A stretch of 64,000 nucleotides of DNA from Pseudobutyrivibrio sp. YE44. Lineage in GTDB: Bacteria; Bacillota; Clostridia; Lachnospirales; Lachnospiraceae. Where the stretch lies: the NCBI RefSeq assembly GCF_900104335.1, contig NZ_FMXT01000001.1:1-64000 (forward strand), written 5' to 3'. Below, piece by piece: positions 1 through 64,000 of the stretch. A model generated the notes under the pieces. The model saw nothing but the letters and a program-made list of their open reading frames with translations. It did not search any database and was not told the origin of the DNA. The position numbers were made by a program, and so were the translations under genes. Numbering within the stretch: the stretch's first letter is position 1; every line of letters starts with the position of its first letter.

Positions 1-538
1 TCAAGAGTACACAGTTTTCTGGATCTCGGCTCTTAAGAGGGAGAATAGATGTAATTCCAGGCATTGTTTCATCAAGAAGATTTTGTAGCTGAACTTTAGC
101 GACAGTTAATGTAGATATTCTTTGTTTGTATTGTCTCGAAAGAAATCTTAAATCATCATATTTTTGTTCAGCTGATTCATATGGAGTCAATGAATAAGCC
201 TTTTCGAGTGCATACTGAGCAATACGAAGTGCATCTTTTTTATCTGTCTTAGCTTTTCGTATTTCATTATCACCATACTTTTTCATTAAGTACGGATTGA
301 TTAAGCATACTGGAAGTTGTTCTTCTTGAAAGACTTTTAAGATGGGATAATGATAGTGACTAGTAGGCTCCATCAAAATAATAGGCTGTTCATTAGTACT
401 TTTTATATATAGCGCCAATGAATGTAATTCATCCAGGTTATGATGGATTTCAAATGGTTTAGCACGAATGCTGCCATCTGTGTTTAGAATGGCAATGGTG
501 CTTTTAGATTTTGATACATCGATACCAACAGCAATCAT
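1..538 (-). CDS. IS110-family transposase, N-terminal part (runs off window)
   Basis: The visible 179 residues start MIAVGIDVSKSKSTIAI and match the DEDD (RuvC-like) catalytic domain of IS110-family recombinases. The expected acidic residues are present: D7 in GIDVSKSK, E57 in MEPTSHYHYP, and D99/D102 in KTDKKDAL. The start is supported by AGAAAGGAGA just upstream. The C-terminal half, with the Tnp_20 domain and its catalytic serine, lies outside the window, so intactness cannot be judged. IS110 enzymes move circular intermediates without terminal inverted repeats and are guided by an RNA made from the non-coding end; the adjoining 539-800 region is folded (separate entry). Confidence 0.9.
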   Translation of the reverse strand, partial: MIAVGIDVSKSKSTIAILNTDGSIRAKPFEIHHNLDELHSLALYIKSTNEQPIILMEPTSHYHYPILKVFQEEQLPVCLINPYLMKKYGDNEIRKAKTDKKDALRIAQYALEKAYSLTPYESAEQKYDDLRFLSRQYKQRISTLTVAKVQLQNLLDETMPGITSILPLKSRDPENCVLL

Positions 539-569
539 AAAAGTGTCTCCTTTCTGCTTTTGTAATTGA

Positions 570-735
570 TTGGATTCAGCTCTTCAGGGTTCACTCATAT
601 TCTTTAGTTAAACGGGAGAAGATTACTTTCCCAACTTGCTGAATCGAATGTAGAACGATGAAGGCAGGCTGACAAATTTGTTACCGGGCGTTATGTCCCA
701 ATCGAAGATTACGTCAGACCAATCACCTTCATCAT
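570..735 (-). ncRNA. Candidate IS110 bridge (seek) RNA in transposase 5' flank
   Basis: The 326 bases between the transposase start and the next gene hold no convincing ORF but two consecutive stem-loop domains. GATTCAGC (573-580) pairs with GCTGAATC (638-645). GATGAAGG (657-664) pairs with CCTTCATC (726-733), and that second stem continues inward with GGCTGAC (667-673) against GTCAGACC (713-720). For the IS110 subgroup the guide RNA is encoded upstream of the transposase, is roughly 150-200 nt and has two large internal loops. Position, size and architecture fit; the assignment is inference. Strand is given as that of the transposase. Confidence 0.45.
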
Positions 736-864
736 ATAAAAAGAGCAGAGGCTATAAAAGTCTCTACTTATATATTAAGAATCGGGGTTTGTCGATGTAA
801 TTATATTTCAGGATAACGCACTAAAAGGAGAACCGAATATTAACTTATCCGGAAATGAGTGTAT

Positions 865-1419
865 ATGGAGAGATATGTAGCATTTTTGCGAGCAGTAAAT
901 CTGGGTGGAAAAACAAAAGTTTCGATGAGTGAACTGAAGGCGGTATTTGCCGATATGGGATTTGAGGAAGTATTGACTATCCTTAATAGCGGCAATGTGC
1001 TTTTTTCCGCCGAAGATGCAGATAAAAACAGCATAAGATCTCGGATAGAGAACCGACTCTGTGAAGAGTTCGGATTTGAGATACCGGTATATATTACAGA
1101 ACTGGAAGCACTAAGGAATATGCTTGAGCATACGCCTTCGTGGTGGAATACGGATAATAAGGAATATTATCATAATCTTGTTTTCATCCTTTCGGAAGAT
1201 TCTCCCAATGAGATATGTGATCTGATCGGAGTCCCTTCTGAAGGAAATGAATATGTAGAAGTTTATGGCGAAGCGGTATTCTGGAGTTATGATCTTTCCT
1301 GTTATCAGAAATGCAACTGGTGGAAGAAAACGGCCACGAAAGGTATTGCAGAAAAACTGACTATCCGCACAGGCAATACAATAAAGAAAATATGCAATGC
1401 AAAGGGCATTGGAACATAA
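865..1419 (+). CDS. DUF1697 family protein
   Basis: A 184-residue protein starting MERYVAFLRAVNLGGKTKVSM, the typical opening of the DUF1697 family (about 180 residues, no agreed function). The body carries the usual ILNSGNVLFS segment and the C-terminal TRTGNT-like stretch (TIRTGNTIKKI), so it appears full length. A GTG six bases upstream could also start it; neither start has a strong Shine-Dalgarno sequence. It is a lone gene between the IS110 flank and a terminator at 1481. No catalytic role can be assigned. Confidence 0.85.
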   Translation: MERYVAFLRAVNLGGKTKVSMSELKAVFADMGFEEVLTILNSGNVLFSAEDADKNSIRSRIENRLCEEFGFEIPVYITELEALRNMLEHTPSWWNTDNKEYYHNLVFILSEDSPNEICDLIGVPSEGNEYVEVYGEAVFWSYDLSCYQKCNWWKKTATKGIAEKLTIRTGNTIKKICNAKGIGT

Positions 1420-1480
1420 TATTGGAAGTTAAACGCACAAATTCAAATCTGTCGACCTAATTGAATAATGAACATTGCAT

Positions 1481-1513
1481 AGAGCAGTTATCAAAAGATA
1501 GCTGCTCTTTTTT
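1481..1513 (+). terminator. Rho-independent terminator after DUF1697 gene
   Basis: The 12-bp stem AGAGCAGTTATC / GATAGCTGCTCT (one G-U pair) with an AAAA loop is followed directly by TTTTTT. Confidence 0.85.
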
Positions 1514-1540
1514 ACTTTCAAAAAATAAATATATTTAAAT

Positions 1541-1849
1541 TTTTGAAAATGCGACGTAAAAATTTACGTTGCACTTGCGTCGAACCTAATAATTTTCGTC
1601 TGTAAAAATGTATTGCTACACTAAAAGTTCGTCTGTAAAAATGTAAATTGAATTTTTGTTTATGGGCGCATTGCGTTCACTTTTGTTATTTCGCAAATTT
1701 TAAAAATTCTTAAATTTGCGAAACGTAAAAGGTGTTTTAGTTGATTTTTGTACTCAATGGTGGCATTTTAATTTGAAAAGGCTGTGTGGATATAAATCGA
1801 AATATATGCCGATATATGTTAAAATATAGTTGTAAAGGAGGCGGGTATT
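1541..1849. repeat. Non-coding stretch with tandem 18-bp repeats and inverted repeats
   Basis: No gene is visible here. The 18-mer TTCGTCTGTAAAAATGTA occurs at 1595-1612 and again at 1628-1645. A small palindrome ACGTAAA-aa-TTTACGT lies near 1555-1570. A perfect 12-bp inverted repeat TTTCGCAAATTT (1689-1700) / AAATTTGCGAAA (1712-1723) has an 11-nt loop. Repeated motifs of this sort occur at the ends of some insertion sequences, so this may be the scar of a lost element; that is a guess. The last 40 bases hold the AAGGAGG ribosome-binding site of the next gene. Confidence 0.5.
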
Positions 1850-2026
1850 ATGACTAATGCTGACGCATGGAATTATGCAATAGGTATGATTAAAGTAGAC
1901 GGTCTAGAGCCAACTAAAGATTTTAAAGAATATATTGAAAAAGAAAAGCGTGGCGAAGTAACAATGGAAGATGCAAAGCGTTTTTTAGATAAGAAATATA
2001 AGATGAAGGAGTCTACAAATGCGTGA
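1850..2026 (+). CDS. VbhA-like antitoxin of a Fic toxin pair
   Basis: A 58-residue ORF with a strong AAAGGAGG site eight bases upstream. Residues 12-52 (GMIKVDGLEPTKDFK... then KRGEVTMEDAKRFLDKKY) match the antitoxin VbhA pattern: a small helical protein that inserts a glutamate-bearing inhibitory helix into a Fic AMPylase. Its stop overlaps the start of a Fic N-terminal fragment (the ATG lies at 2019), the classic antitoxin-toxin arrangement. The toxin is broken, so this antitoxin is an orphan. It is too short to be caught by length filters. Confidence 0.75.
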   Translation: MTNADAWNYAIGMIKVDGLEPTKDFKEYIEKEKRGEVTMEDAKRFLDKKYKMKESTNA

Positions 2027-2179
2027 TCCTTATCTTTATGAGGACGTTCCTGTTCTAAAAAATATTCTTGGTATAAAGTCTCAAGATCGATTTATAAAGA
2101 GGAAGATGTTTTAGGTGGACAATCAGTAGAGTATTCTGATCCGTTTGATATTGTTTATGATGCTCTTTCTGAGCAATAA
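2019..2179 (+). pseudogene. Remnant of Fic/DOC family toxin
   Basis: The ORF beginning MRDPYLYEDVPVLKNILGIK is the highly conserved N-terminus of VbhA-associated Fic proteins (normally about 200 residues). After about 26 matching residues it diverges and stops at 2114. A second in-frame piece, EEDVLGGQSVEYSDPFDIVY... to the stop at 2179, is in another frame and may be part of a different gene's end. The Fic motif HPFxxGNG is absent, so the toxin cannot be active. A large deletion with a frameshift is the simplest explanation. Confidence 0.7.
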
Positions 2180-2196
2180 TGTAATCGTTTCAAAAA

Positions 2197-2300
2197 GTGT
2201 CGTAGAATAGTACACCACTACAGGCAGCTATAGCAAATAAGTAATTCGTAACTGAATAGATTTTGTTTGTAGAGAGTCGGTTTACCGGCTCTCTATTTTT
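2197..2300 (+). repeat. Duplicated structured element, copy A (with terminator)
   Basis: About 105 nt closely matching a second copy at 5978-6086. Shared blocks: GTCGTAG..TAG.ACACCACTACAGG, CAGCTAT.GCA, AATTCGTAA.TGAATA, then AGAGAGTCGG...CTCTCTATTTT. Each copy can form a 5' hairpin (GTAG / CTAC) and ends in a GC-rich hairpin with a T-run, i.e. a Rho-independent terminator (here AGAGAGTCGG-ttta-CCGGCTCTCT). It reads as a small terminated RNA or a mobile repeat; no known RNA family was recognised. It follows the Fic remnant and precedes the merR promoter. Confidence 0.75.
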
Positions 2301-2332
2301 AAAATTTTTCACAATTTTCACAATTTCAGGTA

Positions 2333-2363
2333 TTGACTTGGAGTTAACTCCAAGGTGTATAGT
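2333..2363 (+). promoter_or_regulatory. MerR-type promoter with perfect operator dyad
   Basis: TTGACT (-35, 2333-2338) and TATAGT (-10, 2358-2363) are separated by 19 bp, the over-long spacing that MerR regulators correct by bending DNA. The spacer region carries a perfect 18-bp palindrome, CTTGGAGTTAACTCCAAG (2337-2354), of the type bound by MerR-family regulators. It lies about 65 bp before the merR gene, implying autoregulation of the whole cassette. Confidence 0.9.
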
Positions 2364-2428
2364 GAACATATCAAAGGTACTAATGATAGTTTGAAATGCA
2401 GTATTTAAGCTGTTTGGAGGGCATGGCC

Positions 2429-2809
2429 ATGACAATTAAAGAAGTATGTGAAAAATATAATCTTTCCCCAGATACTCTTAGATATTATGAAAGAGTAGGT
2501 GTAATCCCAGAGGTAAATCGTACTGCTGGTGGAATCAGGGATTATCAGGAAGAAGATATCAAATGGGTTGAAAATGCAGTGTGCATGCGCGATGCCGGCG
2601 TTCCGGTGGAAATGCTGATTGAGTATGTAAGGCTGTTTAAGCTTGGTGATGATACGATTGAGGCAAGAGCCAATCTTTTGAAAGAGGCTAGAGAACAGAT
2701 TTTAGAGGCAAAGAAGAAATACGATGTTGCTTTGGAAAAACTAGATTATAAGATTGGACGTTATGAAGTAGCAGTGGAAACCGGCGTATTAAGCTGGGAC
2801 AAGGATTAG
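2429..2809 (+). CDS. MerR family transcriptional regulator
   Basis: A 126-residue protein starting MTIKEVCEKYNLSPDTLRYYERVGVIP, the N-terminal winged-helix signature of MerR regulators. A long C-terminal dimerisation helix follows (residues about 75-115). No cysteine cluster typical of metal sensors is evident, so an aldehyde/electrophile or drug-sensing subgroup is more likely. The start is set by GGAGG eight bases upstream; ATGs further up lie too close to or before that site. It probably activates its own promoter at 2333 and the downstream acetyltransferase, flavodoxin, DXS-like and cupin genes, which follow with gaps of 10-61 bases. Confidence 0.92.
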   Translation: MTIKEVCEKYNLSPDTLRYYERVGVIPEVNRTAGGIRDYQEEDIKWVENAVCMRDAGVPVEMLIEYVRLFKLGDDTIEARANLLKEAREQILEAKKKYDVALEKLDYKIGRYEVAVETGVLSWDKD

Positions 2810-2821
2810 GAGGTTAAGTTT

Positions 2822-3205
2822 ATGAGCTACGAAAAGGGCTATGTATATGAACTAATGGATCAGGGTGGTCCTACAGATTGTCGTGAAGAATATTTTAAAG
2901 AAGCATCTGAAGAAATGATTCGTGCCAGAACACTTTGTGCAAAGGCAAACGCAACACTTCCGGATGATCCTTCTTATGTAGGATATTTGGAAGAGTTGTT
3001 TGGAAGAAAGCTTGATGATGTAAGGATTTTAACTCCGTTTATCTGTGATTTTGGAAACAGGGTTAAGCTTGGAAAGAATGTGTTCATCAATCATTCTGCA
3101 ATCCTTTCGGCATCAGGTGGTATTGAATTTGAGGATTATGCAGTTGTTGGAGGAGTGCCTGCAAAGGTTATCAAATATTTAGAGCCAAATGAGATAAAAG
3201 AGTAG
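2822..3205 (+). CDS. Maltose/galactoside O-acetyltransferase, internally deleted
   Basis: The N-terminus (MSYEKGYVYELMDQGG...AKANATLP) is the Mac domain of sugar O-acetyltransferases. Residues 78-102 begin the left-handed beta-helix (DFGNRVKLGKNVFINHSA). The frame then jumps from GIEFED straight to YAVVGGVPAKVIKY, which normally lies some 60-70 residues later. The missing block would carry most hexapeptide turns and the catalytic histidine, so the 127-residue product (family about 190-200) is probably inactive although the reading frame is open. The gene sits 12 bases after merR and 12 before the flavodoxin gene. Confidence 0.85.
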   Translation: MSYEKGYVYELMDQGGPTDCREEYFKEASEEMIRARTLCAKANATLPDDPSYVGYLEELFGRKLDDVRILTPFICDFGNRVKLGKNVFINHSAILSASGGIEFEDYAVVGGVPAKVIKYLEPNEIKE

Positions 3206-3217
3206 GAGGATTTTGCA

Positions 3218-3703
3218 GTGAAGAGTTTGATTATTTATTTTAGCCGTGCAGATGAAAACTATGCAGTCGGCTATATCGATAAGGGTAATACGGAAATTGT
3301 TGCAGAGTATGTGCAGAAACTGACGGGAGCAGATATGTTTAAGGTGGAACCTGCCGTTCCATATGCAAAGGACTACAAGACTTGTATTGAGGAAGCAAAG
3401 CAGCGTATCGGTAATGCACCAATCAAGGAGAAACTTACTGATATTTCAGCTTACGATACCGTATATATCATGAGCCCTATTTATTGGGGAACTTATGCGC
3501 CTGAGGTAGAGACAGCACTTGAAGGCCTTGATTTTACAGGCAAGACAGTCCGTGTCATTTGTACTCATGAAGGATCGGGCCTTTCTGGAATGCCTTCTGA
3601 TGTAAAGAGAATGTGCAAGGGTGCGATTTTAGATAATAAAGGACTAGCTATTAGAGGCGCCCAAGCCAGCCAGTCAATGGATGTTGTGAGAGCTTGGGTA
3701 TAG
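3218..3703 (+). CDS. Flavodoxin
   Basis: A 161-residue protein starting MKSLIIYFSRADENYAVGYI with the flavodoxin_4-type FMN-binding opening (YFSR...GNTEIVAEYV). The second FMN contact is in the SPIYWGTYAPEVETAL stretch, and the third near CTHEGSGLSG. It is cytosolic and expected to transfer electrons or act as a small flavin reductase. It is the third gene of the MerR cassette, with GTG-free ATG start and AGGAGG upstream. Flavodoxins of this type are often adjacent to MerR regulators responding to electrophiles, which fits but does not prove a detoxification role. Confidence 0.9.
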   Translation: MKSLIIYFSRADENYAVGYIDKGNTEIVAEYVQKLTGADMFKVEPAVPYAKDYKTCIEEAKQRIGNAPIKEKLTDISAYDTVYIMSPIYWGTYAPEVETALEGLDFTGKTVRVICTHEGSGLSGMPSDVKRMCKGAILDNKGLAIRGAQASQSMDVVRAWV

Positions 3704-3713
3704 GAGATATAAG

Positions 3714-5477
3714 ATGTATAAATTAATAAATAGAATAAATGGACCTGAAGATGTTAAGAAGTTTTCTCCACAGGAATTAGAAGAATTGGCAGTAGAAATC
3801 CGAGAGGCACTTTTTAACAGATTGACTCACGTAGGTGGGCATTTTGGACCAAACTTTGGAATGGTCGAAGCAGAAATTGCTATGCATTATGTATTTAATT
3901 CACCAATAGATAAATTTGTTTTTGATGTATCACATCAATCATATCCTCACAAAATTCTTACAGGCCGAAAAGAAGGCTATATTTATGATGATCGCTTCGC
4001 AGAAGATTCTGGTTACACAAATCCGGATGAAAGTGAACATGATTTCTTTAATGTTGGTCACACATCAACATCTATTTCACTAGCATCAGGACTTGCAAAA
4101 GCAAGAGATATGAAGGGTGATAAGGAAAATATTATTGCCGTAATTGGTGATGGTTCTCTTTCAGGAGGAGAAGCTCTTGAGGCGTTAAATGTTGCTGGTT
4201 CAGAGTTGAACTCAAACTTCATCATTCTTGTAAATGATAACGAGATGGCTATTGCTGAGACTCACGGTGGCATCTATAAGAATCTTAAAGAACTTCGTGA
4301 GACAGCTGGCGCGGCGCAGAGTAATCTTTTTAGAGCATTCGGCCTAGATTATATTTATGTTGAAAGTGGAAATGATATACAAACAATGATTAATACTTTT
4401 GAGAAGGTTAAGGATATTGATCATCCAATTGTAATTCATATTCACACTATCAAAGGTTTGGGATATAAACTCGCTGAGGAAAATAAAGAAGCATGGCATT
4501 GGACAATGCCATTTGATAGAGATACAGGGAAGCCAACAGTTAACTTTGGTGATGGAGAAACATATACCGGATTAACAGCCTCGTACATTATGGATAAGGC
4601 AAAAAGGGATAAAGATTTACTTGTAATATCACCAGCTATGCCAGGATCTGTAGGATTAACACCGGAAATGAGACGGGAACTTGGAAGTCAGTATATTGAT
4701 GTTGGTATTGCAGAGGAACAGGCAGTTGCTATGGCTTCAGGTGCTGCAAAGAATGGTGTAAAACCTCTGGTTGTCACCAATATGACTTTTATTCAGAGGA
4801 CTTATGACCAAATCTCTCAGGATGTATGCATTAATGGAACTGCTGTCACAATTCTTTTGAATTACACAAGCTTTGCAGGACTTACTGATGTAACTCATTT
4901 GGGAATCTTTGGAATATCAGCTTTTTCAAATATCCCAAATCTACAAGTCTTAGCGCCTACAAGTAAATCAGAATATTTAAATATGCTTGAGTGGTCACTT
5001 GATCAACAAGATCATCCTGTTATGATTCTTATTCCGGGAAATGAGGTAACAGATCGCTTGGCTGACAAGGACTATGGCAATATCAATACTTTCAAGATAG
5101 AAAGAAAAGGTGAAAATGTGGCAATTCTCGCTCTTGGTGATTTTTATCAGATGGGTGAGAGTTTGGCTGATTCTATTAAGGCGGAGCTTGGTTTTTCACC
5201 TACTTTAATAAATCCTCGTTTCGCATCGGGATTAGATATTGAAATGCTGGAGAATCTTAAGAAAGATCATCAAGTCGTTCTTACACTTGAAGATGGAATC
5301 TTGGACGGTGGATTTGGTCATAAGGTTTCAGCTTTCTATGGAACTTCAGATATGAAGGTGAAAAACTATGGATTGAAGAAAGAATTCTACGATAGATATA
5401 ATCCTAGTGAACTGTTAGAAAGCCTTGGCATGACAAATGAAGCCATAATAGCAGACGTGAGAACACTTATGTCCTAA
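3714..5477 (+). CDS. 1-deoxy-D-xylulose-5-phosphate synthase-like transketolase
   Basis: A 587-residue thiamine diphosphate enzyme with the DXS domain order: N-terminal ThDP-binding part (FDVSHQSYPHKILTGRKEG, GHTSTSISLASG, GDGSLSGGEALEALN at about residues 143-157), a middle pyrimidine-binding domain (DVGIAEEQAVAMASG) and a transketolase C domain. In canonical DXS the middle domain has a conserved DRAGLVGxDGPTH stretch; here the equivalent is NYTSFAGLTDVTHLG, lacking the arginine and the DGP. The substrate may therefore differ from glyceraldehyde 3-phosphate. Length is slightly below the usual 620. It is cotranscribed with flavodoxin and probably cupin, not with other isoprenoid genes. Confidence 0.85.
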   Translation: MYKLINRINGPEDVKKFSPQELEELAVEIREALFNRLTHVGGHFGPNFGMVEAEIAMHYVFNSPIDKFVFDVSHQSYPHKILTGRKEGYIYDDRFAEDSGYTNPDESEHDFFNVGHTSTSISLASGLAKARDMKGDKENIIAVIGDGSLSGGEALEALNVAGSELNSNFIILVNDNEMAIAETHGGIYKNLKELRETAGAAQSNLFRAFGLDYIYVESGNDIQTMINTFEKVKDIDHPIVIHIHTIKGLGYKLAEENKEAWHWTMPFDRDTGKPTVNFGDGETYTGLTASYIMDKAKRDKDLLVISPAMPGSVGLTPEMRRELGSQYIDVGIAEEQAVAMASGAAKNGVKPLVVTNMTFIQRTYDQISQDVCINGTAVTILLNYTSFAGLTDVTHLGIFGISAFSNIPNLQVLAPTSKSEYLNMLEWSLDQQDHPVMILIPGNEVTDRLADKDYGNINTFKIERKGENVAILALGDFYQMGESLADSIKAELGFSPTLINPRFASGLDIEMLENLKKDHQVVLTLEDGILDGGFGHKVSAFYGTSDMKVKNYGLKKEFYDRYNPSELLESLGMTNEAIIADVRTLMS

Positions 5478-5538
5478 AAAAGAAATATCCAATGCAACAA
5501 AATTCGAAAAATTTTTTGATTATGAAGGAGTGACAACA

Positions 5539-5964
5539 ATGAGTAACAAAATTGTACAAACTGCAGGTCGAGCACTTCTTGGAGAATTTGCCCCAGAATT
5601 TGCGCATTTCAATGATGATGTTCTCTTTGGGGAGAACTTTGAGGGAAAAAGCTATCTGGCGCCTATATCAAAGGAACAAATCCCTATTTTTAATGTGACA
5701 TTTGAGCTTTGTTGTAAGAATCACTGGCATATCCATCATGCAAAAGCTGGTGGTGGACAGCTTCTCATTTGCGTTGGTGGAAGAGGATATTACCAAGAAT
5801 GGGGAAAAGAACCTGTTGAAATGACACCGGGAACAGTAATCAATATTCCAGCAGATATAAAGCATTGGCATGGAGCGGCGGATGATAGCTGGTTTTCTCA
5901 TCTTGCAGTTGAAATTCCTGGCGAGGAAACTTCGACAGAATGGTGTGAGATTGTAGCCGATTAA
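5539..5964 (+). CDS. Cupin domain protein
   Basis: A 141-residue single-domain cupin. Motif 1 is seen around CKNHWHIHHAKAGGGQLLICVGGRGYYQEWGK and motif 2 around PGTVINIPADIKHWHGAADDSWFSHLAVE, giving a likely His-based metal site. The N-terminus (TAGRALLGEFAPEFAHFNDDVLFGENF) resembles carboxymuconolactone decarboxylase-associated cupins. GAAGGAG eight bases before the ATG sets the start; a GTG further up overlaps that site. It is the last gene of the MerR cassette and is followed by repeat copy B, whose hairpin can terminate it. Confidence 0.88.
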   Translation: MSNKIVQTAGRALLGEFAPEFAHFNDDVLFGENFEGKSYLAPISKEQIPIFNVTFELCCKNHWHIHHAKAGGGQLLICVGGRGYYQEWGKEPVEMTPGTVINIPADIKHWHGAADDSWFSHLAVEIPGEETSTEWCEIVAD

Positions 5965-5977
5965 TGTAAAGTAAAAA

Positions 5978-6086
5978 CTGTCGTAGTTTAGCACACCACT
6001 ACAGGCAGCTATCGCAGAGAATTACAACCAATTCGTAATTGAATAAGTTTATTAGTAGAGAGTCGGGAAACCCGCTCTCTATTTTA
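5978..6086 (+). repeat. Duplicated structured element, copy B (with terminator)
   Basis: Second copy of the element at 2197-2300, in the same orientation, directly after the cupin gene. The 5' hairpin is GTAGT...ACTAC. The terminator stem is AGAGAG-t-CGGG / CCCG-CTCTCT followed by ATTTT. Relative to copy A the stem bases change on both sides while pairing is kept, which suggests selection on the fold. The two copies flank the whole MerR cassette as direct repeats. Confidence 0.75.
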
Positions 6087-6091
6087 GTAGA

Positions 6092-6120
6092 TTGACGAAA
6101 TCTATAAATTAATATATCAT
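6092..6120 (+). promoter_or_regulatory. Sigma-A promoter of SMR exporter gene
   Basis: TTGACG (6092-6097), 17-bp spacer, TATCAT (6115-6120). It would start a leader of about 110 nt before the exporter ATG. Confidence 0.7.
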
Positions 6121-6128
6121 CATAGCAA

Positions 6129-6225
6129 CTGAATCAAACAGGCGCCCATTGCTACCGAGTAGTGGGATTCACGTCATTCCTTTATCGTTAGGTCATAGCA
6201 GGTGAAGGAATGGCGTATTTTATTA
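6129..6225 (+). promoter_or_regulatory. Structured leader, candidate guanidine riboswitch
   Basis: Between the promoter and the SMR gene the RNA can form an outer stem TGAAT (6130-6134) / ATTCA (6167-6171). This encloses CCCA-ttg-CTAC-cga-GTAG-TGGG. A second hairpin follows, CATTCCTT (6175-6182) / AAGGAATG (6205-6212), then a T-rich run that could terminate transcription. SMR exporters of the Gdx type are commonly controlled by guanidine riboswitches. The two-hairpin-plus-terminator layout is more like the class IV (mepA-type) aptamer than classes I-III, but I cannot verify the consensus. Function is inferred mainly from the gene it precedes. Confidence 0.5.
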
Positions 6226-6239
6226 TACGGAGGTTTTTT

Positions 6240-6560
6240 ATGAAGTGGATTTATTTGTTGATTGCCGGTGTGCTTGAAATTACATGGGCAGTGGCAATGA
6301 AAATGTCAAATGGGTTTACAGTTCTCGTTCCATCTGTTATCACAGGAATAGGTTACATAGCCAGCGCCGTATTCCTGGCGATAGCTTTAAAACAGCTGCC
6401 ATTAGGTACCGCCTATGCGATGTGGACTGGTATGGGAATCTTAGGAACCACGTTGCTTGGTGTTTTTCTTTTCCATGAAAAATTGTCAGTTCCACAGGTG
6501 ATTTGTGTTATTCTGATTGTAATTGGAATAGCAGGACTTAAGATTTTAGCGAAAGATTGA
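6240..6560 (+). CDS. gdx: Small multidrug resistance protein, guanidinium exporter type
   Basis: A 106-residue, four-helix membrane protein. The essential glutamate is E13 in AGVLEITWAVAMK; the WAVxMK pattern after it is typical of Gdx (formerly SugE) guanidinium/proton antiporters rather than broad-range EmrE. Later helices show LPLGTAYAMWTGMG and the C-terminal LIVIGIAGLKILAKD. The protein works as an antiparallel dimer in the inner membrane. ACGGAGG six bases upstream fixes the start; a longer upstream ATG lies in the leader structure. It is preceded by its own promoter and a folded leader. Confidence 0.9.
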   Translation: MKWIYLLIAGVLEITWAVAMKMSNGFTVLVPSVITGIGYIASAVFLAIALKQLPLGTAYAMWTGMGILGTTLLGVFLFHEKLSVPQVICVILIVIGIAGLKILAKD

Positions 6561-6570
6561 GGTGTTGAGA

Positions 6571-6913
6571 ATGTTTAGAAAAATGCGTAGATTTAAACAG
6601 CAGGTGTCAGAGGCTGAGTGTATTGATATTTTGAAAAGTACTAAGAGAGGTGTCTTATCTGTAATTGGAGATGATGGTTATCCATATGGAATGCCAATTA
6701 ATCATTATTATTGTGAAGAGGATGGTAAGATTTATTTCCATGGAGCCAAGGCTGGGCACAAGATTGATGCTATCAAGGCTTGCGATAAGGCTAGCTATTG
6801 TGTTTACAACGATGGCTTCCGTAAAGAAGGAGATTAAGAACTCATTTAAAAACGTCCAATGTATAGAACTAGTGCCAGAGCATATGACAGGAAAGCTAGT
6901 TAATGAGTCGTAA
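6571..6913 (+). pseudogene. Broken pyridoxamine 5'-phosphate oxidase-family (NimA-type) gene
   Basis: The first 88 residues (MFRKMRRFKQQVSE...RGVLSVIGDDGYPYGMPINHYY...GAKAGHKIDAIKACDKASYCVYNDGF) match flavin-binding NimA/PNPOx proteins of about 155 residues. The frame stops at 6837. The usual family C-terminus, VQCIELVPEHMTGKLVNES, follows in another frame up to 6913. About 45 residues in the middle are missing, so a deletion plus frameshift has destroyed the gene. GAGGTG six bases before the ATG fits the start. It sits 10 bases after the SMR gene. Confidence 0.85.
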
Positions 6914-7061
6914 TTAGGAAAATAATGAGGAAATCGCTAGAAATGTCATATAGAATTATAAGAAAAGGTAGGTAATATTAGAACATATCAAGCTATATAA
7001 TCTTAAACAATTCTTAAAGATTTACCATCTTGGAACTTAAAAATTTATTCAATACAATAAG

Positions 7062-7079
7062 CTTGTAATTAATTACAAG
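7062..7079. promoter_or_regulatory. Perfect 18-bp palindrome before response regulator
   Basis: CTTGTAATTAATTACAAG is a perfect dyad ending 19 bases before the response-regulator start. No clear promoter hexamers were identified beside it. Autoregulatory binding by the OmpR-type product is plausible but unproven; OmpR family sites are more often direct repeats. Confidence 0.45.
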
Positions 7080-7098
7080 AGTTACACAGGGAGAAAAA

Positions 7099-7809
7099 AT
7101 GAATAATATTCTAATATGTGATGATGAACAGGATATCGTATCGGCTCTTAGAATTTATCTTGAGAGTGAGGGAATGAACGTAACATCGGCTTCAAATGGA
7201 AGAGAAGCAGTAGAGATTATGAAAAGCCCAGAGGGCGAAGATATGCAGCTGATTCTTCTTGATGTGATGATGCCAGAGATGGATGGCATATCAGCTATGT
7301 CTGAAATCCGAAAGGAGTCGAATGTACCAATTATTATGCTTACTGCAAAAAGTGAGGATGCTGACAAAGTTATTGGACTTACGGTTGGCGCAGATGATTA
7401 TGTTACAAAACCTTTCAATCCAGTGGAGCTTATGGCAAGAGTTAAATCTCAGCTGAGACGTTATACAATGCTTGGAGCTCAGAACGGAAATACGAACACC
7501 GCAAATGCAAATGTTATTACAGTTGGTGGTATTGAATTAAATGACAAGTCTAAAGAAGTCACCTTAGATGGAAATCCTGTATCACTTACTCCATTAGAAT
7601 ATGATATTTTAAAGCTTCTTATGATACATAAGGGCGAAGTACTCTCCCCAAGAGATATTTATGAAAGTGTTTGGAAGGAGTCGGTCATTGGTGCTGAAAG
7701 TACAGTGGCTGTTCACATCCGACACCTGAGAGAAAAATTGGAATATGACAGTGCTAATCCTAGATACCTTAAAGCAGTCTGGGGGCACGGCTACAAGATG
7801 GATTCATAA
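7099..7809 (+). CDS. OmpR/PhoB family response regulator
   Basis: A 236-residue two-domain regulator. The receiver domain spans residues 1-120 with the acidic pair D8-D9, phospho-acceptor D55 in LILLDVMMPEMDG, T83-type LTAKSE and K-switch YVTKPF. The winged-helix DNA-binding domain starts near 143 and ends VWGHGYKMDS. GGGAGAAAA upstream sets the start. The histidine kinase gene starts 44 bases downstream, so the pair forms one two-component operon. Sequence resembles the VanR-like regulators common in Clostridia; the signal is unknown. Confidence 0.95.
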   Translation: MNNILICDDEQDIVSALRIYLESEGMNVTSASNGREAVEIMKSPEGEDMQLILLDVMMPEMDGISAMSEIRKESNVPIIMLTAKSEDADKVIGLTVGADDYVTKPFNPVELMARVKSQLRRYTMLGAQNGNTNTANANVITVGGIELNDKSKEVTLDGNPVSLTPLEYDILKLLMIHKGEVLSPRDIYESVWKESVIGAESTVAVHIRHLREKLEYDSANPRYLKAVWGHGYKMDS

Positions 7810-7853
7810 GGTTACTGTGAATAGTAACTTGTGAAAATCTTTAGGAGGGTGAT

Positions 7854-10391
7854 ATGAAACTATTTTACAATCGGACAGGAAGAATTATTTTAGGAATTAT
7901 CTGTACCGTATTTACGTTTATTTTTATGTTTTCCGTTGCTGCTGGTGGTATTTTAGGAAACATTGGATTATTTTCAAGCGACACCAGCGAGTTTAAAAGC
8001 GAATTATATAAGATGGCTGGAAAGGATTATGCAGCCTGGATTTTAGATAATGAAGAGAATGGATTTACTTCTGAAAGATTGGAAGGAATGAATTGCTACT
8101 ACGGCGTTATCCCTGGAAAGGATACAGAAGACATTGATCTCAATTCTGACAGCTCTTATGTATATCGTAATTTTAAAGATGTAAAAGTTCCTAAGGATGC
8201 TTTCAAAAACTATTATGGAATTGATGGAGATACAGAAATAACATTAAGTGAGAAGCTGTTGGATTTTTGGACTCCTAGCTACATCAGTACAGAATATAGT
8301 GAAGTTTATACAAATGTAAGTATAGAAGGAATAGGATATGACCTTATTGGTCAGAAGGCTTATGTGTTTGGTAACGGAAGATTTTATCCTATTCAGGAAT
8401 ATTATTACAGCTATAAAACAAGCGAACAACCTGAAGGGACACCTAATACAAATAGCATCTACTCTAAAATTTGGGCTAATAATCAGGCTAATTTAGAGGT
8501 TGTCCAGGAAGATGAGACTTATTATGTAGTTGAGGATTCTAAAAAAACTGAGCAATCAGAGGAAACAGAAGAATCAGAAGGTAAAGAGGAAGTTACAACT
8601 GATTATCTATCAGAAGAGACTGTTATTGAAAATGGTGCTTTAGGCGAAGATGGTGATTTCCTTTATATAGATGGAAAAGCTTACAAGCCATTATCTGGAT
8701 CTGTTAAGGGATACGTTTTAGCATTAAATACTGATGAAGGCGCTTCTGGAAAGCTTTGTCTTGATAATGTGGCAGATTTATCAGATATCCACGCAGAACT
8801 TACAAAATTAAATTATCAAGTTTCATTAGATAGCATTTCAGCCTTTGGAATTTATGAGGATAATCCAGATTTAACTTACTATACGGTTGTATGCTTCCCT
8901 AATGAGACAAAGCTTGCAGCAAATACTAATACAAATGATTATTATGCTCAGGCAAATGCTCTTATAGCAAAGGCTCCAACCTTTAAAATTCTTCTTCCAC
9001 TTACAGCAATTCTTTCATTTGCAATTGCAATTGGATGTTGGGTAATGTTCTTATTCGCAGCAGGACATAAAAAAGGTGTAGAGGGAATCGTTGAAGGTCC
9101 AATTGAAAAGCTTCCAGCTGATTTGGCACTTGTGATGGCTTTTATTGCTGAGGTTATTGTATTTGCGATATGTATAGGAATTGTTGATGAACTAAGCGCA
9201 TCAGCCTTTGGATTGATTGGAATGATTTTGGCAGCTACAGGAATAGTAGCTATGCTTATTGGATTCCTTTGGAGCTCTAACATTGCAGTAAATGTCAAGC
9301 TACATCATGTATGGAAAAACAGCGTGATATGCAAGATATTAGGTGTAATAAAAAAGTGGTTTGGAAATTTTAATCAAGAGACAAAATATATTCGCTCCAC
9401 AATAAAGTGGACCTACAGAATTTGGGCTATATTTGTAATCATTACTATCTTGGAATGGTTTGGTATTATTGCAACTGGCGCCGATAGCCTATTATTAATT
9501 TGGTTCGTGGAAAAAGTAGCTTTTGGAATTATTCTGCATATCCTATTAAAGAGCTATGCAAAAATCAAAGGTACAGCTTTAGCGCTTGCAGAGGGCGACA
9601 CAAATGCTCAGGTGGATTTAAAAGGAATGCCACTTTTTCTTGAAGAACATGCAAAGGCAATGAATGATATTCAGTCAGGAATTTCAATTGCTTTAGAGGA
9701 GCGAACCAAGAGTGAGCGAATGAAGACAGAGCTCATTACAAATGTTTCTCATGATATAAAAACACCGCTCACTTCAATAATCAATTATGTTGATTTGCTT
9801 TCAAAAGAAGAAATTGATAATGATAAAGCAAAGGATTATCTTGAGGTTTTAGATAGACAGTCTAAGCGTCTTAAAAAACTCATAGAGGATTTGATAGAAG
9901 CGTCAAAAGTTTCTACTGGAAATATTAATTTTAATTTTGAGAAAGTGAATGCAGTAACACTTTTGAATCAGTCCCTAGGAGAATTTAGCGACAGACTTGA
10001 AGCAAATAAAATTACTGTAGTCACAAGCCTTCCTTCTGAGGATGTTTACCTTAAGGCTGATAACAGATATTTATGGCGTGTATTCGATAATCTCATGAGC
10101 AATGTTGTGAAATATGCGCAGCCAAATACCAGAGCATATGTGGATCTGGAACAGGATGAGAATAAGATTAGATTTGTTTTCAGAAACACATCGAAGGAAG
10201 AATTGAACATCACAGCTGAAGAACTTATGGAAAGATTTGTTCGTGGTGATAAATCTCGATACACAGATGGAAACGGTCTAGGACTTTCAATAGCTCGAAG
10301 TCTTGCTGAAGCAATGGGAGGAAGCTTGAAGCTTTCTATTGATGGAGATTTATTTAAGTCTGTTGTAGAATTTAATAAGGTTGATAAATAG
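7854..10391 (+). CDS. Multi-pass sensor histidine kinase
   Basis: An 845-residue membrane kinase. One N-terminal helix (about 10-32) is followed by a large extracytoplasmic region to about residue 375, including an acidic low-complexity tract (EQSEETEESEGKEE) near 228-243. A cluster of five or six hydrophobic helices lies at about 378-580. The H-box is NVSHDIKTPLTSIINYVDLL with the phosphorylated histidine at about 633. The ATPase domain follows, with N-box DNLMSN, G1-like region and GNGLGLSIARSLAEAMGG. AGGAGG precedes the ATG. The big double sensor architecture is unlike the short VanS type; ligand unknown. Confidence 0.93.
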   Translation: MKLFYNRTGRIILGIICTVFTFIFMFSVAAGGILGNIGLFSSDTSEFKSELYKMAGKDYAAWILDNEENGFTSERLEGMNCYYGVIPGKDTEDIDLNSDSSYVYRNFKDVKVPKDAFKNYYGIDGDTEITLSEKLLDFWTPSYISTEYSEVYTNVSIEGIGYDLIGQKAYVFGNGRFYPIQEYYYSYKTSEQPEGTPNTNSIYSKIWANNQANLEVVQEDETYYVVEDSKKTEQSEETEESEGKEEVTTDYLSEETVIENGALGEDGDFLYIDGKAYKPLSGSVKGYVLALNTDEGASGKLCLDNVADLSDIHAELTKLNYQVSLDSISAFGIYEDNPDLTYYTVVCFPNETKLAANTNTNDYYAQANALIAKAPTFKILLPLTAILSFAIAIGCWVMFLFAAGHKKGVEGIVEGPIEKLPADLALVMAFIAEVIVFAICIGIVDELSASAFGLIGMILAATGIVAMLIGFLWSSNIAVNVKLHHVWKNSVICKILGVIKKWFGNFNQETKYIRSTIKWTYRIWAIFVIITILEWFGIIATGADSLLLIWFVEKVAFGIILHILLKSYAKIKGTALALAEGDTNAQVDLKGMPLFLEEHAKAMNDIQSGISIALEERTKSERMKTELITNVSHDIKTPLTSIINYVDLLSKEEIDNDKAKDYLEVLDRQSKRLKKLIEDLIEASKVSTGNINFNFEKVNAVTLLNQSLGEFSDRLEANKITVVTSLPSEDVYLKADNRYLWRVFDNLMSNVVKYAQPNTRAYVDLEQDENKIRFVFRNTSKEELNITAEELMERFVRGDKSRYTDGNGLGLSIARSLAEAMGGSLKLSIDGDLFKSVVEFNKVDK

Positions 10392-10393
10392 TA

Positions 10394-10438
10394 AAATGAA
10401 GGGCACCTTGCATATGCGGGCTGCTCTTCATTTTTTTT
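10394..10438 (+). terminator. Terminator after sensor kinase
   Basis: Imperfect stem AAATGAAGGGCA / TGCTCTTCATTT followed by eight Ts. Confidence 0.75.
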
Positions 10439-10475
10439 ATTTCTATGTGATTCGCAAATACGGTATAATGTTAGA

Positions 10476-11114
10476 ATGATTGAAAAAGATATGGGACAGA
10501 TTAAAAGAGACGATATGCTGGAGCTTACCCGAAGATTTACATCAGCTCGTAGTAACTTAGTTAGAATTGCAGGTGCGTATATAGATGAGGAGGGGTATAT
10601 AGACGGCACTTTTAATACCAACTTCCTGAGTCTGAAGGGAGCAGAAAAGAATAGATGCCTTGATATAGCTAAAGCGATACCTTTTGCAAAGCCAAATGAG
10701 GAATTAATTCAGTACAAGATTCCGGGAATGTGCCCAGGTTCTATTTGGCAGATGATATACGCAATTCGTGATTGCGAATTGAAGAATGATGCTCTGATGC
10801 TTAATTTGTATGAGCTGATAGCGGAGAAATATCCTAAGGGAAGACCATATGCGATTTATGTTTATTATGGGGCTTACGATGTACCAATCAAAGGCAGTGA
10901 TAAGTCTTACCAGGATGAATCGGAAGAGGTTTATAAGTATCTGATTGTGGCGATTTCACCAGTGGATGAGGAGCTGGTGCCTCATTCGCCAGAGGCTGGA
11001 TTTCTTTATCCGGCATTTACTAACAGAAGCACAGATATTAATCATGTGAATTTCTATAGTCAGGATTATGAGGAAGCTAGAGAGTTGATGATGTTTTTGA
11101 ATTTGGAGGAATAA
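10476..11114 (+). CDS. DUF4317-like protein of unknown function
   Basis: A 212-residue soluble protein. Residues 12-80 (LELTRRFTSARSNLVRIAGAYIDEEGYIDGTFNTNFLSLKGAEK...) resemble the start of DUF4317 proteins, which are normally nearly twice as long; I am not certain of the family. A TATAAT box at 10464-10469 would place the transcript start almost on this ATG, so translation may be leaderless or begin at the ATG of 10491 (MGQIKRDD). The stop overlaps the next gene's start by one base, implying coupling. No catalytic motif is recognised. Confidence 0.6.
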   Translation: MIEKDMGQIKRDDMLELTRRFTSARSNLVRIAGAYIDEEGYIDGTFNTNFLSLKGAEKNRCLDIAKAIPFAKPNEELIQYKIPGMCPGSIWQMIYAIRDCELKNDALMLNLYELIAEKYPKGRPYAIYVYYGAYDVPIKGSDKSYQDESEEVYKYLIVAISPVDEELVPHSPEAGFLYPAFTNRSTDINHVNFYSQDYEEARELMMFLNLEE

Positions 11115-11365
11115 TGGCAGAAGAGATTTTTGACATTGTAGATGAAAAGTTCTGTGTTCCTATGGGCGGGCTAGAGATAGTTCGTAAATACGTTGAGAGG
11201 CAAGAACAAAAGACCGCAACTATGGCTACAGGCATGATTATGGGGATGCTATTTGGTATGGCTATTGGTATAGCTATTCATAGGACTGGAACAGGTATGT
11301 GTATGGGTATGGTGATTGGAATGCTTATTGGCATGGTTGCTGACATTCAAAGGAATAGGGAGTAA
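11114..11365 (+). CDS. Small glycine/methionine-rich membrane protein
   Basis: An 83-residue protein. The first 38 residues are charged and cytosolic (MAEEIFDIVDEKFCVPMGG...). Two hydrophobic helices follow (about 39-54 and 61-76), both with repeating GxxxG-like spacing (GMIMGMLFGMAIGIAI and GMCMGMVIGMLIGMVA), as in glycine-zipper proteins. The ATG overlaps the stop of the DUF4317-like gene, so the two are translationally coupled and probably work together. Function unknown. Confidence 0.7.
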   Translation: MAEEIFDIVDEKFCVPMGGLEIVRKYVERQEQKTATMATGMIMGMLFGMAIGIAIHRTGTGMCMGMVIGMLIGMVADIQRNRE

Positions 11366-11384
11366 CAAATAGTTTAAAACAGTT

Positions 11385-11891
11385 TTAGGCTTGTTTGACC
11401 CAGGCTACGGCGCCGCATCTGGCGCAGCCGTAATATTTATAATTTCTAGTGAATTTACTTTCGCGCTTGCGGTAGATTGTGGCACCACAGCTGCCGCAGG
11501 TGAAGACATATTTGATGCGCATCTCTGAGGGCTTATAATTCTCAATGCCCTTTTCTTGGCCTTGAGTTACTCTCTTAATATTATATCCATAAACTTGATT
11601 TACAACTTCAGCATAGTATTTCCACTTTCCAGTGTGGCGCATGCACCCCTTGCAGGTGTGTAGAAGCTCGTGGATGATTGTTTCTTTGCAAGCTTGTTCA
11701 GAAATACGGTCGTCCTCAAGAAGACGAGCAGCAATTTCAATGGAATATGAGCCGTCAGGGTTCAGTTTGCATAGTCCCCAGCGAGTTTTCGCCCTTGTAT
11801 TTATAGACCATGAGGAAATATTGCCAAGCTTCATGCCAAGTCGAGTCACCTCATAGATGCATTGTTCTTTTAAAACTTCAAAATCTTTCAT
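11385..11891 (-). CDS. SprT-like zinc metallopeptidase-fold protein
   Basis: A 168-residue protein with the SprT-like domain. The zinc-binding motif HELLH is at residues 74-78, with a downstream histidine in MRHTGKWKYYAEVV. A C-terminal zinc ribbon follows, CGSCG about 132 and CARCG about 160. SprT family proteins include DNA-protein crosslink proteases; bacterial members are poorly characterised. A TTG further upstream would add ten residues but lacks a ribosome-binding site, so the ATG at MKDFEVL was chosen. It converges on the DUF4317 operon and stands alone. Confidence 0.85.
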   Translation of the reverse strand: MKDFEVLKEQCIYEVTRLGMKLGNISSWSINTRAKTRWGLCKLNPDGSYSIEIAARLLEDDRISEQACKETIIHELLHTCKGCMRHTGKWKYYAEVVNQVYGYNIKRVTQGQEKGIENYKPSEMRIKYVFTCGSCGATIYRKRESKFTRNYKYYGCARCGAVAWVKQA

Positions 11892-12024
11892 AGTTAAAAT
11901 CTCTTTCTTTGATACGACCAATTATATGGAAAAATCCTTTGAAATACAATCAATAAACAGTCATAATTGATAGCAAGGAAATATGATTTTTACTTAATAG
12001 TATTGATAAGTTTAGGAGAAAATA

Positions 12025-12534
12025 ATGTTAAAGAATTATAAGAAGGAAGGGCAAAAACTTCCACTGTTTGGAGTAGGACCATATATTGTCTATGGTATGG
12101 CAGTTGTTAATATTTTAGGGATAATTTTATTTGGATATGTTTTCAAAATCGGAACACTAGAACTTCCATGGACTGTGATTTTCTGTATTATTGGTGGACT
12201 GTTAATTGTTGTAGGTGTTGCGGTTTGGTATATAGGTGCCATGCGCTCAGATATGGATGATTCAATTACCGGGAATAAGTTGCAGACTAAGGGGATATAT
12301 TCTTGGGTGAGAAATCCTATGTACAGTGGATGGTGGCTCGCCTTCACAGGCGGTTTGCTGATGTGGCACAATGCTTGTATGCTGATTTTGCCAGTGATAG
12401 ATTGGCTTATTATGACAGTTGCTTTAATTAATACAGAAGAAAAGTGGCTATTGGATTTATATGGGGATGAATATGCTGAGTACAAGAAGCAGGTAAACAG
12501 ATGCATTCCATGGAAAAGACGAAAAACTACATAG
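12025..12534 (+). CDS. Isoprenylcysteine carboxyl methyltransferase-family membrane protein
   Basis: A 169-residue protein with four or five hydrophobic segments. It ends with the family signature WVRNPMYSGWWLAFTGG (residues about 92-108), followed by EEKWLLDLYGDEYAEYKKQV. This is the ICMT/PEMT-like fold that methylates lipids or prenyl groups using S-adenosylmethionine. Bacterial members have mostly unknown substrates. TTTAGGAG precedes the ATG. The SGNH hydrolase gene begins 12 bases after the stop. Confidence 0.85.
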   Translation: MLKNYKKEGQKLPLFGVGPYIVYGMAVVNILGIILFGYVFKIGTLELPWTVIFCIIGGLLIVVGVAVWYIGAMRSDMDDSITGNKLQTKGIYSWVRNPMYSGWWLAFTGGLLMWHNACMLILPVIDWLIMTVALINTEEKWLLDLYGDEYAEYKKQVNRCIPWKRRKTT

Positions 12535-12545
12535 GAGAGACAACA

Positions 12546-13226
12546 ATGAAAATCTTATTTATAGGTAACAGTCACACTTACATGAACGACATGCCTGAGC
12601 TTACCAGACTTATGATTGAGGATGCTACAGGAGAGGCTTGCGAAGTTTTTATGCTTGCGTATTCTGGTAGATCCTTGAAGTGGCATATGGAAGAGGAGTA
12701 TTTTTCTGAGAGATTTAATATTCTTCATGGAAACTATGACTACTGTGTAATCCAGGAACAGGCACATCCTATGGGATCTGAGGAGGATACAATTAAATAT
12801 GCTACAAGGATAGTGGAGCTTTGTAACCAAGTTGGTACATCACCTATTATTTTTGAGACTTGGGCTGAAAAGGTGAAACCAGAGAATCAGATTGAAATGA
12901 ATCGTAGATACAGAAGTCTTGCAGATAAGTTAAATGTTTCACTTGCACCAATTGGAGAGGTGTGGAGCAAAATTCTTAACACATCTGATATTGAACTTTA
13001 TTTCAGGGATGGTGAGCATGCATCGGCAACAGGTGATTATTTGATTGCGATGGTACTTACAAAGGTTATTACTGGGAAGCTACCAAGTGCTGATTTTTTA
13101 ACAGCCTTTGATTTTACTGTACCTGATCGTTTCTGGCCTGTTAAAGAAAAGGTTGAGGATGAGGTTGTCAAAATAGATTCAGATATAATTAACATTATTA
13201 GAAGCAAGGTGGAAGAGTTTATATAA
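12546..13226 (+). CDS. SGNH/GDSL-type hydrolase
   Basis: A 226-residue protein. Block I is GNSHTYMNDMP (nucleophile Ser9), and the C-terminal catalytic pair lies in DGEHASATGDYLI, so the SGNH esterase fold is likely. VIQEQAHP supplies the block-III-like part. No signal peptide is visible, so it is probably cytosolic. The start is set by GGAGAGAC upstream; an earlier ATG overlaps the preceding gene without a site. Its stop overlaps the next ATG by one base. Substrate unknown. Confidence 0.82.
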   Translation: MKILFIGNSHTYMNDMPELTRLMIEDATGEACEVFMLAYSGRSLKWHMEEEYFSERFNILHGNYDYCVIQEQAHPMGSEEDTIKYATRIVELCNQVGTSPIIFETWAEKVKPENQIEMNRRYRSLADKLNVSLAPIGEVWSKILNTSDIELYFRDGEHASATGDYLIAMVLTKVITGKLPSADFLTAFDFTVPDRFWPVKEKVEDEVVKIDSDIINIIRSKVEEFI

Positions 13227-13642
13227 TGAAGATTATGGTTAGTGCCTGTCTGCTTGGGCAGAATTGCAAATATAATGGTGGAAACAACTACAGTGATAAG
13301 GTTGCCAAGTATATAGAGGGGCATGAGATTATTCCTGTTTGTCCAGAGGTGGCAGGAGGTCTTCCAACACCAAGAATTCCTTGCGAGATCGTGAATGGAG
13401 TTGTCACTAATAAAAATGGAGAAAGTAAGGATAAGGAATTCAGAAAGGGAGCACAGGTTTGTTTGCAGAAAGCACTTGATGAGAATGTTGATTTAGTTAT
13501 ACTTCAGTCGCGAAGTCCTTCTTGCGGTGTGAAGCAAATTTACGATGGAAGTTTCACTGGGAAGTTGATTGATGGTCATGGAGTGTTCGCAGAACTTCTG
13601 ATTCAGAATGGGATAAAAGTGTTGGATTTAGCGGATATATAA
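13226..13642 (+). CDS. DUF523 family (TudS-like) protein
   Basis: A 138-residue protein with the DUF523 pattern: SACLLGQNCKYNGG at 6-19, CPEVAGGLPTPRIPCEI at 38-54 and SRSPSCGV near 92. The conserved cysteines (C8, C38 region and C96) match the iron-sulfur ligands of TudS thiouracil desulfurases. Most members stay unassigned, so desulfuration is only a possibility. It is translationally coupled to the SGNH hydrolase gene. Confidence 0.88.
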   Translation: MKIMVSACLLGQNCKYNGGNNYSDKVAKYIEGHEIIPVCPEVAGGLPTPRIPCEIVNGVVTNKNGESKDKEFRKGAQVCLQKALDENVDLVILQSRSPSCGVKQIYDGSFTGKLIDGHGVFAELLIQNGIKVLDLADI

Positions 13643-13684
13643 AACTTTAGTGGTTATAATGACAACATTGAAGGAGAGAAGATT

Positions 13685-14218
13685 ATGGCGATTACATTAA
13701 CCCCACTGTCACCAGATGACCGTGAGCAATTTATATTAGACAACCAGGAGGCGTTCAACTATGGAGCCTTAGAAGAGTTCGGCCGTAGAGATGATCACTT
13801 TGAAGACGGTGAACAAATCATTTCGCGGAAGACTATTGAGCAATCCATAGATGGTGGAGAGGCCTATCGCATCATGGAAGATGGTAAGCCAGTAGGTGGT
13901 GTCATAATTAGAGCTGAAGGCGATAGAGGCGATTTAGATATTCTCTTCACATCCCCTAAAGAACATAGTAAAGGTGTGGGATATGCTGCTTGGTGCCAGG
14001 TGGAAAAGCTTCATTCCGAGGTGAAGGTCTGGGAGACGGTGACACCATATTTCGAGACTCGAAACATCCATTTCTATGTGAATCGATGCGGGTTTCATAT
14101 AGTGGAGTTTTACAATAAATTTCATCCAGACCCAAATGACCCTGAGGTCGAGCATATGGATATAGACGACCAGTTCCCAGATGGGATGTTTAGATTTGAG
14201 AAATATATGGGGGAATAA
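13685..14218 (+). CDS. GNAT family N-acetyltransferase
   Basis: A 177-residue protein with the GNAT fold. The core is GGVIIRAEGDRGDLDILFTSPKEHSKGVGYAAWCQVE (residues about 72-107), holding the acetyl-CoA pyrophosphate loop as HSKGVGYA. The C-terminal part is FETRNIHFYVNRCGFHIVEFYNKF, the usual last strands. The AAGGAGAG site precedes the ATG. It may be the last gene of the 12025-14218 group, because a terminator follows at once. Substrate unknown. Confidence 0.85.
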   Translation: MAITLTPLSPDDREQFILDNQEAFNYGALEEFGRRDDHFEDGEQIISRKTIEQSIDGGEAYRIMEDGKPVGGVIIRAEGDRGDLDILFTSPKEHSKGVGYAAWCQVEKLHSEVKVWETVTPYFETRNIHFYVNRCGFHIVEFYNKFHPDPNDPEVEHMDIDDQFPDGMFRFEKYMGE

Positions 14219-14236
14219 TGTAGATAGAGGCGTTAT

Positions 14237-14267
14237 TGAGACTGATTATCATCAGTCTCTTTTTTTA
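14237..14267 (+). terminator. Terminator after GNAT gene
   Basis: GAGACTGA / TCAGTCTC stem followed by TTTTTTT. Confidence 0.85.
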
Positions 14268-14272
14268 AAACA

Positions 14273-14307
14273 AAAAGTTAGACATAACTAACTTTTGGCG
14301 ATATAAT
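14273..14307 (+). promoter_or_regulatory. Promoter with inverted-repeat operator over its -35
   Basis: TAGACA (14279-14284) and TATAAT (14302-14307) with 17-bp spacing. A perfect 9-bp inverted repeat, AAAAGTTAG (14273-14281) / CTAACTTTT (14288-14296) with a 6-nt spacer, covers the -35 box, as expected for a repressor site of the MarR/TetR kind. It drives the small-protein operon that begins at 14342. Confidence 0.75.
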
Positions 14308-14341
14308 AAGTGTAGAGGTAGAAGAGTAGGAGGTGTTTACT

Positions 14342-14428
14342 ATGACGCTTATACAGATTCTTTCAATTGCTTTATTGGTTGCAGCATTAATTTGGCAACA
14401 TTTCTATTTACACAAACATAAGCATTAA
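14342..14428 (+). CDS. 28-residue single-helix membrane peptide
   Basis: MTLIQILSIALLVAALIWQH... ending in a histidine/lysine tail (HFYLHKHKH). One hydrophobic helix spans residues 3-19. The start has a strong AGGAGGTG site eight bases upstream and the gene lies 35 bases after the TATAAT box, ahead of a membrane-protein gene. The signals argue for real translation. It is too short for usual gene callers; no family recognised. Confidence 0.65.
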   Translation: MTLIQILSIALLVAALIWQHFYLHKHKH

Positions 14429-14447
14429 TCTTATGGGGAGAGAAAAC

Positions 14448-14957
14448 ATGAGCTGGTTTGTATTTGTAATTGAAGCAATAATATTTGCGACGATTTTTAC
14501 TACGATACTTTTCACATTATATCGTGGTGATAGGATGTATCGTCCAGAATGTATTCACAATTATCCTCCTGATATTCAAGAGGAGTACTTCAAGACCCAT
14601 GAGAAGGTGGATGTATCCTATAAATCTAAGAATGTGGTTCTTGCAAAATCTTGCGGTATATTGGTGTTCACAGTTATTCTTACAATCTGTGCGAAGGTTG
14701 CAGGTGCCGCTACATTTTGGCAGGGATTTGGAATTGCCTTTGGGCTCATGGTATGGATTGGAGCCTATGATACCTTCTTTTTGGACTGGGTGTTATTTGC
14801 GAATATGAAGAAGTTTAGACTAGAGGGGACAGAGCACATGGATGAGGCTTATCATCAAAAGTGGTTCCATCTAAAGGGGTGCATTTTCCCAGGATTAGTA
14901 TTTGCAATAATCCCCGCAGCACTAGTGGGACTTTTTATACATTTAATGGTACAATGA
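14448..14957 (+). CDS. Four-helix membrane protein of unknown function
   Basis: A 169-residue protein with hydrophobic segments at about 2-22, 64-82, 86-105 and 145-167. A soluble loop (HNYPPDIQEEYFKTHEKVDVSYKSKN) follows the first helix, and WIGAYDTFFLDWVLFANMKKFRLEGTEHMDE lies between helices three and four. The ATG follows GGGGAGAG; an ATG 15 bases further up overlaps that site. It is the second gene of the operon driven from 14279. No family could be named. Confidence 0.75.
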   Translation: MSWFVFVIEAIIFATIFTTILFTLYRGDRMYRPECIHNYPPDIQEEYFKTHEKVDVSYKSKNVVLAKSCGILVFTVILTICAKVAGAATFWQGFGIAFGLMVWIGAYDTFFLDWVLFANMKKFRLEGTEHMDEAYHQKWFHLKGCIFPGLVFAIIPAALVGLFIHLMVQ

Positions 14958-14996
14958 TTTTAATGATTGGCACATAGTTTGAGAAAGGCGGTGCCT

Positions 14997-15218
14997 ATGA
15001 AATCCATTCTTATCAAAGATACAACCAAAGAGGAACGAGAGGAAATCATAAAAGCCTCTCTTGATTGTGGTGGCGGTTGTGAAAACTGTTCATCATGCTG
15101 GCTTGGCGGTGGAAGTCCGTGGGATATATATCAGGATTATATTGATGGCAAGCGTGAAATTAGTGACATCAACCAGGATTATATGTCTGTCTACCGTCAA
15201 GACAGGCAGATTAAGTAG
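14997..15218 (+). CDS. Small cysteine-cluster protein (paralogue 1)
   Basis: A 73-residue protein with four cysteines in CGGGCENCSSCW (about residues 24-35). The C-terminus is IYQDYIDGKREISDINQDYM. The neighbour at 15226 shares the layout (four cysteines, then DDYIVG...DVSEDY), so the two are tandem paralogues. A CxxxCxxCxxC cluster could bind zinc or an iron-sulfur cluster. Start set by AAAGGCGG upstream. Function unknown. Confidence 0.7.
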   Translation: MKSILIKDTTKEEREEIIKASLDCGGGCENCSSCWLGGGSPWDIYQDYIDGKREISDINQDYMSVYRQDRQIK

Positions 15219-15225
15219 GTGATTT

Positions 15226-15423
15226 ATGAGAGATGCACCAGATATCAATAAGTCTACAGTTGAAGAGCGGAGAGATTTTATAAAACGTCGTTTCCCTTGT
15301 ATTGCGGATTGTGATATGTGTGGACTATGCACAGTTTTTCATGGAAAGGATGCAGAGACTGCTTATGATGATTATATAGTTGGTGTGCGCTCATTTTTTG
15401 ATGTGTCTGAAGATTATAAATAA
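15226..15423 (+). CDS. Small cysteine-cluster protein (paralogue 2)
   Basis: A 65-residue protein with CIADCDMCGLC at about residues 25-35 and a DDYIVGVRSFFDVSEDYK ending, matching the layout of the gene 8 bases upstream. The TAGGTG site precedes the ATG. Both proteins lack any membrane segment. A TATAAT box follows at 15433, so a new transcript starts after it. Confidence 0.7.
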   Translation: MRDAPDINKSTVEERRDFIKRRFPCIADCDMCGLCTVFHGKDAETAYDDYIVGVRSFFDVSEDYK

Positions 15424-15474
15424 AAAGTAGACTATAATTATGGTTGTGAAGAAAATTAAAGGGGGAATAACATA

Positions 15475-15984
15475 ATGTACCAACCAGATTATGATGCAGC
15501 AGCATCACACTGGATAGAGGTTGATTGCAACTCTGTCCATATGGAGCCAGCAGCTTTAAAAGAAAAGATTGAGGAATTCATCAGTTCACACAATACATGT
15601 GCTCTTGCTACAGCTTCAGCTGATATGGTTCGCAATACACCCATAGAATATAACTATGTGGATAGTTGTTTTTATTTTTTCTCTGAAGGAGGATTGAAGT
15701 TCAGAGGATTAAAAGAGAATAAGAATGTTGGACTAGCGATTTTTGAACCATATGGTGGGTTTGGAAATCTGAAGAGTTTGCAGGTGCAGGGCACAGCCGT
15801 TATGGTAGAACCTTTTTCAGATGAGTACTTGAAATTGATGGAGCATAAGAAGATTCCAGTGGAGGCTATGAAGAAGTTGCCACAGGCTATGAACCTAATA
15901 AAAGTGGAGCCAAATTCTTATGATTACTTGGACTCTGACCTGAAGAAAAATGGAGTATCTTGTAGACAACATATGGATATTTAG
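15475..15984 (+). CDS. Pyridoxamine 5'-phosphate oxidase-family flavoprotein
   Basis: A 169-residue protein with the split beta-barrel PNPOx fold: EEFISSHNTCALATASADMVRNTPIEYNYVDSCFYFFSEGGLKFRGLKENKNVGLAIFEP is the flavin-binding region, and a C-terminal extension ends in SCRQHMDI. Members bind FMN, F420 or haem; the substrate is not predictable. AAGGGGGAA precedes the ATG. A terminator follows at 16028. Confidence 0.85.
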   Translation: MYQPDYDAAASHWIEVDCNSVHMEPAALKEKIEEFISSHNTCALATASADMVRNTPIEYNYVDSCFYFFSEGGLKFRGLKENKNVGLAIFEPYGGFGNLKSLQVQGTAVMVEPFSDEYLKLMEHKKIPVEAMKKLPQAMNLIKVEPNSYDYLDSDLKKNGVSCRQHMDI

Positions 15985-16027
15985 AATTTAACCCTATTTT
16001 CAAAATTTCGAAAAAAATACCACAAAA

Positions 16028-16062
16028 ATAACAATTAGCCGTTGCTAGTTGTTATTTTTTTT
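16028..16062 (+). terminator. Terminator after PNPOx-family gene
   Basis: 12-bp stem ATAACAATTAGC / GCTAGTTGTTAT (one G-U pair), loop CGTT, then eight Ts. Confidence 0.85.
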
Positions 16063-16101
16063 GCTAAAATGCGGACTTTCGGAAAGAGAGGATAGAAAAG
16101 A

Positions 16102-16827
16102 ATGAAAAGATTTGATTCAAATGACATTCGATCGGGCCAGCTGGCCTGTAGTTTCTTTATAATCACATCATTTTTAATTTTATTATTTTGCCTCTGTTAC
16201 ATTAGAACTTATGCTATGCAAATTGGGACCGAAGAACAGATTATTCAAGAGGTAAACACAGCTGAAAATACAGCAGCACCTAGTGAATTAGAAGGTGCTA
16301 GCGTTGTTATCGACGAAGAAGCTACAGCACTATCAGGGCCTGAAGTCGAAGAAGAAATCGAAGAAACTGTATATGACGTACCAAGTAGTTTTGTAAATCC
16401 TGAATCGGGAAATACTGTTAGCTACAATGGTGGAAAAACAATTGAGCGTTCAAGCAAGATTACTTATGGCGATGCTGGAGAGATTAATGATTTGGCATCC
16501 CCAGATTCAGATGGTTTCATGAAGTTGGATGACAGATATTTGATTGCTGTTGGAAGCCGATTTGATACCGAGCCTGGTCAGTATATTGATCTTGTACTAG
16601 AAAATGGTGTTGTAATTGAATGTATGATGGGCGATTTAAAAGCCGATGTAGATACTGATTCAACAAACACATTCACTTACAAGTCAAGCTGTTGCAGCGA
16701 ATTCATTATTGATGAAGACTCTATTAGAGAGGATATTTACAAGAGAGGAAATGCCTCAATAAAAAATTCTGCATGGGATTCGCCAGTTGTTAGCGTAGTT
16801 GTCTATGACGATTATTATGATTTATAA
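16102..16827 (+). CDS. Membrane-anchored extracytoplasmic protein, unknown
   Basis: A 241-residue protein. An N-terminal helix (residues about 16-38, CSFFIITSFLILLFCLCYI) anchors it. A disordered acidic stretch follows (about 45-95). A compact C-terminal domain contains DRYLIAVGSRFDTEPGQYIDLVLENG, ECMMGDLKADVDTDS and SCCSEFIIDE. The domain looks like a small beta-barrel, but I do not recognise the family. The adjacent cysteines in SCCSEF are conspicuous outside the cell. It is monocistronic, with its own terminator. Confidence 0.7.
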   Translation: MKRFDSNDIRSGQLACSFFIITSFLILLFCLCYIRTYAMQIGTEEQIIQEVNTAENTAAPSELEGASVVIDEEATALSGPEVEEEIEETVYDVPSSFVNPESGNTVSYNGGKTIERSSKITYGDAGEINDLASPDSDGFMKLDDRYLIAVGSRFDTEPGQYIDLVLENGVVIECMMGDLKADVDTDSTNTFTYKSSCCSEFIIDEDSIREDIYKRGNASIKNSAWDSPVVSVVVYDDYYDL

Positions 16828-16851
16828 AAAATATATATAGTTTTTTCCTTT

Positions 16852-16877
16852 AGAGAGCCTGCGGGCTCTCTATTTTT
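16852..16877 (+). terminator. Terminator after 16102 gene
   Basis: AGAGAGCC-tgcg-GGCTCTCT stem, then ATTTTT. Confidence 0.9.
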
Positions 16878-17022
16878 GTGGGCGTATTCGAATTTTTTAA
16901 GGAAACGTAATTTTTGATGAAATGTCTGTGAAATCAAAAAAATGTCTGAAAAATCATGGTATATTAGGTACATCCGGAAGTGTAACGTGTATAATGCATC
17001 ATTTAATAGGAGGTACGACCAC

Positions 17023-18822
17023 ATGGAACAAAAGAGGGGTTCGTTAAAAACTGTTTTGATTGCAGTTATTTTAGCGGCAGTAGTACTTACTGCAGTTATT
17101 ATTTCTGTATTTACAATCATTAGTACATTAAATACTAATTCAACTCAGACCGAGGCATATTCAAGCAGACTTCTTGAAGATATAAAGAGTGAGTTAAAAA
17201 ATGAGACTCAGGAAGCAATGAGTATATGTGAGGTTATGAATGCTAGATATGAGGCTGGCGAGATGACAAAGGATGAGGCAATGAAAGAGGCCGCAGATAT
17301 CATTCGTGAGCTGAAATATAATGATGGTTCTGGATATTTCTGGGTTGATACTTCCGAAGGTATAAACGTTGTTCTTTTGGGACGTGATACAGAAGGACAG
17401 TCTAGATGGGATTCTGTAGATCCTGATGGTAACTATTTCATTCAGGACATGATTCATAATGGTATGCAAGACGGCGGTGGTTACACTAATCTTATGTTTG
17501 CAAAGCCAAATGAGACCGAACCACTTCCAAAGATTAACTATACAGCGTACTATGAGCCATTTGATTGGGTAATGGGTACTGGTGTATGGGTTGATTATAT
17601 TGATACTCTTTCTGCAGAATATGAAGCAGAAGCAAGTAAGGCATTGCAGCAGAATATTATCACTACAATTGTAATCCTTATTATTTTGATTGTAGCCGGG
17701 GTATTTGTTGCGTTATTCTTTGGCGACAAGATTACAAAACCTATTAAGATTGCAGCTAGTCAAATAGTAAGAATGTCAAATAGTGACTTCACCGAAAATG
17801 ATGAGATTGCTGAAGTTCGTACACTTGTAAATAGAAATAACGAAATTGGTTCTATTTCACAAGCTCTTGATTTGATGCATAAAAACATTAGAGATTTGAT
17901 GTTAGAGATTTCAGATACAACCAGTTCAGTTGCGGCTGCATCTGAAGAGCTTTCAGCATCTGCATCCCAGTCAGCAGAAGCATCAGAAATGGTTGCTACT
18001 TCTTGTACAAACGTTGCAAATTCTTGCTCTGGTCAGATTAATGCTGTTACTGGTGCAAGTAACGAGACAGATTCCTTCGTTACAAATATGGAAAACTTCC
18101 AAGAAGCTATTTCTCGTACAACTGAGATGATTAAGTCTACAAATGAGGCAGCTGTAAATGGTGCAGCAGATATGACTAATGCAACAGATATGATGGATAG
18201 CATTAGAGAATCTGTTGAGAATACTGCACAGGTTGTTGAGGGGCTGGGTGAAAGACTTAAGAGCATTGATGAGTTTGTAGTTACAATTTCAGAGATTGCC
18301 AGCCAGACAAACCTCCTTTCATTAAATGCTAGTATCGAAGCAGCTCGAGCTGGTGAGATGGGTAAAGGCTTTGCGGTTGTTGCTAGTGAAATTAGTAAGC
18401 TTGCTGACGAATCAAATCAGGCAGCCTTAAAGATTACTGAGCTTATTGCTGGTATTACTAAGAACTCTGAGGAAGCCGTTGAGGCTATGCGTCAAGGTGC
18501 TCAGAATGTTGTAAATGGTTCAGAACTCGTTAACGAGGCAGGTGGAACCTTTAATAATATTGTAACCATGGTCAACTCTATTTCTGAGGAGTCAAATACC
18601 ATGAGTTCTATTGTAGAGCAGTTGTCTACTGGAACAGAGACTATTGCTAGAAATATTCATGAGATTGAGCAGATGAGTATTGAGGTTGCTGATGAAACTT
18701 CTAACGTTTCTGCTGCTTCTGAGGAGCAGACTGCCTCATCTTATGAAGTAGCACAGGCTTCAGATAAGTTAGCTGGCAACGCACAAGAGCTTCAGGATTT
18801 CGTTGCAAGATTTACTCTGTAA
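17023..18822 (+). CDS. Methyl-accepting chemotaxis protein with Cache sensor
   Basis: A 599-residue receptor. TM1 covers about 12-33. A single Cache-type extracellular domain covers about 40-205, with the diagnostic [11 protein letters not shown] and GWYxxx-like [17 protein letters not shown]2 covers about 215-238, and a HAMP-like stretch follows. The cytoplasmic signalling hairpin tip reads [40 protein letters not shown] at about 425-465. Such receptors steer flagellar motility through CheA/CheW; the Cache fold binds small molecules such as organic acids or amino acids. AGGAGGT sets the ATG. Confidence 0.95.
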
Positions 18823-18849
18823 CCTTTCTGTTTCTTAAATTACATACAT

Positions 18850-18885
18850 ACCACCATGGGGCTATTATGCAACATGGTGGTTTTC
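18850..18885 (+). terminator. Terminator after chemoreceptor gene
   Basis: ACCACCATG / CATGGTGGT stem with a 14-nt loop, then TTTT. Confidence 0.75.
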
Positions 18886-18998
18886 TATATGTGGGAATTT
18901 TGTTAATTTACTATACAAAATGTAGATAAAAGTGTTAGAATTTAGATAAGTTTATAAACATGACATCATAATTTGCAAAACTCATGGGAGAAGAGGTT

Positions 18999-19412
18999 AT
19001 GCAGGGAGAATATAAAGGTAGAGATATCTTTAGGCGCAGATATGTAGGCATGGATGAAGATGCAATCCGCCAGGAGATTAGTCGTCTTCAGGAAGAGCTA
19101 TACTCCATGCAGGATGCTCTTGATTATCTATATGATAATAGCAAGGAATCTAAGGCTCTTGCGGCAGAGGTACAGGTGAAAAATGAGCGTTTGCTTAAGG
19201 GCATTGATGTTAAAATGTCCAAGTTACAACGCTCCCTAGATTATGAAGCGCCGATTAAATCTCAGTTAGACAAAGTTACAGGTGAAATAAGCGAAAAGAT
19301 AGAAACTGCCAATAATCAAAGATGGGGCAAACTAATGGCCCTTGCGTACATTAATACTGGATTGATAGTTATCTTGGCCGCTTTAGTGATTGGCTCAATT
19401 TTTTTCTTTTAG
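18999..19412 (+). CDS. Coiled-coil protein with C-terminal membrane anchor
   Basis: A 137-residue protein. Residues 22-100 are helical with heptad character (EISRLQEELYSMQDALDYLY, then VKNERLLKGIDVKMSKLQRSL). A single TM helix at about 113-135 ends in the last residue (LIVILAALVIGSIFFF), so it is tail-anchored. GGAG eight bases upstream selects this ATG over one 15 bases earlier. The next gene, also membrane-anchored, starts 17 bases later. No family recognised. Confidence 0.7.
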   Translation: MQGEYKGRDIFRRRYVGMDEDAIRQEISRLQEELYSMQDALDYLYDNSKESKALAAEVQVKNERLLKGIDVKMSKLQRSLDYEAPIKSQLDKVTGEISEKIETANNQRWGKLMALAYINTGLIVILAALVIGSIFFF

Positions 19413-19428
19413 CATCGGGGGCTGATAT

Positions 19429-20160
19429 ATGGATTGGGTTACAGTAAATATTATTGTTTTACTTATAAGCTTGAATTTGTTAATTGCTATGCCCATTTAT
19501 TTTAAAAGAAAAAATGCTAGGACGGCAGCGCGTGAGGCATTTCAAGAAAAATGGGATAATATGGTTGAGCTGGATAAACATTATGCAGCCCATATAAATG
19601 AGTTAAACAAGCATCTTAACACCATTAATTATTGGTTGAAAACCGGCAAGGATCCAAATGCTTCTGAGGAGGAATCTGAGAAGCAGGAGAAGGAGGATCG
19701 TTTTTTTGCAGGTTTAATGAGTCCCCTTGAGGCTAAAAAGTGGAAGGCGGCTGTTGAAAAGGCAAAAAAAGAAAATGAGTTAGAGGATATTGATGTAAAA
19801 TCCTTGAGAGTAAATGATTTCTGTTGTGTCGATATGGAGCCAATGGAAGTAGAGCAATCCAAAATGGAATTCGTTTATGGATCAGATTTTGGTGATTACA
19901 TTTATTATTGTGCGACACCAGATACCTTGGAGAATCAGCTGTATCGACATGTAATTTATTTTACAACAGCTCGTCCAACAGCAATTCCTTTGGTTTATCC
20001 ATACAAATACGAGGGGGCACAGATGCTCTCGTTATATAAGCATCCAGGTCAGACAGTTTGGTTTCTTAAAAACTGGAAACACATTAGGCAAGGCTTAGAA
20101 GGAAATCTTCAGCCAGAATGGTTTGAGCTTGATGAAGATGTGGCAGATTTCGATTTATAA
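19429..20160 (+). CDS. N-terminally anchored protein of unknown function
   Basis: A 243-residue protein. One TM helix (5-24) is followed by a basic stretch (KRKNARTAAREAF), a helical region rich in E and K (about 80-120), and a compact C-terminal domain (VYGSDFGDYIYYCATPDTLENQLYRHVIYF...). It probably forms a pair with the tail-anchored coiled-coil protein encoded upstream. Function unknown. A clear terminator follows. Confidence 0.7.
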   Translation: MDWVTVNIIVLLISLNLLIAMPIYFKRKNARTAAREAFQEKWDNMVELDKHYAAHINELNKHLNTINYWLKTGKDPNASEEESEKQEKEDRFFAGLMSPLEAKKWKAAVEKAKKENELEDIDVKSLRVNDFCCVDMEPMEVEQSKMEFVYGSDFGDYIYYCATPDTLENQLYRHVIYFTTARPTAIPLVYPYKYEGAQMLSLYKHPGQTVWFLKNWKHIRQGLEGNLQPEWFELDEDVADFDL

Positions 20161-20194
20161 GAATCCCTGTATTTACAACAGGGATTCTTTTTTA
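20159..20194 (+). terminator. Terminator after 19429 gene
   Basis: AGAATCCCTGT / ACAGGGATTCT stem followed by TTTTTT. Confidence 0.9.
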
Positions 20195-20221
20195 TTTAGA
20201 CTCTTTATTGCGCTAATGTGA

Positions 20222-20270
20222 TAACGCGTTACCGTGCTGTGCTGACAAATGTCCGCTGTTGGTGTACAAT
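20222..20270 (+). promoter_or_regulatory. Promoter of YitT gene with upstream palindrome
   Basis: CTGACA (20242-20247), 17-bp spacer, TACAAT (20265-20270). A 10-bp palindrome TAACGCGTTA (20222-20231) lies just upstream and may be a regulator site. Confidence 0.65.
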
Positions 20271-20313
20271 CATTCTCGTTGTGTAACAATAGAGAATAAT
20301 GTTTGGAGACACT

Positions 20314-21165
20314 ATGAAACAGATAATTAAAACGGGGCTAATCGTTGTAGTAGGACTATTCTTTTATGCCGTTGGCGTGGCATTCTTTATTGAGCCTTCG
20401 GGGCTTATAACTGGCGGTGGCACCGGATTGGCATTATTTATTCACCACATGTGGGGCGTAAAAACATCCTATGCGGTTTTTGTAATAAATACAGTTTTAT
20501 TCTTCGTTGGATGGCGTGTAATGGGACGTAAATTCGCCGCTAACACTTTGCTTTCCACATTTTGTCTACCAGTTGAAATCCATATTGCCGAGATAATTGC
20601 TTCTCATTACAAGCCAGTTGATGACATTGTTCTTTGCACTGTTTTTGGAGGATTGCTTATTGGCGTCAGCCTCGGAATTGTAATTCGTACTGGTGCATCC
20701 ACTGGTGGAATGGATATCCCACCTATTGTTTTAAATAAATATTTTGGCACATCAATTTCCAGAGTAATGTGGGCTTGTGATATTTGTATCCTTGCTGTGC
20801 AGGCATTATTTACAGATATAAATTTGGTGCTTTATGGAATTATTCTCGTGGTAATCTATACCATGACCATGGATAAAACTCTAATCCTCGGAAAGGCTAA
20901 AACTCAGATTAAGGTGGTTAGCAAGAAGAGTGATGAAATTAGACGCTCCATCCTTCAGGATGTAGACCGCGGTGTTACTGTTATGTATGGCCGTACTGGT
21001 TATCTTGGCAAAGACACTGAGATTTGCTTGTCAATTGTATCCACTCGTGAGCTGGCAAAAGCAGAAAAGCTAGTTCATGAAATCGACCCAGAAGCCTTCA
21101 TTATAGTAAGTCGTGTTTCTGAGGTTAAAGGTAGAGGATTCACGACACAGAAGAAATATTTATAA
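20314..21165 (+). CDS. YitT family membrane protein (DUF161 + DUF2179)
   Basis: A 283-residue protein. Five hydrophobic helices fill the first 190 residues, with the family's GLITGGGTGLALFIHH and GASTGGMDIPPIVLNKYFG motifs. The C-terminal soluble DUF2179 domain (about 200-283, IKVVSKKSDEIRRSI...GRGVTVMYGRTGYLGKD) follows. The transport role of the family is not settled. GGAG six bases upstream selects this ATG over one 15 bases earlier. Monocistronic, with promoter and terminator visible. Confidence 0.9.
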   Translation: MKQIIKTGLIVVVGLFFYAVGVAFFIEPSGLITGGGTGLALFIHHMWGVKTSYAVFVINTVLFFVGWRVMGRKFAANTLLSTFCLPVEIHIAEIIASHYKPVDDIVLCTVFGGLLIGVSLGIVIRTGASTGGMDIPPIVLNKYFGTSISRVMWACDICILAVQALFTDINLVLYGIILVVIYTMTMDKTLILGKAKTQIKVVSKKSDEIRRSILQDVDRGVTVMYGRTGYLGKDTEICLSIVSTRELAKAEKLVHEIDPEAFIIVSRVSEVKGRGFTTQKKYL

Positions 21166-21176
21166 TATAAATATAT

Positions 21177-21212
21177 GGGCAACTTGCATTGGCTGCAGGT
21201 TGCCTCTTTTAT
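21177..21212 (+). terminator. Terminator after YitT gene
   Basis: GGCAAC-TTGCA / CTGCA-GGTTGCC stem followed by TCTTTT. Confidence 0.7.
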
Positions 21213-21294
21213 TGCAGCTTAGGAGGACTTTACTCCGCTAAAGTGTTCTGCTAGAATGAAAAACAAATAATTGTCATAAAGGGAGAACGAGACT

Positions 21295-22773
21295 ATGCCA
21301 GTATTTGATTTTGCTAATGATGATAATGCTAAGAAGGATGCTGTTATAACCTACACCACCTTCAGATCTAACGAGCCTGCTGCTACACCGGAAAAACCAA
21401 TCCTTATTCTTGAGGATAAGACAGGGAAGATGGCCCATCATACAAATGGAGCTTTCACAAATCCAGTCAGTAGAAGTAGCTTTGAGTATGAATCGGAAAA
21501 TGGTGTTGTCTCTGTGGATATTCTTCAAATTGATTCTAGATTTACAAGTCTTATTGGCTGGCTTGGAGAAAATCATATCCCTGTGAGACTTTCTGGCGCT
21601 AACACCGCTGAGGGTTACGCAGTGTACAAAATTCGAGAGACTGGCATGGGCAATGGCAAGCTTTCTTCAGAGGATGGTTTCCTTCAGTTTATGATGGAGC
21701 GCCTTTTTGCGTCTAATGCACCTTCTGAGGAGGAACTTGATGAAGAGGATGCAGAAGATGGCGATGACATGAAGCTTACTAGCATCCAGTCAATTACAGA
21801 CTTTATTACCTGCGCTGGAAGAACTTTCCCTGACAATATCCGCCTTTGGGCTCGTCGAAATCTTGCTGTAGCAAAGTCAGCAGAGGTTACCATTGAAGAG
21901 AGAAGACATGCACAACGTGCTCTTTCTATAATGACCGGCATTCAATGGAAAAGCGATTATTTCGAGGCAATCGATCCAGTGGAGGCTCGTCGAATTCTGG
22001 ATGAAGAACTATACGGCTTAGAGTCTGTAAAGCAGAGAATCATGGAGACAGTCATCCAAGTCAATCGTACCCACACACTGCCAAGCTACGGTCTTCTTCT
22101 TTGTGGTCCTGCAGGTGTTGGTAAATCTCAAATCGCATATGCAGTAGCACGAATTCTTAAGCTTCCTTGGACAACCCTTGATATGAGTTCAATAAATGAC
22201 CCTGAGCAGCTTACTGGTAGCTCCAGAGTCTATTCAAATGCAAAGCCGGGAATTATTATGGAAGCTTTTGCTAATTCTGGAACTAGCAATCTTGTATTTA
22301 TCATAAATGAGCTTGATAAAGCCAATTCAGGAAAGGGAAATGGTAACCCTGCAGACGTGTTATTAACCCTTCTTGATAATCTTGGTTTTACCGATAATTA
22401 TATGGAATGTATGATTCCTACTATGGGCGTTTACCCAATCGCTACAGCCAATGTAAAGGCTGATATATCTGCACCGCTTATGTCACGTTTTGCAGTGATT
22501 GACATTCCTGATTATACAGTTGAGGAGAAGAAAGAGATATTTAGAAGATTCTCTCTTCCTAAGGTGTTAAAGCGTATGGGAATGTCACCTGAGGAGTGTC
22601 AGATTACAGAGGATGGACTTGATGCAGTAATGGAGAAATTCGTTATCTCAACGGGAATCAGAAACGTTGAGCAGGCGGCAGAACACCTTGCAGCCAACGC
22701 TTTATATCAAATTGAAGTTGATTCAGTAAAGACAGTTACCTTTGACAGAGCTATGGTAGAGAAGCTTTGTTAG
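21295..22773 (+). CDS. Lon-like AAA+ ATPase without protease domain
   Basis: A 492-residue protein. The N-terminal ~210 residues are not recognised and include an acidic linker (SEEELDEEDAEDGDD). The AAA+ module starts near 225 (LDEELYGLESVKQRIMETVIQVNR), Lon-like in its wording. It has Walker A GPAGVGKS at about 272, Walker B LVFIINELDKAN, and sensor regions PIATANV and SRFAVIDIP. After the lid domain (ISTGIRNVEQAAEHLA) the protein ends where Lon would continue into its Ser-Lys protease domain. It may be a remodelling ATPase or chaperone rather than a protease. GGGAGAACG precedes the ATG. Confidence 0.8.
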   Translation: MPVFDFANDDNAKKDAVITYTTFRSNEPAATPEKPILILEDKTGKMAHHTNGAFTNPVSRSSFEYESENGVVSVDILQIDSRFTSLIGWLGENHIPVRLSGANTAEGYAVYKIRETGMGNGKLSSEDGFLQFMMERLFASNAPSEEELDEEDAEDGDDMKLTSIQSITDFITCAGRTFPDNIRLWARRNLAVAKSAEVTIEERRHAQRALSIMTGIQWKSDYFEAIDPVEARRILDEELYGLESVKQRIMETVIQVNRTHTLPSYGLLLCGPAGVGKSQIAYAVARILKLPWTTLDMSSINDPEQLTGSSRVYSNAKPGIIMEAFANSGTSNLVFIINELDKANSGKGNGNPADVLLTLLDNLGFTDNYMECMIPTMGVYPIATANVKADISAPLMSRFAVIDIPDYTVEEKKEIFRRFSLPKVLKRMGMSPEECQITEDGLDAVMEKFVISTGIRNVEQAAEHLAANALYQIEVDSVKTVTFDRAMVEKLC

Positions 22774-22822
22774 AAAGAATCTGATAAAAGTCTGATAAAA
22801 GTTTGAATATTCTGCGAATTCG

Positions 22823-22851
22823 TTGAATGAAAGGTCTTTTCAACCTATACT
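22823..22851 (+). promoter_or_regulatory. Promoter of binding-protein/GGDEF pair
   Basis: TTGAAT (22823-22828), 17-bp spacer, TATACT (22846-22851). An inverted repeat GTTGAA / TTCAAC (22822-22827 and 22839-22844) sits between the boxes. Confidence 0.65.
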
Positions 22852-22887
22852 TATAGTAGATTTGTGTAGCTACTATGAGGATTAAGG

Positions 22888-23931
22888 ATGAAAAGACTTT
22901 TTTCTTTTTTATTAAGTATATTAATATGTATCAACCTTACAGCCTGCGGTGGGATTTTTGTTGCAGAAAGCACTGAACAGGAATCAGTTATTACAGAGTT
23001 TGCGGCCCTTAATGATATTGAAGAAGGACGACCAAATATATATCTGATTGTTAAGGTAGTAAGCTCTAGCTATTGGCAGTCAATTGCTAAGGCTGTTAAG
23101 TCTGCGGCAATTACAGAAGGCTGCAATGTTTTCTGGGCAGGTACTGATAACGATTCTGATTGGAAGGGGCAAAAGGTTCTTATTGAGGAAGCCATTGAAA
23201 AGGGCGCTGATGCCATTATTCTTGCGCCAAATGATTCGGTTAAGTTGGTGAAAAGTATCAAAGAAGCCAAGAAGCAAGATATTCCTGTAGTCTTAGTTGA
23301 TACTATAGTTAACACAGATAAGTTTGATGCCTGCTTTATGACAGAGAATATTTTGGCTGGAAAAAGTGCTGCTGAGGAAATGGTTAATCAGCTGAAGGAA
23401 AAGGGGCATACAGAAGACGAGGAAGTATATATTGGCATAATGCCTGGTAATTCCAGCTCCCAAACCGTTAATGAGCGCTTGGCGGGGTTCTACCAATATT
23501 GGGTGGAAAATGCTCCTAAAAAATGGAAGATATGTGATGACATATTGGAATGGGATAATGATGCATCAACTGGAGCAAAAAAGGTAGAAATCTTCTTGGA
23601 AAATAACAAAGATATAGTTGGATTGTTTGCCACGAATAATGGTCCTACACAGGCTATTGCAAAAGCGGTTTCAAATAAGGAACGTAAAGATATAGTGTTA
23701 GTGGGTTTTGATTTCTCTGATGAGATTAAAAGCTTAATAATAGATTCGGATTATACCGCATCTTCTGTTGTACAAAGACAGTTTGATATGGGATACAAAG
23801 CAGTAGTTACCGCTAAGGACATGTTGGCAGGCAACACTCCAAGCCAAAAGTATTATGATACTGGAATAGTTGTGATTAATAACTCTAATTATCAGAATGA
23901 AGATATACAGCAAATGTTGTCTTACTACTAA
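22888..23931 (+). CDS. Sugar-type periplasmic binding lipoprotein
   Basis: A 347-residue lipoprotein: signal peptide with lipobox LTAC at residues about 17-20. The type I periplasmic-binding fold of ribose/galactose binders follows (YWQSIAKAVKSAAITEGCNVFWAG..., DAIILAPNDSVKLVKSI, IPVVLVDT, GLFATNNGPTQAIAKAV, VLVGFDFSDE). No permease or ATPase gene is near. Instead a Cache-GGDEF gene follows 26 bases downstream, so this protein may deliver ligand to a sensor rather than to a transporter. Confidence 0.88.
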   Translation: MKRLFSFLLSILICINLTACGGIFVAESTEQESVITEFAALNDIEEGRPNIYLIVKVVSSSYWQSIAKAVKSAAITEGCNVFWAGTDNDSDWKGQKVLIEEAIEKGADAIILAPNDSVKLVKSIKEAKKQDIPVVLVDTIVNTDKFDACFMTENILAGKSAAEEMVNQLKEKGHTEDEEVYIGIMPGNSSSQTVNERLAGFYQYWVENAPKKWKICDDILEWDNDASTGAKKVEIFLENNKDIVGLFATNNGPTQAIAKAVSNKERKDIVLVGFDFSDEIKSLIIDSDYTASSVVQRQFDMGYKAVVTAKDMLAGNTPSQKYYDTGIVVINNSNYQNEDIQQMLSYY

Positions 23932-23956
23932 TAACCAATGAGAACTGAGGAATGAT

Positions 23957-25438
23957 ATGAGAAAGCAAGACCGTTTATTCCTTTCAAAGGATAGAAAAAC
24001 TTTATATATCACCATTGTGATTTGCTTCAGCATATTCTTGGTTTCTTTTTGCGTGCTTATTATTTCCTTCAATAATCTGATGGAGAAACACGATCAAAGA
24101 TTATCAGGTGAAATCTGTAATTTAGTATCTGAAAAGATTAATAATGCTATAGAGATTTCCAATGAGACAGTAATAGGTATAGCTTCTGTAATTAGTGATG
24201 AAAATATTGCTGATCCACAGGATATATACAATGTGATTAAGGACAATGAAAACTATATTAGTATGGGATTCATAGATGCAAAGGGAAATGTGTATGCCAC
24301 TGAAAGTGAAAAAGAGGAGTTTGATAAATGGGATTTGATAAAGACTGCAAAGGAGGCTAATCCTATATCTTTATCTGTTCCGTATAGAAATGCTATTACA
24401 GGTCAGTTGGTAGTTACAAGATTTGTAGTTGTAAATTATAACGATTCCAAGAAGGGATGGATTTTTGCAACATCCCCATTTAAGGATTTGCAAAATGTTG
24501 CCTCTACAGAAGTCTTTTCCAAGGCATTGGAAATATGGTTTATGGACTCTGAGTCTGCGAATATGATTTATTGTAATAGCTCCGACGAAAGCCTTAACGG
24601 AAGTTGGGCTAATGGCTTTTTGACAAGACAGATGCTTGATGAGAATGGTAGAGAACAGCATTCTCAGTGGATAGAGAGCATGAGACAGGGTAAGGAGCTG
24701 ATTGGAAATCATTACGAGGTGGATGGTGATTATTATGCCAGCTATTCTGCAAGAATTAACAGTATGCCTGGATGGTATGTGGTTGTTAGAATTCCAAGTA
24801 GTGTTCTTTCAGATACAATGAATTCCTTCAGAAACTATGTATTAAACTTCCTGGTAGTACTTTTAAGCATTGTAGTACTATTGATTTTCGTAATCTTGAA
24901 AATCAGTAAAAATGAGAAGCAAAAGCTTGAGGATATTTCAAAGCATGACCCTCTTACCAGCTTGCTTAATAGACGAGCCTTTGAGGATATGGCTATTAAA
25001 TACATTAATACATGGGACAAGTCTGCCCTCATTTTCTTTGATGTAGATTACTTTAAGAAAATAAATGATGGCCTTGGACATGATGCTGGTGACATTTTGT
25101 TGGAAAAGTTTGCTAGTATTATGCAGCGTAGTTTAGGTGATGATGCTAAGCTGTTTAGAGTTGGTGGAGATGAGTTTGTAGCTATTATTAAGATGGATTC
25201 TGTTGAGGCTGTTAATGAAAAGCTTGATAGAGCAAAGGCAGAGATAAACAGTATAATTTTACCTAATTTCAAGAAATCTGACGAAGGAACTGAAAGGGGC
25301 GTAACCTTTAGTGCTGGACTGGCTATATATCCAGATGATGCTGAGGATTTAGGTACTTTAAAACGATGTGCAGATACAGCTCTCTATATAATTAAAGAGA
25401 GAGGACGAAACGGATATTGTTGGTATAATTCTTTGTAG
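23957..25438 (+). CDS. Membrane diguanylate cyclase with extracellular sensor
   Basis: A 493-residue protein. TM1 covers about 16-37. An extracellular Cache-like domain covers about 40-285 (IGFIDAKGNVYATESEKEEF, GWIFATSPF, PGWYVVVRIPSSVL). TM2 covers about 296-316. The GGDEF domain follows, with HDPLTSLLNRRAFEDM, FFDVDYFKKINDGLGHDAGD and intact GGDEF at about 403-407. It should make cyclic di-GMP from GTP. No inhibitory RxxD site is obvious upstream of GGDEF. Cotranscribed with the upstream sugar-binding lipoprotein, the likely input. Confidence 0.92.
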   Translation: MRKQDRLFLSKDRKTLYITIVICFSIFLVSFCVLIISFNNLMEKHDQRLSGEICNLVSEKINNAIEISNETVIGIASVISDENIADPQDIYNVIKDNENYISMGFIDAKGNVYATESEKEEFDKWDLIKTAKEANPISLSVPYRNAITGQLVVTRFVVVNYNDSKKGWIFATSPFKDLQNVASTEVFSKALEIWFMDSESANMIYCNSSDESLNGSWANGFLTRQMLDENGREQHSQWIESMRQGKELIGNHYEVDGDYYASYSARINSMPGWYVVVRIPSSVLSDTMNSFRNYVLNFLVVLLSIVVLLIFVILKISKNEKQKLEDISKHDPLTSLLNRRAFEDMAIKYINTWDKSALIFFDVDYFKKINDGLGHDAGDILLEKFASIMQRSLGDDAKLFRVGGDEFVAIIKMDSVEAVNEKLDRAKAEINSIILPNFKKSDEGTERGVTFSAGLAIYPDDAEDLGTLKRCADTALYIIKERGRNGYCWYNSL

Positions 25439-25522
25439 AAAAATCGTAAATGGGGTTTACAAGGGGCGGTTTTATGTGTTAAATTTTTTATGGATTTCAA
25501 ATAATATATTCAATTTAATGAA

Positions 25523-25611
25523 AGGAGAGCAGCTATGGATAAATCAGACAGTCACGGGCGATTATTTAGCGACGAGGCATTTAATGAACTTAGCATTTTA
25601 GCTGCTCTTTT
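25523..25611 (+). promoter_or_regulatory. mgtE leader hairpin covering a small ORF's start site
   Basis: AGAGCAGCTA (25526-25535), which includes the ribosome-binding region and first base of a 28-codon ORF, pairs perfectly with TAGCTGCTCT (25599-25608) near the end of the same ORF; G-U and A-U pairs extend the stem outward. Translation of the ORF and formation of this stem are mutually exclusive. A terminator lies 45 nt further on, before mgtE. Confidence 0.5.
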
Positions 25612-25621
25612 AAATATCTAA
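25535..25621 (+). CDS. 28-residue leader peptide upstream of mgtE
   Basis: MDKSDSHGRLFSDEAF... ending LAALLNI, preceded by an AAAGGAGA ribosome-binding site. It is soluble, acidic in its first half and hydrophobic at the end. Its position in the mgtE leader, between a pairing hairpin and a terminator, suggests a regulatory leader ORF in the manner of mgtL-type peptides; no sequence similarity to those was recognised. Expression is inferred. Confidence 0.55.
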   Translation: MDKSDSHGRLFSDEAFNELSILAALLNI

Positions 25622-25652
25622 AGGGTAGTTTCTTTTAGTTGTTTTGTTTGTT

Positions 25653-25686
25653 AAGTGTCACAGTCTTTCCGGTGACGCTTTTTTTA
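25653..25686 (+). terminator. Terminator/attenuator before mgtE
   Basis: AGTGTCAC (25654-25661) / GTGACGCT (25672-25679) stem followed by a run of seven to eight Ts. It lies between the leader ORF and the mgtE start 23 bases on, so it would cut off mgtE unless readthrough or another promoter is used. Confidence 0.8.
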
Positions 25687-25708
25687 TTCCTATAGTTCAT
25701 GTGAAACT

Positions 25709-27097
25709 ATGGAAACAAAGGACTTATTAGAGGACAACAAGCTTCAAGAGATTATCGACATATTACGCTCTAATATAGATGCCGAACAGATGGTGGAGGC
25801 TTTGGACGATTATCATGAAAATGATATTGCGGAAGCCTATGAGGCCCTTGAGCCTGAAGATCGTCAGCGCTTATTTGGCATTTTGGGTGCTGAGCGTCTT
25901 TCTGAAATTTTTCCTTATATTGAAGATGTAGGTGAATATTTAGCAGAGTTCAATCCTGAACAGGCTGCCGACGTCCTTGAAAACATGGATGCCGACGATG
26001 CTGTCGACGCCTTGGAAGACATTGAGGATGAGGAGCAAAGAGAAAAGCTCATCGAACTCATGGATAAGGATGCTTCTGCCGATGTCAGACTGATTAATTC
26101 TTACGATGAAAATGAAATTGGTAGCATGATGACTACTAACTTCATTGTAATCAAAGAAAACTTTTCAGTTAAGCAGGCTATGCGTGCCCTTATTTCTCAG
26201 TCTCAGGAAAATGACAACATCAACACAATTTATGTGGAAGATAAAGATAATAAATATGCTGGTGCTATTGAACTTAGAGATTTAATCTTGGCCAGAGCTG
26301 AGACTCCATTGGGGGACATTATCAGTCACAGCTATCCATCTGTTGCAGCTGATGCTATTATCTCTGACACCATTGAAATGCTGAAGGATTACGCTGAGGA
26401 TTCAATCCCAGTTCTTAATTCCGAAAGCGAGATTATTGGTGTTATCACATCTCAGGATATCATTGAGGCTGTGGATGATGAGATGGGTGAAGACTATGCT
26501 AGGTTGGCTGGTTTGACTGCAGAGGAGGATTTAAATGAATCCCTTACAGAGAGTATTAAGAAGCGTATTCCATGGCTTCTTTTACTTCTAGGTCTTGGAT
26601 TGGTTACTAGCTCTGTTATCGGTATTTTTGATAAGGTTGTAGCATCGGTTGCTATTGTTGTTGTATTCCAGTCTCTTATCTTGGACATGGCAGGAAACGT
26701 CGGAACACAGTCTCTAGCTGTTACAATTCGTGTGCTTATGGATGAGGAAATCTCTGGCGTAGAGAAAGCGAAGTTTGTTCTTAAGGAAATGAGAGTTGGT
26801 GGTACCAACGGTTTGATTCTTGGTTTGCTTGCCCTTGTGTTTGTGGCAGTTTATTTGCACGGCTTTAAGGCGTATGTGTGGGCTGCAGCTTTCAGAATCT
26901 CTGGAATTGTTGGCTTCTCACTTTTTATAGCAATGATTGTATCAAGTTTTATTGGTACTATTATTCCTATTTTCTTCCACAAGATTAAGGTGGATCCAGC
27001 GGTTGCTTCTGGCCCACTTATCACTACGGTAAACGATCTTGTTGCTGTAGTTACTTACTACGGATTGGCAGGAATATTATTGGTGGGACACATTTAA
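25709..27097 (+). CDS. mgtE: Magnesium transporter MgtE
   Basis: A 462-residue magnesium channel. The MgtE N domain covers about 20-125 (helical repeats with FPYIEDVGEYLAEFNPEQAADVLENMDADDAVDALEDI). Two CBS domains cover about 130-255 (IGSMMTTNFIVIKENFSVKQAMRAL; GVITSQDIIEAVDDEMGEDYARLAGL). The C-terminal five-helix pore covers about 285-462, with NVGTQSLAVTIRVL. The acidic CBS/N domains sense cytosolic magnesium and gate the pore. The ATG has a poor ribosome-binding site, unusual here, which fits control through the leader. Confidence 0.95.
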   Translation: METKDLLEDNKLQEIIDILRSNIDAEQMVEALDDYHENDIAEAYEALEPEDRQRLFGILGAERLSEIFPYIEDVGEYLAEFNPEQAADVLENMDADDAVDALEDIEDEEQREKLIELMDKDASADVRLINSYDENEIGSMMTTNFIVIKENFSVKQAMRALISQSQENDNINTIYVEDKDNKYAGAIELRDLILARAETPLGDIISHSYPSVAADAIISDTIEMLKDYAEDSIPVLNSESEIIGVITSQDIIEAVDDEMGEDYARLAGLTAEEDLNESLTESIKKRIPWLLLLLGLGLVTSSVIGIFDKVVASVAIVVVFQSLILDMAGNVGTQSLAVTIRVLMDEEISGVEKAKFVLKEMRVGGTNGLILGLLALVFVAVYLHGFKAYVWAAAFRISGIVGFSLFIAMIVSSFIGTIIPIFFHKIKVDPAVASGPLITTVNDLVAVVTYYGLAGILLVGHI

Positions 27098-27153
27098 TTA
27101 TAATTTTTTAGTGGTCTATTTTAGAGAAAATAATATAAGTATTTTGAAGCGTT

Positions 27154-27217
27154 TAGCTCCCTATATAGTTATGATGGTAAAATGTTAGTCATTATAACAA
27201 TATAGGGAGCTTTTTTC
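27154..27217 (+). terminator. Terminator after mgtE
   Basis: AGCTCCCTATAT / ATATAGGGAGCT stem (inner GTTAT / ATAAC pairing extends it), followed by TTTTTT. Confidence 0.9.
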
Positions 27218-27289
27218 ACACAATTTACATAAAAAACCACAAAATATTGTAGAACTTAAAAGCCAAATAAGATAAAATTTAATTATAAA

Positions 27290-27385
27290 AACCAACTACA
27301 TTTTATTGTAGCTCTGGTGCAGTTCTCGTTTACAAGAACCACTCGAGAAGTGGAAAATTTAATAGGTAAAAGGAGCGTGACCCCT
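27290..27385 (+). promoter_or_regulatory. phoH leader with two adjacent hairpins
   Basis: GTTCT (27322-27326) / AGAAC (27335-27339) and CCACT (27339-27343) / AGTGG (27349-27353) form two back-to-back hairpins in the leader, 30 nt before the AAAGGAG site. No T-run follows, so this is not a terminator. No riboswitch class was recognised. Confidence 0.35.
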
Positions 27386-28669
27386 ATGAAGAAAAATTAC
27401 GTACTCGACACTAACATCCTTATCCATTGCCCAAGTGCTATTTTCGGTTTTGATGATAACAACGTAATCATTACCACTACGACACTTCAGGAATTGGATT
27501 CTAAGAAGACTGCGTATGCAGAGGTGGGCTATGGTGCCAGAGAATCCATTCGTAATATTGAGTCTATTGAGGGGGATTACGCTAATGGAGTTCTGATGCC
27601 AAATGGCGGAACTTTTAAAATTGCCAAAGAATCTGAATTTGAAAAGCTGGTTCCAGCAGAATTTACACTAGATCGACCTGACAACAGAATAATAAATGGT
27701 GTTCTTGCTATTGGTAAGATGAGCGAGCTGGAAACAATACTTGTTACTAATGATATATCAATGAGAATCAATGCAACAATGTGTGGTTGTGTAGTTCAAG
27801 GTTATCACAACGAAATGATTCTCGATAATGAAAACTATTCAGGGCGTAGGGATATCACTCCAGAAGATATAGAGAGTCCATTTAATAAGGGCTTTATTGA
27901 AAATGAGTTTGGTATTTGCCGTGAGGGTAGCAATTCAGCACTATATACCTTCAAAGAGGATGGATGGCATCTATTAAAAGATAGAGATTACTATACTCCA
28001 TATTGCCAACCAAGAAACGTAGGTCAACGCTTTGCACTATATGCTTTGCTTGCAAGTCCAGAGGAACTTCCTTTAGTTATTTTAAAGGGTAGTGCTGGTA
28101 CTGCTAAAACCTTCCTTTCGTTGGCAGCTGGTCTTCAAGGCTATTATCACAATGGCTTTGACAGAATTATGATTACTAGAAGTAACACTCTTTCTGATAA
28201 TGACCTAGGTTTCCTTCCAGGTGATCTAGAGGAAAAGATGACCCCTCTTATTGCTCCATTTATGGATAACCTTCAGGTTCTTTTGAAGGGGCAGAATGAG
28301 GAGAAGGAACAGGTTAAGCTTCAGATAGAAGATATGTTTGATACAGGTATCATAGAGATATGTTCTCTTGCTTATATGAGAGGTCGTTCTCTTGTTAATT
28401 CTTTTATCATCGTTGATGAAGCTCAAAACTGTACCATCGGTCAGATACTTGAAATTATCACACGTGCAGGTAAAGGGTCAAAAGTTGTACTACTAGGAGA
28501 TCCGGATCAGATTGATTCTCCAAAGTTGGATAGAAAGAACAATGGTCTTTCCTTTGCAGCTGAGAGAATGAAGGGATCAAGTCTTTGTGCACAGATAACC
28601 TTTGACGAAAGTGAAACAGTTCGAAGTGCACTTGCAGCTGAAGGTGCAAAGAGACTTGTAATAAAGTGA
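27386..28669 (+). CDS. PIN domain-PhoH family ATPase
   Basis: A 427-residue protein of two parts. The PIN nuclease-fold domain covers about 1-140 (MKKNYVLDTNILIHCP, ITTTTLQELDSKK, LVTNDISMRI, with acidic residues D7, E36 and D117-region). The PhoH ATPase covers about 190-427, with Walker A KGSAGTAKTF and Walker B SFIIVDEAQNCT. This PIN-PhoH (PhoH2-like) fusion is linked to RNA unwinding and cleavage. The start was chosen at MKKNYVL after AAAGGAG; longer frames upstream cross the leader hairpins. Monocistronic. Confidence 0.92.
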   Translation: MKKNYVLDTNILIHCPSAIFGFDDNNVIITTTTLQELDSKKTAYAEVGYGARESIRNIESIEGDYANGVLMPNGGTFKIAKESEFEKLVPAEFTLDRPDNRIINGVLAIGKMSELETILVTNDISMRINATMCGCVVQGYHNEMILDNENYSGRRDITPEDIESPFNKGFIENEFGICREGSNSALYTFKEDGWHLLKDRDYYTPYCQPRNVGQRFALYALLASPEELPLVILKGSAGTAKTFLSLAAGLQGYYHNGFDRIMITRSNTLSDNDLGFLPGDLEEKMTPLIAPFMDNLQVLLKGQNEEKEQVKLQIEDMFDTGIIEICSLAYMRGRSLVNSFIIVDEAQNCTIGQILEIITRAGKGSKVVLLGDPDQIDSPKLDRKNNGLSFAAERMKGSSLCAQITFDESETVRSALAAEGAKRLVIK

Positions 28670-28708
28670 TTTTTTTCTCTTGTAACATTTTATATATCCT
28701 CCTTTCAC

Positions 28709-28740
28709 GGGCTCAGGCTTTTGCCTGGGCCCAGGTTTTT
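28709..28740 (+). terminator. Terminator after phoH
   Basis: GGGCTCAGGC / GCCTGGGCCC stem, then AGGTTTTT; a strong GC-rich hairpin. Confidence 0.8.
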
Positions 28741-28883
28741 GTTCGCAGATTTATAAATAAAAAATTTATTTTAAAAAGATGCAACATTTTATAGGTACCG
28801 TTTGTATATATGTTAGAAAGCAATAAGACAGAAGTTTAAATTACAGCTTTTAATATTATTATCCGAGAAACGGGAGGTATATC

Positions 28884-30032
28884 ATGAAAAAGAAAATAGT
28901 TTGTTTATTGGCTGTTTTATTATCGGTATCATTGGTGGTTGTTGGTTGTGGTGGCTCTAAGTCAGGTGCAACTGCAGATTACGCCATGGAAACAACTGAT
29001 AGCTATGACGGTGGTGGATTTGATGCATCTTTAGGAAGCTATTATGCGGACACAGAGGATTATGAAGGCTCTGCTGATATGGAAGCGCCAATGGCTGATA
29101 ATGCTGCTGTAGGAAGTGCAAAGAAATCCTCAATATTTGATTCTAAAGAGGCTAGTAATGAGGAAGCCACAGAAGAGGCTGTTGTGGAACCTGATGAAAA
29201 TACACAGGCAAAAGAATCAGATGAGCCTGAGTATGATACCAGTCGAAAGATTGTCTACACATCCTATATAAATATTGAAACCAAGAAATTTGATGATGAT
29301 GTTAAAGCTTTAAAGAAGCTTGTTCGTTCTTATAATGGTTATTATGAGAATTCTTCTGTTACAGGCACTGCTGAGTACGGTGGAAGAACAGCTAGCTATA
29401 CAGCAAGAGTTCCAGCTAAACAGTATCAGGAATTTATGGATAGCTTAGGTGATATTGGTTCTGTTACGTCTAGCAACGAATACGTGGATGATATTACTTC
29501 AAGCTACGTAGATGCTGAGACAAGACTAAAGACTCTTAATACTAAGCTTGATAGACTTTTAGAGCTTGAAAAGAATGCTCAGACAGTGGAAGAACTACTT
29601 AAAATAGAGGATAGAATAAATAACGTCACATATGATATAGAAAGCTATAAGGCTCAGCTTCGCCTTTACGATGATAAAATTGATTACTGCACTGTAACCA
29701 TCGATTTAGATGAGGTTGTAACCTATACAGAAGTTAAGAAGGACACTGCATGGAACAGATTCGTTGAAGCCTTTAAGAATTCCATCGCTGGCTTCTTGGC
29801 AGTAGTTCAGGCTTTGATTATCGGTTTAATTTATGTTCTTCCATACTTAGCTGTTGCAGGTGTGATTCTTGTTATTGTTTTAATTATCACAAAGAAGAGA
29901 AGAACTATTAGAAAAAAGAAGCTTGAAGAAAAACTTGCAAATGAGCGAGAGGAGATTAATAATCAGCAACCAGCAGAGGATAATCCATATGTAGGTCCTG
30001 TATACACAGATGACACAGAAGAAAACCAGTAA
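28884..30032 (+). CDS. DUF4349 domain lipoprotein
   Basis: A 382-residue lipoprotein: signal peptide ending VVVGC (lipid-linked Cys22). An acidic disordered linker covers about 25-115. The DUF4349 domain covers about 125-290 (KIVYTSYINIETKKFDDDVKALKKLVRSYNGYYENSSV, a coiled coil at SYVDAETRLKTLNTKLDRLLELE). A TM helix at about 310-340 is followed by a basic tail. So the N-terminal part is outside and the tail inside. The role is unknown; homologues are common in Firmicutes. GGGAGG precedes the ATG. Confidence 0.9.
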   Translation: MKKKIVCLLAVLLSVSLVVVGCGGSKSGATADYAMETTDSYDGGGFDASLGSYYADTEDYEGSADMEAPMADNAAVGSAKKSSIFDSKEASNEEATEEAVVEPDENTQAKESDEPEYDTSRKIVYTSYINIETKKFDDDVKALKKLVRSYNGYYENSSVTGTAEYGGRTASYTARVPAKQYQEFMDSLGDIGSVTSSNEYVDDITSSYVDAETRLKTLNTKLDRLLELEKNAQTVEELLKIEDRINNVTYDIESYKAQLRLYDDKIDYCTVTIDLDEVVTYTEVKKDTAWNRFVEAFKNSIAGFLAVVQALIIGLIYVLPYLAVAGVILVIVLIITKKRRTIRKKKLEEKLANEREEINNQQPAEDNPYVGPVYTDDTEENQ

Positions 30033-30047
30033 ATAAGAAATAATTTC

Positions 30048-30079
30048 AAGGCCGAGGGTTCCCCTTGGCCTTATTTTTT
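30048..30079 (+). terminator. Terminator after DUF4349 gene
   Basis: AAGGCCGAGGG / CCCTTGGCCTT stem followed by ATTTTTT. Confidence 0.9.
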
Positions 30080-30142
30080 GCTATTATAATAAATTGATTT
30101 ATTAGATTTTACTAAGACTAGTAATCATTAGGAGATTATAAT

Positions 30143-30685
30143 ATGAGAATAGGAACAGGTTATGATGTACATAAGCTTGTTGAGGGTAGAGACCTTATTA
30201 TTGGCGGTGTAAAAATCGACCATACTCTTGGTCTTCTTGGCCACTCTGATGCAGATGTACTTTTACATGCTATTGCAGATGCAGTTCTTGGAGCAGCAGG
30301 GCTTAAAGACATTGGCGCTCATTTTCCAGATACAGATCCTAAGTACAAGGGAGCTGATTCCATGAAGCTTTTGGAACAGGTTCGTGAGCTTGTTATGGAC
30401 AAGGGTTATGTGGTTGGAAATGTTGACGCAACAGTTATCGCTCAAAAGCCAAAGCTTCGTCCATTTATTGAGCAGATGGAAGAAAACGTTGCTAAGTGTC
30501 TTGGCATCGATGTTGATCAGGTGAACATAAAAGCAACTACAGAGGAACATCTTGGCTTCACAGGACGTGAAGAGGGCATCAGCGCACAGGCAGTCTGTTT
30601 ACTCTACGAGTTTTATGACGGAAGCAACGTAGTATTTGATAGCGGACGAAGCTGCGAGACTTGTGGCGGCTGCGCTCGTAAATAG
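30143..30685 (+). CDS. ispF: 2-C-methyl-D-erythritol 2,4-cyclodiphosphate synthase
   Basis: The fifth enzyme of the MEP isoprenoid pathway; it cyclises CDP-methylerythritol 2-phosphate with loss of [14 protein letters not shown] and [11 protein letters not shown] supply the zinc ligands (D8, H10, H42), and [16 protein letters not shown] is the CMP-binding end. The protein is 180 residues; about 22 residues beyond the usual 158 form a tail with [17 protein letters not shown] CxxCxxC in IspF is unusual and could bind metal. AGGAG precedes the ATG. It heads the run to cysS. Confidence 0.95.
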
Positions 30686-30764
30686 CGAGAAGATATTATG
30701 TGTAACAATTTTTGAAACTAGTTAGTTAAATAAAAAAATAAAGAGTATTTGTAGGAGTTTAGTA

Positions 30765-32186
30765 ATGAGTTTTAAATTTTATAATACTTTAAGTAGAACA
30801 GTTGAAGAATTTCACTCAAGGGAAGAAGGCAAGGTTGCAATGTACACTTGCGGCCCTACAGTTTACCATTTCGCCCATATCGGAAACATCCGCACATACA
30901 TCATGCAAGATGTCCTTATCAAGGCTCTTGAGTATGCTGGTTATGATGTAAAGCGTGTTATGAACATTACAGACGTTGGTCACCTTTCATCAGATGCCGA
31001 TACAGGTGAAGATAAGATGGTGGCAGGTGCAAAGCGTGAGCACAAAACCGTTATGGAGATTGCAAAGTTCTATACAGATGCTTTCTTTGCAGATTTTGAT
31101 GCTGTTGGCAACAAGCGTCCTGATGTGGTTGAACCAGCAACAAATTGCATTCCAGAGTTCATTCACATGGTAGAGGTTCTTCTTGAAAAGGGTTACGCAT
31201 ATGTTGCAGGTGGCAATGTTTACTTTGACACAAGCAAGCTTGAGGATTACTACATCTTCTCATCATCAGTTGAGAAGGAGGCCCTTGAGGTTGGTGTTCG
31301 TGACGATGTAGAAGAGGATGCAAATAAAAAGAACAAGACAGACTTCGTTCTTTGGTTTACAAAGTCTAAGTTTGAAGACCAGGCTCTTAAATGGGATAGC
31401 CCATGGGGCGTTGGTTATCCAGGATGGCATATTGAGTGCTCATGCATTTCTATGAAGCATCTTGGAGAGTATATGGATATTCACTGTGGCGGAGTTGATA
31501 ACATCTTCCCACATCACACAAATGAGGTGGCTCAGTCAGAAGCTTACCTTGGACATAAGTGGTGCAACTACTGGTTCCACAGCAATCATCTCAATGATCA
31601 GTCAGGAAAGATGTCAAAGTCAAAGGGCGCTATCCTTACTGTTTCACTTTTAAAGGAAAAGGGTTATGACCCACTTGTATACAGATTCTTCTGCTTACAG
31701 TCACACTATCGTAAGCCACTTGTATTCTCATACGAGAATCTTGATAATGCAGCAGCTGCTTACAACAAGCTTGTAAAGCGTGTTTCAGAGCTTAAGGCTG
31801 AAGGTGCTGTTGATGAGGCTGTTAAGTCAGAATATGAGAACAAGTTCTGCGAGGCTGTATCAAATGATCTTAACACATCTATGGCTGTTACAATTCTTTA
31901 TGACGCGCTTAAGGCAGATACTAATGATGCTACAAAGCTTGCTCTTGTAGAAAGCTTTGACAGAGTTCTTTCGCTTGATTTGATTGGTCATGCTAAGTCT
32001 CTTTCAGAGGCAGGTACAGCTGTTGATTCAGAGCTTGAGGCATACATTAACGATGCTATTGCTCGTCGTGCAGAGGCTAAAAAAGCTAGGGATTTTGCAA
32101 CAGCAGATGCAATCCGTGACGAGCTTTTGGCTAAGGGTGTAGAGATAAAAGATACTCGTGAAGGAGTAGTATGGAAGCTAGTTTAA
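30765..32186 (+). CDS. cysS: Cysteinyl-tRNA synthetase
   Basis: A 473-residue class I synthetase that charges tRNA-Cys. The HIGH motif is seen as HIGN in YHFAHIGNIRTY at residues about 36-39. Zinc ligands are C29 in TCGPTVYH, C in HIECSCIS and HTNEVAQSEA. KMSKS is in SGKMSKSKG at about 285. The C-terminal anticodon-binding helix bundle ends ARDFATADAIRDELLAKGVEIKDTREG. Its end overlaps the mrnC start by 16 bases, and the order cysS-mrnC-rlmB-sigH matches Bacillus. Confidence 0.97.
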   Translation: MSFKFYNTLSRTVEEFHSREEGKVAMYTCGPTVYHFAHIGNIRTYIMQDVLIKALEYAGYDVKRVMNITDVGHLSSDADTGEDKMVAGAKREHKTVMEIAKFYTDAFFADFDAVGNKRPDVVEPATNCIPEFIHMVEVLLEKGYAYVAGGNVYFDTSKLEDYYIFSSSVEKEALEVGVRDDVEEDANKKNKTDFVLWFTKSKFEDQALKWDSPWGVGYPGWHIECSCISMKHLGEYMDIHCGGVDNIFPHHTNEVAQSEAYLGHKWCNYWFHSNHLNDQSGKMSKSKGAILTVSLLKEKGYDPLVYRFFCLQSHYRKPLVFSYENLDNAAAAYNKLVKRVSELKAEGAVDEAVKSEYENKFCEAVSNDLNTSMAVTILYDALKADTNDATKLALVESFDRVLSLDLIGHAKSLSEAGTAVDSELEAYINDAIARRAEAKKARDFATADAIRDELLAKGVEIKDTREGVVWKLV

Positions 32187-32611
32187 ATGATTATTTAAAT
32201 AGCAAATTTGATATTGAACCAAAGGATATAAGAACCTATTCACCACTGACTCTTGCATATATTGGTGATGCAATATTTGATGTGGTGATTCGTTCTATCC
32301 TTGTAAATAAAGGAAATACAGCTGTAAACAAGCTTCACCAGAGAACAAGCTCCGTTGTAAAGGCCCCTACTCAGGCTAAGATGGCGGCGGCACTCATGGA
32401 TGAATTTACAGAAGAAGAGGCTGATTGGTATCGTCGTGGCCGCAATTCCAAACCTCATACAAAGGCGAAGAATGCAACCACAATGGATTACTTAGAAGCC
32501 ACAGGCTTTGAAGCTGTTATGGGATACCTTTATCTCACTGGAGATATGGATCGCATCTGCGATCTGGTAAACCGTGGCATCGAGGCCTTACAGCTAGATA
32601 TTCTCGACTAG
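32171..32611 (+). CDS. mrnC: Mini-ribonuclease III
   Basis: A 146-residue RNase III-like catalytic domain without a double-stranded RNA-binding domain; it matures 23S rRNA ends. YIGDAIFDVVIR holds the first acidic pair (D33-region), and ATGFEAVMGYLYL the second. The ATG follows GAAGGAG inside the end of cysS, so translation is coupled. Confidence 0.95.
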   Translation: MEASLNDYLNSKFDIEPKDIRTYSPLTLAYIGDAIFDVVIRSILVNKGNTAVNKLHQRTSSVVKAPTQAKMAAALMDEFTEEEADWYRRGRNSKPHTKAKNATTMDYLEATGFEAVMGYLYLTGDMDRICDLVNRGIEALQLDILD

Positions 32612-32724
32612 AATCGTAATATTTAGTGGCATTTAAGCTGATACAACATGTAGTTTGTTTATTGATTTAGAAAGAGTAAGCTGGTAATAATTGTGTGCGT
32701 AACCAGCGTAGGATTCAGAAAATT

Positions 32725-33474
32725 ATGGAAGAAAGTAGAATTGTAGAAGGAAGAAATGCAGTACTTGAAGCTTTTCGCTCAGGTAAAACAATAGACAGAT
32801 TGTTTGTGCTAGATGGTTGCAAGGATGGCCCAATCCAGACCATTCTTCGTGAAGCTAAGAAAAGCAAGGATACTGTTATAAGCTTTGTTAAGAAGGAACG
32901 TCTTGATCAGCTTTCAGAGACTGGAAAGCACCAGGGGGTTATCGCTTATGCTGCAAGCTATGAATACGCTGAGCTTGAAGATATTCTTGCAAAGGCTGAA
33001 GAAAAGGGTGAGGATCCATTTATCATCATCCTTGATAATATTGAAGATCCACATAATCTTGGTGCAATCATCCGTACAGCTAACCAGGCTGGTGCACATG
33101 GTGTGGTTATACCAAAGCATAGAGCGGTAGGCCTTACAGCTACTGTAGCTAAGGCATCAGCAGGAGCTATCAACTATACTCCTGTAGCTAAGGTGACAAA
33201 CATCTCGAAGACTATGGAAGAGCTTAAGGAAAAGGGAATGTGGTTTGTATGTGCAGATATGGGCGGCACAGAAATGTACAACCTTAACCTTACAGGTTCT
33301 ATTGGCCTAGTGATTGGTAACGAAGGTCATGGTGTTTCAGACTTAGTGAAGAAAAACTGTGACATGATTGCAAGCATTCCTATGTTTGGAGATATTGATT
33401 CTCTTAATGCTTCTGTTGCTTGCGGCGTTTTAGCCTACGAAGTGGTAAGACAAAGAATAAATAAGGCAAAATAA
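32725..33474 (+). CDS. rlmB: 23S rRNA (guanosine-2'-O)-methyltransferase, RlmB/TrmH type
   Basis: A 249-residue SpoU methyltransferase. Residues 1-75 form the N-terminal substrate-binding domain (IVEGRNAVLEAFRSGKTIDRLFVL). The SPOUT domain carries motif 1 ILDNIEDPHNLGAIIRTANQAGAHGV, motif 2 LVIGNEGHGVS and motif 3 IPMFGDIDSLNASVACGVLAYE, i.e. the knotted AdoMet site. The ATG MEESRIVEG is preferred with AGGA eleven bases upstream; a GTG 30 bases earlier is also open. One base before the sigma factor frame. Confidence 0.93.
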   Translation: MEESRIVEGRNAVLEAFRSGKTIDRLFVLDGCKDGPIQTILREAKKSKDTVISFVKKERLDQLSETGKHQGVIAYAASYEYAELEDILAKAEEKGEDPFIIILDNIEDPHNLGAIIRTANQAGAHGVVIPKHRAVGLTATVAKASAGAINYTPVAKVTNISKTMEELKEKGMWFVCADMGGTEMYNLNLTGSIGLVIGNEGHGVSDLVKKNCDMIASIPMFGDIDSLNASVACGVLAYEVVRQRINKAK

Positions 33475-33495
33475 TTGGATTCTAAGGAGTTAAGG

Positions 33496-34083
33496 ATGGA
33501 CCTAAGACAGGAATACATCAAGCTTTCAGATGAACAATTAGTTAAAAAATATCAGGACGGCGACCAGGCTGTCCTGAATTATATATGTGAAAAATATAAA
33601 CCTCTTGTGTTGAAAAACTCCAAAAAGTATTTTCTTGTTGGTGGAGAAAACGAGGATTTAATTCAGGAGGGGATGATTGGTCTATTTGGGGCAATCGGAG
33701 ATTATGATGTTCGGTCGGAAGTTACATTTTTTCACTTTGCGGAGCTTTGTATCGATAGACAGATGATAAAGGCTATTGAGGCTAGTAATAGAAAAAAGCA
33801 TGCTCCGTTAAATGCCTATGTTTCGCTGTATGATGAGGAAGGCGGCGATGGAGGAGATGTGGCTACCACGGTAGATGACCCTGCAGAACTAATTATTGAG
33901 GCGGAGGAGAATAGCTCTCTGATGGATAGACTAAAAAAAGCGCTTTCTCCTATGGAACAAAAGGTCTTTGATTTATATATGCAGGATTTCGACTACAAAG
34001 AAATAGCTGCAAAGCTTGATAAAAGTGAAAAATCAATAGATAATACCTTAACAAGGATTAAACAAAAAGCACGAGCTCTTTAA
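33496..34083 (+). CDS. sigH: SigH-like RNA polymerase sigma factor
   Basis: A 195-residue sigma-70 family factor. Region 2 covers about 25-95 (CEKYKPLVLKNSKKYFLVGGENEDLIQEGMIGLFGAIGDYD, then FAELCIDRQMIKAIEASNRKKHAPLNAYVSL). Region 4 is in the last 55 residues (LSPMEQKVFDLYMQDFDYKEIAAKLDKSEKSIDNTLTRIKQKA). The wording is that of Bacillus SigH (Spo0H), and the position after cysS-mrnC-rlmB supports it. AAGGAG seven bases upstream selects the ATG; a TTG 21 bases earlier overlaps the site. Its stop lies inside a bidirectional terminator. Confidence 0.9.
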   Translation: MDLRQEYIKLSDEQLVKKYQDGDQAVLNYICEKYKPLVLKNSKKYFLVGGENEDLIQEGMIGLFGAIGDYDVRSEVTFFHFAELCIDRQMIKAIEASNRKKHAPLNAYVSLYDEEGGDGGDVATTVDDPAELIIEAEENSSLMDRLKKALSPMEQKVFDLYMQDFDYKEIAAKLDKSEKSIDNTLTRIKQKARAL

Positions 34084-34101
34084 AAGAACTCGTGCATTTT
34101 T
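34069..34101. terminator. Bidirectional terminator inside sigH and aroD ends
   Basis: GCACGAG (34069-34075) / CTCGTGC (34089-34095) with extra inner pairs. It has TTTTT on one side (34097-34101) and AAAAA on the other (34064-34068), so it works for both converging genes. The last codons of sigH and aroD lie within it. Confidence 0.85.
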
Positions 34102-34844
34102 GTTATTATGTTCGATAATTCATTTGCTGGAATTTGGCCAGGGGCTGAAGCGTGGCTGGCTGATCCGAAGGTGACGGCTGAGCCAAAGAACTCGCCGCAG
34201 ATTCTGCTAATCACACCGTTTCTTCCCATTGCCATGGTGATGATTGGTGTGGAAGAATAGGTGGAAGCCATTTCTTCTGTGGCGGCTAAAAGTGTTAGGA
34301 CATCAGTTTTATCAACAGGCATAACAGCAATCTTTGGAAGGTCTGCACCTAAGCTTTGCATTCTTTGGAGTCTGTTTACAATTTCTTTTTTTGCAGGTGT
34401 TCTTTCGAAGTCGTGATTTGAAACCACCACCTTGATTCCGTGAGCATGAGCCTCTTCGATGGTGGCTGTAACAAGCTCATCCCCCATGAAAAGTTCCACA
34501 TCTATCATGTCTACAAGTCCAGATATGATTATTCCATAGTTAAGTTTGTAGTAATCTTCTTTTGTGATTTCCTCTTCTCCACCTTCAATGGCGGTTCTAA
34601 AGGTGAAAAGAATGGGAACGTTATTAAGTATGGAACGAAGTTCCTTTAATATTTCAGTTATATAGGGAAGGTCTAGCGGGTTATCAAGCCAATCTACACG
34701 CCATTCTACAAAGTCATAATTTATATCTGATAAGGATTTTGCAACTTCTAAAACTTCCTCTCTGGTTTTGCCAATGATTGGAACACAAATTTTAGGAATT
34801 CCATCCCCGATTATTAAGTCTCGCACCTTAACTAGTTTGTCCAT
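34080..34844 (-). CDS. aroD: 3-dehydroquinate dehydratase, type I
   Basis: A 254-residue type I enzyme of the shikimate pathway, using a Schiff-base lysine. Seen: VEWRVDWLDN (substrate-binding Glu/Arg), VVSNHDF (catalytic His), KIAVMP (lysine), and MGRNGVISR near the C-terminus followed by FGSASHASAPGQIP. AAGGAGCGG precedes the ATG. It converges on sigH, overlapping by 4 bases, and diverges from aroK, the next enzyme but two in the same pathway. Confidence 0.95.
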   Translation of the reverse strand: MDKLVKVRDLIIGDGIPKICVPIIGKTREEVLEVAKSLSDINYDFVEWRVDWLDNPLDLPYITEILKELRSILNNVPILFTFRTAIEGGEEEITKEDYYKLNYGIIISGLVDMIDVELFMGDELVTATIEEAHAHGIKVVVSNHDFERTPAKKEIVNRLQRMQSLGADLPKIAVMPVDKTDVLTLLAATEEMASTYSSTPIITMAMGRNGVISRICGEFFGSAVTFGSASHASAPGQIPANELSNIITKMHEFF

Positions 34845-35007
34845 ATAGCCGCTCCTTTTCGTGTGATTGTAAAAGCTTTTTTAAGAGATTAGCACAATTA
34901 ATCCATAAAAAAAAGCAATCTCTTTTATTTTGTAAAAATATTTGCTAGTATTACTGTGATTTACATAAAAACTGCAATTAACAGGCATAAAGACTTGCGA
35001 GGTAAAT

Positions 35008-35514
35008 ATGGCTAACATTTTTCTGATTGGATTTATGGGAACTGGAAAATCATCAATTGCTTCCTATATTGGAGAGCATTTTGGAATGTCAGTGGTTGAG
35101 ATGGATGAGACCATTGAGGCCAATGAAAAAATGAGTATCAAAGATATTTTTGCAGAAAAGGGAGAAGCATACTTCAGGAATTTGGAAACTGATCTCCTTA
35201 GAAAAATAGGCCAGGGGGACAACACTGTTGTATCTTGTGGCGGTGGTGTTCCTATGCGTGAGGAAAATATTAAGGTTATGAAGGAAAGCGGTGTTACAGT
35301 ATTGCTTACTGCTGAACCGGAAATCATATATAAAAGAGTATGCAAAAGTAATAATCGACCTCTATTAAATGATAATATGTCTGTAGAATATATAGCTGAT
35401 CTTCTAGGACAGAGACGCGAGAAATATGAGAAGGCAGCAGATTTTTCTGTTACTACTGATGATAGGGACAAAAGGGATATCGCTCAAGAGATTATTCACA
35501 GAATAGCCAAATAG
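35008..35514 (+). CDS. aroK: Shikimate kinase
   Basis: A 168-residue P-loop kinase that phosphorylates shikimate. Walker A is GFMGTGKSS (residues 8-16). Substrate residues: MDETIEANEKMSIKDIFAEKGEAYFRNLE (DxD-type D and arginine), CGGGVPMREEN (glycine triplet), RPLL in the lid. Both shikimate kinase and type I AroD lie together but in opposite directions. Confidence 0.93.
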   Translation: MANIFLIGFMGTGKSSIASYIGEHFGMSVVEMDETIEANEKMSIKDIFAEKGEAYFRNLETDLLRKIGQGDNTVVSCGGGVPMREENIKVMKESGVTVLLTAEPEIIYKRVCKSNNRPLLNDNMSVEYIADLLGQRREKYEKAADFSVTTDDRDKRDIAQEIIHRIAK

Positions 35515-35563
35515 TGTTGGTAAAATAAACTTGTTGTTATGATAATAATGGAGTTGTTAATCT

Positions 35564-37018
35564 ATGAAATCGAAAATTCGAAAGAACTCAGTCTTTATCG
35601 CGAATTTCATAGTCCTCTTTCTGATTCTGGTAACCTATTTATCTATTCAGATTAATGAAATAGAGTTTTATAGGCAGATGGCTTATGACGAGGCTATTAA
35701 GGATGCTGAACTGACTGCTAGAGATATCAATGACAGCTTGAACGGTTTTGTAATTGAACAGCGTGTGGTATCTCAGATGATGTCTAATGACATGTTCCTA
35801 AAAGAATGGTGCCATTCTGAAACCGGCGAGACTGCTGGACAGAACGTATATTCCTTGTACAGTTACCTTAGGGAATACAAAAACATCTATGGTTATGATG
35901 TTGTATTCTTTATTTCTGATTCTACCAAGAATTATTACTATGATGGTGGATTTAACAAGACTTTGGATGAAAACGATGATTTCGATTCTTGGTACTTTAA
36001 TTTTTTGACACTACATCAGCCTTATGATATGCAGGTGGATCATGATGAGGTAAATGATAATCAAGTCAGTTTGTTTGTTAACTGTCTGGTTCAGGATAAA
36101 GGCTTTCAAACTCTTGGCGTAGTTGGTGTTGGTAATAATATGAATAGTTTTCAACGCCAGGTTGCAGAGTACGAGAAAGAATACGGGGTGGAAATCAGTG
36201 TCGTAAATATTGGAAATGCACATAATTCCTTTAAGGGTAGCACAGGTTATTATAAAACTGCAGAACAGGTTGCAGAACAATTCGGAGTCTCTGAGGAAGA
36301 GCTATGTCAGAATGTAGGAGATGAAGGATTAAGCCTAACTAAGGATAATAGATGTATAAGCATTCAGCATAATAATGAATTAAACTGGAATATTATTGTT
36401 CAAAAGGATATTACCAATCGTATTAATTCTATTATGGATAGAGTTATAAAACGTTTTGGAATTGTTGCTTTGTTTATTGTTGTCTATATGGCCTTTAGTG
36501 TTACATTGATGCGTAAACTAAATCGACTTAATCGTAAAGCGGAAAATACAGATGATTTAACAGGCTTGCTAAATAACAAGATTTTTAGTGAGAATTTTGA
36601 ACGTGAGCGAAAGAAGAAAAATCACAAACAGATGACAGTATCTTTGTTTATGCTGGATGTTGATGATTTTAAAATCTTCAATGATACGTACGGACACCTA
36701 TATGGCAATACGGTATTGAAAATTGTTGCTGACGGACTTAAGGAAACAGTAGAAAATACTGGAGTGGTTGCCAGATGGGGTGGCGATGAGTTCATAGGCG
36801 TATATTTTGGTTCACCTGAAGAAACATTGGAGAAACTTAACAGTTTATTAGAAGAAATTAAAGGGATTGAAACTAATAAAACTATCACTTGTAGTTGTGG
36901 AATAGCTCAGGTTGATCTTAGTGAAAATCTAGAGAAAAATATGGGACGTGCAGATAAGGCTCTCTATACTTCGAAGGAAAATGGTAAAGGCCAATGCACT
37001 ATATATGAAAAGAAATAA
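35564..37018 (+). CDS. Membrane diguanylate cyclase
   Basis: A 484-residue protein. TM1 covers about 10-30. An extracellular Cache-like domain covers about 35-285 (IYGYDVVFFISDSTKNYYYDGG, VGNNMNSFQRQVAEYEKEYGVEISVV). TM2 covers about 298-315. GGDEF follows with DDLTGLLNNKIFSENF, MLDVDDFKIFNDTYGHLYGN and an intact RWGGDEFIGVYFG at about 405. It should make cyclic di-GMP. No RxxD inhibitory site is evident. Second GGDEF protein in the window, with a different sensor from the one at 23957. Confidence 0.92.
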   Translation: MKSKIRKNSVFIANFIVLFLILVTYLSIQINEIEFYRQMAYDEAIKDAELTARDINDSLNGFVIEQRVVSQMMSNDMFLKEWCHSETGETAGQNVYSLYSYLREYKNIYGYDVVFFISDSTKNYYYDGGFNKTLDENDDFDSWYFNFLTLHQPYDMQVDHDEVNDNQVSLFVNCLVQDKGFQTLGVVGVGNNMNSFQRQVAEYEKEYGVEISVVNIGNAHNSFKGSTGYYKTAEQVAEQFGVSEEELCQNVGDEGLSLTKDNRCISIQHNNELNWNIIVQKDITNRINSIMDRVIKRFGIVALFIVVYMAFSVTLMRKLNRLNRKAENTDDLTGLLNNKIFSENFERERKKKNHKQMTVSLFMLDVDDFKIFNDTYGHLYGNTVLKIVADGLKETVENTGVVARWGGDEFIGVYFGSPEETLEKLNSLLEEIKGIETNKTITCSCGIAQVDLSENLEKNMGRADKALYTSKENGKGQCTIYEKK

Positions 37019-37068
37019 AAAATCCTGTGTTCTATCTGAGAGGATAGAACACAGGATTTCTTTTTTGA
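37019..37068. terminator. Bidirectional terminator between GGDEF gene and hisK-like gene
   Basis: A perfect 16-bp stem AATCCTGTGTTCTATC / GATAGAACACAGGATT with a 6-nt loop. TTTTTT lies to the right and AAAAAA to the left. The last codons of the minus-strand gene are inside the stem. Confidence 0.93.
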
Positions 37069-37841
37069 TATACAGCATATTCTGTGAAGCCACATTCATT
37101 AAGGAAGTCTGGTAGAAAATCAAAATCTGCGGCGATGCCATCTGGGCTGTGAGCATCAGCTCCTATGGTGATAAGCTTACCGCCTAGTTCGTGATAGCGC
37201 TTTACAATATCCTTATGTGGATTTGGGTATTTCATTCCTTTGCTAAGAGCCTTTGAGTTAATCTCTAAGGCCTTATCTTTATTTACTATGATTTGAAGGA
37301 TTGCATCCACAATATCTTTATAAGGTTCATAGGTATTATTTTTAATAGATGAATCTTTTACATATCTGAAAGCATAATCCAGATGTCCTAGGGAATCGAA
37401 ATCAGTGAAGGTGTTAATGTTTTCTAAAATGCATTCATAGTAACGGGTTAGAAGCGCTTCTGGAGTGGTGTTTTCCCAGCTGCTATCAAAATATGGGTCA
37501 AGTCTGTCAATCAAATGAGTGCTTCCTATAATAAAGTCGAAAGGATATGCCTTTACAATTTCTTCGTTCTCGTTTTTTGCCCAAGGCTGAAGGCCAACCT
37601 CAAGGCCTGTGAGTATGGTGAACTCGTCGGTGGAATTTTCGAGAGCAAGCTTATGATGCGTAGGATAGTAGTTTTCTATATCTAAATCGAAGAAACCATA
37701 TTCCTGGGGATATCCTAAATCTAAATGGTCGGTGAAGGTGATACCTCTAAGACCTTTGGCTTTTGCTACATTAATCATATCTAGTGGATCAGCCTCGGAA
37801 TCTCCAGAAAAGTTACAGTGCATGTGATTATCCCAAAACAT
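37032..37841 (-). CDS. hisK: PHP-type histidinol-phosphatase family protein
   Basis: A 269-residue PHP-domain phosphoesterase of the HisJ/HisK kind. Metal-binding motifs: DNHMHCNFSGD (N-terminal His pair), TFTDHLD, GSTHLI, and C-terminal DAHSPDGIA. Such enzymes remove phosphate from histidinol phosphate in histidine synthesis, though some family members act on other phosphates; no his genes are near to confirm. AAGGAGGT precedes the ATG. It diverges from gapA. Confidence 0.87.
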   Translation of the reverse strand: MFWDNHMHCNFSGDSEADPLDMINVAKAKGLRGITFTDHLDLGYPQEYGFFDLDIENYYPTHHKLALENSTDEFTILTGLEVGLQPWAKNENEEIVKAYPFDFIIGSTHLIDRLDPYFDSSWENTTPEALLTRYYECILENINTFTDFDSLGHLDYAFRYVKDSSIKNNTYEPYKDIVDAILQIIVNKDKALEINSKALSKGMKYPNPHKDIVKRYHELGGKLITIGADAHSPDGIAADFDFLPDFLNECGFTEYAVYQKRNPVFYPLR

Positions 37842-37995
37842 AAGCTACCTCCTTGTTGTCTACGAATTAGTTTCTAATAATATAAATGATATAACCCAAA
37901 GTGGCAAGGTTATAGCGTTTTGTTATACAAAGTAACAATGTTTGGCGACTTATTTTGGCAGATTGAGAAAATTTTAACAATATTTTGATTTGGGG

Positions 37996-38024
37996 TTGAA
38001 TTATAGAATCATATTGTTTAAAAT
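37996..38024 (+). promoter_or_regulatory. Promoter of gapA
   Basis: TTGAAT (37996-38001), 17-bp spacer, TAAAAT (38019-38024). A dyad TTGTTA / TAACAA (37920-37938) lies upstream and might bind a regulator, but it is weak evidence. Confidence 0.65.
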
Positions 38025-38097
38025 GAAATGCATACGGGGCGAAATTTTGAAAGCCCTAGAAAATTTATTTTAAAAGAATCTTTAGGAGGATTTAAAA

Positions 38098-39114
38098 ATG
38101 GCAGTAAGAGTAGCAATCAACGGTTTTGGCCGTATCGGACGTCTTGCATTCCGTCAGATGTTCGGAGCAGAAGGTTACGAAGTAGTAGCAATCAACGACT
38201 TAACTAGCCCAAAGATGTTAGCACATCTTTTAAAGTATGATTCATCACAGGGAAAGTATGAGCATGCTGATGAGGTTTCTTCAACAGATGATTCAATCAT
38301 CGTATGTGGTAAGGAAATCAAGATTTATGCATTCCCAGATGCAAACAATTGCCCATGGGGTGACCTTAAGGTTGACGTAGTTCTTGAGTGTTCAGGATTC
38401 TACACATCAAAGGAAAAGGCACAGGCTCATATCAATGCAGGTGCTAGAAAGGTTGTTATCTCTGCTCCAGCAGGAAACGATCTTCCTACAATCGTTTACA
38501 ATACAAACCACACAACACTTAAGGCAGATGATACAATCATCTCAGCAGCTTCATGTACAACAAACTGCTTAGCACCAATGGCTGACGCACTTAACAAGTA
38601 CGCTCCAATCCAGTCTGGTATCATGGTAACAATCCATGCTTACACAGGTGATCAGATGACACTTGATGGCCCACAGAGAAAGGGTGATCTTCGTCGTTCA
38701 CGTGCAGCAGCAGTTAACATCGTTCCTAACTCAACAGGTGCAGCTAAGGCTATCGGTCTTGTTATCCCAGAGCTTAACGGAAAGCTTATCGGATCTGCTC
38801 AGCGTGTTCCTACACCAACAGGTTCTACAACAATCCTTACAGCAGTTGTAAACAAGAAGGACGTTACAGTTGAGGGTATCAACGCAGCTATGAAGGCAGC
38901 AGCTAACGAGTCATTCGGTTACAACGAGGATGAAATCGTTTCTTCAGATATCGTAGGTATGAGATTTGGTTCTCTCTTCGATGCTACACAGACAATGGTT
39001 TCTAAGGTTTCTGATGATCAGTACGAGGTACAGGTTGTTTCTTGGTATGACAACGAGAACAGCTACACATCACAGATGGTTCGTACAATCAAGTACTTCT
39101 CAGAGTTAGCTTAA
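38098..39114 (+). CDS. gapA: Glyceraldehyde-3-phosphate dehydrogenase, type I
   Basis: A 338-residue NAD-dependent enzyme. NAD-binding [15 protein letters not shown] at residues 6-20, catalytic Cys153 in [12 protein letters not shown] with His in [10 protein letters not shown], and the usual [15 protein letters not shown] near the end. AGGAGG precedes the ATG. Codon use is strongly biased (highly expressed). A terminator-like hairpin separates it from pgk, so pgk may be read through at lower level. Confidence 0.97.
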
Positions 39115-39138
39115 TTCGTTTTTACGAATACGACTTTT

Positions 39139-39174
39139 TAGGGGTCCGGTCCAATTGGACCGAACCCCTTTTTG
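39139..39174 (+). terminator. Terminator between gapA and pgk
   Basis: GGGGTCCGGTCC / GGACCGAACCCC, an interrupted GC-rich stem with an AATT loop region, followed by TTTTTG. It ends only 22 bases before the pgk ATG, so it may set the gapA:pgk ratio. Confidence 0.75.
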
Positions 39175-39195
39175 TATTTAAGGAGGAATAAAAAA

Positions 39196-40419
39196 ATGGC
39201 ATTAAACAAGAAGACAGTTGATGATATCAACGTAAAGGGCCGTCGCGTACTTGTTCGTTGCGATTTCAACGTACCACTTAAGGCTGGTGAAATCACAGAT
39301 GATACACGTATCAAGGCAGCTCTTCCTACAATTAACAAGCTTATCGCTGATGGTGGAAAGGTTATCCTTTGCTCACATCTTGGTAAGGTAAAGAATGGTC
39401 CTAACGAGGGCGAGTCACTTGCTCCAGTTGCAAAGCGTCTTTCAGAGAAGCTTGGCAAGGAAGTTACATTTGTTTCTGATTACAATGTAACAGGTGAGGC
39501 TGCTACAAAGGCAGTTGAGGCTATGAAGGAAGGAGACGTAGTTCTTCTTCAGAATACTCGTTTCCGTGGCGAGGAAGAGACAAAGAACGGTGAGGCATTC
39601 TCTAAGGAACTTGCTGATCTTGCTGATGATTATGTATGCGACGCTTTCGGTTCATCACACAGAGCTCACGCTTCTGTAGCTGGTGTTACAAAGTTCATCA
39701 CAGCTAAGGGTGGTTCTAACGTAGTTGGATACCTTATGCAGAAGGAAATCGACTTCCTTGGCAACGCTGTTGAGACTCCAGTACGTCCATTCGTAGCAAT
39801 TCTCGGTGGTGCAAAGGTAGCTGATAAGCTTAACGTTATCAACAACCTTCTTGAGAAGTGTGACACACTTATCATCGGTGGTGGTATGTCATACACATTC
39901 CAGAAGGCTATGGGATATGAAATCGGTACATCACTTTGTGATGAGACAAAGCTTGATTACTGTAAGGAAATGCTTGAGAAGGCTAAGAGCATGGGTAAGG
40001 AGATTCTCCTTCCAGTTGATGCTGTTACAATCGCTGAGTTCCCAGATCCAATCGATGCTCCTGTTGAGACAGTAGTATACGATAAGGAGAACATGCCAGC
40101 TGATAGAATGGGTTGCGATATCGGACCTAAGACAGTTGAAATCTTCTCAGAGAAGGTTAAGACAGCTAAGACAGTTCTTTGGAACGGACCAATGGGTCTT
40201 TTCGAGAACCCAGCACTTGCTGTAGGTACAGAGTCTGTAGCTAAGGCTCTTGCTGAGACAGATGCTACAACAATCATCGGTGGTGGTGATTCAGCAGCAG
40301 CTGTTAACCAGATGGGATTTGCTGACAAGATGAGCCACATCTCTACAGGTGGTGGTGCATCACTTGAGTTCTTGGAAGGAAAAGAACTTCCAGGTGTTTA
40401 TGCTGCTGACGATAAGTAA
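39196..40419 (+). CDS. pgk: Phosphoglycerate kinase
   Basis: A 407-residue kinase of lower glycolysis, making ATP from 1,3-bisphosphoglycerate. [23 protein letters not shown] and [12 protein letters not shown] make the N-terminal substrate site. The nucleotide site shows [12 protein letters not shown] and [13 protein letters not shown]. It ends [30 protein letters not shown] sets the ATG; a TTG earlier overlaps the site. Highly expressed codon use. Confidence 0.97.
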
Positions 40420-40448
40420 AATTCGTCTTTTTCAAAAATTTCTGCGTT

Positions 40449-40491
40449 AATTAGTATTCGCTGTACGTCTGTGTACAGCTTCATACTAATT
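40449..40491 (+). repeat. Strong hairpin after pgk
   Basis: AATTAGTAT (40449-40457) pairs with ATACTAATT (40483-40491), and inside it GCTGTAC (40460-40466) pairs with GTACAGC (40473-40479). No T-run follows directly, so it may protect or end the pgk transcript rather than be a standard terminator. Confidence 0.6.
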
Positions 40492-40543
40492 GCCTTGCAA
40501 TTTTAGAAAAATACTAGAATTTTTAAAATAATACTTAAAAGTA

Positions 40544-40694
40544 GCCTATGCCCAAGAGAATAAAACATACTCGTATCAGACCTTGATGAGCCGTCCCTAC
40601 TTAGATGGCACGAAGTGGCATCTTATGTAGGGCAACGAGCGAATAAGAGCGCAAGCGTGTCTGAGAGAGTGTGTGTTATTCTGAGGGAATAGGC
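40544..40694 (+). ncRNA. Large closed structured RNA in tpiA leader (unrecognised)
   Basis: The 5' arm, GCCTAT (40544-40549), CCC (40551-40553), AGAATAAAACATACTC (40557-40572) and TCAGA (40576-40580), pairs in order with TCTGA (40660-40664), GAGTGTGTGTTATTCT (40667-40682, one A-G mismatch), GGG (40685-40687) and ATAGGC (40689-40694). The domain tip is a second helix: CCCTAC (40595-40600) / GTAGGG (40627-40632), enclosing AGATG / CATCT. Unpaired stretches lie on both sides between them. It ends six bases before the AAAGGG ribosome-binding site of tpiA. No known riboswitch consensus was recognised; the rod with central bubble recalls 6S-type RNA. Confidence 0.6.
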
Positions 40695-40711
40695 GAGAGA
40701 AAGGGTTAATT

Positions 40712-41458
40712 ATGGCAAGAAGAAGAATTATTGCCGGCAACTGGAAGATGAACATTACACCTTCTGAGGCTGTAAAGCTTGTTGCTGAGCTTAAGGATTT
40801 AGTAAAGAATGATGATGTAGACGTAGTTTACTGCGTACCTGCAATCGATATTGTTCCTGTAGTAGAGGCTGTTAAGGGCACAAACGTAAACGTTGGTGCT
40901 GAGAACTTCTACATCGAGGATAAGGGCGCTTTCACAGGCGAGATTTCAGCTCCTATGCTTGTAGACGCTGGTGTTAAGTACGTTATCATGGGACACTCTG
41001 AGAGAAGAGATATCTTTGGTGAGGATGATATCCTTATCAATGCAAAGGTTAAGAAGGCATTTGCTGCTGGTCTTACACCAATCCTTTGCTGTGGTGAGTC
41101 ACTTGCACTTCGCAAGGCTGGCACATACAAGGAGTGGATCGAGAGACAGATTACTTGGGATCTTACAGGTGTTACAGCTGACCAGGTTAAGAACCTTGTT
41201 ATCGCTTACGAGCCAATCTGGGCTATCGGAACAGGTGAGACAGCTACAGCTGATCAGGCTGAAGAGGTTTGTGCATTCATCCGTGAGCTTATTGCTAAGC
41301 TTTATGATGGTGCTACAGCAGAGGCTGTTCGTATTCAGTACGGCGGATCTATGAATGCTGGTAACGCTGCAGAGCTTCTCAGCAAGCCAAACATCGATGG
41401 TGGTCTTATCGGTGGTGCTTCACTTAAGCCAGACTTCGGCAAGATTGTAAATGCTTAA
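40712..41458 (+). CDS. tpiA: Triosephosphate isomerase
   Basis: A 248-residue TIM-barrel enzyme interconverting dihydroxyacetone phosphate and glyceraldehyde 3-phosphate. GNWKMN (K13), GHSERR (catalytic His about 96), [14 protein letters not shown] (catalytic Glu about 168 and the flexible loop) and [16 protein letters not shown] are all intact. Unlike gapA and pgk it has a long folded leader, so it may be regulated separately. A terminator follows. Confidence 0.97.
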
Positions 41459-41482
41459 TTAAAGACTCCTAAAGTTTTTATT

Positions 41483-41512
41483 GCGCACCGGCTTTTCGGT
41501 GCGCTATTTTTC
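41483..41512 (+). terminator. Terminator after tpiA
   Basis: GCGCACCG-gctttt-CGGTGCGC stem followed by TATTTTT. Confidence 0.9.
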
Positions 41513-41602
41513 TGCTTTTTTCTTATTGACAAATTTCACATAAGAATAGGACATTTGTCTGTTCTTTCATTGATTATTATAGTTTTATTCCACTATTTTT
41601 TA

Positions 41603-41611
41603 TGATATAAT
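41603..41611 (+). promoter_or_regulatory. Extended -10 promoter of Sel1 lipoprotein gene
   Basis: TG-A-TATAAT at 41603-41611. The -35 region is AT-rich with no good match, usual for extended -10 promoters. Confidence 0.55.
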
Positions 41612-41656
41612 TTGCGCTGATGGACAGTTTTGGTTCCATTGGACATTGGAGGTATT

Positions 41657-42976
41657 ATGAAACGAAATATTCGTTTGATTTTATTGTTGAGTATTTCCGC
41701 TTTAGCACTTATGGGATGCTCTAAAAAAGAAGAGGAAAAGACAGAAGAAGAACAGGCCACAACGGAGCAGGTTGCGTTCGATGATGTGGCGGTTGAAGAT
41801 TACACAGTCCTTTCCTATAGCGAGTTAGAGGTTTTAGCCTACGAAGGTGATACAGAGGCTCAGGTAATGCTTGGTCGTAGCCTTGAGTATGGCACTGAAG
41901 ATATAAAGCAAAACTTCAATGAAGCTTTGTCTTGGTATCAGATGGCATCAGATTCAGGAAACGCAGACGGCACTTGTGCACTTGGATATTTTTATCTTAA
42001 CGGAGCGGGTGTTGAAAAAGATTTAGATAAAGCTCAGGAACTTTTTACTACTGCAATGGAGCATGGTTCAATAAATGCGAAGGTTGGACTTGCTAGAGTT
42101 ATGCTTCAGCAGGGTGATTATGAGATCTATACAGAAGAGAGTCTTTCTACAGGTTCTAATGAGAATTCAGAACAAAAAGAAACATCTTCCGACAAAGACA
42201 AAAAAGAAAATATAGAAGATAAAAAAGATAAAACAGATAAAGAAAAAAAGAAAACTCAAGATAAACAGTCTTCTGAAGATGGAGAAGATGAGGAAAGCCT
42301 TGAGCAGAACGGACCTATTGAATTGCTAAAGGTTGCTCAGCAGGCAGGAGATTTAGATGGTGCCTATTATCTTGGGTACATTTATGAAAATGGAATTGGT
42401 GTGGTGCAGGATTACAACAAGGCCTTTGATTATTATAATCGAGTGGTTAAGTCAACAAGCACCGCTTTAAATGACAGAGATGCCATAAATCTTTCAAACA
42501 TAGCCCTTGGTCTTATGTATGTAAAGGGAAATGGAGTGGAAGCAGATTCTAAGACAGCATTAGAGTATTTCACAAAGGCATCTGACAACAATTCAGCAAA
42601 GGCCAGCTACTACATCGGTCAGATGTATGAAACTGGTATGGGAGTAGATAAAGATTATGAGCAGGCCATGGAGTTCTATCTTAAGGCTGCAGAGCTTAAT
42701 TATGCGCCAGCACTTAATCAGATTGGTTATCTTTATTATAACGGCTTTGGTGTAGATGTTGATTTTGCATCGGCTGTTTATTATCAAAAACTTGCAGCAT
42801 TACAGGGATATCCTATTGCTCAAGTTAATCTAGGTTTTTTGTACGAAAACGGATACGGGGTTGAGAGGAATTTGGTAACGGCTTTATCTTATTACGAAAT
42901 GGCAGCGTCTTCAGGTTATGAGGGAGCTACCGAAGCTGTTGTCCGAGTTAAAGCACAGATTAATGAGGAAATGTAA
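41657..42976 (+). CDS. Sel1-repeat lipoprotein
   Basis: A 439-residue lipoprotein: signal peptide with lipobox ALMGC (Cys about 20). Sel1-like helical repeats fill residues about 60-140 and 235-430 (e.g. GDTEAQVMLGRSLEYGTEDIKQNFNEALSWYQMA and GNGVEADSKTALEYFTKA). A charged low-complexity linker (about 165-225, rich in K, D and E) splits the two repeat blocks. Sel1 repeats are scaffolds for protein contacts. TGGAGG sets the ATG; an earlier TTG lacks a site. It overlaps the next gene by 14 bases. Confidence 0.9.
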   Translation: MKRNIRLILLLSISALALMGCSKKEEEKTEEEQATTEQVAFDDVAVEDYTVLSYSELEVLAYEGDTEAQVMLGRSLEYGTEDIKQNFNEALSWYQMASDSGNADGTCALGYFYLNGAGVEKDLDKAQELFTTAMEHGSINAKVGLARVMLQQGDYEIYTEESLSTGSNENSEQKETSSDKDKKENIEDKKDKTDKEKKKTQDKQSSEDGEDEESLEQNGPIELLKVAQQAGDLDGAYYLGYIYENGIGVVQDYNKAFDYYNRVVKSTSTALNDRDAINLSNIALGLMYVKGNGVEADSKTALEYFTKASDNNSAKASYYIGQMYETGMGVDKDYEQAMEFYLKAAELNYAPALNQIGYLYYNGFGVDVDFASAVYYQKLAALQGYPIAQVNLGFLYENGYGVERNLVTALSYYEMAASSGYEGATEAVVRVKAQINEEM

Positions 42977-44342
42977 ATATTTTGCAGCTATACTTTTATC
43001 GTCAGTTTTATTATTTATAGGATGTGGTAAGAGCTTCTCAGCAATTGAAATCACCACAAAAAATGAACCTGTTCCTCAGCGAATCGTAATCGATGATTTG
43101 GCTGATGCATGGGACAATATTCTTAATAATAGCACAAAGAATTTTATTGGTTCACATCCTGTAGATGAAAGCTTTTTAGCGATGGTTACAGCAGAATACG
43201 GGGAAGATGTTATTCAAGAAATTGCCAGCTATGCAAATTTTGAAACGCCAGAAATTTGGTATCAGCTTACTGGTAAAAGCATACATGTCTTATGGTATGA
43301 TTACTGCATTGAATCAGGCATTCAAAACTATGCCTATGATAAAACTTATGTGATAGATGATGATATTGATGGTGATATTGTTATGGATTTCACCGGAGAT
43401 TTATCCTTGGCTGAAGGTGTTGCCACCACAACTTTTATGGACCATCAAAAGAATGGCATAGAGGATTGCTTTTCAGAACAGTTACTTAGGGAAATGCGTT
43501 CAGCAGATATATTAATGATAAACAACGAGTTTGCTTTCACAAATCGTGGAGCGGCTCTTCCTGATAAAGCATACACATTTAGAGCAGATCCTAGCAGAAT
43601 AAATTTACTTAGAAAGTTAGGAACAGATGTTGTAAGTGTTGCAAACAATCATGTATATGATTATGGAGAAACAGGTTTTCTTGACACCTTAGACACCCTG
43701 GAAAATGATGGCATGCCATACATGGGTGCCGGTCGTAATATTTACGATGCAATGGAGCCTGTATACTTTATAATAGATGGCAGAAAAATAGCCATATGCT
43801 CTGCAACGCAGATCGAGCGTACCTTGAACTTCACAAAAGAAGCTACAAATAATGAAGCTGGTGTTTTGAAGTGTCTTCATCCAGAGTTTTTCTGTGAAGA
43901 GATAAAGGAAGCAAAAAGGAATGCAGACTATGTTATAGTGTTCCCACATTGGGGAACGGAAGGCAGTGCCAATTATGGTGCAGACCAAAGCTCTTTGGCT
44001 AGAGCTTTTGTGGAAGCAGGGGCTGATGTTATCATCGGTGGTCACACCCACTGCTTGGAGACAGTTGAGTATATGGATAATGTTCCTATTTATTACAGTC
44101 TTGGAAATTATTGGTTTTCAATTACAGGAACAATGCCAAGTGATTACGATACTGGACTTGCCCAGATTCGTATTTCAAAAGAAGGAGATATAGAAGCATA
44201 TTTCCTTCCATGCTATTTTAGCGAAGGCGTTACAAGCCTACTTAATGAGAAAGATAAAGCATATAGCGATATCATAAACGACCTTAATAATCTTTCTAGC
44301 ACAGCAAAGATTGACACTCAAGGTCACATTATAAAAAAATAA
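42963..44342 (+). CDS. CapA-family lipoprotein (metallophosphoesterase-like)
   Basis: A 459-residue lipoprotein: signal peptide ending LLFIGC. The CapA (PGA_cap) domain starts near 140 (DIVMDFTGDLSLAEGVATTTFMDHQ), with NNEFAFTNRG, NNHVYDYGETGFLDTLDTL, FPHWGTEG and GGHTHCLETVEYMDN, the metal-binding residues of the calcineurin-like fold. CapA is linked to poly-gamma-glutamate capsule; here it stands alone without capB/C. The ATG at MRKCKYF overlaps the Sel1 gene's end; translation is coupled. Function outside the cell is unknown. Confidence 0.85.
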   Translation: MRKCKYFAAILLSSVLLFIGCGKSFSAIEITTKNEPVPQRIVIDDLADAWDNILNNSTKNFIGSHPVDESFLAMVTAEYGEDVIQEIASYANFETPEIWYQLTGKSIHVLWYDYCIESGIQNYAYDKTYVIDDDIDGDIVMDFTGDLSLAEGVATTTFMDHQKNGIEDCFSEQLLREMRSADILMINNEFAFTNRGAALPDKAYTFRADPSRINLLRKLGTDVVSVANNHVYDYGETGFLDTLDTLENDGMPYMGAGRNIYDAMEPVYFIIDGRKIAICSATQIERTLNFTKEATNNEAGVLKCLHPEFFCEEIKEAKRNADYVIVFPHWGTEGSANYGADQSSLARAFVEAGADVIIGGHTHCLETVEYMDNVPIYYSLGNYWFSITGTMPSDYDTGLAQIRISKEGDIEAYFLPCYFSEGVTSLLNEKDKAYSDIINDLNNLSSTAKIDTQGHIIKK

Positions 44343-44384
44343 TAGTGAAATACTAGCAAAGCTAGTTGTTAAGGAGGAATTTCT

Positions 44385-45929
44385 ATGAGTAAGAAACCTG
44401 TAGTACTTATGGTTCTCGATGGATACGGTATCAACGAAAATCCTAAGGGAAATGCAATTGCAATGGCAAACACACCTGTTATGGATAGCCTTATGGCTGA
44501 GTGCCCATTCGTTCAGGGCCAGGCATCTGGTATGTTCGTTGGACTTCCAGATGGTCAGATGGGTAATTCAGAGGTTGGTCACATGAACATCGGCGCAGGC
44601 CGTATCATCTACCAGGATCTCACAAGAATTACTAAGGCAATCAGCGACGGTGAGTTCTTTGATAACAAGGTTCTTCTTGAGGCAATTGAAAACTGCAAGA
44701 AGAATGACAGCGATATGCACCTTTGGGGTCTTCTTTCAGACGGTGGTGTTCACAGCCACATCGAGCATGTATATGGAATGCTTGAAATGTGCAAGAAGAA
44801 CGGTCTTTCTAAGGTATATGTTCACGCTTTCCTTGATGGTCGTGATACTCCTCCAGCATCTGGTAAGGATTTCTTAGAGACACTTCAGAAGAAGATGGAT
44901 GAAATCGGTGTTGGACAGATTGCTTCACTTTCTGGTCGTTACTATGCAATGGATAGAGATAACAACTGGGATAGAGTTCAGAAGGCATATGATTCATTAG
45001 TTAAGGGCGAAGGAGTTAAGGCTACATCAGTTTCTGATGCTATGCAGGCTTCTTACGATGATGGCGTTACTGATGAGTTCGTACTTCCAACAGTTATCAC
45101 AGATGCTGCTGGTAATCCGCTTTCAGTTGTAAAGAATGGTGATTCAGTTGTATTCTTCAACTTCCGTCCAGACCGTGCTCGTGAAATCACAAGAGCTTTC
45201 TGTGATGATAAGTTCACAGGTTTCGATAGAGAGTTCCTTAATCTCTACTATGCATGCTTCAAGGATTACGATGAGACAATTCCTAACAAGCACATTGCAT
45301 TCGAGAAGGAATCAATTGAAAATACCTTCGGCGAGTTCTTAGCTAACAAGGGATTAAAGCAGCTTAGACTTGCAGAGACAGAAAAATACGCACACGTTAC
45401 ATTCTTCTTCAACGGTGGTGTTGAAGAGCCTAACAAGGATGAGGAAAGAATCCTTGTTAACTCACCAAAGGATGTAGCTACATATGACCTTAAGCCTGAG
45501 ATGTCAGCTCCAGAGGTTGGCGCAAAGCTTGTAGAGGCTATTAAGTCTGACAAGTACGATGTAATCGTTATCAACTTTGCAAACCCTGATATGGTAGGTC
45601 ATACCGGCGTTATAGAGGCAGCTGTAAAGGCTGTAGAGCGTGTAGACTCACTTGTAGGCGATGCTGTAGAGGCAGTTAAAGAGATGGGCGGTGTAATGTT
45701 CATCTGTGCTGACCACGGTAATGCTGATAAGATGATTGATTATGAGACAGGAGAGCCTTACACAGCTCACACAACAAATCCTGTTCCATTTATTTTAGTT
45801 AACTATGACAGTGCTTACACTCTTCGTGAGGGTGGTGCACTTTGCGATATCGCTCCTACACTTATCGAGGTCATGGGTCTCGAGCAGCCTAAGGAGATGA
45901 CAGGTAAGTCATTACTTATCAAGAAATAG
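44385..45929 (+). CDS. gpmI: 2,3-bisphosphoglycerate-independent phosphoglycerate mutase
   Basis: A 514-residue manganese enzyme of the alkaline phosphatase superfamily. The nucleophile serine is in NSEVGHMNIGAGR (Ser about 62). Metal-binding DGYG (LMVLDGYGINENPKG), DHGNAD and HTTNPVP follow. It converts 3- to 2-phosphoglycerate. AAGGAGG precedes the ATG. It closes the glycolysis group and leads directly to purine genes. Confidence 0.97.
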   Translation: MSKKPVVLMVLDGYGINENPKGNAIAMANTPVMDSLMAECPFVQGQASGMFVGLPDGQMGNSEVGHMNIGAGRIIYQDLTRITKAISDGEFFDNKVLLEAIENCKKNDSDMHLWGLLSDGGVHSHIEHVYGMLEMCKKNGLSKVYVHAFLDGRDTPPASGKDFLETLQKKMDEIGVGQIASLSGRYYAMDRDNNWDRVQKAYDSLVKGEGVKATSVSDAMQASYDDGVTDEFVLPTVITDAAGNPLSVVKNGDSVVFFNFRPDRAREITRAFCDDKFTGFDREFLNLYYACFKDYDETIPNKHIAFEKESIENTFGEFLANKGLKQLRLAETEKYAHVTFFFNGGVEEPNKDEERILVNSPKDVATYDLKPEMSAPEVGAKLVEAIKSDKYDVIVINFANPDMVGHTGVIEAAVKAVERVDSLVGDAVEAVKEMGGVMFICADHGNADKMIDYETGEPYTAHTTNPVPFILVNYDSAYTLREGGALCDIAPTLIEVMGLEQPKEMTGKSLLIKK

Positions 45930-45984
45930 TTAATAACAGCAATGCTGTTAAATAAAATTTAATAAATAGAGAGAGGATTTGATT

Positions 45985-46851
45985 ATGAAACCAATTAAAG
46001 AGGGAAAAGTAAGAGAAGTATACGATAATGGCGATAGCATTATCATGGTAGCCACAGATCGTATATCTGCATTCGACGTGATTTTAAAGAACAAGATTGT
46101 TAATAAGGGTGCAGTTCTTACCCAGATGTCAAAGTTCTGGTTTGATTTAACTAAGGACATCGTTCCAAATCACATGCTTTCAACAGATGTAAACGACATG
46201 CCTGAGTATTTCAGAAATGATGAATACAAAGGCAAGTCAATGATGTGCAAGAAGCTTACAATGCTTCCAATCGAGTGCATCGTTCGTGGTTACATCACTG
46301 GTTCTGGTTGGGCTAGCTACAAAGAAAACGGTACAGTTTGTGGCATTAAGCTTCCAGAGGGCCTTAAGGAGTCAGATAAGCTTCCTGAGCCAATCTACAC
46401 TCCATCAACAAAAGCAGAAATTGGTGATCATGATGAAAATATCTCTTTCGAACGTTCTATAGAGGTTCTTGAGAAAGAATTTCCAGGTCATGGAGAGGAG
46501 TACGCAACTGCTCTTCGTGACAATACAATAGCTCTTTATAAGAAGTGTGCTGATTATGCGCTTTCAAAGGGAATTATTATTGCTGATACAAAGTTTGAGT
46601 TTGGTCTTGATGAGAATGGCAATATTGTTCTTGCAGATGAGATGCTTACTCCAGACAGCTCACGTTTCTGGCCACTTGAGGGTTACGAAGCAGGCCATGG
46701 ACAGCCATCCTTCGATAAGCAGTTTGTACGTGATTGGCTCAAGGCAAATCCTGAGTCAGACTACCTCCTTCCACAGGATGTAATCGACAAAACCATCGAC
46801 AAATATCTTGAGGCGTACGCACTTCTTACAGGCAAGTCTCTCGTAGCGTAG
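45985..46851 (+). CDS. purC: SAICAR synthetase
   Basis: A 288-residue phosphoribosylaminoimidazole-succinocarboxamide synthase, a long-form version. KEGKVREVYDNGD, ATDRISAFDVIL, IVRGYITGSGWASYKENG and LADEMLTPDSSRFW are conserved ATP and substrate motifs. It joins CAIR and aspartate in purine synthesis. GAGAGGA precedes the ATG; a TTG two codons earlier is also open. First of purC-purF-purB. Confidence 0.97.
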   Translation: MKPIKEGKVREVYDNGDSIIMVATDRISAFDVILKNKIVNKGAVLTQMSKFWFDLTKDIVPNHMLSTDVNDMPEYFRNDEYKGKSMMCKKLTMLPIECIVRGYITGSGWASYKENGTVCGIKLPEGLKESDKLPEPIYTPSTKAEIGDHDENISFERSIEVLEKEFPGHGEEYATALRDNTIALYKKCADYALSKGIIIADTKFEFGLDENGNIVLADEMLTPDSSRFWPLEGYEAGHGQPSFDKQFVRDWLKANPESDYLLPQDVIDKTIDKYLEAYALLTGKSLVA

Positions 46852-46987
46852 TTTATTTAAAACTGGCATAATAAGAACTTAGAGAAAACAGATGCGAACA
46901 ATATTTCTTGTTGATTCAGTGAATATAGTGAAAACGATACTGAATCAATTAGAAATATGTGAGCATCGTTATGTATTAGGAGATTTT

Positions 46988-48433
46988 ATGGGAGATTTTA
47001 AGATTAAGGATACTCCATGGGACGGCTTGCATGAGGAGTGCGGCGTCTTTGCGATGTATGATTTCGACGGTGGAGACGTTGCCTCCTCTATTTATTATGG
47101 TCTTTTTGCACTTCAGCACAGAGGCCAGGAGAGCTGCGGTATCGCCGTTTCTGATACAAATGGTCCAAAGCGTAACTATGCATTACATAAGGACATGGGC
47201 CTTGTAAATGAAGTATTCAACCAGGAGATTTTGGATGGCATGCACGGAGACATCGGTGTGGGCCATACCAGATATTCAACTGCTGGTTCATCTTGCCGCG
47301 AGAATGCTCAGCCGTTAGTGCTTTCTTATTGGAAGGGCATTCTTGGAATGGCTCACAATGGAAACCTCATCAATGCAGAGGAGCTGCGCGATGAGCTTTC
47401 TATGACAGGTGCTATATTCCAGACCACTATTGATTCTGAGACTATCGCATATATCATTGCAAGAGAGCGTCTTAAGAGTGCTACTGTTGAGGAAGCTGTA
47501 GCTAGAGCTTGCGACAAAATAAAGGGCGCATATTCACTTGTTGTTATGAGCCCAAGAAAGCTCATTGCAGCACGTGACCCACAGGGCTTCAGACCACTTT
47601 GCATCGGTAAGCGCGACAATGCTTATGTAATTGCATCAGAGACCTGCGCTCTTGATACAATTGGAGCAGAGTATATCCGTGATGTGGAGCCAGGTGAGAT
47701 TGTTACCATCTCTCCAGATTTTGGTATTAAGTCAGACAAGAGCCGCTGTGTTTCAAATGATAAGCACGGTCGTTGTATATTCGAGTATATTTATTTCGCC
47801 AGAACAGATAGCAATATCGATGGCAAATCTGTATATGAATCCCGCATTAAGGCAGGTCGTTTCCTTGCACAGGATTCTCCAGTGGATGCAGATTTAGTTG
47901 TAGGTGTTCCTGAATCGGGAAATGCGGCCGCTATGGGCTATTCTTTGGAATCGGGCATTCCTTATGGTACGGCCTTCGTAAAGAACAGCTATGTAGGTCG
48001 TACCTTCATTAAGCCAAAGCAGGCCAGTCGAGAGTCTTCAGTTCAGGTAAAACTGAATGCACTTCGCGAGGTTGTTAATGGTAAGCGTATTATCATGATT
48101 GATGATTCCATTGTTCGTGGTACCACCTCAGACCGCATCGTTAAGATGCTGAGAGATGCAGGTGCTACAGAGGTTCATGTGCGTATTTCATCGCCACCAT
48201 TCCTGTGGCCATGCTATTTCGGCACAGATGTACCATGCCGCGAGCAGCTGATTGCCTACAAGCATTCTGTTGAAGAGATTTGCGCTATTATCGGCGCGGA
48301 CTCACTGGCATATCTTAATTTTGATCGTCTATCTGAAATGGTAGATGGACTTGAGATTTGTCATGGATGCTTCGATGGAAAGTACCCAATGGAACCGCCA
48401 ACAAAAGATATACGAGGGGAATACGAAGCGTAA
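46988..48433 (+). CDS. purF: Amidophosphoribosyltransferase
   Basis: A 481-residue enzyme that commits PRPP to purine synthesis. The first 17 residues form a propeptide, and Cys18 (LHEECGVFAMYD) is the Ntn nucleophile exposed after cleavage. The glutaminase domain shows GHTRYSTAG, and the phosphoribosyl domain IIMIDDSIVRGTTS (PRPP loop). Four cysteines for a 4Fe-4S cluster are suggested by CIFEYI, WPCYFGTDVPC and CHGCFDGKYP, as in Bacillus PurF. TAGGAGA sets the ATG; longer frames upstream lack a site. Confidence 0.96.
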   Translation: MGDFKIKDTPWDGLHEECGVFAMYDFDGGDVASSIYYGLFALQHRGQESCGIAVSDTNGPKRNYALHKDMGLVNEVFNQEILDGMHGDIGVGHTRYSTAGSSCRENAQPLVLSYWKGILGMAHNGNLINAEELRDELSMTGAIFQTTIDSETIAYIIARERLKSATVEEAVARACDKIKGAYSLVVMSPRKLIAARDPQGFRPLCIGKRDNAYVIASETCALDTIGAEYIRDVEPGEIVTISPDFGIKSDKSRCVSNDKHGRCIFEYIYFARTDSNIDGKSVYESRIKAGRFLAQDSPVDADLVVGVPESGNAAAMGYSLESGIPYGTAFVKNSYVGRTFIKPKQASRESSVQVKLNALREVVNGKRIIMIDDSIVRGTTSDRIVKMLRDAGATEVHVRISSPPFLWPCYFGTDVPCREQLIAYKHSVEEICAIIGADSLAYLNFDRLSEMVDGLEICHGCFDGKYPMEPPTKDIRGEYEA

Positions 48434-48472
48434 ATAGGGGGGACCCATCTTCCCAAAAGTAAGGAGAGAATT

Positions 48473-49927
48473 ATGTCAGATACAAGTAGATACAGTAGCC
48501 CACTTTCAGAGAGATATGCAAGCAAGGAGATGCAGTACATCTTCAGCCAGGACAAGAAGTTTTCAACTTGGCGTCGTCTTTGGATTGCCCTTGCTGAGAC
48601 AGAGATGGAGCTTGGCCTTTCACAGGATGGCAAGCCAGTTATCACTCAGGATATGATTGATGAGATGAAGCAGCACATCGAGGACATCAACTATGATGTT
48701 GCAAAGGCACGTGAGAAGGAAGTTCGTCACGATGTAATGAGCCATGTATATGCATATGGACAGCAGTGCCCAAAGGCAGCAGGTATTATCCACCTTGGTG
48801 CAACAAGCTGCTACGTTGGTGACAACACAGATATCATCATCATGAGAGATGCGCTTCTTCTTATCAGAAAGAAGCTTGTAAATGTTATTGCAGAGCTTGC
48901 AGCATTTGCTGAGAAATACAAGGCACAGCCTACACTTGCATTTACTCATTTCCAGCCAGCACAGCCTACCACAGTTGGAAAGCGTGCTACACTTTGGCTT
49001 AACGAATTTGTTATGGATTTAGAAGATCTTGATTATGTGCTTTCTACTCTTAAGCTTCTTGGCTCAAAGGGTACAACAGGTACACAGGCAAGCTTCTTAG
49101 AGCTTTTCAATGGAGACCACGATACAATCGACAAGATTGACCCAACTATCGCAAAGAAGATGGGCTTTGAGGCTTGCTACCCAGTTTCAGGCCAGACATA
49201 TTCTCGTAAGGTAGATACAAGAGTATGTAACATTCTCGCTGGTATTGCAGCTAGTGCTCACAAGATGTCAAATGATATCCGTCTTCTTCAGCACCTTAAG
49301 GAAGTGGAAGAGCCATTCGAGAAGAGCCAGATTGGTTCATCAGCTATGGCTTACAAGAGAAATCCTATGAGAAGTGAGCGTATTGCATCACTTTCTAGAT
49401 ACGTAATGATTGATGCTCTTAACCCAGCTATCACATCAGCTACTCAGTGGTTCGAGCGTACACTTGATGATTCAGCAAATAAGCGCCTTTCAATTGCAGA
49501 GGGCTTCCTTGCTACTGACGGTGTCCTTGACCTTTGCCTCAATGTAGTAGATGGTCTCGTAGTTTACGACAAGGTTATTACAAAGCGCCTTATGTCAGAA
49601 CTTCCATTTATGGCAACTGAGAACATCATGATGGATGCAGTTAAGCTTGGCGGAAATCGTCAGGAGCTTCACGAGAAGATTAGAACACTTTCTATGGAAG
49701 CTGGAAAGAATGTTAAGGTAGAGGGTAAGGAGAACAACCTTCTTGAACTTATCGCAGCTGACGATGAATTCCCAATGGGACTTGAGGAGCTTGAGGCTAC
49801 AATGGAGCCTAGCCGCTATGTTGGCCGCAGCCCTCGTCAGGTAGAGGTTTACCTCCGCGATGTCATCACACCAATCCTCGATGCAAACAAGGACATCCTT
49901 GGTGTAAAGGCTGAGATTAATGTATAA
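48473..49927 (+). CDS. purB: Adenylosuccinate lyase
   Basis: A 484-residue lyase of the fumarase/aspartase superfamily, acting twice in purine synthesis. SPLSERYASKEM is the N-terminal substrate site, LGATSCYVGDNTD and THFQPAQPTTVGKR carry the catalytic residues, and GSSAMAYKRNPMRSERI is the signature loop. AAGGAGAG precedes the ATG. Last gene of the purine group; terminator follows. Confidence 0.96.
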   Translation: MSDTSRYSSPLSERYASKEMQYIFSQDKKFSTWRRLWIALAETEMELGLSQDGKPVITQDMIDEMKQHIEDINYDVAKAREKEVRHDVMSHVYAYGQQCPKAAGIIHLGATSCYVGDNTDIIIMRDALLLIRKKLVNVIAELAAFAEKYKAQPTLAFTHFQPAQPTTVGKRATLWLNEFVMDLEDLDYVLSTLKLLGSKGTTGTQASFLELFNGDHDTIDKIDPTIAKKMGFEACYPVSGQTYSRKVDTRVCNILAGIAASAHKMSNDIRLLQHLKEVEEPFEKSQIGSSAMAYKRNPMRSERIASLSRYVMIDALNPAITSATQWFERTLDDSANKRLSIAEGFLATDGVLDLCLNVVDGLVVYDKVITKRLMSELPFMATENIMMDAVKLGGNRQELHEKIRTLSMEAGKNVKVEGKENNLLELIAADDEFPMGLEELEATMEPSRYVGRSPRQVEVYLRDVITPILDANKDILGVKAEINV

Positions 49928-49948
49928 TTAAATCTGATAATAAAATGA

Positions 49949-49974
49949 ACTGCATCTTCGGATGCAGTTTTTTT
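49949..49974 (+). terminator. Terminator after purB
   Basis: AACTGCATC-ttcg-GATGCAGTT (UUCG tetraloop) then TTTTTT. Confidence 0.93.
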
Positions 49975-50057
49975 GCACTTTTTTTGAAAAGATATGGGCT
50001 AGTCAGTGAACCTTAATTCATATATTATATACATTAATATATACTAAGGGGATAATA

Positions 50058-51413
50058 ATGACTAAAGACAATATGTTTTCCGACAAGGCTTTCTTAAAGC
50101 GACTTTTTAATCTGACTTTACCACTGTCATTTCAGGTGTTGATGCTGGCGCTGGTAGCAGCCTGCGATGCAGTAATGCTTGGAAGGGTAGAGCAGAATTC
50201 TATGGCGGCAGTTTCTCTTGCCACCCAAATCCAGTTTATTCAAAATATGATGCTATGCGCTGTTACTGGTTCCATCTCAATTTTAGGTGCTCAGTACTGG
50301 GGCAAGGGCGATGTAAAGACTATCCATAAAATCTTTGGTATGAGTATTCGTATTGCAGTGGTGATTTCTGCAATATTCGCTGTGGCATGCGTATGTTTCT
50401 CTACATACCTTATGCATATTTTTGCCAATGATAATGATTTGATTACAATTGGTGCAGGCTATTTAAGAATTGCTGGATGGTCATATCTTTTGACAGGCTT
50501 ATCCCAGTGTTATTTGGGAATGATGCGTGTTACTGATCATGCAGACAGGTGTGCCATCATCAGTTCAGGAGCTGTTATCATCAATCTTATTTTGAACGGC
50601 ATTTTCATTTTTGGATTTATGGGAATTCCAACCATGGGAGCAAATGGTGCTGCCTATGCAACGTTGATTGCCCGTATAATCGAGCTGTCCTGGGCGGTTA
50701 TTTCATCTTATCAGAAGGGATTTATTCATCCTGAGTTTAAGGATTTGCTAGTGCACGATGCCTTGCTTGCAAAGGACTATGTGAGATGCGGTTTACCGCT
50801 GGCTGGAGCTGCCATGTTCTGGGGAGTAGGATTCACTTCCTATACTGCTATAATGGGACATCTAGGGGCGGATGCGGCTGCTGCCAATTCTGTTGCAGCT
50901 GTAGTTCGTGACTTGATGTGTTGCCTCTGCGATGGTATTAGTGCCGCAAGTGGAATTGTTATTGGAAATGAGCTTGGGGCAGGCAATCTTGAAACTGGTA
51001 AGCTTTATGGTAGAAGAATAGCTAAGATTGCAGTATTCATAGGATTTTTAACTACTGCTTTAGTTTTACTGGTAACACCTTTTGTAGTAAATTACATGAT
51101 TCTTACAGATAAAGCCAAAAACTATCTTGTGGGAATGATGGTAATTATGGCAATATATATGATAGGCCGCTGCATTAACACTGTTGTTATCAATGGCGTG
51201 TTTGCTTCAGGCGGTGACACCCTATTTGATATATATAGCCTAGCTGTCTGCATGTGGTGTCTTGCAGTCCCATTAGCATTGTTTGGTGCCTTTGTGTTTC
51301 ACTGGCCAGTGCTTATGGTTTATGCCTGCACCTGTGTGGATGAGGTTGGAAAACTGCCATGGGTATTCCATCATTATAGGAAGTATAAGTGGGTTAAGGA
51401 CCTCACTCGCTAA
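50058..51413 (+). CDS. MATE family efflux transporter
   Basis: A 451-residue, 12-helix membrane protein in two six-helix halves (MatE domains about 15-180 and 240-400). Typical words: LTLPLSFQVLMLALVAACDAVMLGRVEQNSMAAVSLATQIQFI, and SVAAVVRDLMCCLCDGISAASGIVIGNELGAGN. It exports drugs or metabolites with sodium or protons. It stands alone between two terminators. Confidence 0.92.
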   Translation: MTKDNMFSDKAFLKRLFNLTLPLSFQVLMLALVAACDAVMLGRVEQNSMAAVSLATQIQFIQNMMLCAVTGSISILGAQYWGKGDVKTIHKIFGMSIRIAVVISAIFAVACVCFSTYLMHIFANDNDLITIGAGYLRIAGWSYLLTGLSQCYLGMMRVTDHADRCAIISSGAVIINLILNGIFIFGFMGIPTMGANGAAYATLIARIIELSWAVISSYQKGFIHPEFKDLLVHDALLAKDYVRCGLPLAGAAMFWGVGFTSYTAIMGHLGADAAAANSVAAVVRDLMCCLCDGISAASGIVIGNELGAGNLETGKLYGRRIAKIAVFIGFLTTALVLLVTPFVVNYMILTDKAKNYLVGMMVIMAIYMIGRCINTVVINGVFASGGDTLFDIYSLAVCMWCLAVPLALFGAFVFHWPVLMVYACTCVDEVGKLPWVFHHYRKYKWVKDLTR

Positions 51414-51468
51414 TAAAAGTCAACAGGATTTTTTTGCGAAGTCAACTACAAAATAATACTAATTGATT

Positions 51469-51518
51469 AGGTTGATGATTGAGTTTTTAGAAAATGCTCA
51501 CATCAACCTTTCTTTTTT
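51469..51518 (+). terminator. Terminator after MATE gene
   Basis: AGGTTGATG / CATCAACCT stem with a long loop (inner GAG / CTC), followed by TTCTTTTTT. Confidence 0.75.
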
Positions 51519-51791
51519 CTGATTTTTTCGTTGCCGAAGTGATTAGTTTTCATCCAAGGTAATCACGAAAAGTCTCACAAAGCCCGTATTTATGCAGTTT
51601 CTATGAAATATCACAAAGCAATTTCTGTAACTATTTACAAAAAAAAATTAATTCCAGTTTCCGCATTGACGGTGAAAATAAAAACAGTTAATGTGTTAAC
51701 AGTGTTAAGTGATTAACACTTGAAACACAAATTGGCCAACTAAAATTTGAGCTTCAACAAACGTCAAACATAAACCTAGGGGTGTATGAAC
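51519..51791. promoter_or_regulatory. ROK operon control region
   Basis: Non-coding stretch before the ROK gene. TTGACG (51666-51671), 17-bp spacer, TAATGT (51689-51694) form a promoter. Just after the -10 lies a perfect dyad AGTGTTAA (51701-51708) / TTAACACT (51713-51720) with a 4-nt spacer. A second GTGTTAA half-site (51693-51699) overlaps the -10. This is the likely ROK repressor operator, placed to block initiation. The first 140 bases show nothing clear. Confidence 0.7.
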
Positions 51792-53009
51792 ATGATAAAA
51801 GTAAAAGAGGTTGCTGGAAACAATACTAGCGATCTTGTGGAGATGAATCGTTCCGCTATCGTTAGAATTCTTCAGCAGAAGGATGTTTGCTCCAGAGCAG
51901 ACATTGCAAAGATTACAGGCCTGACACAGGCATCAATTACAAAAATCGTAGCAGTCCTGATAGATATGGGAATTGTTACTGAAGTAGGTTTTACAAAGGG
52001 TGAAGGAAATAGACGTTCAATAGGACTTAGATTGAACGCCGCCAAAAATCTGGTTTTAGGAGTTAAATTTTCCAGACACGTTTTTTCCATAGGGGTGTTT
52101 GATATCTGTGGAAAGGTCTACACACAGCAGGAGACAGAATTTGGCTTAGACGAGTTTGCATCAGATGTTGTGGCAGATATGAAAAAGCAGATACACGCTC
52201 TGCTTAAGAAATATAAAAATGTGGTTGCCATTGGATTTGCGGTTCCTGGTCCTTACCTTAGGGATGAAGGCAGAATCGCCCTAGTTACAAAGATGCAAAG
52301 CTGGCAGAATATCAATTTTGAGGAAGAGTTTGAGAATGAATTTGATAAGCCAGTGTTTATAGAGCAGGACGCTAACGCAGGTGCCTTGGCAGAGTGGTGG
52401 TTTGGAAATCATGGAAGACCAATTAATTCCCTTGCATATTTCTTGGCAGGTGAGGGCGTTGGTTCTGGAATAGTTGACCACGACAGGTTGATTCTTGGAA
52501 ACTTGGGAATCGCCAGCGAGGTGGGGCACATCAGTATTGATGTAAATGGACCAGCTTGCGAATGTGGAAACAGAGGATGCTTGGAGCTTTACTGTTCCGC
52601 AAATGCGTTATTAAAAAAGGCTGAAGAGATTCTTCCTGAATTATTTAAGGAGGAATATGAAAATAGATGGGAAGCTTGTAACAGAGTTTTCCTTGCAGCG
52701 AAGGAGGGCAACAAAAAAGCCCTGAAGCTGACAGAAGAAATTGCTGAATATTTGGGATATGGATGCGTGACACTTATAAACGCATATGACCCAGAAATAA
52801 TAGTTATTGGGGACAGCATTTCTCAGGGAGGAGATTTACTTCTTCCTACAATAAACAGGATAGTGAAGGAGAGAGTGATACCTGAAATCAGCGGTAAGGT
52901 ACAAATCAAAATCTCAAAACTCACTGTTGATCCAACACTTTACGGTGCAGCGGCAATCGCCACTGACAAGGTACTTAGGAAACCAAGCGAGTATCTAGTT
53001 TCGAATTAG
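51792..53009 (+). CDS. ROK family sugar-responsive repressor
   Basis: A 405-residue XylR/NagC-type protein. Winged helix-turn-helix covers about 15-75 (MNRSAIVRILQQKDVCSRADIAKITGLTQASITKIVAVLIDMGIV). The ROK domain covers about 85-390, with GFAVPGPYLRDEG, EQDANAGALAEWWFG, GEGVGSGIVDHDRLILG and the zinc motif CECGNRGCLE. It should bind a sugar and release DNA. Another ATG two codons earlier is possible; AGGGG spacing favours this one. It heads the sugar operon and likely controls it. Confidence 0.92.
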   Translation: MIKVKEVAGNNTSDLVEMNRSAIVRILQQKDVCSRADIAKITGLTQASITKIVAVLIDMGIVTEVGFTKGEGNRRSIGLRLNAAKNLVLGVKFSRHVFSIGVFDICGKVYTQQETEFGLDEFASDVVADMKKQIHALLKKYKNVVAIGFAVPGPYLRDEGRIALVTKMQSWQNINFEEEFENEFDKPVFIEQDANAGALAEWWFGNHGRPINSLAYFLAGEGVGSGIVDHDRLILGNLGIASEVGHISIDVNGPACECGNRGCLELYCSANALLKKAEEILPELFKEEYENRWEACNRVFLAAKEGNKKALKLTEEIAEYLGYGCVTLINAYDPEIIVIGDSISQGGDLLLPTINRIVKERVIPEISGKVQIKISKLTVDPTLYGAAAIATDKVLRKPSEYLVSN

Positions 53010-53045
53010 AATCGCTTTTGGATTATAAAGGGAGGAATTTTTACT

Positions 53046-54584
53046 ATGGAACACAATTCTTATATCCTTCAGATGCAGGGGATTACAAAAGAATTTCCTG
53101 GAGTAAAGGCGCTTGATGACGTTACTCTTGAAGTTCGACAGGGTTCCATTCACGCAATTTGCGGTGAGAATGGTGCAGGAAAATCCACGCTGATGAAGGT
53201 TCTATCTGGTGTTTATCCTCACGGCACATATGATGGCAAAATCATCTATATGGGCAAGGAGATGAAATTCAAAAACATCAAAGAATCTGAAAATGCTGGA
53301 ATTGCAATCATCCATCAGGAGCTGACAATGATTCCTGAACTTTCAATCACTGAGAACATTTTCATGGGAAATGAGATTGCAAAGCGAGGCCTTATCGATT
53401 GGCCAGAGGAGAGACGCAGAACCAGCGAGATTCTCAAAAAGGTAGGTCTTACCATTAATCCTGATACCTTAATAAAGCACTTAGGTGTAGGACAACAGCA
53501 ATTGGTAGAAATCGCAAAAGCTTTATCAAAAAATGTAAAGCTTTTGATTTTGGATGAGCCAACTTCGGCTCTTAATGAGGCCGACTCGGCTAACCTTCTT
53601 GAACTTATGAAGGGGCTTAGAGATAAAGGCATCACTTGTATTATGATTTCGCACAAACTCAACGAAATCGCTGATGTTTCAGATGCGGTAACAGTTATCC
53701 GAGATGGACACACAGTTGAAAGCTATGATGTTGAGGGTGGCAAGGTGGATGAGGATCAAATCATTAAATCAATGGTTGGTCGTTCCATCGAAAACAGATA
53801 TCCAGAGCATGAGCCAAAGATTGGAGATGTGATTTTCGAAGTAGAAAACTGGTGTGTTGAGGATCCAGAAGTTGAAGGCAGAATGGTCTGCAAGAACTCA
53901 AAGTTCAATGTAAGAGCAGGTGAAATCGTAGGCTTTGCAGGTCTTATGGGCGCTGGCCGTACTGAACTGATGCGCTCACTCTTTGGAAAGAACTATGGAA
54001 TCTACAAGAGTGGAACAGTAAAGATTAAAGGCCGTGAAGTGAAGTTGAACTCAGTAGAGCAGGCTATCAAAAATGGTCTTGCTTATGTTCCTGAGGATAG
54101 AAAGAATCTTGGACTTAACCTTCTGGATTCAATCAGAAAAACTATTGTTTCAGCTGACCTTGATAAGATTACAAAGAGTGGTCTGTTAAGTCCGGACATG
54201 GAGCTTTCAGCAGCAGAGGAATATAGAAAGTCTTTAAAGATTAAGACAGCAAATGTGGATGTTGGAGTGACAACTCTTTCAGGTGGAAATCAGCAGAAGG
54301 TTGTACTTTCAAAGTGGATGTTCACAGAGCCAGATGTATTGATTTTGGATGAGCCAACAAGAGGTATTGATGTTGGTGCTAAATACGAGATTTACAAGCT
54401 GATTCATCAGTTGGCGGACCAGGGGAAGGCAGTTATTCTGGTGTCTTCTGAATTGCCAGAACTGCTTGGTATGGCTGATAGAATCTATACTATTTTCGAG
54501 GGCACAATCACTGGAGAGCTTCTTGCAAGTGAAGCAAATCAGGAAAGCCTGATGAAGAAGATGACTATTACTTCACAGTCATAA
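53046..54584 (+). CDS. Sugar ABC transporter ATP-binding protein (XylG/MglA type)
   Basis: A 512-residue double ATPase. The first domain has Walker [11 protein letters not shown] (about 37-46), signature [15 protein letters not shown] and Walker [12 protein letters not shown]. The second has the degenerate [11 protein letters not shown], signature [15 protein letters not shown] and Walker [13 protein letters not shown]. This matches CUT2 monosaccharide importers such as those for xylose or multiple sugars. GGAGG precedes the ATG; permease gene 31 bases downstream. Confidence 0.95.
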
Positions 54585-54615
54585 TAAAGGTATTGAGGAG
54601 AAAGGATGGACAATT

Positions 54616-55830
54616 ATGAAATATGTTAAACAGGTATTGGGCGGAGATCTTCGTCAATACACAATGGTTCTTGCGTTAGCTTTATTGATATTAATCTTTA
54701 ATGTAATTTCTGGTGGAAGAATGCTTACATCATCAAACTTCCAGAATCTGTTATCAGGAAATGCTTATGTACTTGTACTTGCACTTGGAATGCTTATGGT
54801 AATCGTAATCGGACAGATTGATTTGTCCGTAGGTTCGGTGGCAGGTTTCGCCGGAATGGTAATGGCACTGGTGGCTAAAAACTACAATGTGCCTTGGTGG
54901 GTAGCAGTTCTCATTGCTCTTGCAATCGGCATTCTTGCTGGTGCTTGGCATGGATTTTTCCTTTCACAGCTTGGAATTCCAGGCTTCATCACAACACTCG
55001 GTGGCATGATGATTTTCCGAGGCGGTGTAATTTGGATTTCACGTTCAATTTCAGTTCCAGCTCCAGAAGAGCTTAAGTGGTTTGGTGCAGGATACTTGCC
55101 TGAGTGGGGTCCTTCATTTACAGGAATGAACAACTCAACTCTTTTACTTGGAATCATCGGAATAGTTGCTTTCGCTGTTGCACAGCTTCGTAAATACAAT
55201 AGCACAAAGAACAATGCAGTAGAGGTTACACCATTCTGGGCAGTAATCGTAAGAATTGCTCTTATGACTGTTCTCATCGGATATTTCACATACCTTTTTG
55301 GTTCAGGAAGAGTAGGAACTTCATTCCCAGTTCCAGGTTTGATTCTTTTACTTTTGACAATCATTTATCACATCATTACACAGCGCACAAAGTTCGGCCG
55401 TCACGTATATGCAGTTGGTGGTAACAAGGCTGCAGCAGCTTTATCTGGTGTAAATGTTAAGAAGACTTATTTCCTTACAATGATGAACATGTCCTTCCTT
55501 GCAGCAGTTGCTGGTATCCTTTTTGTAGGACGTTCAACAGCAGCAGGTCCAGCTGATGGTACTCAGTGGGAGATGGATGCTATCGCATCTGTATTCATTG
55601 GTGGTGCTGCAGTATCAGGTGGTGTTGGAACAATCCTTGCAACAATCGTCGGTGGTCTTGTAATGGCAGTACTTAACAACGGACTTATGCTTATGGGTGT
55701 TGGTGCTGATAAGACACAGGTTATCAAGGGCTTCGTACTTCTTGCAGCTGTAGCATTTGATGTTTACAACAAGAAGAGTGGAAAGAGTTCAATTATTGGA
55801 CGCCTCTTCCCAAGCAAGGAAGCAAAATAA
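54616..55830 (+). CDS. Sugar ABC transporter permease (XylH type)
   Basis: A 404-residue permease with about ten membrane helices. Motifs AGFAGMVMALVAKNYNVPWW, IPGFITTLGGMMIFRGGVIWI, and the EAA-like loop GRHVYAVGGNKAAAALSGVNVKK (about 260-282). The length, near 390-400, matches XylH. GAGGAGAAAGG lies 11-20 bases upstream. Expected to form a homodimer with the XylG-type ATPase. Confidence 0.95.
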   Translation: MKYVKQVLGGDLRQYTMVLALALLILIFNVISGGRMLTSSNFQNLLSGNAYVLVLALGMLMVIVIGQIDLSVGSVAGFAGMVMALVAKNYNVPWWVAVLIALAIGILAGAWHGFFLSQLGIPGFITTLGGMMIFRGGVIWISRSISVPAPEELKWFGAGYLPEWGPSFTGMNNSTLLLGIIGIVAFAVAQLRKYNSTKNNAVEVTPFWAVIVRIALMTVLIGYFTYLFGSGRVGTSFPVPGLILLLLTIIYHIITQRTKFGRHVYAVGGNKAAAALSGVNVKKTYFLTMMNMSFLAAVAGILFVGRSTAAGPADGTQWEMDAIASVFIGGAAVSGGVGTILATIVGGLVMAVLNNGLMLMGVGADKTQVIKGFVLLAAVAFDVYNKKSGKSSIIGRLFPSKEAK

Positions 55831-55840
55831 AACGGGGGTA

Positions 55841-55887
55841 TGACTCGGTCAAAAAGAGTCTTACACATATAAAGTGTATTAAAGAAG
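55841..55887 (+). repeat. Hairpins between permease and binding-protein genes
   Basis: GACTC / GAGTC and ACAC / GTGT short stems between the two genes. Such structures often stabilise the binding-protein part of sugar-transport mRNAs. No T-run, so not a terminator. Confidence 0.4.
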
Positions 55888-55900
55888 GAGGAATGTATTA

Positions 55901-57052
55901 ATGAAAAAAAGAACACTTTTGTCTATGGCGATGGTAGCAACAATGGCGCTTGCTACATTCACAGGATGTGGGGGAAGTAGAGAGGGAGCAGCTTCAGACA
56001 CAGCTGCTGAATCTACTACTGAGACAGAAGAAACTGCAGCTACAGATGATAGCTCAGCAGTAGCAGAGTTCCCTGGCTTTGAAGAGGGGGCAACAATCGG
56101 TGTATCTCTTCCATGGCTTGGAACACAGAACTGGAAAGAGGCTGAGGAAATGTTCACAGCACAGCTTGAGGAGGCTGGCTACAAGCCAATCGTTCAGGCA
56201 GCAGACCAGAAGGTTACACAGCAGCAACAGCAGATCGAGTCAATGATAGAGAACGGTGCAAAGGTTATCGTTGTAGGTCCTGTTGACGGCTCACAGCTTG
56301 GTTCAGTTCTTGAGCAGGCTAAGGAAGCTGGCGTTTATGTAATCGGTTATGACCGTCTTCTTGAGAACACAACAGGTGTTGACGGTGTAGTTCAGTTCGG
56401 TTCAGTAAAGACTGGTGAGCTTCAGGCTCAGGCGCTTCTTCAGGGTCTTGAGGAATTAAAGGGCGAGGCTCCTTACAACATCGAGCTCTTCGGTGGTGGC
56501 CCTGCTGATCCTAATGCTCCAAACTTCTTCAAAGGTGCTATGTCAGTATTGCAGCCAAAGATTGATGATGGTACACTTGTAGTTGTATCAGGACAGACAG
56601 ATTTCACACAGTGTGCAACTGTTGATTGGGACAATGCAAAGGCTCAGTCAAGAATGGATTCACTTATTTCAGGTTTCTATTCAGATAAGGAAATCGACGG
56701 TGTTCTTTCACCTAACGATGGTATCGCTCGTGCAATCATCACATCATGTGAGAATGCTGGTCAGGATATTCCTGTAGTTTCTGGTCTTGATGCAGAGAAC
56801 GAGTCAGTTGAGTGGGTATGGTCTGGCCGTCAGTATTCTACAGTTGCAAAGCCAACTCAGGATCTTGTAGCAAAGACAATCGAAATCATCGATTCTCTTC
56901 AGGCTGGCAACGGAATGCCTTCAACAGATGTAACAGCTGACAACGGTGTTATTGATGTTCTCATCTATGAACTTCCACCAGTTGTTGTTACAAAGGACAA
57001 TGCAAAGGAAGTATTTGCAAACGATCCTTCAAGATTAGAGCTTTTAAAGTAA
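55901..57052 (+). CDS. Sugar-binding lipoprotein (XylF/ChvE type)
   Basis: A 383-residue lipoprotein: signal peptide with FTGC lipobox (Cys about 24), then a Ser/Thr/Glu-rich linker. The type I binding fold starts near 65 (ATIGVSLPWLGTQNWKEAEEMFTAQLEEAGYKP). Further motifs: AKVIVVGPVDGSQLGSVLEQ, YVIGYDRLL, GGGPADPNAPNFFKGAMSVLQ, GVLSPNDGIARAII and VSGLDAENESVEW. This wording is that of xylose/multiple-sugar binders, but the ligand is not fixed by sequence. AAGGAGGAA precedes the ATG. Confidence 0.93.
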   Translation: MKKRTLLSMAMVATMALATFTGCGGSREGAASDTAAESTTETEETAATDDSSAVAEFPGFEEGATIGVSLPWLGTQNWKEAEEMFTAQLEEAGYKPIVQAADQKVTQQQQQIESMIENGAKVIVVGPVDGSQLGSVLEQAKEAGVYVIGYDRLLENTTGVDGVVQFGSVKTGELQAQALLQGLEELKGEAPYNIELFGGGPADPNAPNFFKGAMSVLQPKIDDGTLVVVSGQTDFTQCATVDWDNAKAQSRMDSLISGFYSDKEIDGVLSPNDGIARAIITSCENAGQDIPVVSGLDAENESVEWVWSGRQYSTVAKPTQDLVAKTIEIIDSLQAGNGMPSTDVTADNGVIDVLIYELPPVVVTKDNAKEVFANDPSRLELLK

Positions 57053-57083
57053 GCTAAATTTCTTTTCATCCTATTTAAATATG

Positions 57084-57113
57084 AGGGGGCGGGCTTTCCT
57101 TGCCCCCTTTTCT
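57084..57113 (+). terminator. Terminator between binding-protein and kinase genes
   Basis: AGGGGGC (57084-57090) / GCCCCCT (57102-57108) stem then TTTCT. It probably reduces transcription into the enzyme genes. Confidence 0.75.
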
Positions 57114-57155
57114 AAAAGATAGGGTGGTAACAAAAATGTTAAGGAGTAATTAGAC

Positions 57156-58136
57156 GTGGAGAAAAAAATTGATGTTGTTGCATTAGGTGAACTTTTAATT
57201 GATATGACAAATAATGGAGTTTCTGCAACAGGAAACACATTGTTTGAGGCAAATCCAGGAGGAGCACCTTGTAATGTATTGGCAATGTTGAAAAAGTTCA
57301 ATCATTCAGTGGCTTTTATAGGCAAGGTTGGTGACGATATTTTCGGCAACAAGCTTAAGGCTACAATTGAAGAGGTTGGAATCAATACAGAGGGGTTGGT
57401 AATTGATAAGGAAGCAAGAACTACATTGGCTTTCGTAGAAACATTCCCAGATGGTGACAGAGATTTTTCTTTCTATCGAAACCCAGGTGCCGATATGATG
57501 CTCACAAAGGATGAGGTAAAAGTTGACCTGATTAAACAGGCAAAACTATTTCATTTCGGAACTCTTTCAATGACTCATGAAAAGGTTAGAGAGGCTACTC
57601 TTTTGGCATTGGAGGAGGCAAAGAAGGCTGGATGCGTAATCACTTTCGATCCAAATCTTCGCGAGCCATTATGGAATAGCCTTGATGAGGCGAAGGAGCA
57701 GATTCTTGCAGGAATGAAGTACTGCGATTATCTGAAGATTTCTGATAATGAAATCCAGTGGCTTACAGGTATCGAGGATTACACTGAGGCTGTTCATAAG
57801 CTTCGTGAGACCTACAAGATTCCTCTCATCACTGTTTCAATGGGCAAGGAGGGAAGCCGCGCATTTTACTATGGAACAAATGATGATAAAGAAATCATTG
57901 TTGATGTTGCACCATTCCTTTCAGATAAAACAATCGAGACAACTGGTGCTGGTGATACCTTCTGTGGAACAGTAATTCACTACATCCTTGAAACTGGTAT
58001 TGATAATTTTGATGAGGCAAAGCTTAAGGAAATGCTTACTTTTGCAAATGGAGCGGCATCGTTGATTACCAGAGTTAAAGGAGCACTTAAGGTAATGCCT
58101 GAGATTGCTGATGTGAAAGAACTAATAGGACAATAG
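57156..58136 (+). CDS. PfkB family sugar kinase, probable fructokinase
   Basis: A 326-residue ribokinase-fold enzyme. N-terminal GELLIDMTNNG and GGAPCNVLAMLKKFNHSVAFIGKVGDDIFG; FDPNLREPLW; the C-terminal signature ETTGAGDTFCGTVIHYIL holds the catalytic aspartate (DTFCG). Wording matches bacterial fructokinases (ScrK-like). GTG is the start (MEKKID), after AAGGAG. With the downstream isomerase it fits a ketose-phosphorylating step. Confidence 0.9.
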   Translation: MEKKIDVVALGELLIDMTNNGVSATGNTLFEANPGGAPCNVLAMLKKFNHSVAFIGKVGDDIFGNKLKATIEEVGINTEGLVIDKEARTTLAFVETFPDGDRDFSFYRNPGADMMLTKDEVKVDLIKQAKLFHFGTLSMTHEKVREATLLALEEAKKAGCVITFDPNLREPLWNSLDEAKEQILAGMKYCDYLKISDNEIQWLTGIEDYTEAVHKLRETYKIPLITVSMGKEGSRAFYYGTNDDKEIIVDVAPFLSDKTIETTGAGDTFCGTVIHYILETGIDNFDEAKLKEMLTFANGAASLITRVKGALKVMPEIADVKELIGQ

Positions 58137-58144
58137 AGGTTCCT

Positions 58145-58936
58145 ATGGATTATAAGATTGTTTTTAGTGATGTAGATGGCACACTTTTAAATAGTGAGCA
58201 TCGAATCCTTGATGGCACCTTACAGGCTATTAAGTCATTGCAAAAACGGGGAATTCCTTTTGTGATAGTCACTGCTCGTGGCCCATCAGGAATCTATCCA
58301 ATTTTTCACCGCTACAATTTTATTTGCCCTATGGTTTGTTACAGTGGGGCGTTGATTTTGGATGAAAATGGAAAGGTTCTTTTATCAAAGGGGATTAGCA
58401 AGGATACAGCTAGTAAGATTATTGATTACATTGAGGATGAAGGTTTTGACTGCACCTGGAATGTATATTCCATGGATAGCTGGTTTGTTAAAGACCGGTC
58501 TGACCCAAGGGTTATTCGAGAGGAAAACATTGTGGAGGCCCAGTCCACTGAAGGCATGGTATCGGATTTGCCCAATGGGGCTGATATTGGAAAAATTCTT
58601 TGCATGTGCAACCCTGAAAAGACAGATGAGATTGAGGCTGCCTTGAAAAAGAAGTTTCCAACGCTTTCTATAGTAAGGTCTTCGGATATACTTGTGGAAG
58701 TGATGGAGCGTGGGGTTACCAAAGGACACAGTATAAATGTTGTCTGTGAGAAATGGGGAATTAATCCTGAGGATGCAATCGCCTTTGGAGACCACTATAA
58801 CGATATTGAGATGCTGAAGGCTGTGGGGAAGCCTTTTCTGATGGGCAATGCCCCTGAGGAACTAAAGGCTCAGTTTTCAAATATCACAGCATCTAATGAT
58901 GAAGAAGGTATTTATAAGGCTCTAAGTCAGCTTTAA
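58145..58936 (+). CDS. Cof-type HAD-IIB phosphatase
   Basis: A 263-residue haloacid dehalogenase-like phosphatase. Motif I is SDVDGTLLNSEH (D9, D11), motif II is VTARGP, the Cof-type cap covers about 85-185, and motif IV is AFGDHYNDIEML with K196 in RGVTKGHSI. Substrates of this family are various sugar phosphates and cofactors. Eight bases after the kinase stop and 37 before the isomerase ATG; may dephosphorylate an overflow product. Confidence 0.9.
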   Translation: MDYKIVFSDVDGTLLNSEHRILDGTLQAIKSLQKRGIPFVIVTARGPSGIYPIFHRYNFICPMVCYSGALILDENGKVLLSKGISKDTASKIIDYIEDEGFDCTWNVYSMDSWFVKDRSDPRVIREENIVEAQSTEGMVSDLPNGADIGKILCMCNPEKTDEIEAALKKKFPTLSIVRSSDILVEVMERGVTKGHSINVVCEKWGINPEDAIAFGDHYNDIEMLKAVGKPFLMGNAPEELKAQFSNITASNDEEGIYKALSQL

Positions 58937-58973
58937 CTGGCTGATGAGGTGTCAAATTAGGGGGAATATTACA

Positions 58974-60194
58974 ATGAAAAAATATCAACTAGATACACCA
59001 GAAAACAAACAATTCTTAAAAGAGTGCTGTGGCACTCTTTTGTCATTTGGACATAAATTTCCATCGCCAGGCGGTGGTTCATATTATCTTGGAGATGATG
59101 GCACACCATGGAAGGACAGACCTCGTGAAACCTGGATTACAAGTAGAATGCTTCACGTCTATTCAATGGGCTGTATGATGGGACATGAAGGTAGTGAGGC
59201 TCTTGCTGATGCAGCATTAAAGGGTCTTACAGGCGAACTTCATGACAAGGAAAACGGTGGCTGGTATGCTGGGCTTACAGCAGATGGCAAACCACTTCCT
59301 ACAAAGCAGTGTTATGCCCATGCCTTTGTTATTCTTGCAGCTTCATCAGCTTTGCTGGCGAACAGACCAGGTGCGAAAGAACTTCTTGATGAAGCAATTC
59401 GTATATACGATAAATATTTTTGGGATGAAGAACTTGGACTATCTGTTGACACTTGGAACACAGAGTTTACTGTCCTTGATGATTACCGTGGGATCAATGC
59501 CAATATGCATACAGTGGAGGCGTTCCTTGCTGCAGCTGATGTGTTAAAGGATGAAAAGTACAGAATACGTTCCGGCAGAATTACAGACAGAGTAATTGGC
59601 TGGGCAAAGAATAATGATTATCGAACTCCAGAGCACTTTACTAAGGATTGGCAGCCAGACTTGGAATGCAATAAGGACAAGCCTGATGATCCATTTAAAC
59701 CATATGGTGCCACACCAGGTCATGGTATAGAGTGGGCAAGACTTATTGTGCAGTGGGCTACCTCAACACAAAGTTTGACAGAACAAAAGCGGGTAGAGTA
59801 CATTGATGTGGCAGAGCATCTTTACAATAGAGCAGTGGAGGATGGCTGGAATGCTGATGGTGTGCCAGGTATTTGCTACACCACAGGTTGGGACGGTAAG
59901 CCAATCGTTCATGACAGGATGCACTGGACTTTGGCAGAGGCTATTAATTCTTCAGCAGTTCTTTATCGTGTTACTGGAAAAGAAAAATATGCCCAGAACT
60001 ATGCAGCCTTTATGGAGTATCTGGATACCTATGTTATCGACCACGTGAATGGTTCATGGTTCCATCAGCTGGATCGAAACAATAAGTTACTTACTACTGT
60101 ATGGCCAGGCAAGTCAGATATTTATCATGCCCTGCAGGCAACCTTGATTCCATATAATAAGAAAATAGGTGTGTCTATTGCGGCAACTTTATAA
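58974..60194 (+). CDS. AGE-family sugar isomerase (mannose/YihS-like)
   Basis: A 406-residue alpha/alpha-barrel protein of the N-acylglucosamine 2-epimerase superfamily. WITSRMLHVYSMG, LTADGKPLPTKQCYAHAFVI, NANMHTVEAFLAAADVL, TPGHGIEWARLIVQWA and HDRMHWTLAEAINS match YihS-type ketol isomerases, which interconvert mannose and fructose, or sulfoquinovose and sulfofructose. Cytosolic. An in-frame ATG 30 bases earlier lacks a site; GGGGGAAT fits this one. Last gene of the sugar operon. Confidence 0.87.
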   Translation: MKKYQLDTPENKQFLKECCGTLLSFGHKFPSPGGGSYYLGDDGTPWKDRPRETWITSRMLHVYSMGCMMGHEGSEALADAALKGLTGELHDKENGGWYAGLTADGKPLPTKQCYAHAFVILAASSALLANRPGAKELLDEAIRIYDKYFWDEELGLSVDTWNTEFTVLDDYRGINANMHTVEAFLAAADVLKDEKYRIRSGRITDRVIGWAKNNDYRTPEHFTKDWQPDLECNKDKPDDPFKPYGATPGHGIEWARLIVQWATSTQSLTEQKRVEYIDVAEHLYNRAVEDGWNADGVPGICYTTGWDGKPIVHDRMHWTLAEAINSSAVLYRVTGKEKYAQNYAAFMEYLDTYVIDHVNGSWFHQLDRNNKLLTTVWPGKSDIYHALQATLIPYNKKIGVSIAATL

Positions 60195-60201
60195 TTAGAA
60201 G

Positions 60202-60234
60202 AAATGCCTCCCATCGGGAGGCATTATTTTTTTC
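60202..60234 (+). terminator. Terminator after sugar operon
   Basis: AATGCCTCCC-atc-GGGAGGCATT perfect stem, then ATTTTTTTT. The stop codon of the opposing AraC remnant lies inside the T-run. Confidence 0.93.
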
Positions 60235-60721
60235 TATATTCTTTTGGAGTCATTCCAAATTCTTTTTTAAATATCTTATAGAAGTAACTGAAATTATTGT
60301 AGCCCACATCAGCACTGATATCTGTAACTGGAAGTTCCGTATTGGTAAGCAGATAAGCAGCCAAATTTATACGCTTCTCCTGAAGCAACTCGGTGTAGGT
60401 TCGACCTGTTCTTCAATTAATCCTAATACCTTCATCATAACTTCATCTTCAAAACGGTCACCGCCGATGGTAAGCTGCTCGGTATTTTGAAGTAAGTACA
60501 TAAAGAGCAGGCCTACAGTGGTCTGATTTAACTGCCGTTGCTTATCTGATGGATTAAGCTGTGCATAGATTAAGTTCTCCATCAGGTTTTGGATTGGTAG
60601 AATATCTGCAACTTCAAAATGAAGATAATCCACATGGCTGCGGCAGCAGGCCGTCACATCGATACAATCCTTAAGGTCGCTAAGATTATGAATGTACCTT
60701 GTGAGATTGTATGTAGATAGT
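60224..60721 (-). pseudogene. AraC family regulator, broken
   Basis: The 3' part, read from about 60415 to 60226, gives the AraC C-terminal helix-turn-helix (GRTYTELLQEKRINLAAYLL... VGYNNFSYFYKIFKKEFG, ending PKEYRKK). The upstream part gives VTACCRSHVDYLHFEVADIL... to FEDEVMMKVLGLIEEQ in another frame. About 40 residues between the two, including the first DNA-binding helix, are missing; the N-terminal sensor is missing too. No start codon can be found. Presumably a former regulator of the sugar operon, which ROK now controls. Confidence 0.85.
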
Positions 60722-60770
60722 GATTAATTCTAATTAGTGTTTTCCTAAATTATTCCTTATATATTCAATC

Positions 60771-60805
60771 CAGCAAAAGCCATCGAAAAGTCGGTGGCTT
60801 TTGCT
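60771..60805. repeat. Inverted repeat before gdhA promoter
   Basis: CAGCAAAAGCCATCG / CGGTGGCTTTTGCT, 13-14 bp, loop AAAAGT. No T-run on either strand, so probably not a terminator; its role is unclear. Confidence 0.5.
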
Positions 60806-60840
60806 ATGAAAAAAAATTAAATCTTTATGGAAAAACTTTA

Positions 60841-60869
60841 TTGCATTAAAGTGTTAAAAGATGTACAAT
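60841..60869 (+). promoter_or_regulatory. Promoter of gdhA
   Basis: TTGCAT (60841-60846), 17-bp spacer, TACAAT (60864-60869). In the leader that follows, AAAGTC (60895-60900) / GACTTT (60912-60917) then TT forms a weak terminator-like hairpin. Confidence 0.65.
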
Positions 60870-60927
60870 CTTTTCTAGATTGTGTCTGATTGGGAAAGTC
60901 GGCATTATCATGACTTTTTATTTCTGA

Positions 60928-62304
<1,377 letters not shown>

Positions 62305-62336
62305 TTCATTATTTTATTCCTATATTATATAGAAAG

Positions 62337-62373
62337 AATCCCTAGGATATTGTTATCCTGGGGATTTTTTTTG
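62337..62373 (+). terminator. Terminator after gdhA
   Basis: AATCCCTAGGATA / TATCCTGGGGATT stem (G-U pair) followed by TTTTTTT. Confidence 0.9.
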
Positions 62374-62437
62374 TCGATATATTTTTAAAGGCGTTATTTT
62401 TCGTCTCTTTTAAATTAAAATTGAGGGAATTTTTTGA

Positions 62438-62469
62438 ATTTGGCAAAAACTTCCGATTTTTGGCAAAAA
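62438..62469. promoter_or_regulatory. Two 12-bp direct repeats before surface-protein gene
   Basis: TTTGGCAAAAAC at 62438-62449 and again at 62458-62469, spaced 20 bp start to start (two helical turns). TACAAT at 62509 is a possible -10 with a poor -35, so these repeats may be activator sites. The rest of 62374-62574 is AT-rich with no other clear feature. Confidence 0.5.
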
Positions 62470-62574
62470 CGGTTATAAAAATCTATTTAAAAATAATTTT
62501 TACGTGCTACAATAACACTGGAACATGAAAAGTTACATATTTGATATAGATTTGAAAGTAATGAGGTAAAAGTA

Positions 62575-64000
62575 ATGTCGAAGAAAAAAGTAGAAAGTTT
62601 ATTAAAAGGAGTTGCTATCACTGGTGCTACTGTTGGTGGCGCATCAGTTCTTGGTGATGCTAATTTAGCATACGCAGCTGAGCTTGGTGAAGAGCAAGCA
62701 GCTGCAACAGCAGAAGGTGTAATTGAAGTGCAGGTTGAGGAGACTGCTCAGGAAGTAGTTGAGACAACTGTTCAAACTGTTCAGGAGGAGACAACACAGG
62801 CTTCTTCTCAGGAGACAGCCCAGGAAGAGACAGAGAAGCAGACAGAAGAGATTGATTCTACAATCACAGCAGCAAGCGAATCTGCAAGTGATTCATCTGC
62901 TACTCAGAATTCTGAGATGGCAGCTAATTCTGAAGCTGCTAGTGAGTCTGCAGCTACACAGACTTCTGAGATTATGTCAGAGTCTGCAGTTGCGTCTACA
63001 TCTATTTCAGCAGAGGATTCAGAGATTGCTTCAACATCTGAGTCCTCAAAGGAGTCACTCTCAGCAGAGGATTCTACAATTGCATCTACTTCTTCTTCAG
63101 CACGTGAATCATTAACATCAGAAAATGATGATATAGCTAGCACATCAACTTCAGAGTCAGAGAGACTTGCTTCAGAGTCAACAAGTCTTTCAACAGCTCT
63201 TTCAGAAGCTGAGAGTGCTTTTGAGTCTGCATCTAATTCTTTCTCAGAGGCAGGTCTTCAGGATGAATATCTTGAGAATTTGATTAAGGAAATCGAGAAG
63301 GCACAGGAAGAGCTTAAGGCTGCACAGGCCGAGGCCATTGCTAACGGAGAAAGCTTAAATCACACTGCATCTTCAAACAACTACTATGGATATGGTGATA
63401 AGCTTGCAAACCTTCTTATTCAGTATTCTTTCTATCAGGAAGGTTATGTTGGAGAAATTCTTTACAGTGATTGGGATAGCCATAGCTACAATACAAACAG
63501 TGTAAAGGTTACATATATTGATGCTGCTGGTGAAACAAAGTATGCATATTTTGATTATGTAACTGTAGATCAGGACGGTAATGCGTTAGTACCAGGACAG
63601 ACAACAGGCTGGGGACAGAATGATAACGCAAATATCGTTTCTGGAATTATGGTTGTTAAGAAGACTGTTGCTTATACAGATGGTAATGGAAATTCATTAA
63701 CATGGAAGTATGATACAGAAACTTTAGCAGACGGTACAGAGAAGACTGTATGTAAGTACTATATTAATGGTCTTGAGATTAGAGATGATACTTCAATCAC
63801 TATTAATGAGGATGGTACTTTCACAGCTTCATGGACCCAGCTTGGTTCAGATGGTCTTTCAGTAAGATCTGGATGTCATCATACATATGTTGGCAATGAT
63901 TGTACCTTATATAAGGATTTAGGATATTATTCAACTTTAGACTGCGATTGGAATAATACTTTCACAGGTATCTATAGAAACACAGCAAATTCAAACATTG
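62575..64000 (+). CDS. Large serine-rich secreted surface protein, N-terminal part
   Basis: The open frame runs off the window after 475 codons. Residues 1-35 are a signal peptide (MSKKKVESLLKGVAITGATV..., cleavage near AYA-AE). Residues 36-220 are almost pure S, T, E, A and Q with few bulky residues, including three 18-residue repeats (63004-63165, pattern LSAEDSTIASTSSSARES). A short coiled coil (LENLIKEIEKAQEELKAAQAEA) follows. From about 260 a folded beta-rich part begins (YYGYGDKLANLLIQYSFYQ, KVTYIDAAGETKYAYFDYVTV, SGCHHTYVGNDCTLYKDLGYY). It looks like a stalk plus adhesin or binding domain. GAGGT seven bases upstream sets the ATG. Confidence 0.8.
   Translation, partial: MSKKKVESLLKGVAITGATVGGASVLGDANLAYAAELGEEQAAATAEGVIEVQVEETAQEVVETTVQTVQEETTQASSQETAQEETEKQTEEIDSTITAASESASDSSATQNSEMAANSEAASESAATQTSEIMSESAVASTSISAEDSEIASTSESSKESLSAEDSTIASTSSSARESLTSENDDIASTSTSESERLASESTSLSTALSEAESAFESASNSFSEAGLQDEYLENLIKEIEKAQEELKAAQAEAIANGESLNHTASSNNYYGYGDKLANLLIQYSFYQEGYVGEILYSDWDSHSYNTNSVKVTYIDAAGETKYAYFDYVTVDQDGNALVPGQTTGWGQNDNANIVSGIMVVKKTVAYTDGNGNSLTWKYDTETLADGTEKTVCKYYINGLEIRDDTSITINEDGTFTASWTQLGSDGLSVRSGCHHTYVGNDCTLYKDLGYYSTLDCDWNNTFTGIYRNTANSNI

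Follow-up and report, generated by a model that had tools for sequence, protein, structure and literature searches.

A MITE-borne structured RNA that appears to have been domesticated in operons of Pseudobutyrivibrio

The window, a stretch of 64,000 nucleotides from contig NZ_FMXT01000001.1 of Pseudobutyrivibrio sp. YE44, carries pgk as the upstream cistron (ORF, 39196..40419) and tpiA as the downstream cistron (ORF, 40712..41458), and across nearly the whole genus tpiA orthologues share 94-100% identity. These genes and the parts of the two structured elements described below lie on the forward strand. The sequence of the intercistronic gap (40420..40711) contains two structured elements, and the ribosome-binding site of tpiA, AAAGGG at 40700..40705, lies directly 3' of the main one, as the first-pass annotation had placed it. 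The minimum free energy of 40420-40711 was -99.1 kcal/mol versus -64.9 +/- 4.7 for dinucleotide shuffles (z = -7.24), and 0 of 200 shuffles folded as well, which bears out the earlier statement that the pairing is far beyond chance. In this fold the tpiA ribosome-binding site is paired with a U-rich stretch at about 40426-40433 that is not retained in all relatives. No intrinsic terminator (a G+C-rich hairpin followed by a U run) was found in 40380-40760. Inspection by eye showed a strong hairpin that resembles a terminator, with a T run, between the gap gene and pgk (39135-39175).

The main element is a three-way junction spanning 40540..40699, from the basal motif AGUAGCC to GGCGAGAG, as delimited by the fold and by the alignment and consensus fold of 12 orthologues. 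Its long helix (40543-40694), with a branched domain inside, is formed by a 5' arm (40543..40581) that is sequence-variable between copies and pairs with 40659-40694, and by the 3' arm (40659..40694), which ends just 5' of the ribosome-binding site and is supported by the fold, the pairing of the arms and the orthologue consensus. The inner part joins this long outer stem to branch P2 (40582..40647), composed of an invariant internal loop, ACUUA/CUUA(U)GUA, and a variable apical stem, and to branch P3 (40649..40656), a small GC-GCAA-GC hairpin with a GNRA tetraloop that is near-invariant in 158 distinct copies. A nested helix enclosing a second hairpin had been described here; the coordinates of helix and hairpin were correct to within a base or two and the long helix stands, but the interior is a three-way junction, with the GNRA hairpin at 40649-40656, and not one enclosed hairpin. 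Compensatory changes were found in 22 of the 51 pairs across the pgk-tpiA gaps of 12 orthologues, the kind of check that the first-pass annotation had called for. Rfam 15, 6S and riboswitches included, gave zero matches at or above the gathering score across the whole window, and in E-value mode only chance-level matches over the gap, 6S not among them, so that no existing Rfam model covers the domain and the impression that it resembles no known riboswitch held.

The separate strong hairpin reported at 40449-40491 is likewise real, being the tip of a second structured element, element B (40423..40520, about 98 nt), in which 16 of 30 pairs carry compensatory changes in 12 sequences. Because BLAST of element B against the window's genome found only itself, it was searched by a covariance model (R3), which gives one or two matches per genome in 18 of the 29 Pseudobutyrivibrio genomes. 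Nearly all matches lie around gap-pgk-tpiA, most of them in the pgk-tpiA gap; where there is a second match, it mostly lies about 1.5 kb upstream of that gap, a distance that would put it roughly between gap and pgk. In one genome (G005) element B makes up nearly the whole pgk-tpiA gap. Judged by these sequence searches, element B looks specific to the glycolytic operon, which the main element is not, and of the two it is the better candidate for a glycolysis-specific regulatory RNA.

The occupancy of the pgk-tpiA gap differs within the genus, the main element being present there in 13 genomes, while in five relatives the gap is only 14-15 nt, ribosome-binding site included; since the element is missing at this site in closely related species, it is not essential there. 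Other hairpin-rich inserts, unlike either element of the window, were observed in the same gap in G012 and G021, G004, and G011 and G024 (loci L103, L110, L115, L116 and L114), and this gap would thus seem to be a hot spot for insertion.

When the inner ~85 nt were searched at the DNA level against the genome of the window, 11 further similar sites appeared, and a covariance model trained on 11 copies confirmed 12 copies of a ~95-nt three-way-junction core, which in the window occupies 40572..40665, scores 107 bits with model R1 and is supported by covariation. The inner cores of the genomic copies are roughly 80-90% identical, whereas most outer stems bear no sequence relation to one another, yet every copy keeps its stem paired. 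The other copies lie in rhamnose/polysaccharide, fatty-acid, dehydratase/activator and kdgK/uxaC operons. One core copy of this genome (L009:17519-17684) carries an insert of ~85 nt with its own hairpins 5' of P3, and similar sequence occurs in L063 and L071.

Model R1 matched 25 of 29 Pseudobutyrivibrio genomes, 2 of 8 genomes of other Lachnospiraceae genera and 0 of 24 genomes from other families, while a second model of the family, R2, matched 114 of 397 sampled Lachnospiraceae genomes; in a class-wide sample of 391 genomes there were 10 with matches, all ten of them Lachnospiraceae. Copy number ranges from 0 to 15 between close species and from 14 to 68 in seven other genomes. The count of 68 belongs to MAG JAMPHU01 (L142 and other contigs), labelled Candidatus Gastranaerophilales, which probably represents a Lachnospiraceae bin with a wrong label or mixed content; failing that, it would point to a striking transfer. 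No ORF of at least 80 aa lies within the element, and a literature search for the repeat found no description. Phage or viral spread was considered and rejected, with no exact pattern match in viral contigs. The repeat is an undescribed structured RNA, dispersed in Lachnospiraceae and without an Rfam match.

These dispersed copies lead to the rejection of both a tpiA-specific riboswitch and a 6S-like RNA. A cis-regulatory leader or riboswitch dedicated to tpiA or to glycolysis would agree with the position just 5' of the tpiA ribosome-binding site and with the presence of the element at pgk-tpiA in the 13 genomes; however, the same core stands before 33 different gene groups, matches no Rfam riboswitch and has no terminator-like partner structure, so that this explanation is largely refuted and now seems highly improbable. 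Of the new regulatory leader proposed by the first-pass annotation, the conserved structured RNA outside Rfam is retained, and the role specific to tpiA or to a glycolytic metabolite is given up on account of the 33 following-gene groups. Its other proposal, a processed 6S-like RNA, finds no support in the Rfam searches or in the multi-copy intercistronic placement.

Evidence for a selected structure was obtained from an alignment of the 158 distinct copies, fitted to the model, in which 18 column pairs covaried at E<0.05 under a phylogeny-preserving null, as computed by an R-scape-like script, not R-scape (G-test with average-product correction versus 100 simulated alignments, with parsimony changes scattered along the tree). 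Twelve of the 18 pairs fall in the 27-pair consensus model, the remaining ones being an extension of the outer stem (6-93, 7-92) or neighbours of consensus pairs. Outer arms paired at -31.2 +/- 6.9 kcal/mol with their own partner versus -12.8 +/- 4.1 with the partner of another copy, and own arms beat the 5th percentile of swapped arms in 97%. Single mismatches inside the outer stems were asymmetric (G.U 46 versus A.C 9; A.G/G.A 44 versus C.U/U.C 7), which indicates that it matters which strand is folded, an asymmetry that by itself does not discriminate between RNA and folded single-stranded DNA. The structure of the folded strand is under selection. The cores of orthologues do not stand out clearly as more conserved than tpiA 4-fold sites, in a comparison affected by constrained tpiA codon usage and by changes of core subtype from species to species.

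A mobile form of the element was observed in other genera, where conserved ends lie outward of the stem. Six near-identical copies in Butyribacter intestini delimit a ~213-bp element, TAGGCGTTTGCGAAACT...AGTTTCGCAATTACCTA, whose core is the same as that of the Pseudobutyrivibrio repeat, and the Butyribacter copies show target duplications of 10-14 bp, such as TTTTATAAATCAAT, TGAAATACTTTA and TATCACATATCT. Other lineages exhibit an excess of direct repeats, up to 14 nt, at about 55 nt on each side of the core; the same test in Pseudobutyrivibrio gave observed values equal to the null, with no target duplications, and the mobile origin in this genus is therefore argued from core homology. The inverted-repeat ends TAGGCGTTTGCGAAAC...GTTTCGCAATTACCTA bound both the 213-bp elements and a 1.75-kb IS in Butyribacter, the ends of the IS and of the RNA element being identical over 16 bp, and the end sequence occurs 116 times in the Butyribacter intestini genome versus 6 times for the reversed control. 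The same ends also bound elements of 50-90 bp without the core. The transposase of the IS, which matches NCBIfam IS1182 (below cut-off) and Pfam DUF772, is split in Butyribacter and open over 501 aa in another genome, and IS homologues with the same or nearly the same ends are found in Pseudobutyrivibrio G003 and in G452. At E<=1e-10 the partner transposase was not detected in 16 of the 19 genomes searched, several of them with many copies, so that the IS partner is established for three genomes only. Shared inverted-repeat ends, target duplications and a non-coding, multi-copy nature were all found in the copies of other lineages; the shared IS ends are absent from the window's copy, and target duplications from its genus. 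Copies in other genera show no orientation preference. The element of these genera is a MITE carrying a conserved RNA, with ends shared with an IS1182-like IS.

Such anatomy, with the IS partner and the lack of orientation preference, would suit a MITE that is selfish only, in which the structure serves transposition or persistence (e.g., as folded single-stranded DNA) with no gain to the host and the Pseudobutyrivibrio copies are old insertions tolerated where they are least harmful. The mismatch asymmetry fits it as well, since G.T and A.G are also the better-tolerated mismatches in folded DNA. On the other hand, the transposase is of the IS1182-type DDE kind, which is not known to need folded single strands, and in Pseudobutyrivibrio the outer stems diverge yet stay paired, without duplications.

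The placement in Pseudobutyrivibrio also speaks against it. Most copies of this genus lie in sense orientation between co-directional genes and occupy the space as far as the ribosome-binding site. Of 116 copies, 93 are sense between two co-directional genes and 17 are antisense; of the 33 groups of homologous following genes, 26 have sense copies only, 4 have antisense copies only and 3 have both orientations. The end of the core is separated from the start codon by a median of 48 nt (IQR 45-52), and the following genes include tpiA, rfb/rhamnose, fatty-acid, pflA, purD and dehydratase-activator genes. Many copies share basal motifs, 5' UUUAGAUGAGC and 3' GCGGACUA(G)GG running into the ribosome-binding site, and the pair was found by text search in 49 of the 116 copies. 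At L060, L063, L069, L070 and L071, in several species, an antisense and a sense copy lie head to head with about 65 nt between them, upstream of a gene resembling pflA. Given the strong sense bias and the tight start-codon spacing, a role restricted to transposition or persistence is rather unlikely in our estimate.

The invariant loops amid variable stems, and the same operons carrying the element across species (tpiA, rfb, fab, pflA), would also agree with a regulon, in which a putative protein or ligand recognises the invariant core and many operons of central metabolism and surface polysaccharides are coordinated through it, be it by antitermination, polarity suppression or decay control. 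The swing in copy number between close species and the antisense copies weigh against such a regulon, which is improbable. The fuller version, according to which a transposon spread an aptamer-like core through Lachnospiraceae and Pseudobutyrivibrio made of it a genome-wide regulon with one trans factor (protein or ligand), is similarly doubtful; if a regulon were real, it would co-regulate the downstream cistrons in operons for glycolysis, fermentation, fatty acids, purines and surface polysaccharides.

The explanation we consider somewhat probable, from the sequence comparisons above, is that a transposon-borne structured RNA has been domesticated and now acts, as a structure of the intercistronic mRNA, on the cistron that follows. 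Placed in this genus almost always just upstream of the next operon gene, the element probably helps set the expression of that gene. The Pseudobutyrivibrio element would have lost mobility and would work in cis as a stable, co-transcribed intercistronic structure, its most likely role being to shield the processed 5' end of the following cistron or to fix the presentation of its start site, and tpiA and the other following genes would thereby be expressed partly independently of the upstream gene; a trans factor may recognise the invariant loops. Counted against this domestication are the copies of other genera without orientation bias, the loss of duplications in Pseudobutyrivibrio, the empty pgk-tpiA sites and the rate of the core relative to 4-fold sites.

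More than a quarter of the genomes sampled from this family, which is dominant in gut and rumen, carry the element, at up to tens of copies, and it provides a clear case of a mobile element with its internal fold, and not just its ends, under selection. A comparison of genera with and without mobile forms allows a direct test of the passage from transposon to operon regulatory element. A caution also follows, as intergenic structured RNAs taken for gene-specific leaders may be dispersed repeats.

Among known systems, ERIC, NEMIS/Correia and YPAL are bacterial MITEs with long stem-loops that are proposed to change mRNA stability or cleavage (PMC2229807), and pneumococcal BOX, RUP and SPRITE are dispersed repeats with predicted RNA structure and a proposed effect on co-transcribed genes (PMC3049150); ERIC, Correia and BOX are precedents for effects of MITE RNA on mRNA (PMC2229807, PMC3049150). 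The present element resembles ERIC, NEMIS/Correia and YPAL in being small, dispersed, intergenic and co-transcribed, with inverted repeats and target duplications, but differs from them in lineage, ends and IS partner, in a multibranched ~95-nt core conserved across genera with tree-tested covariation, and in its mostly sense placement, in one genus, with fixed spacing to the start codon. Like BOX, RUP and SPRITE it is a Firmicute dispersed repeat with predicted RNA structure, and it is set apart by architecture from BOX, which is modular (A, B and C boxes), whereas here one invariant core sits in a variable stem. The mobile RNA element has the same ends as its IS1182-like partner IS, but unlike IS1182-family insertion sequences it encodes no protein and carries an RNA core.
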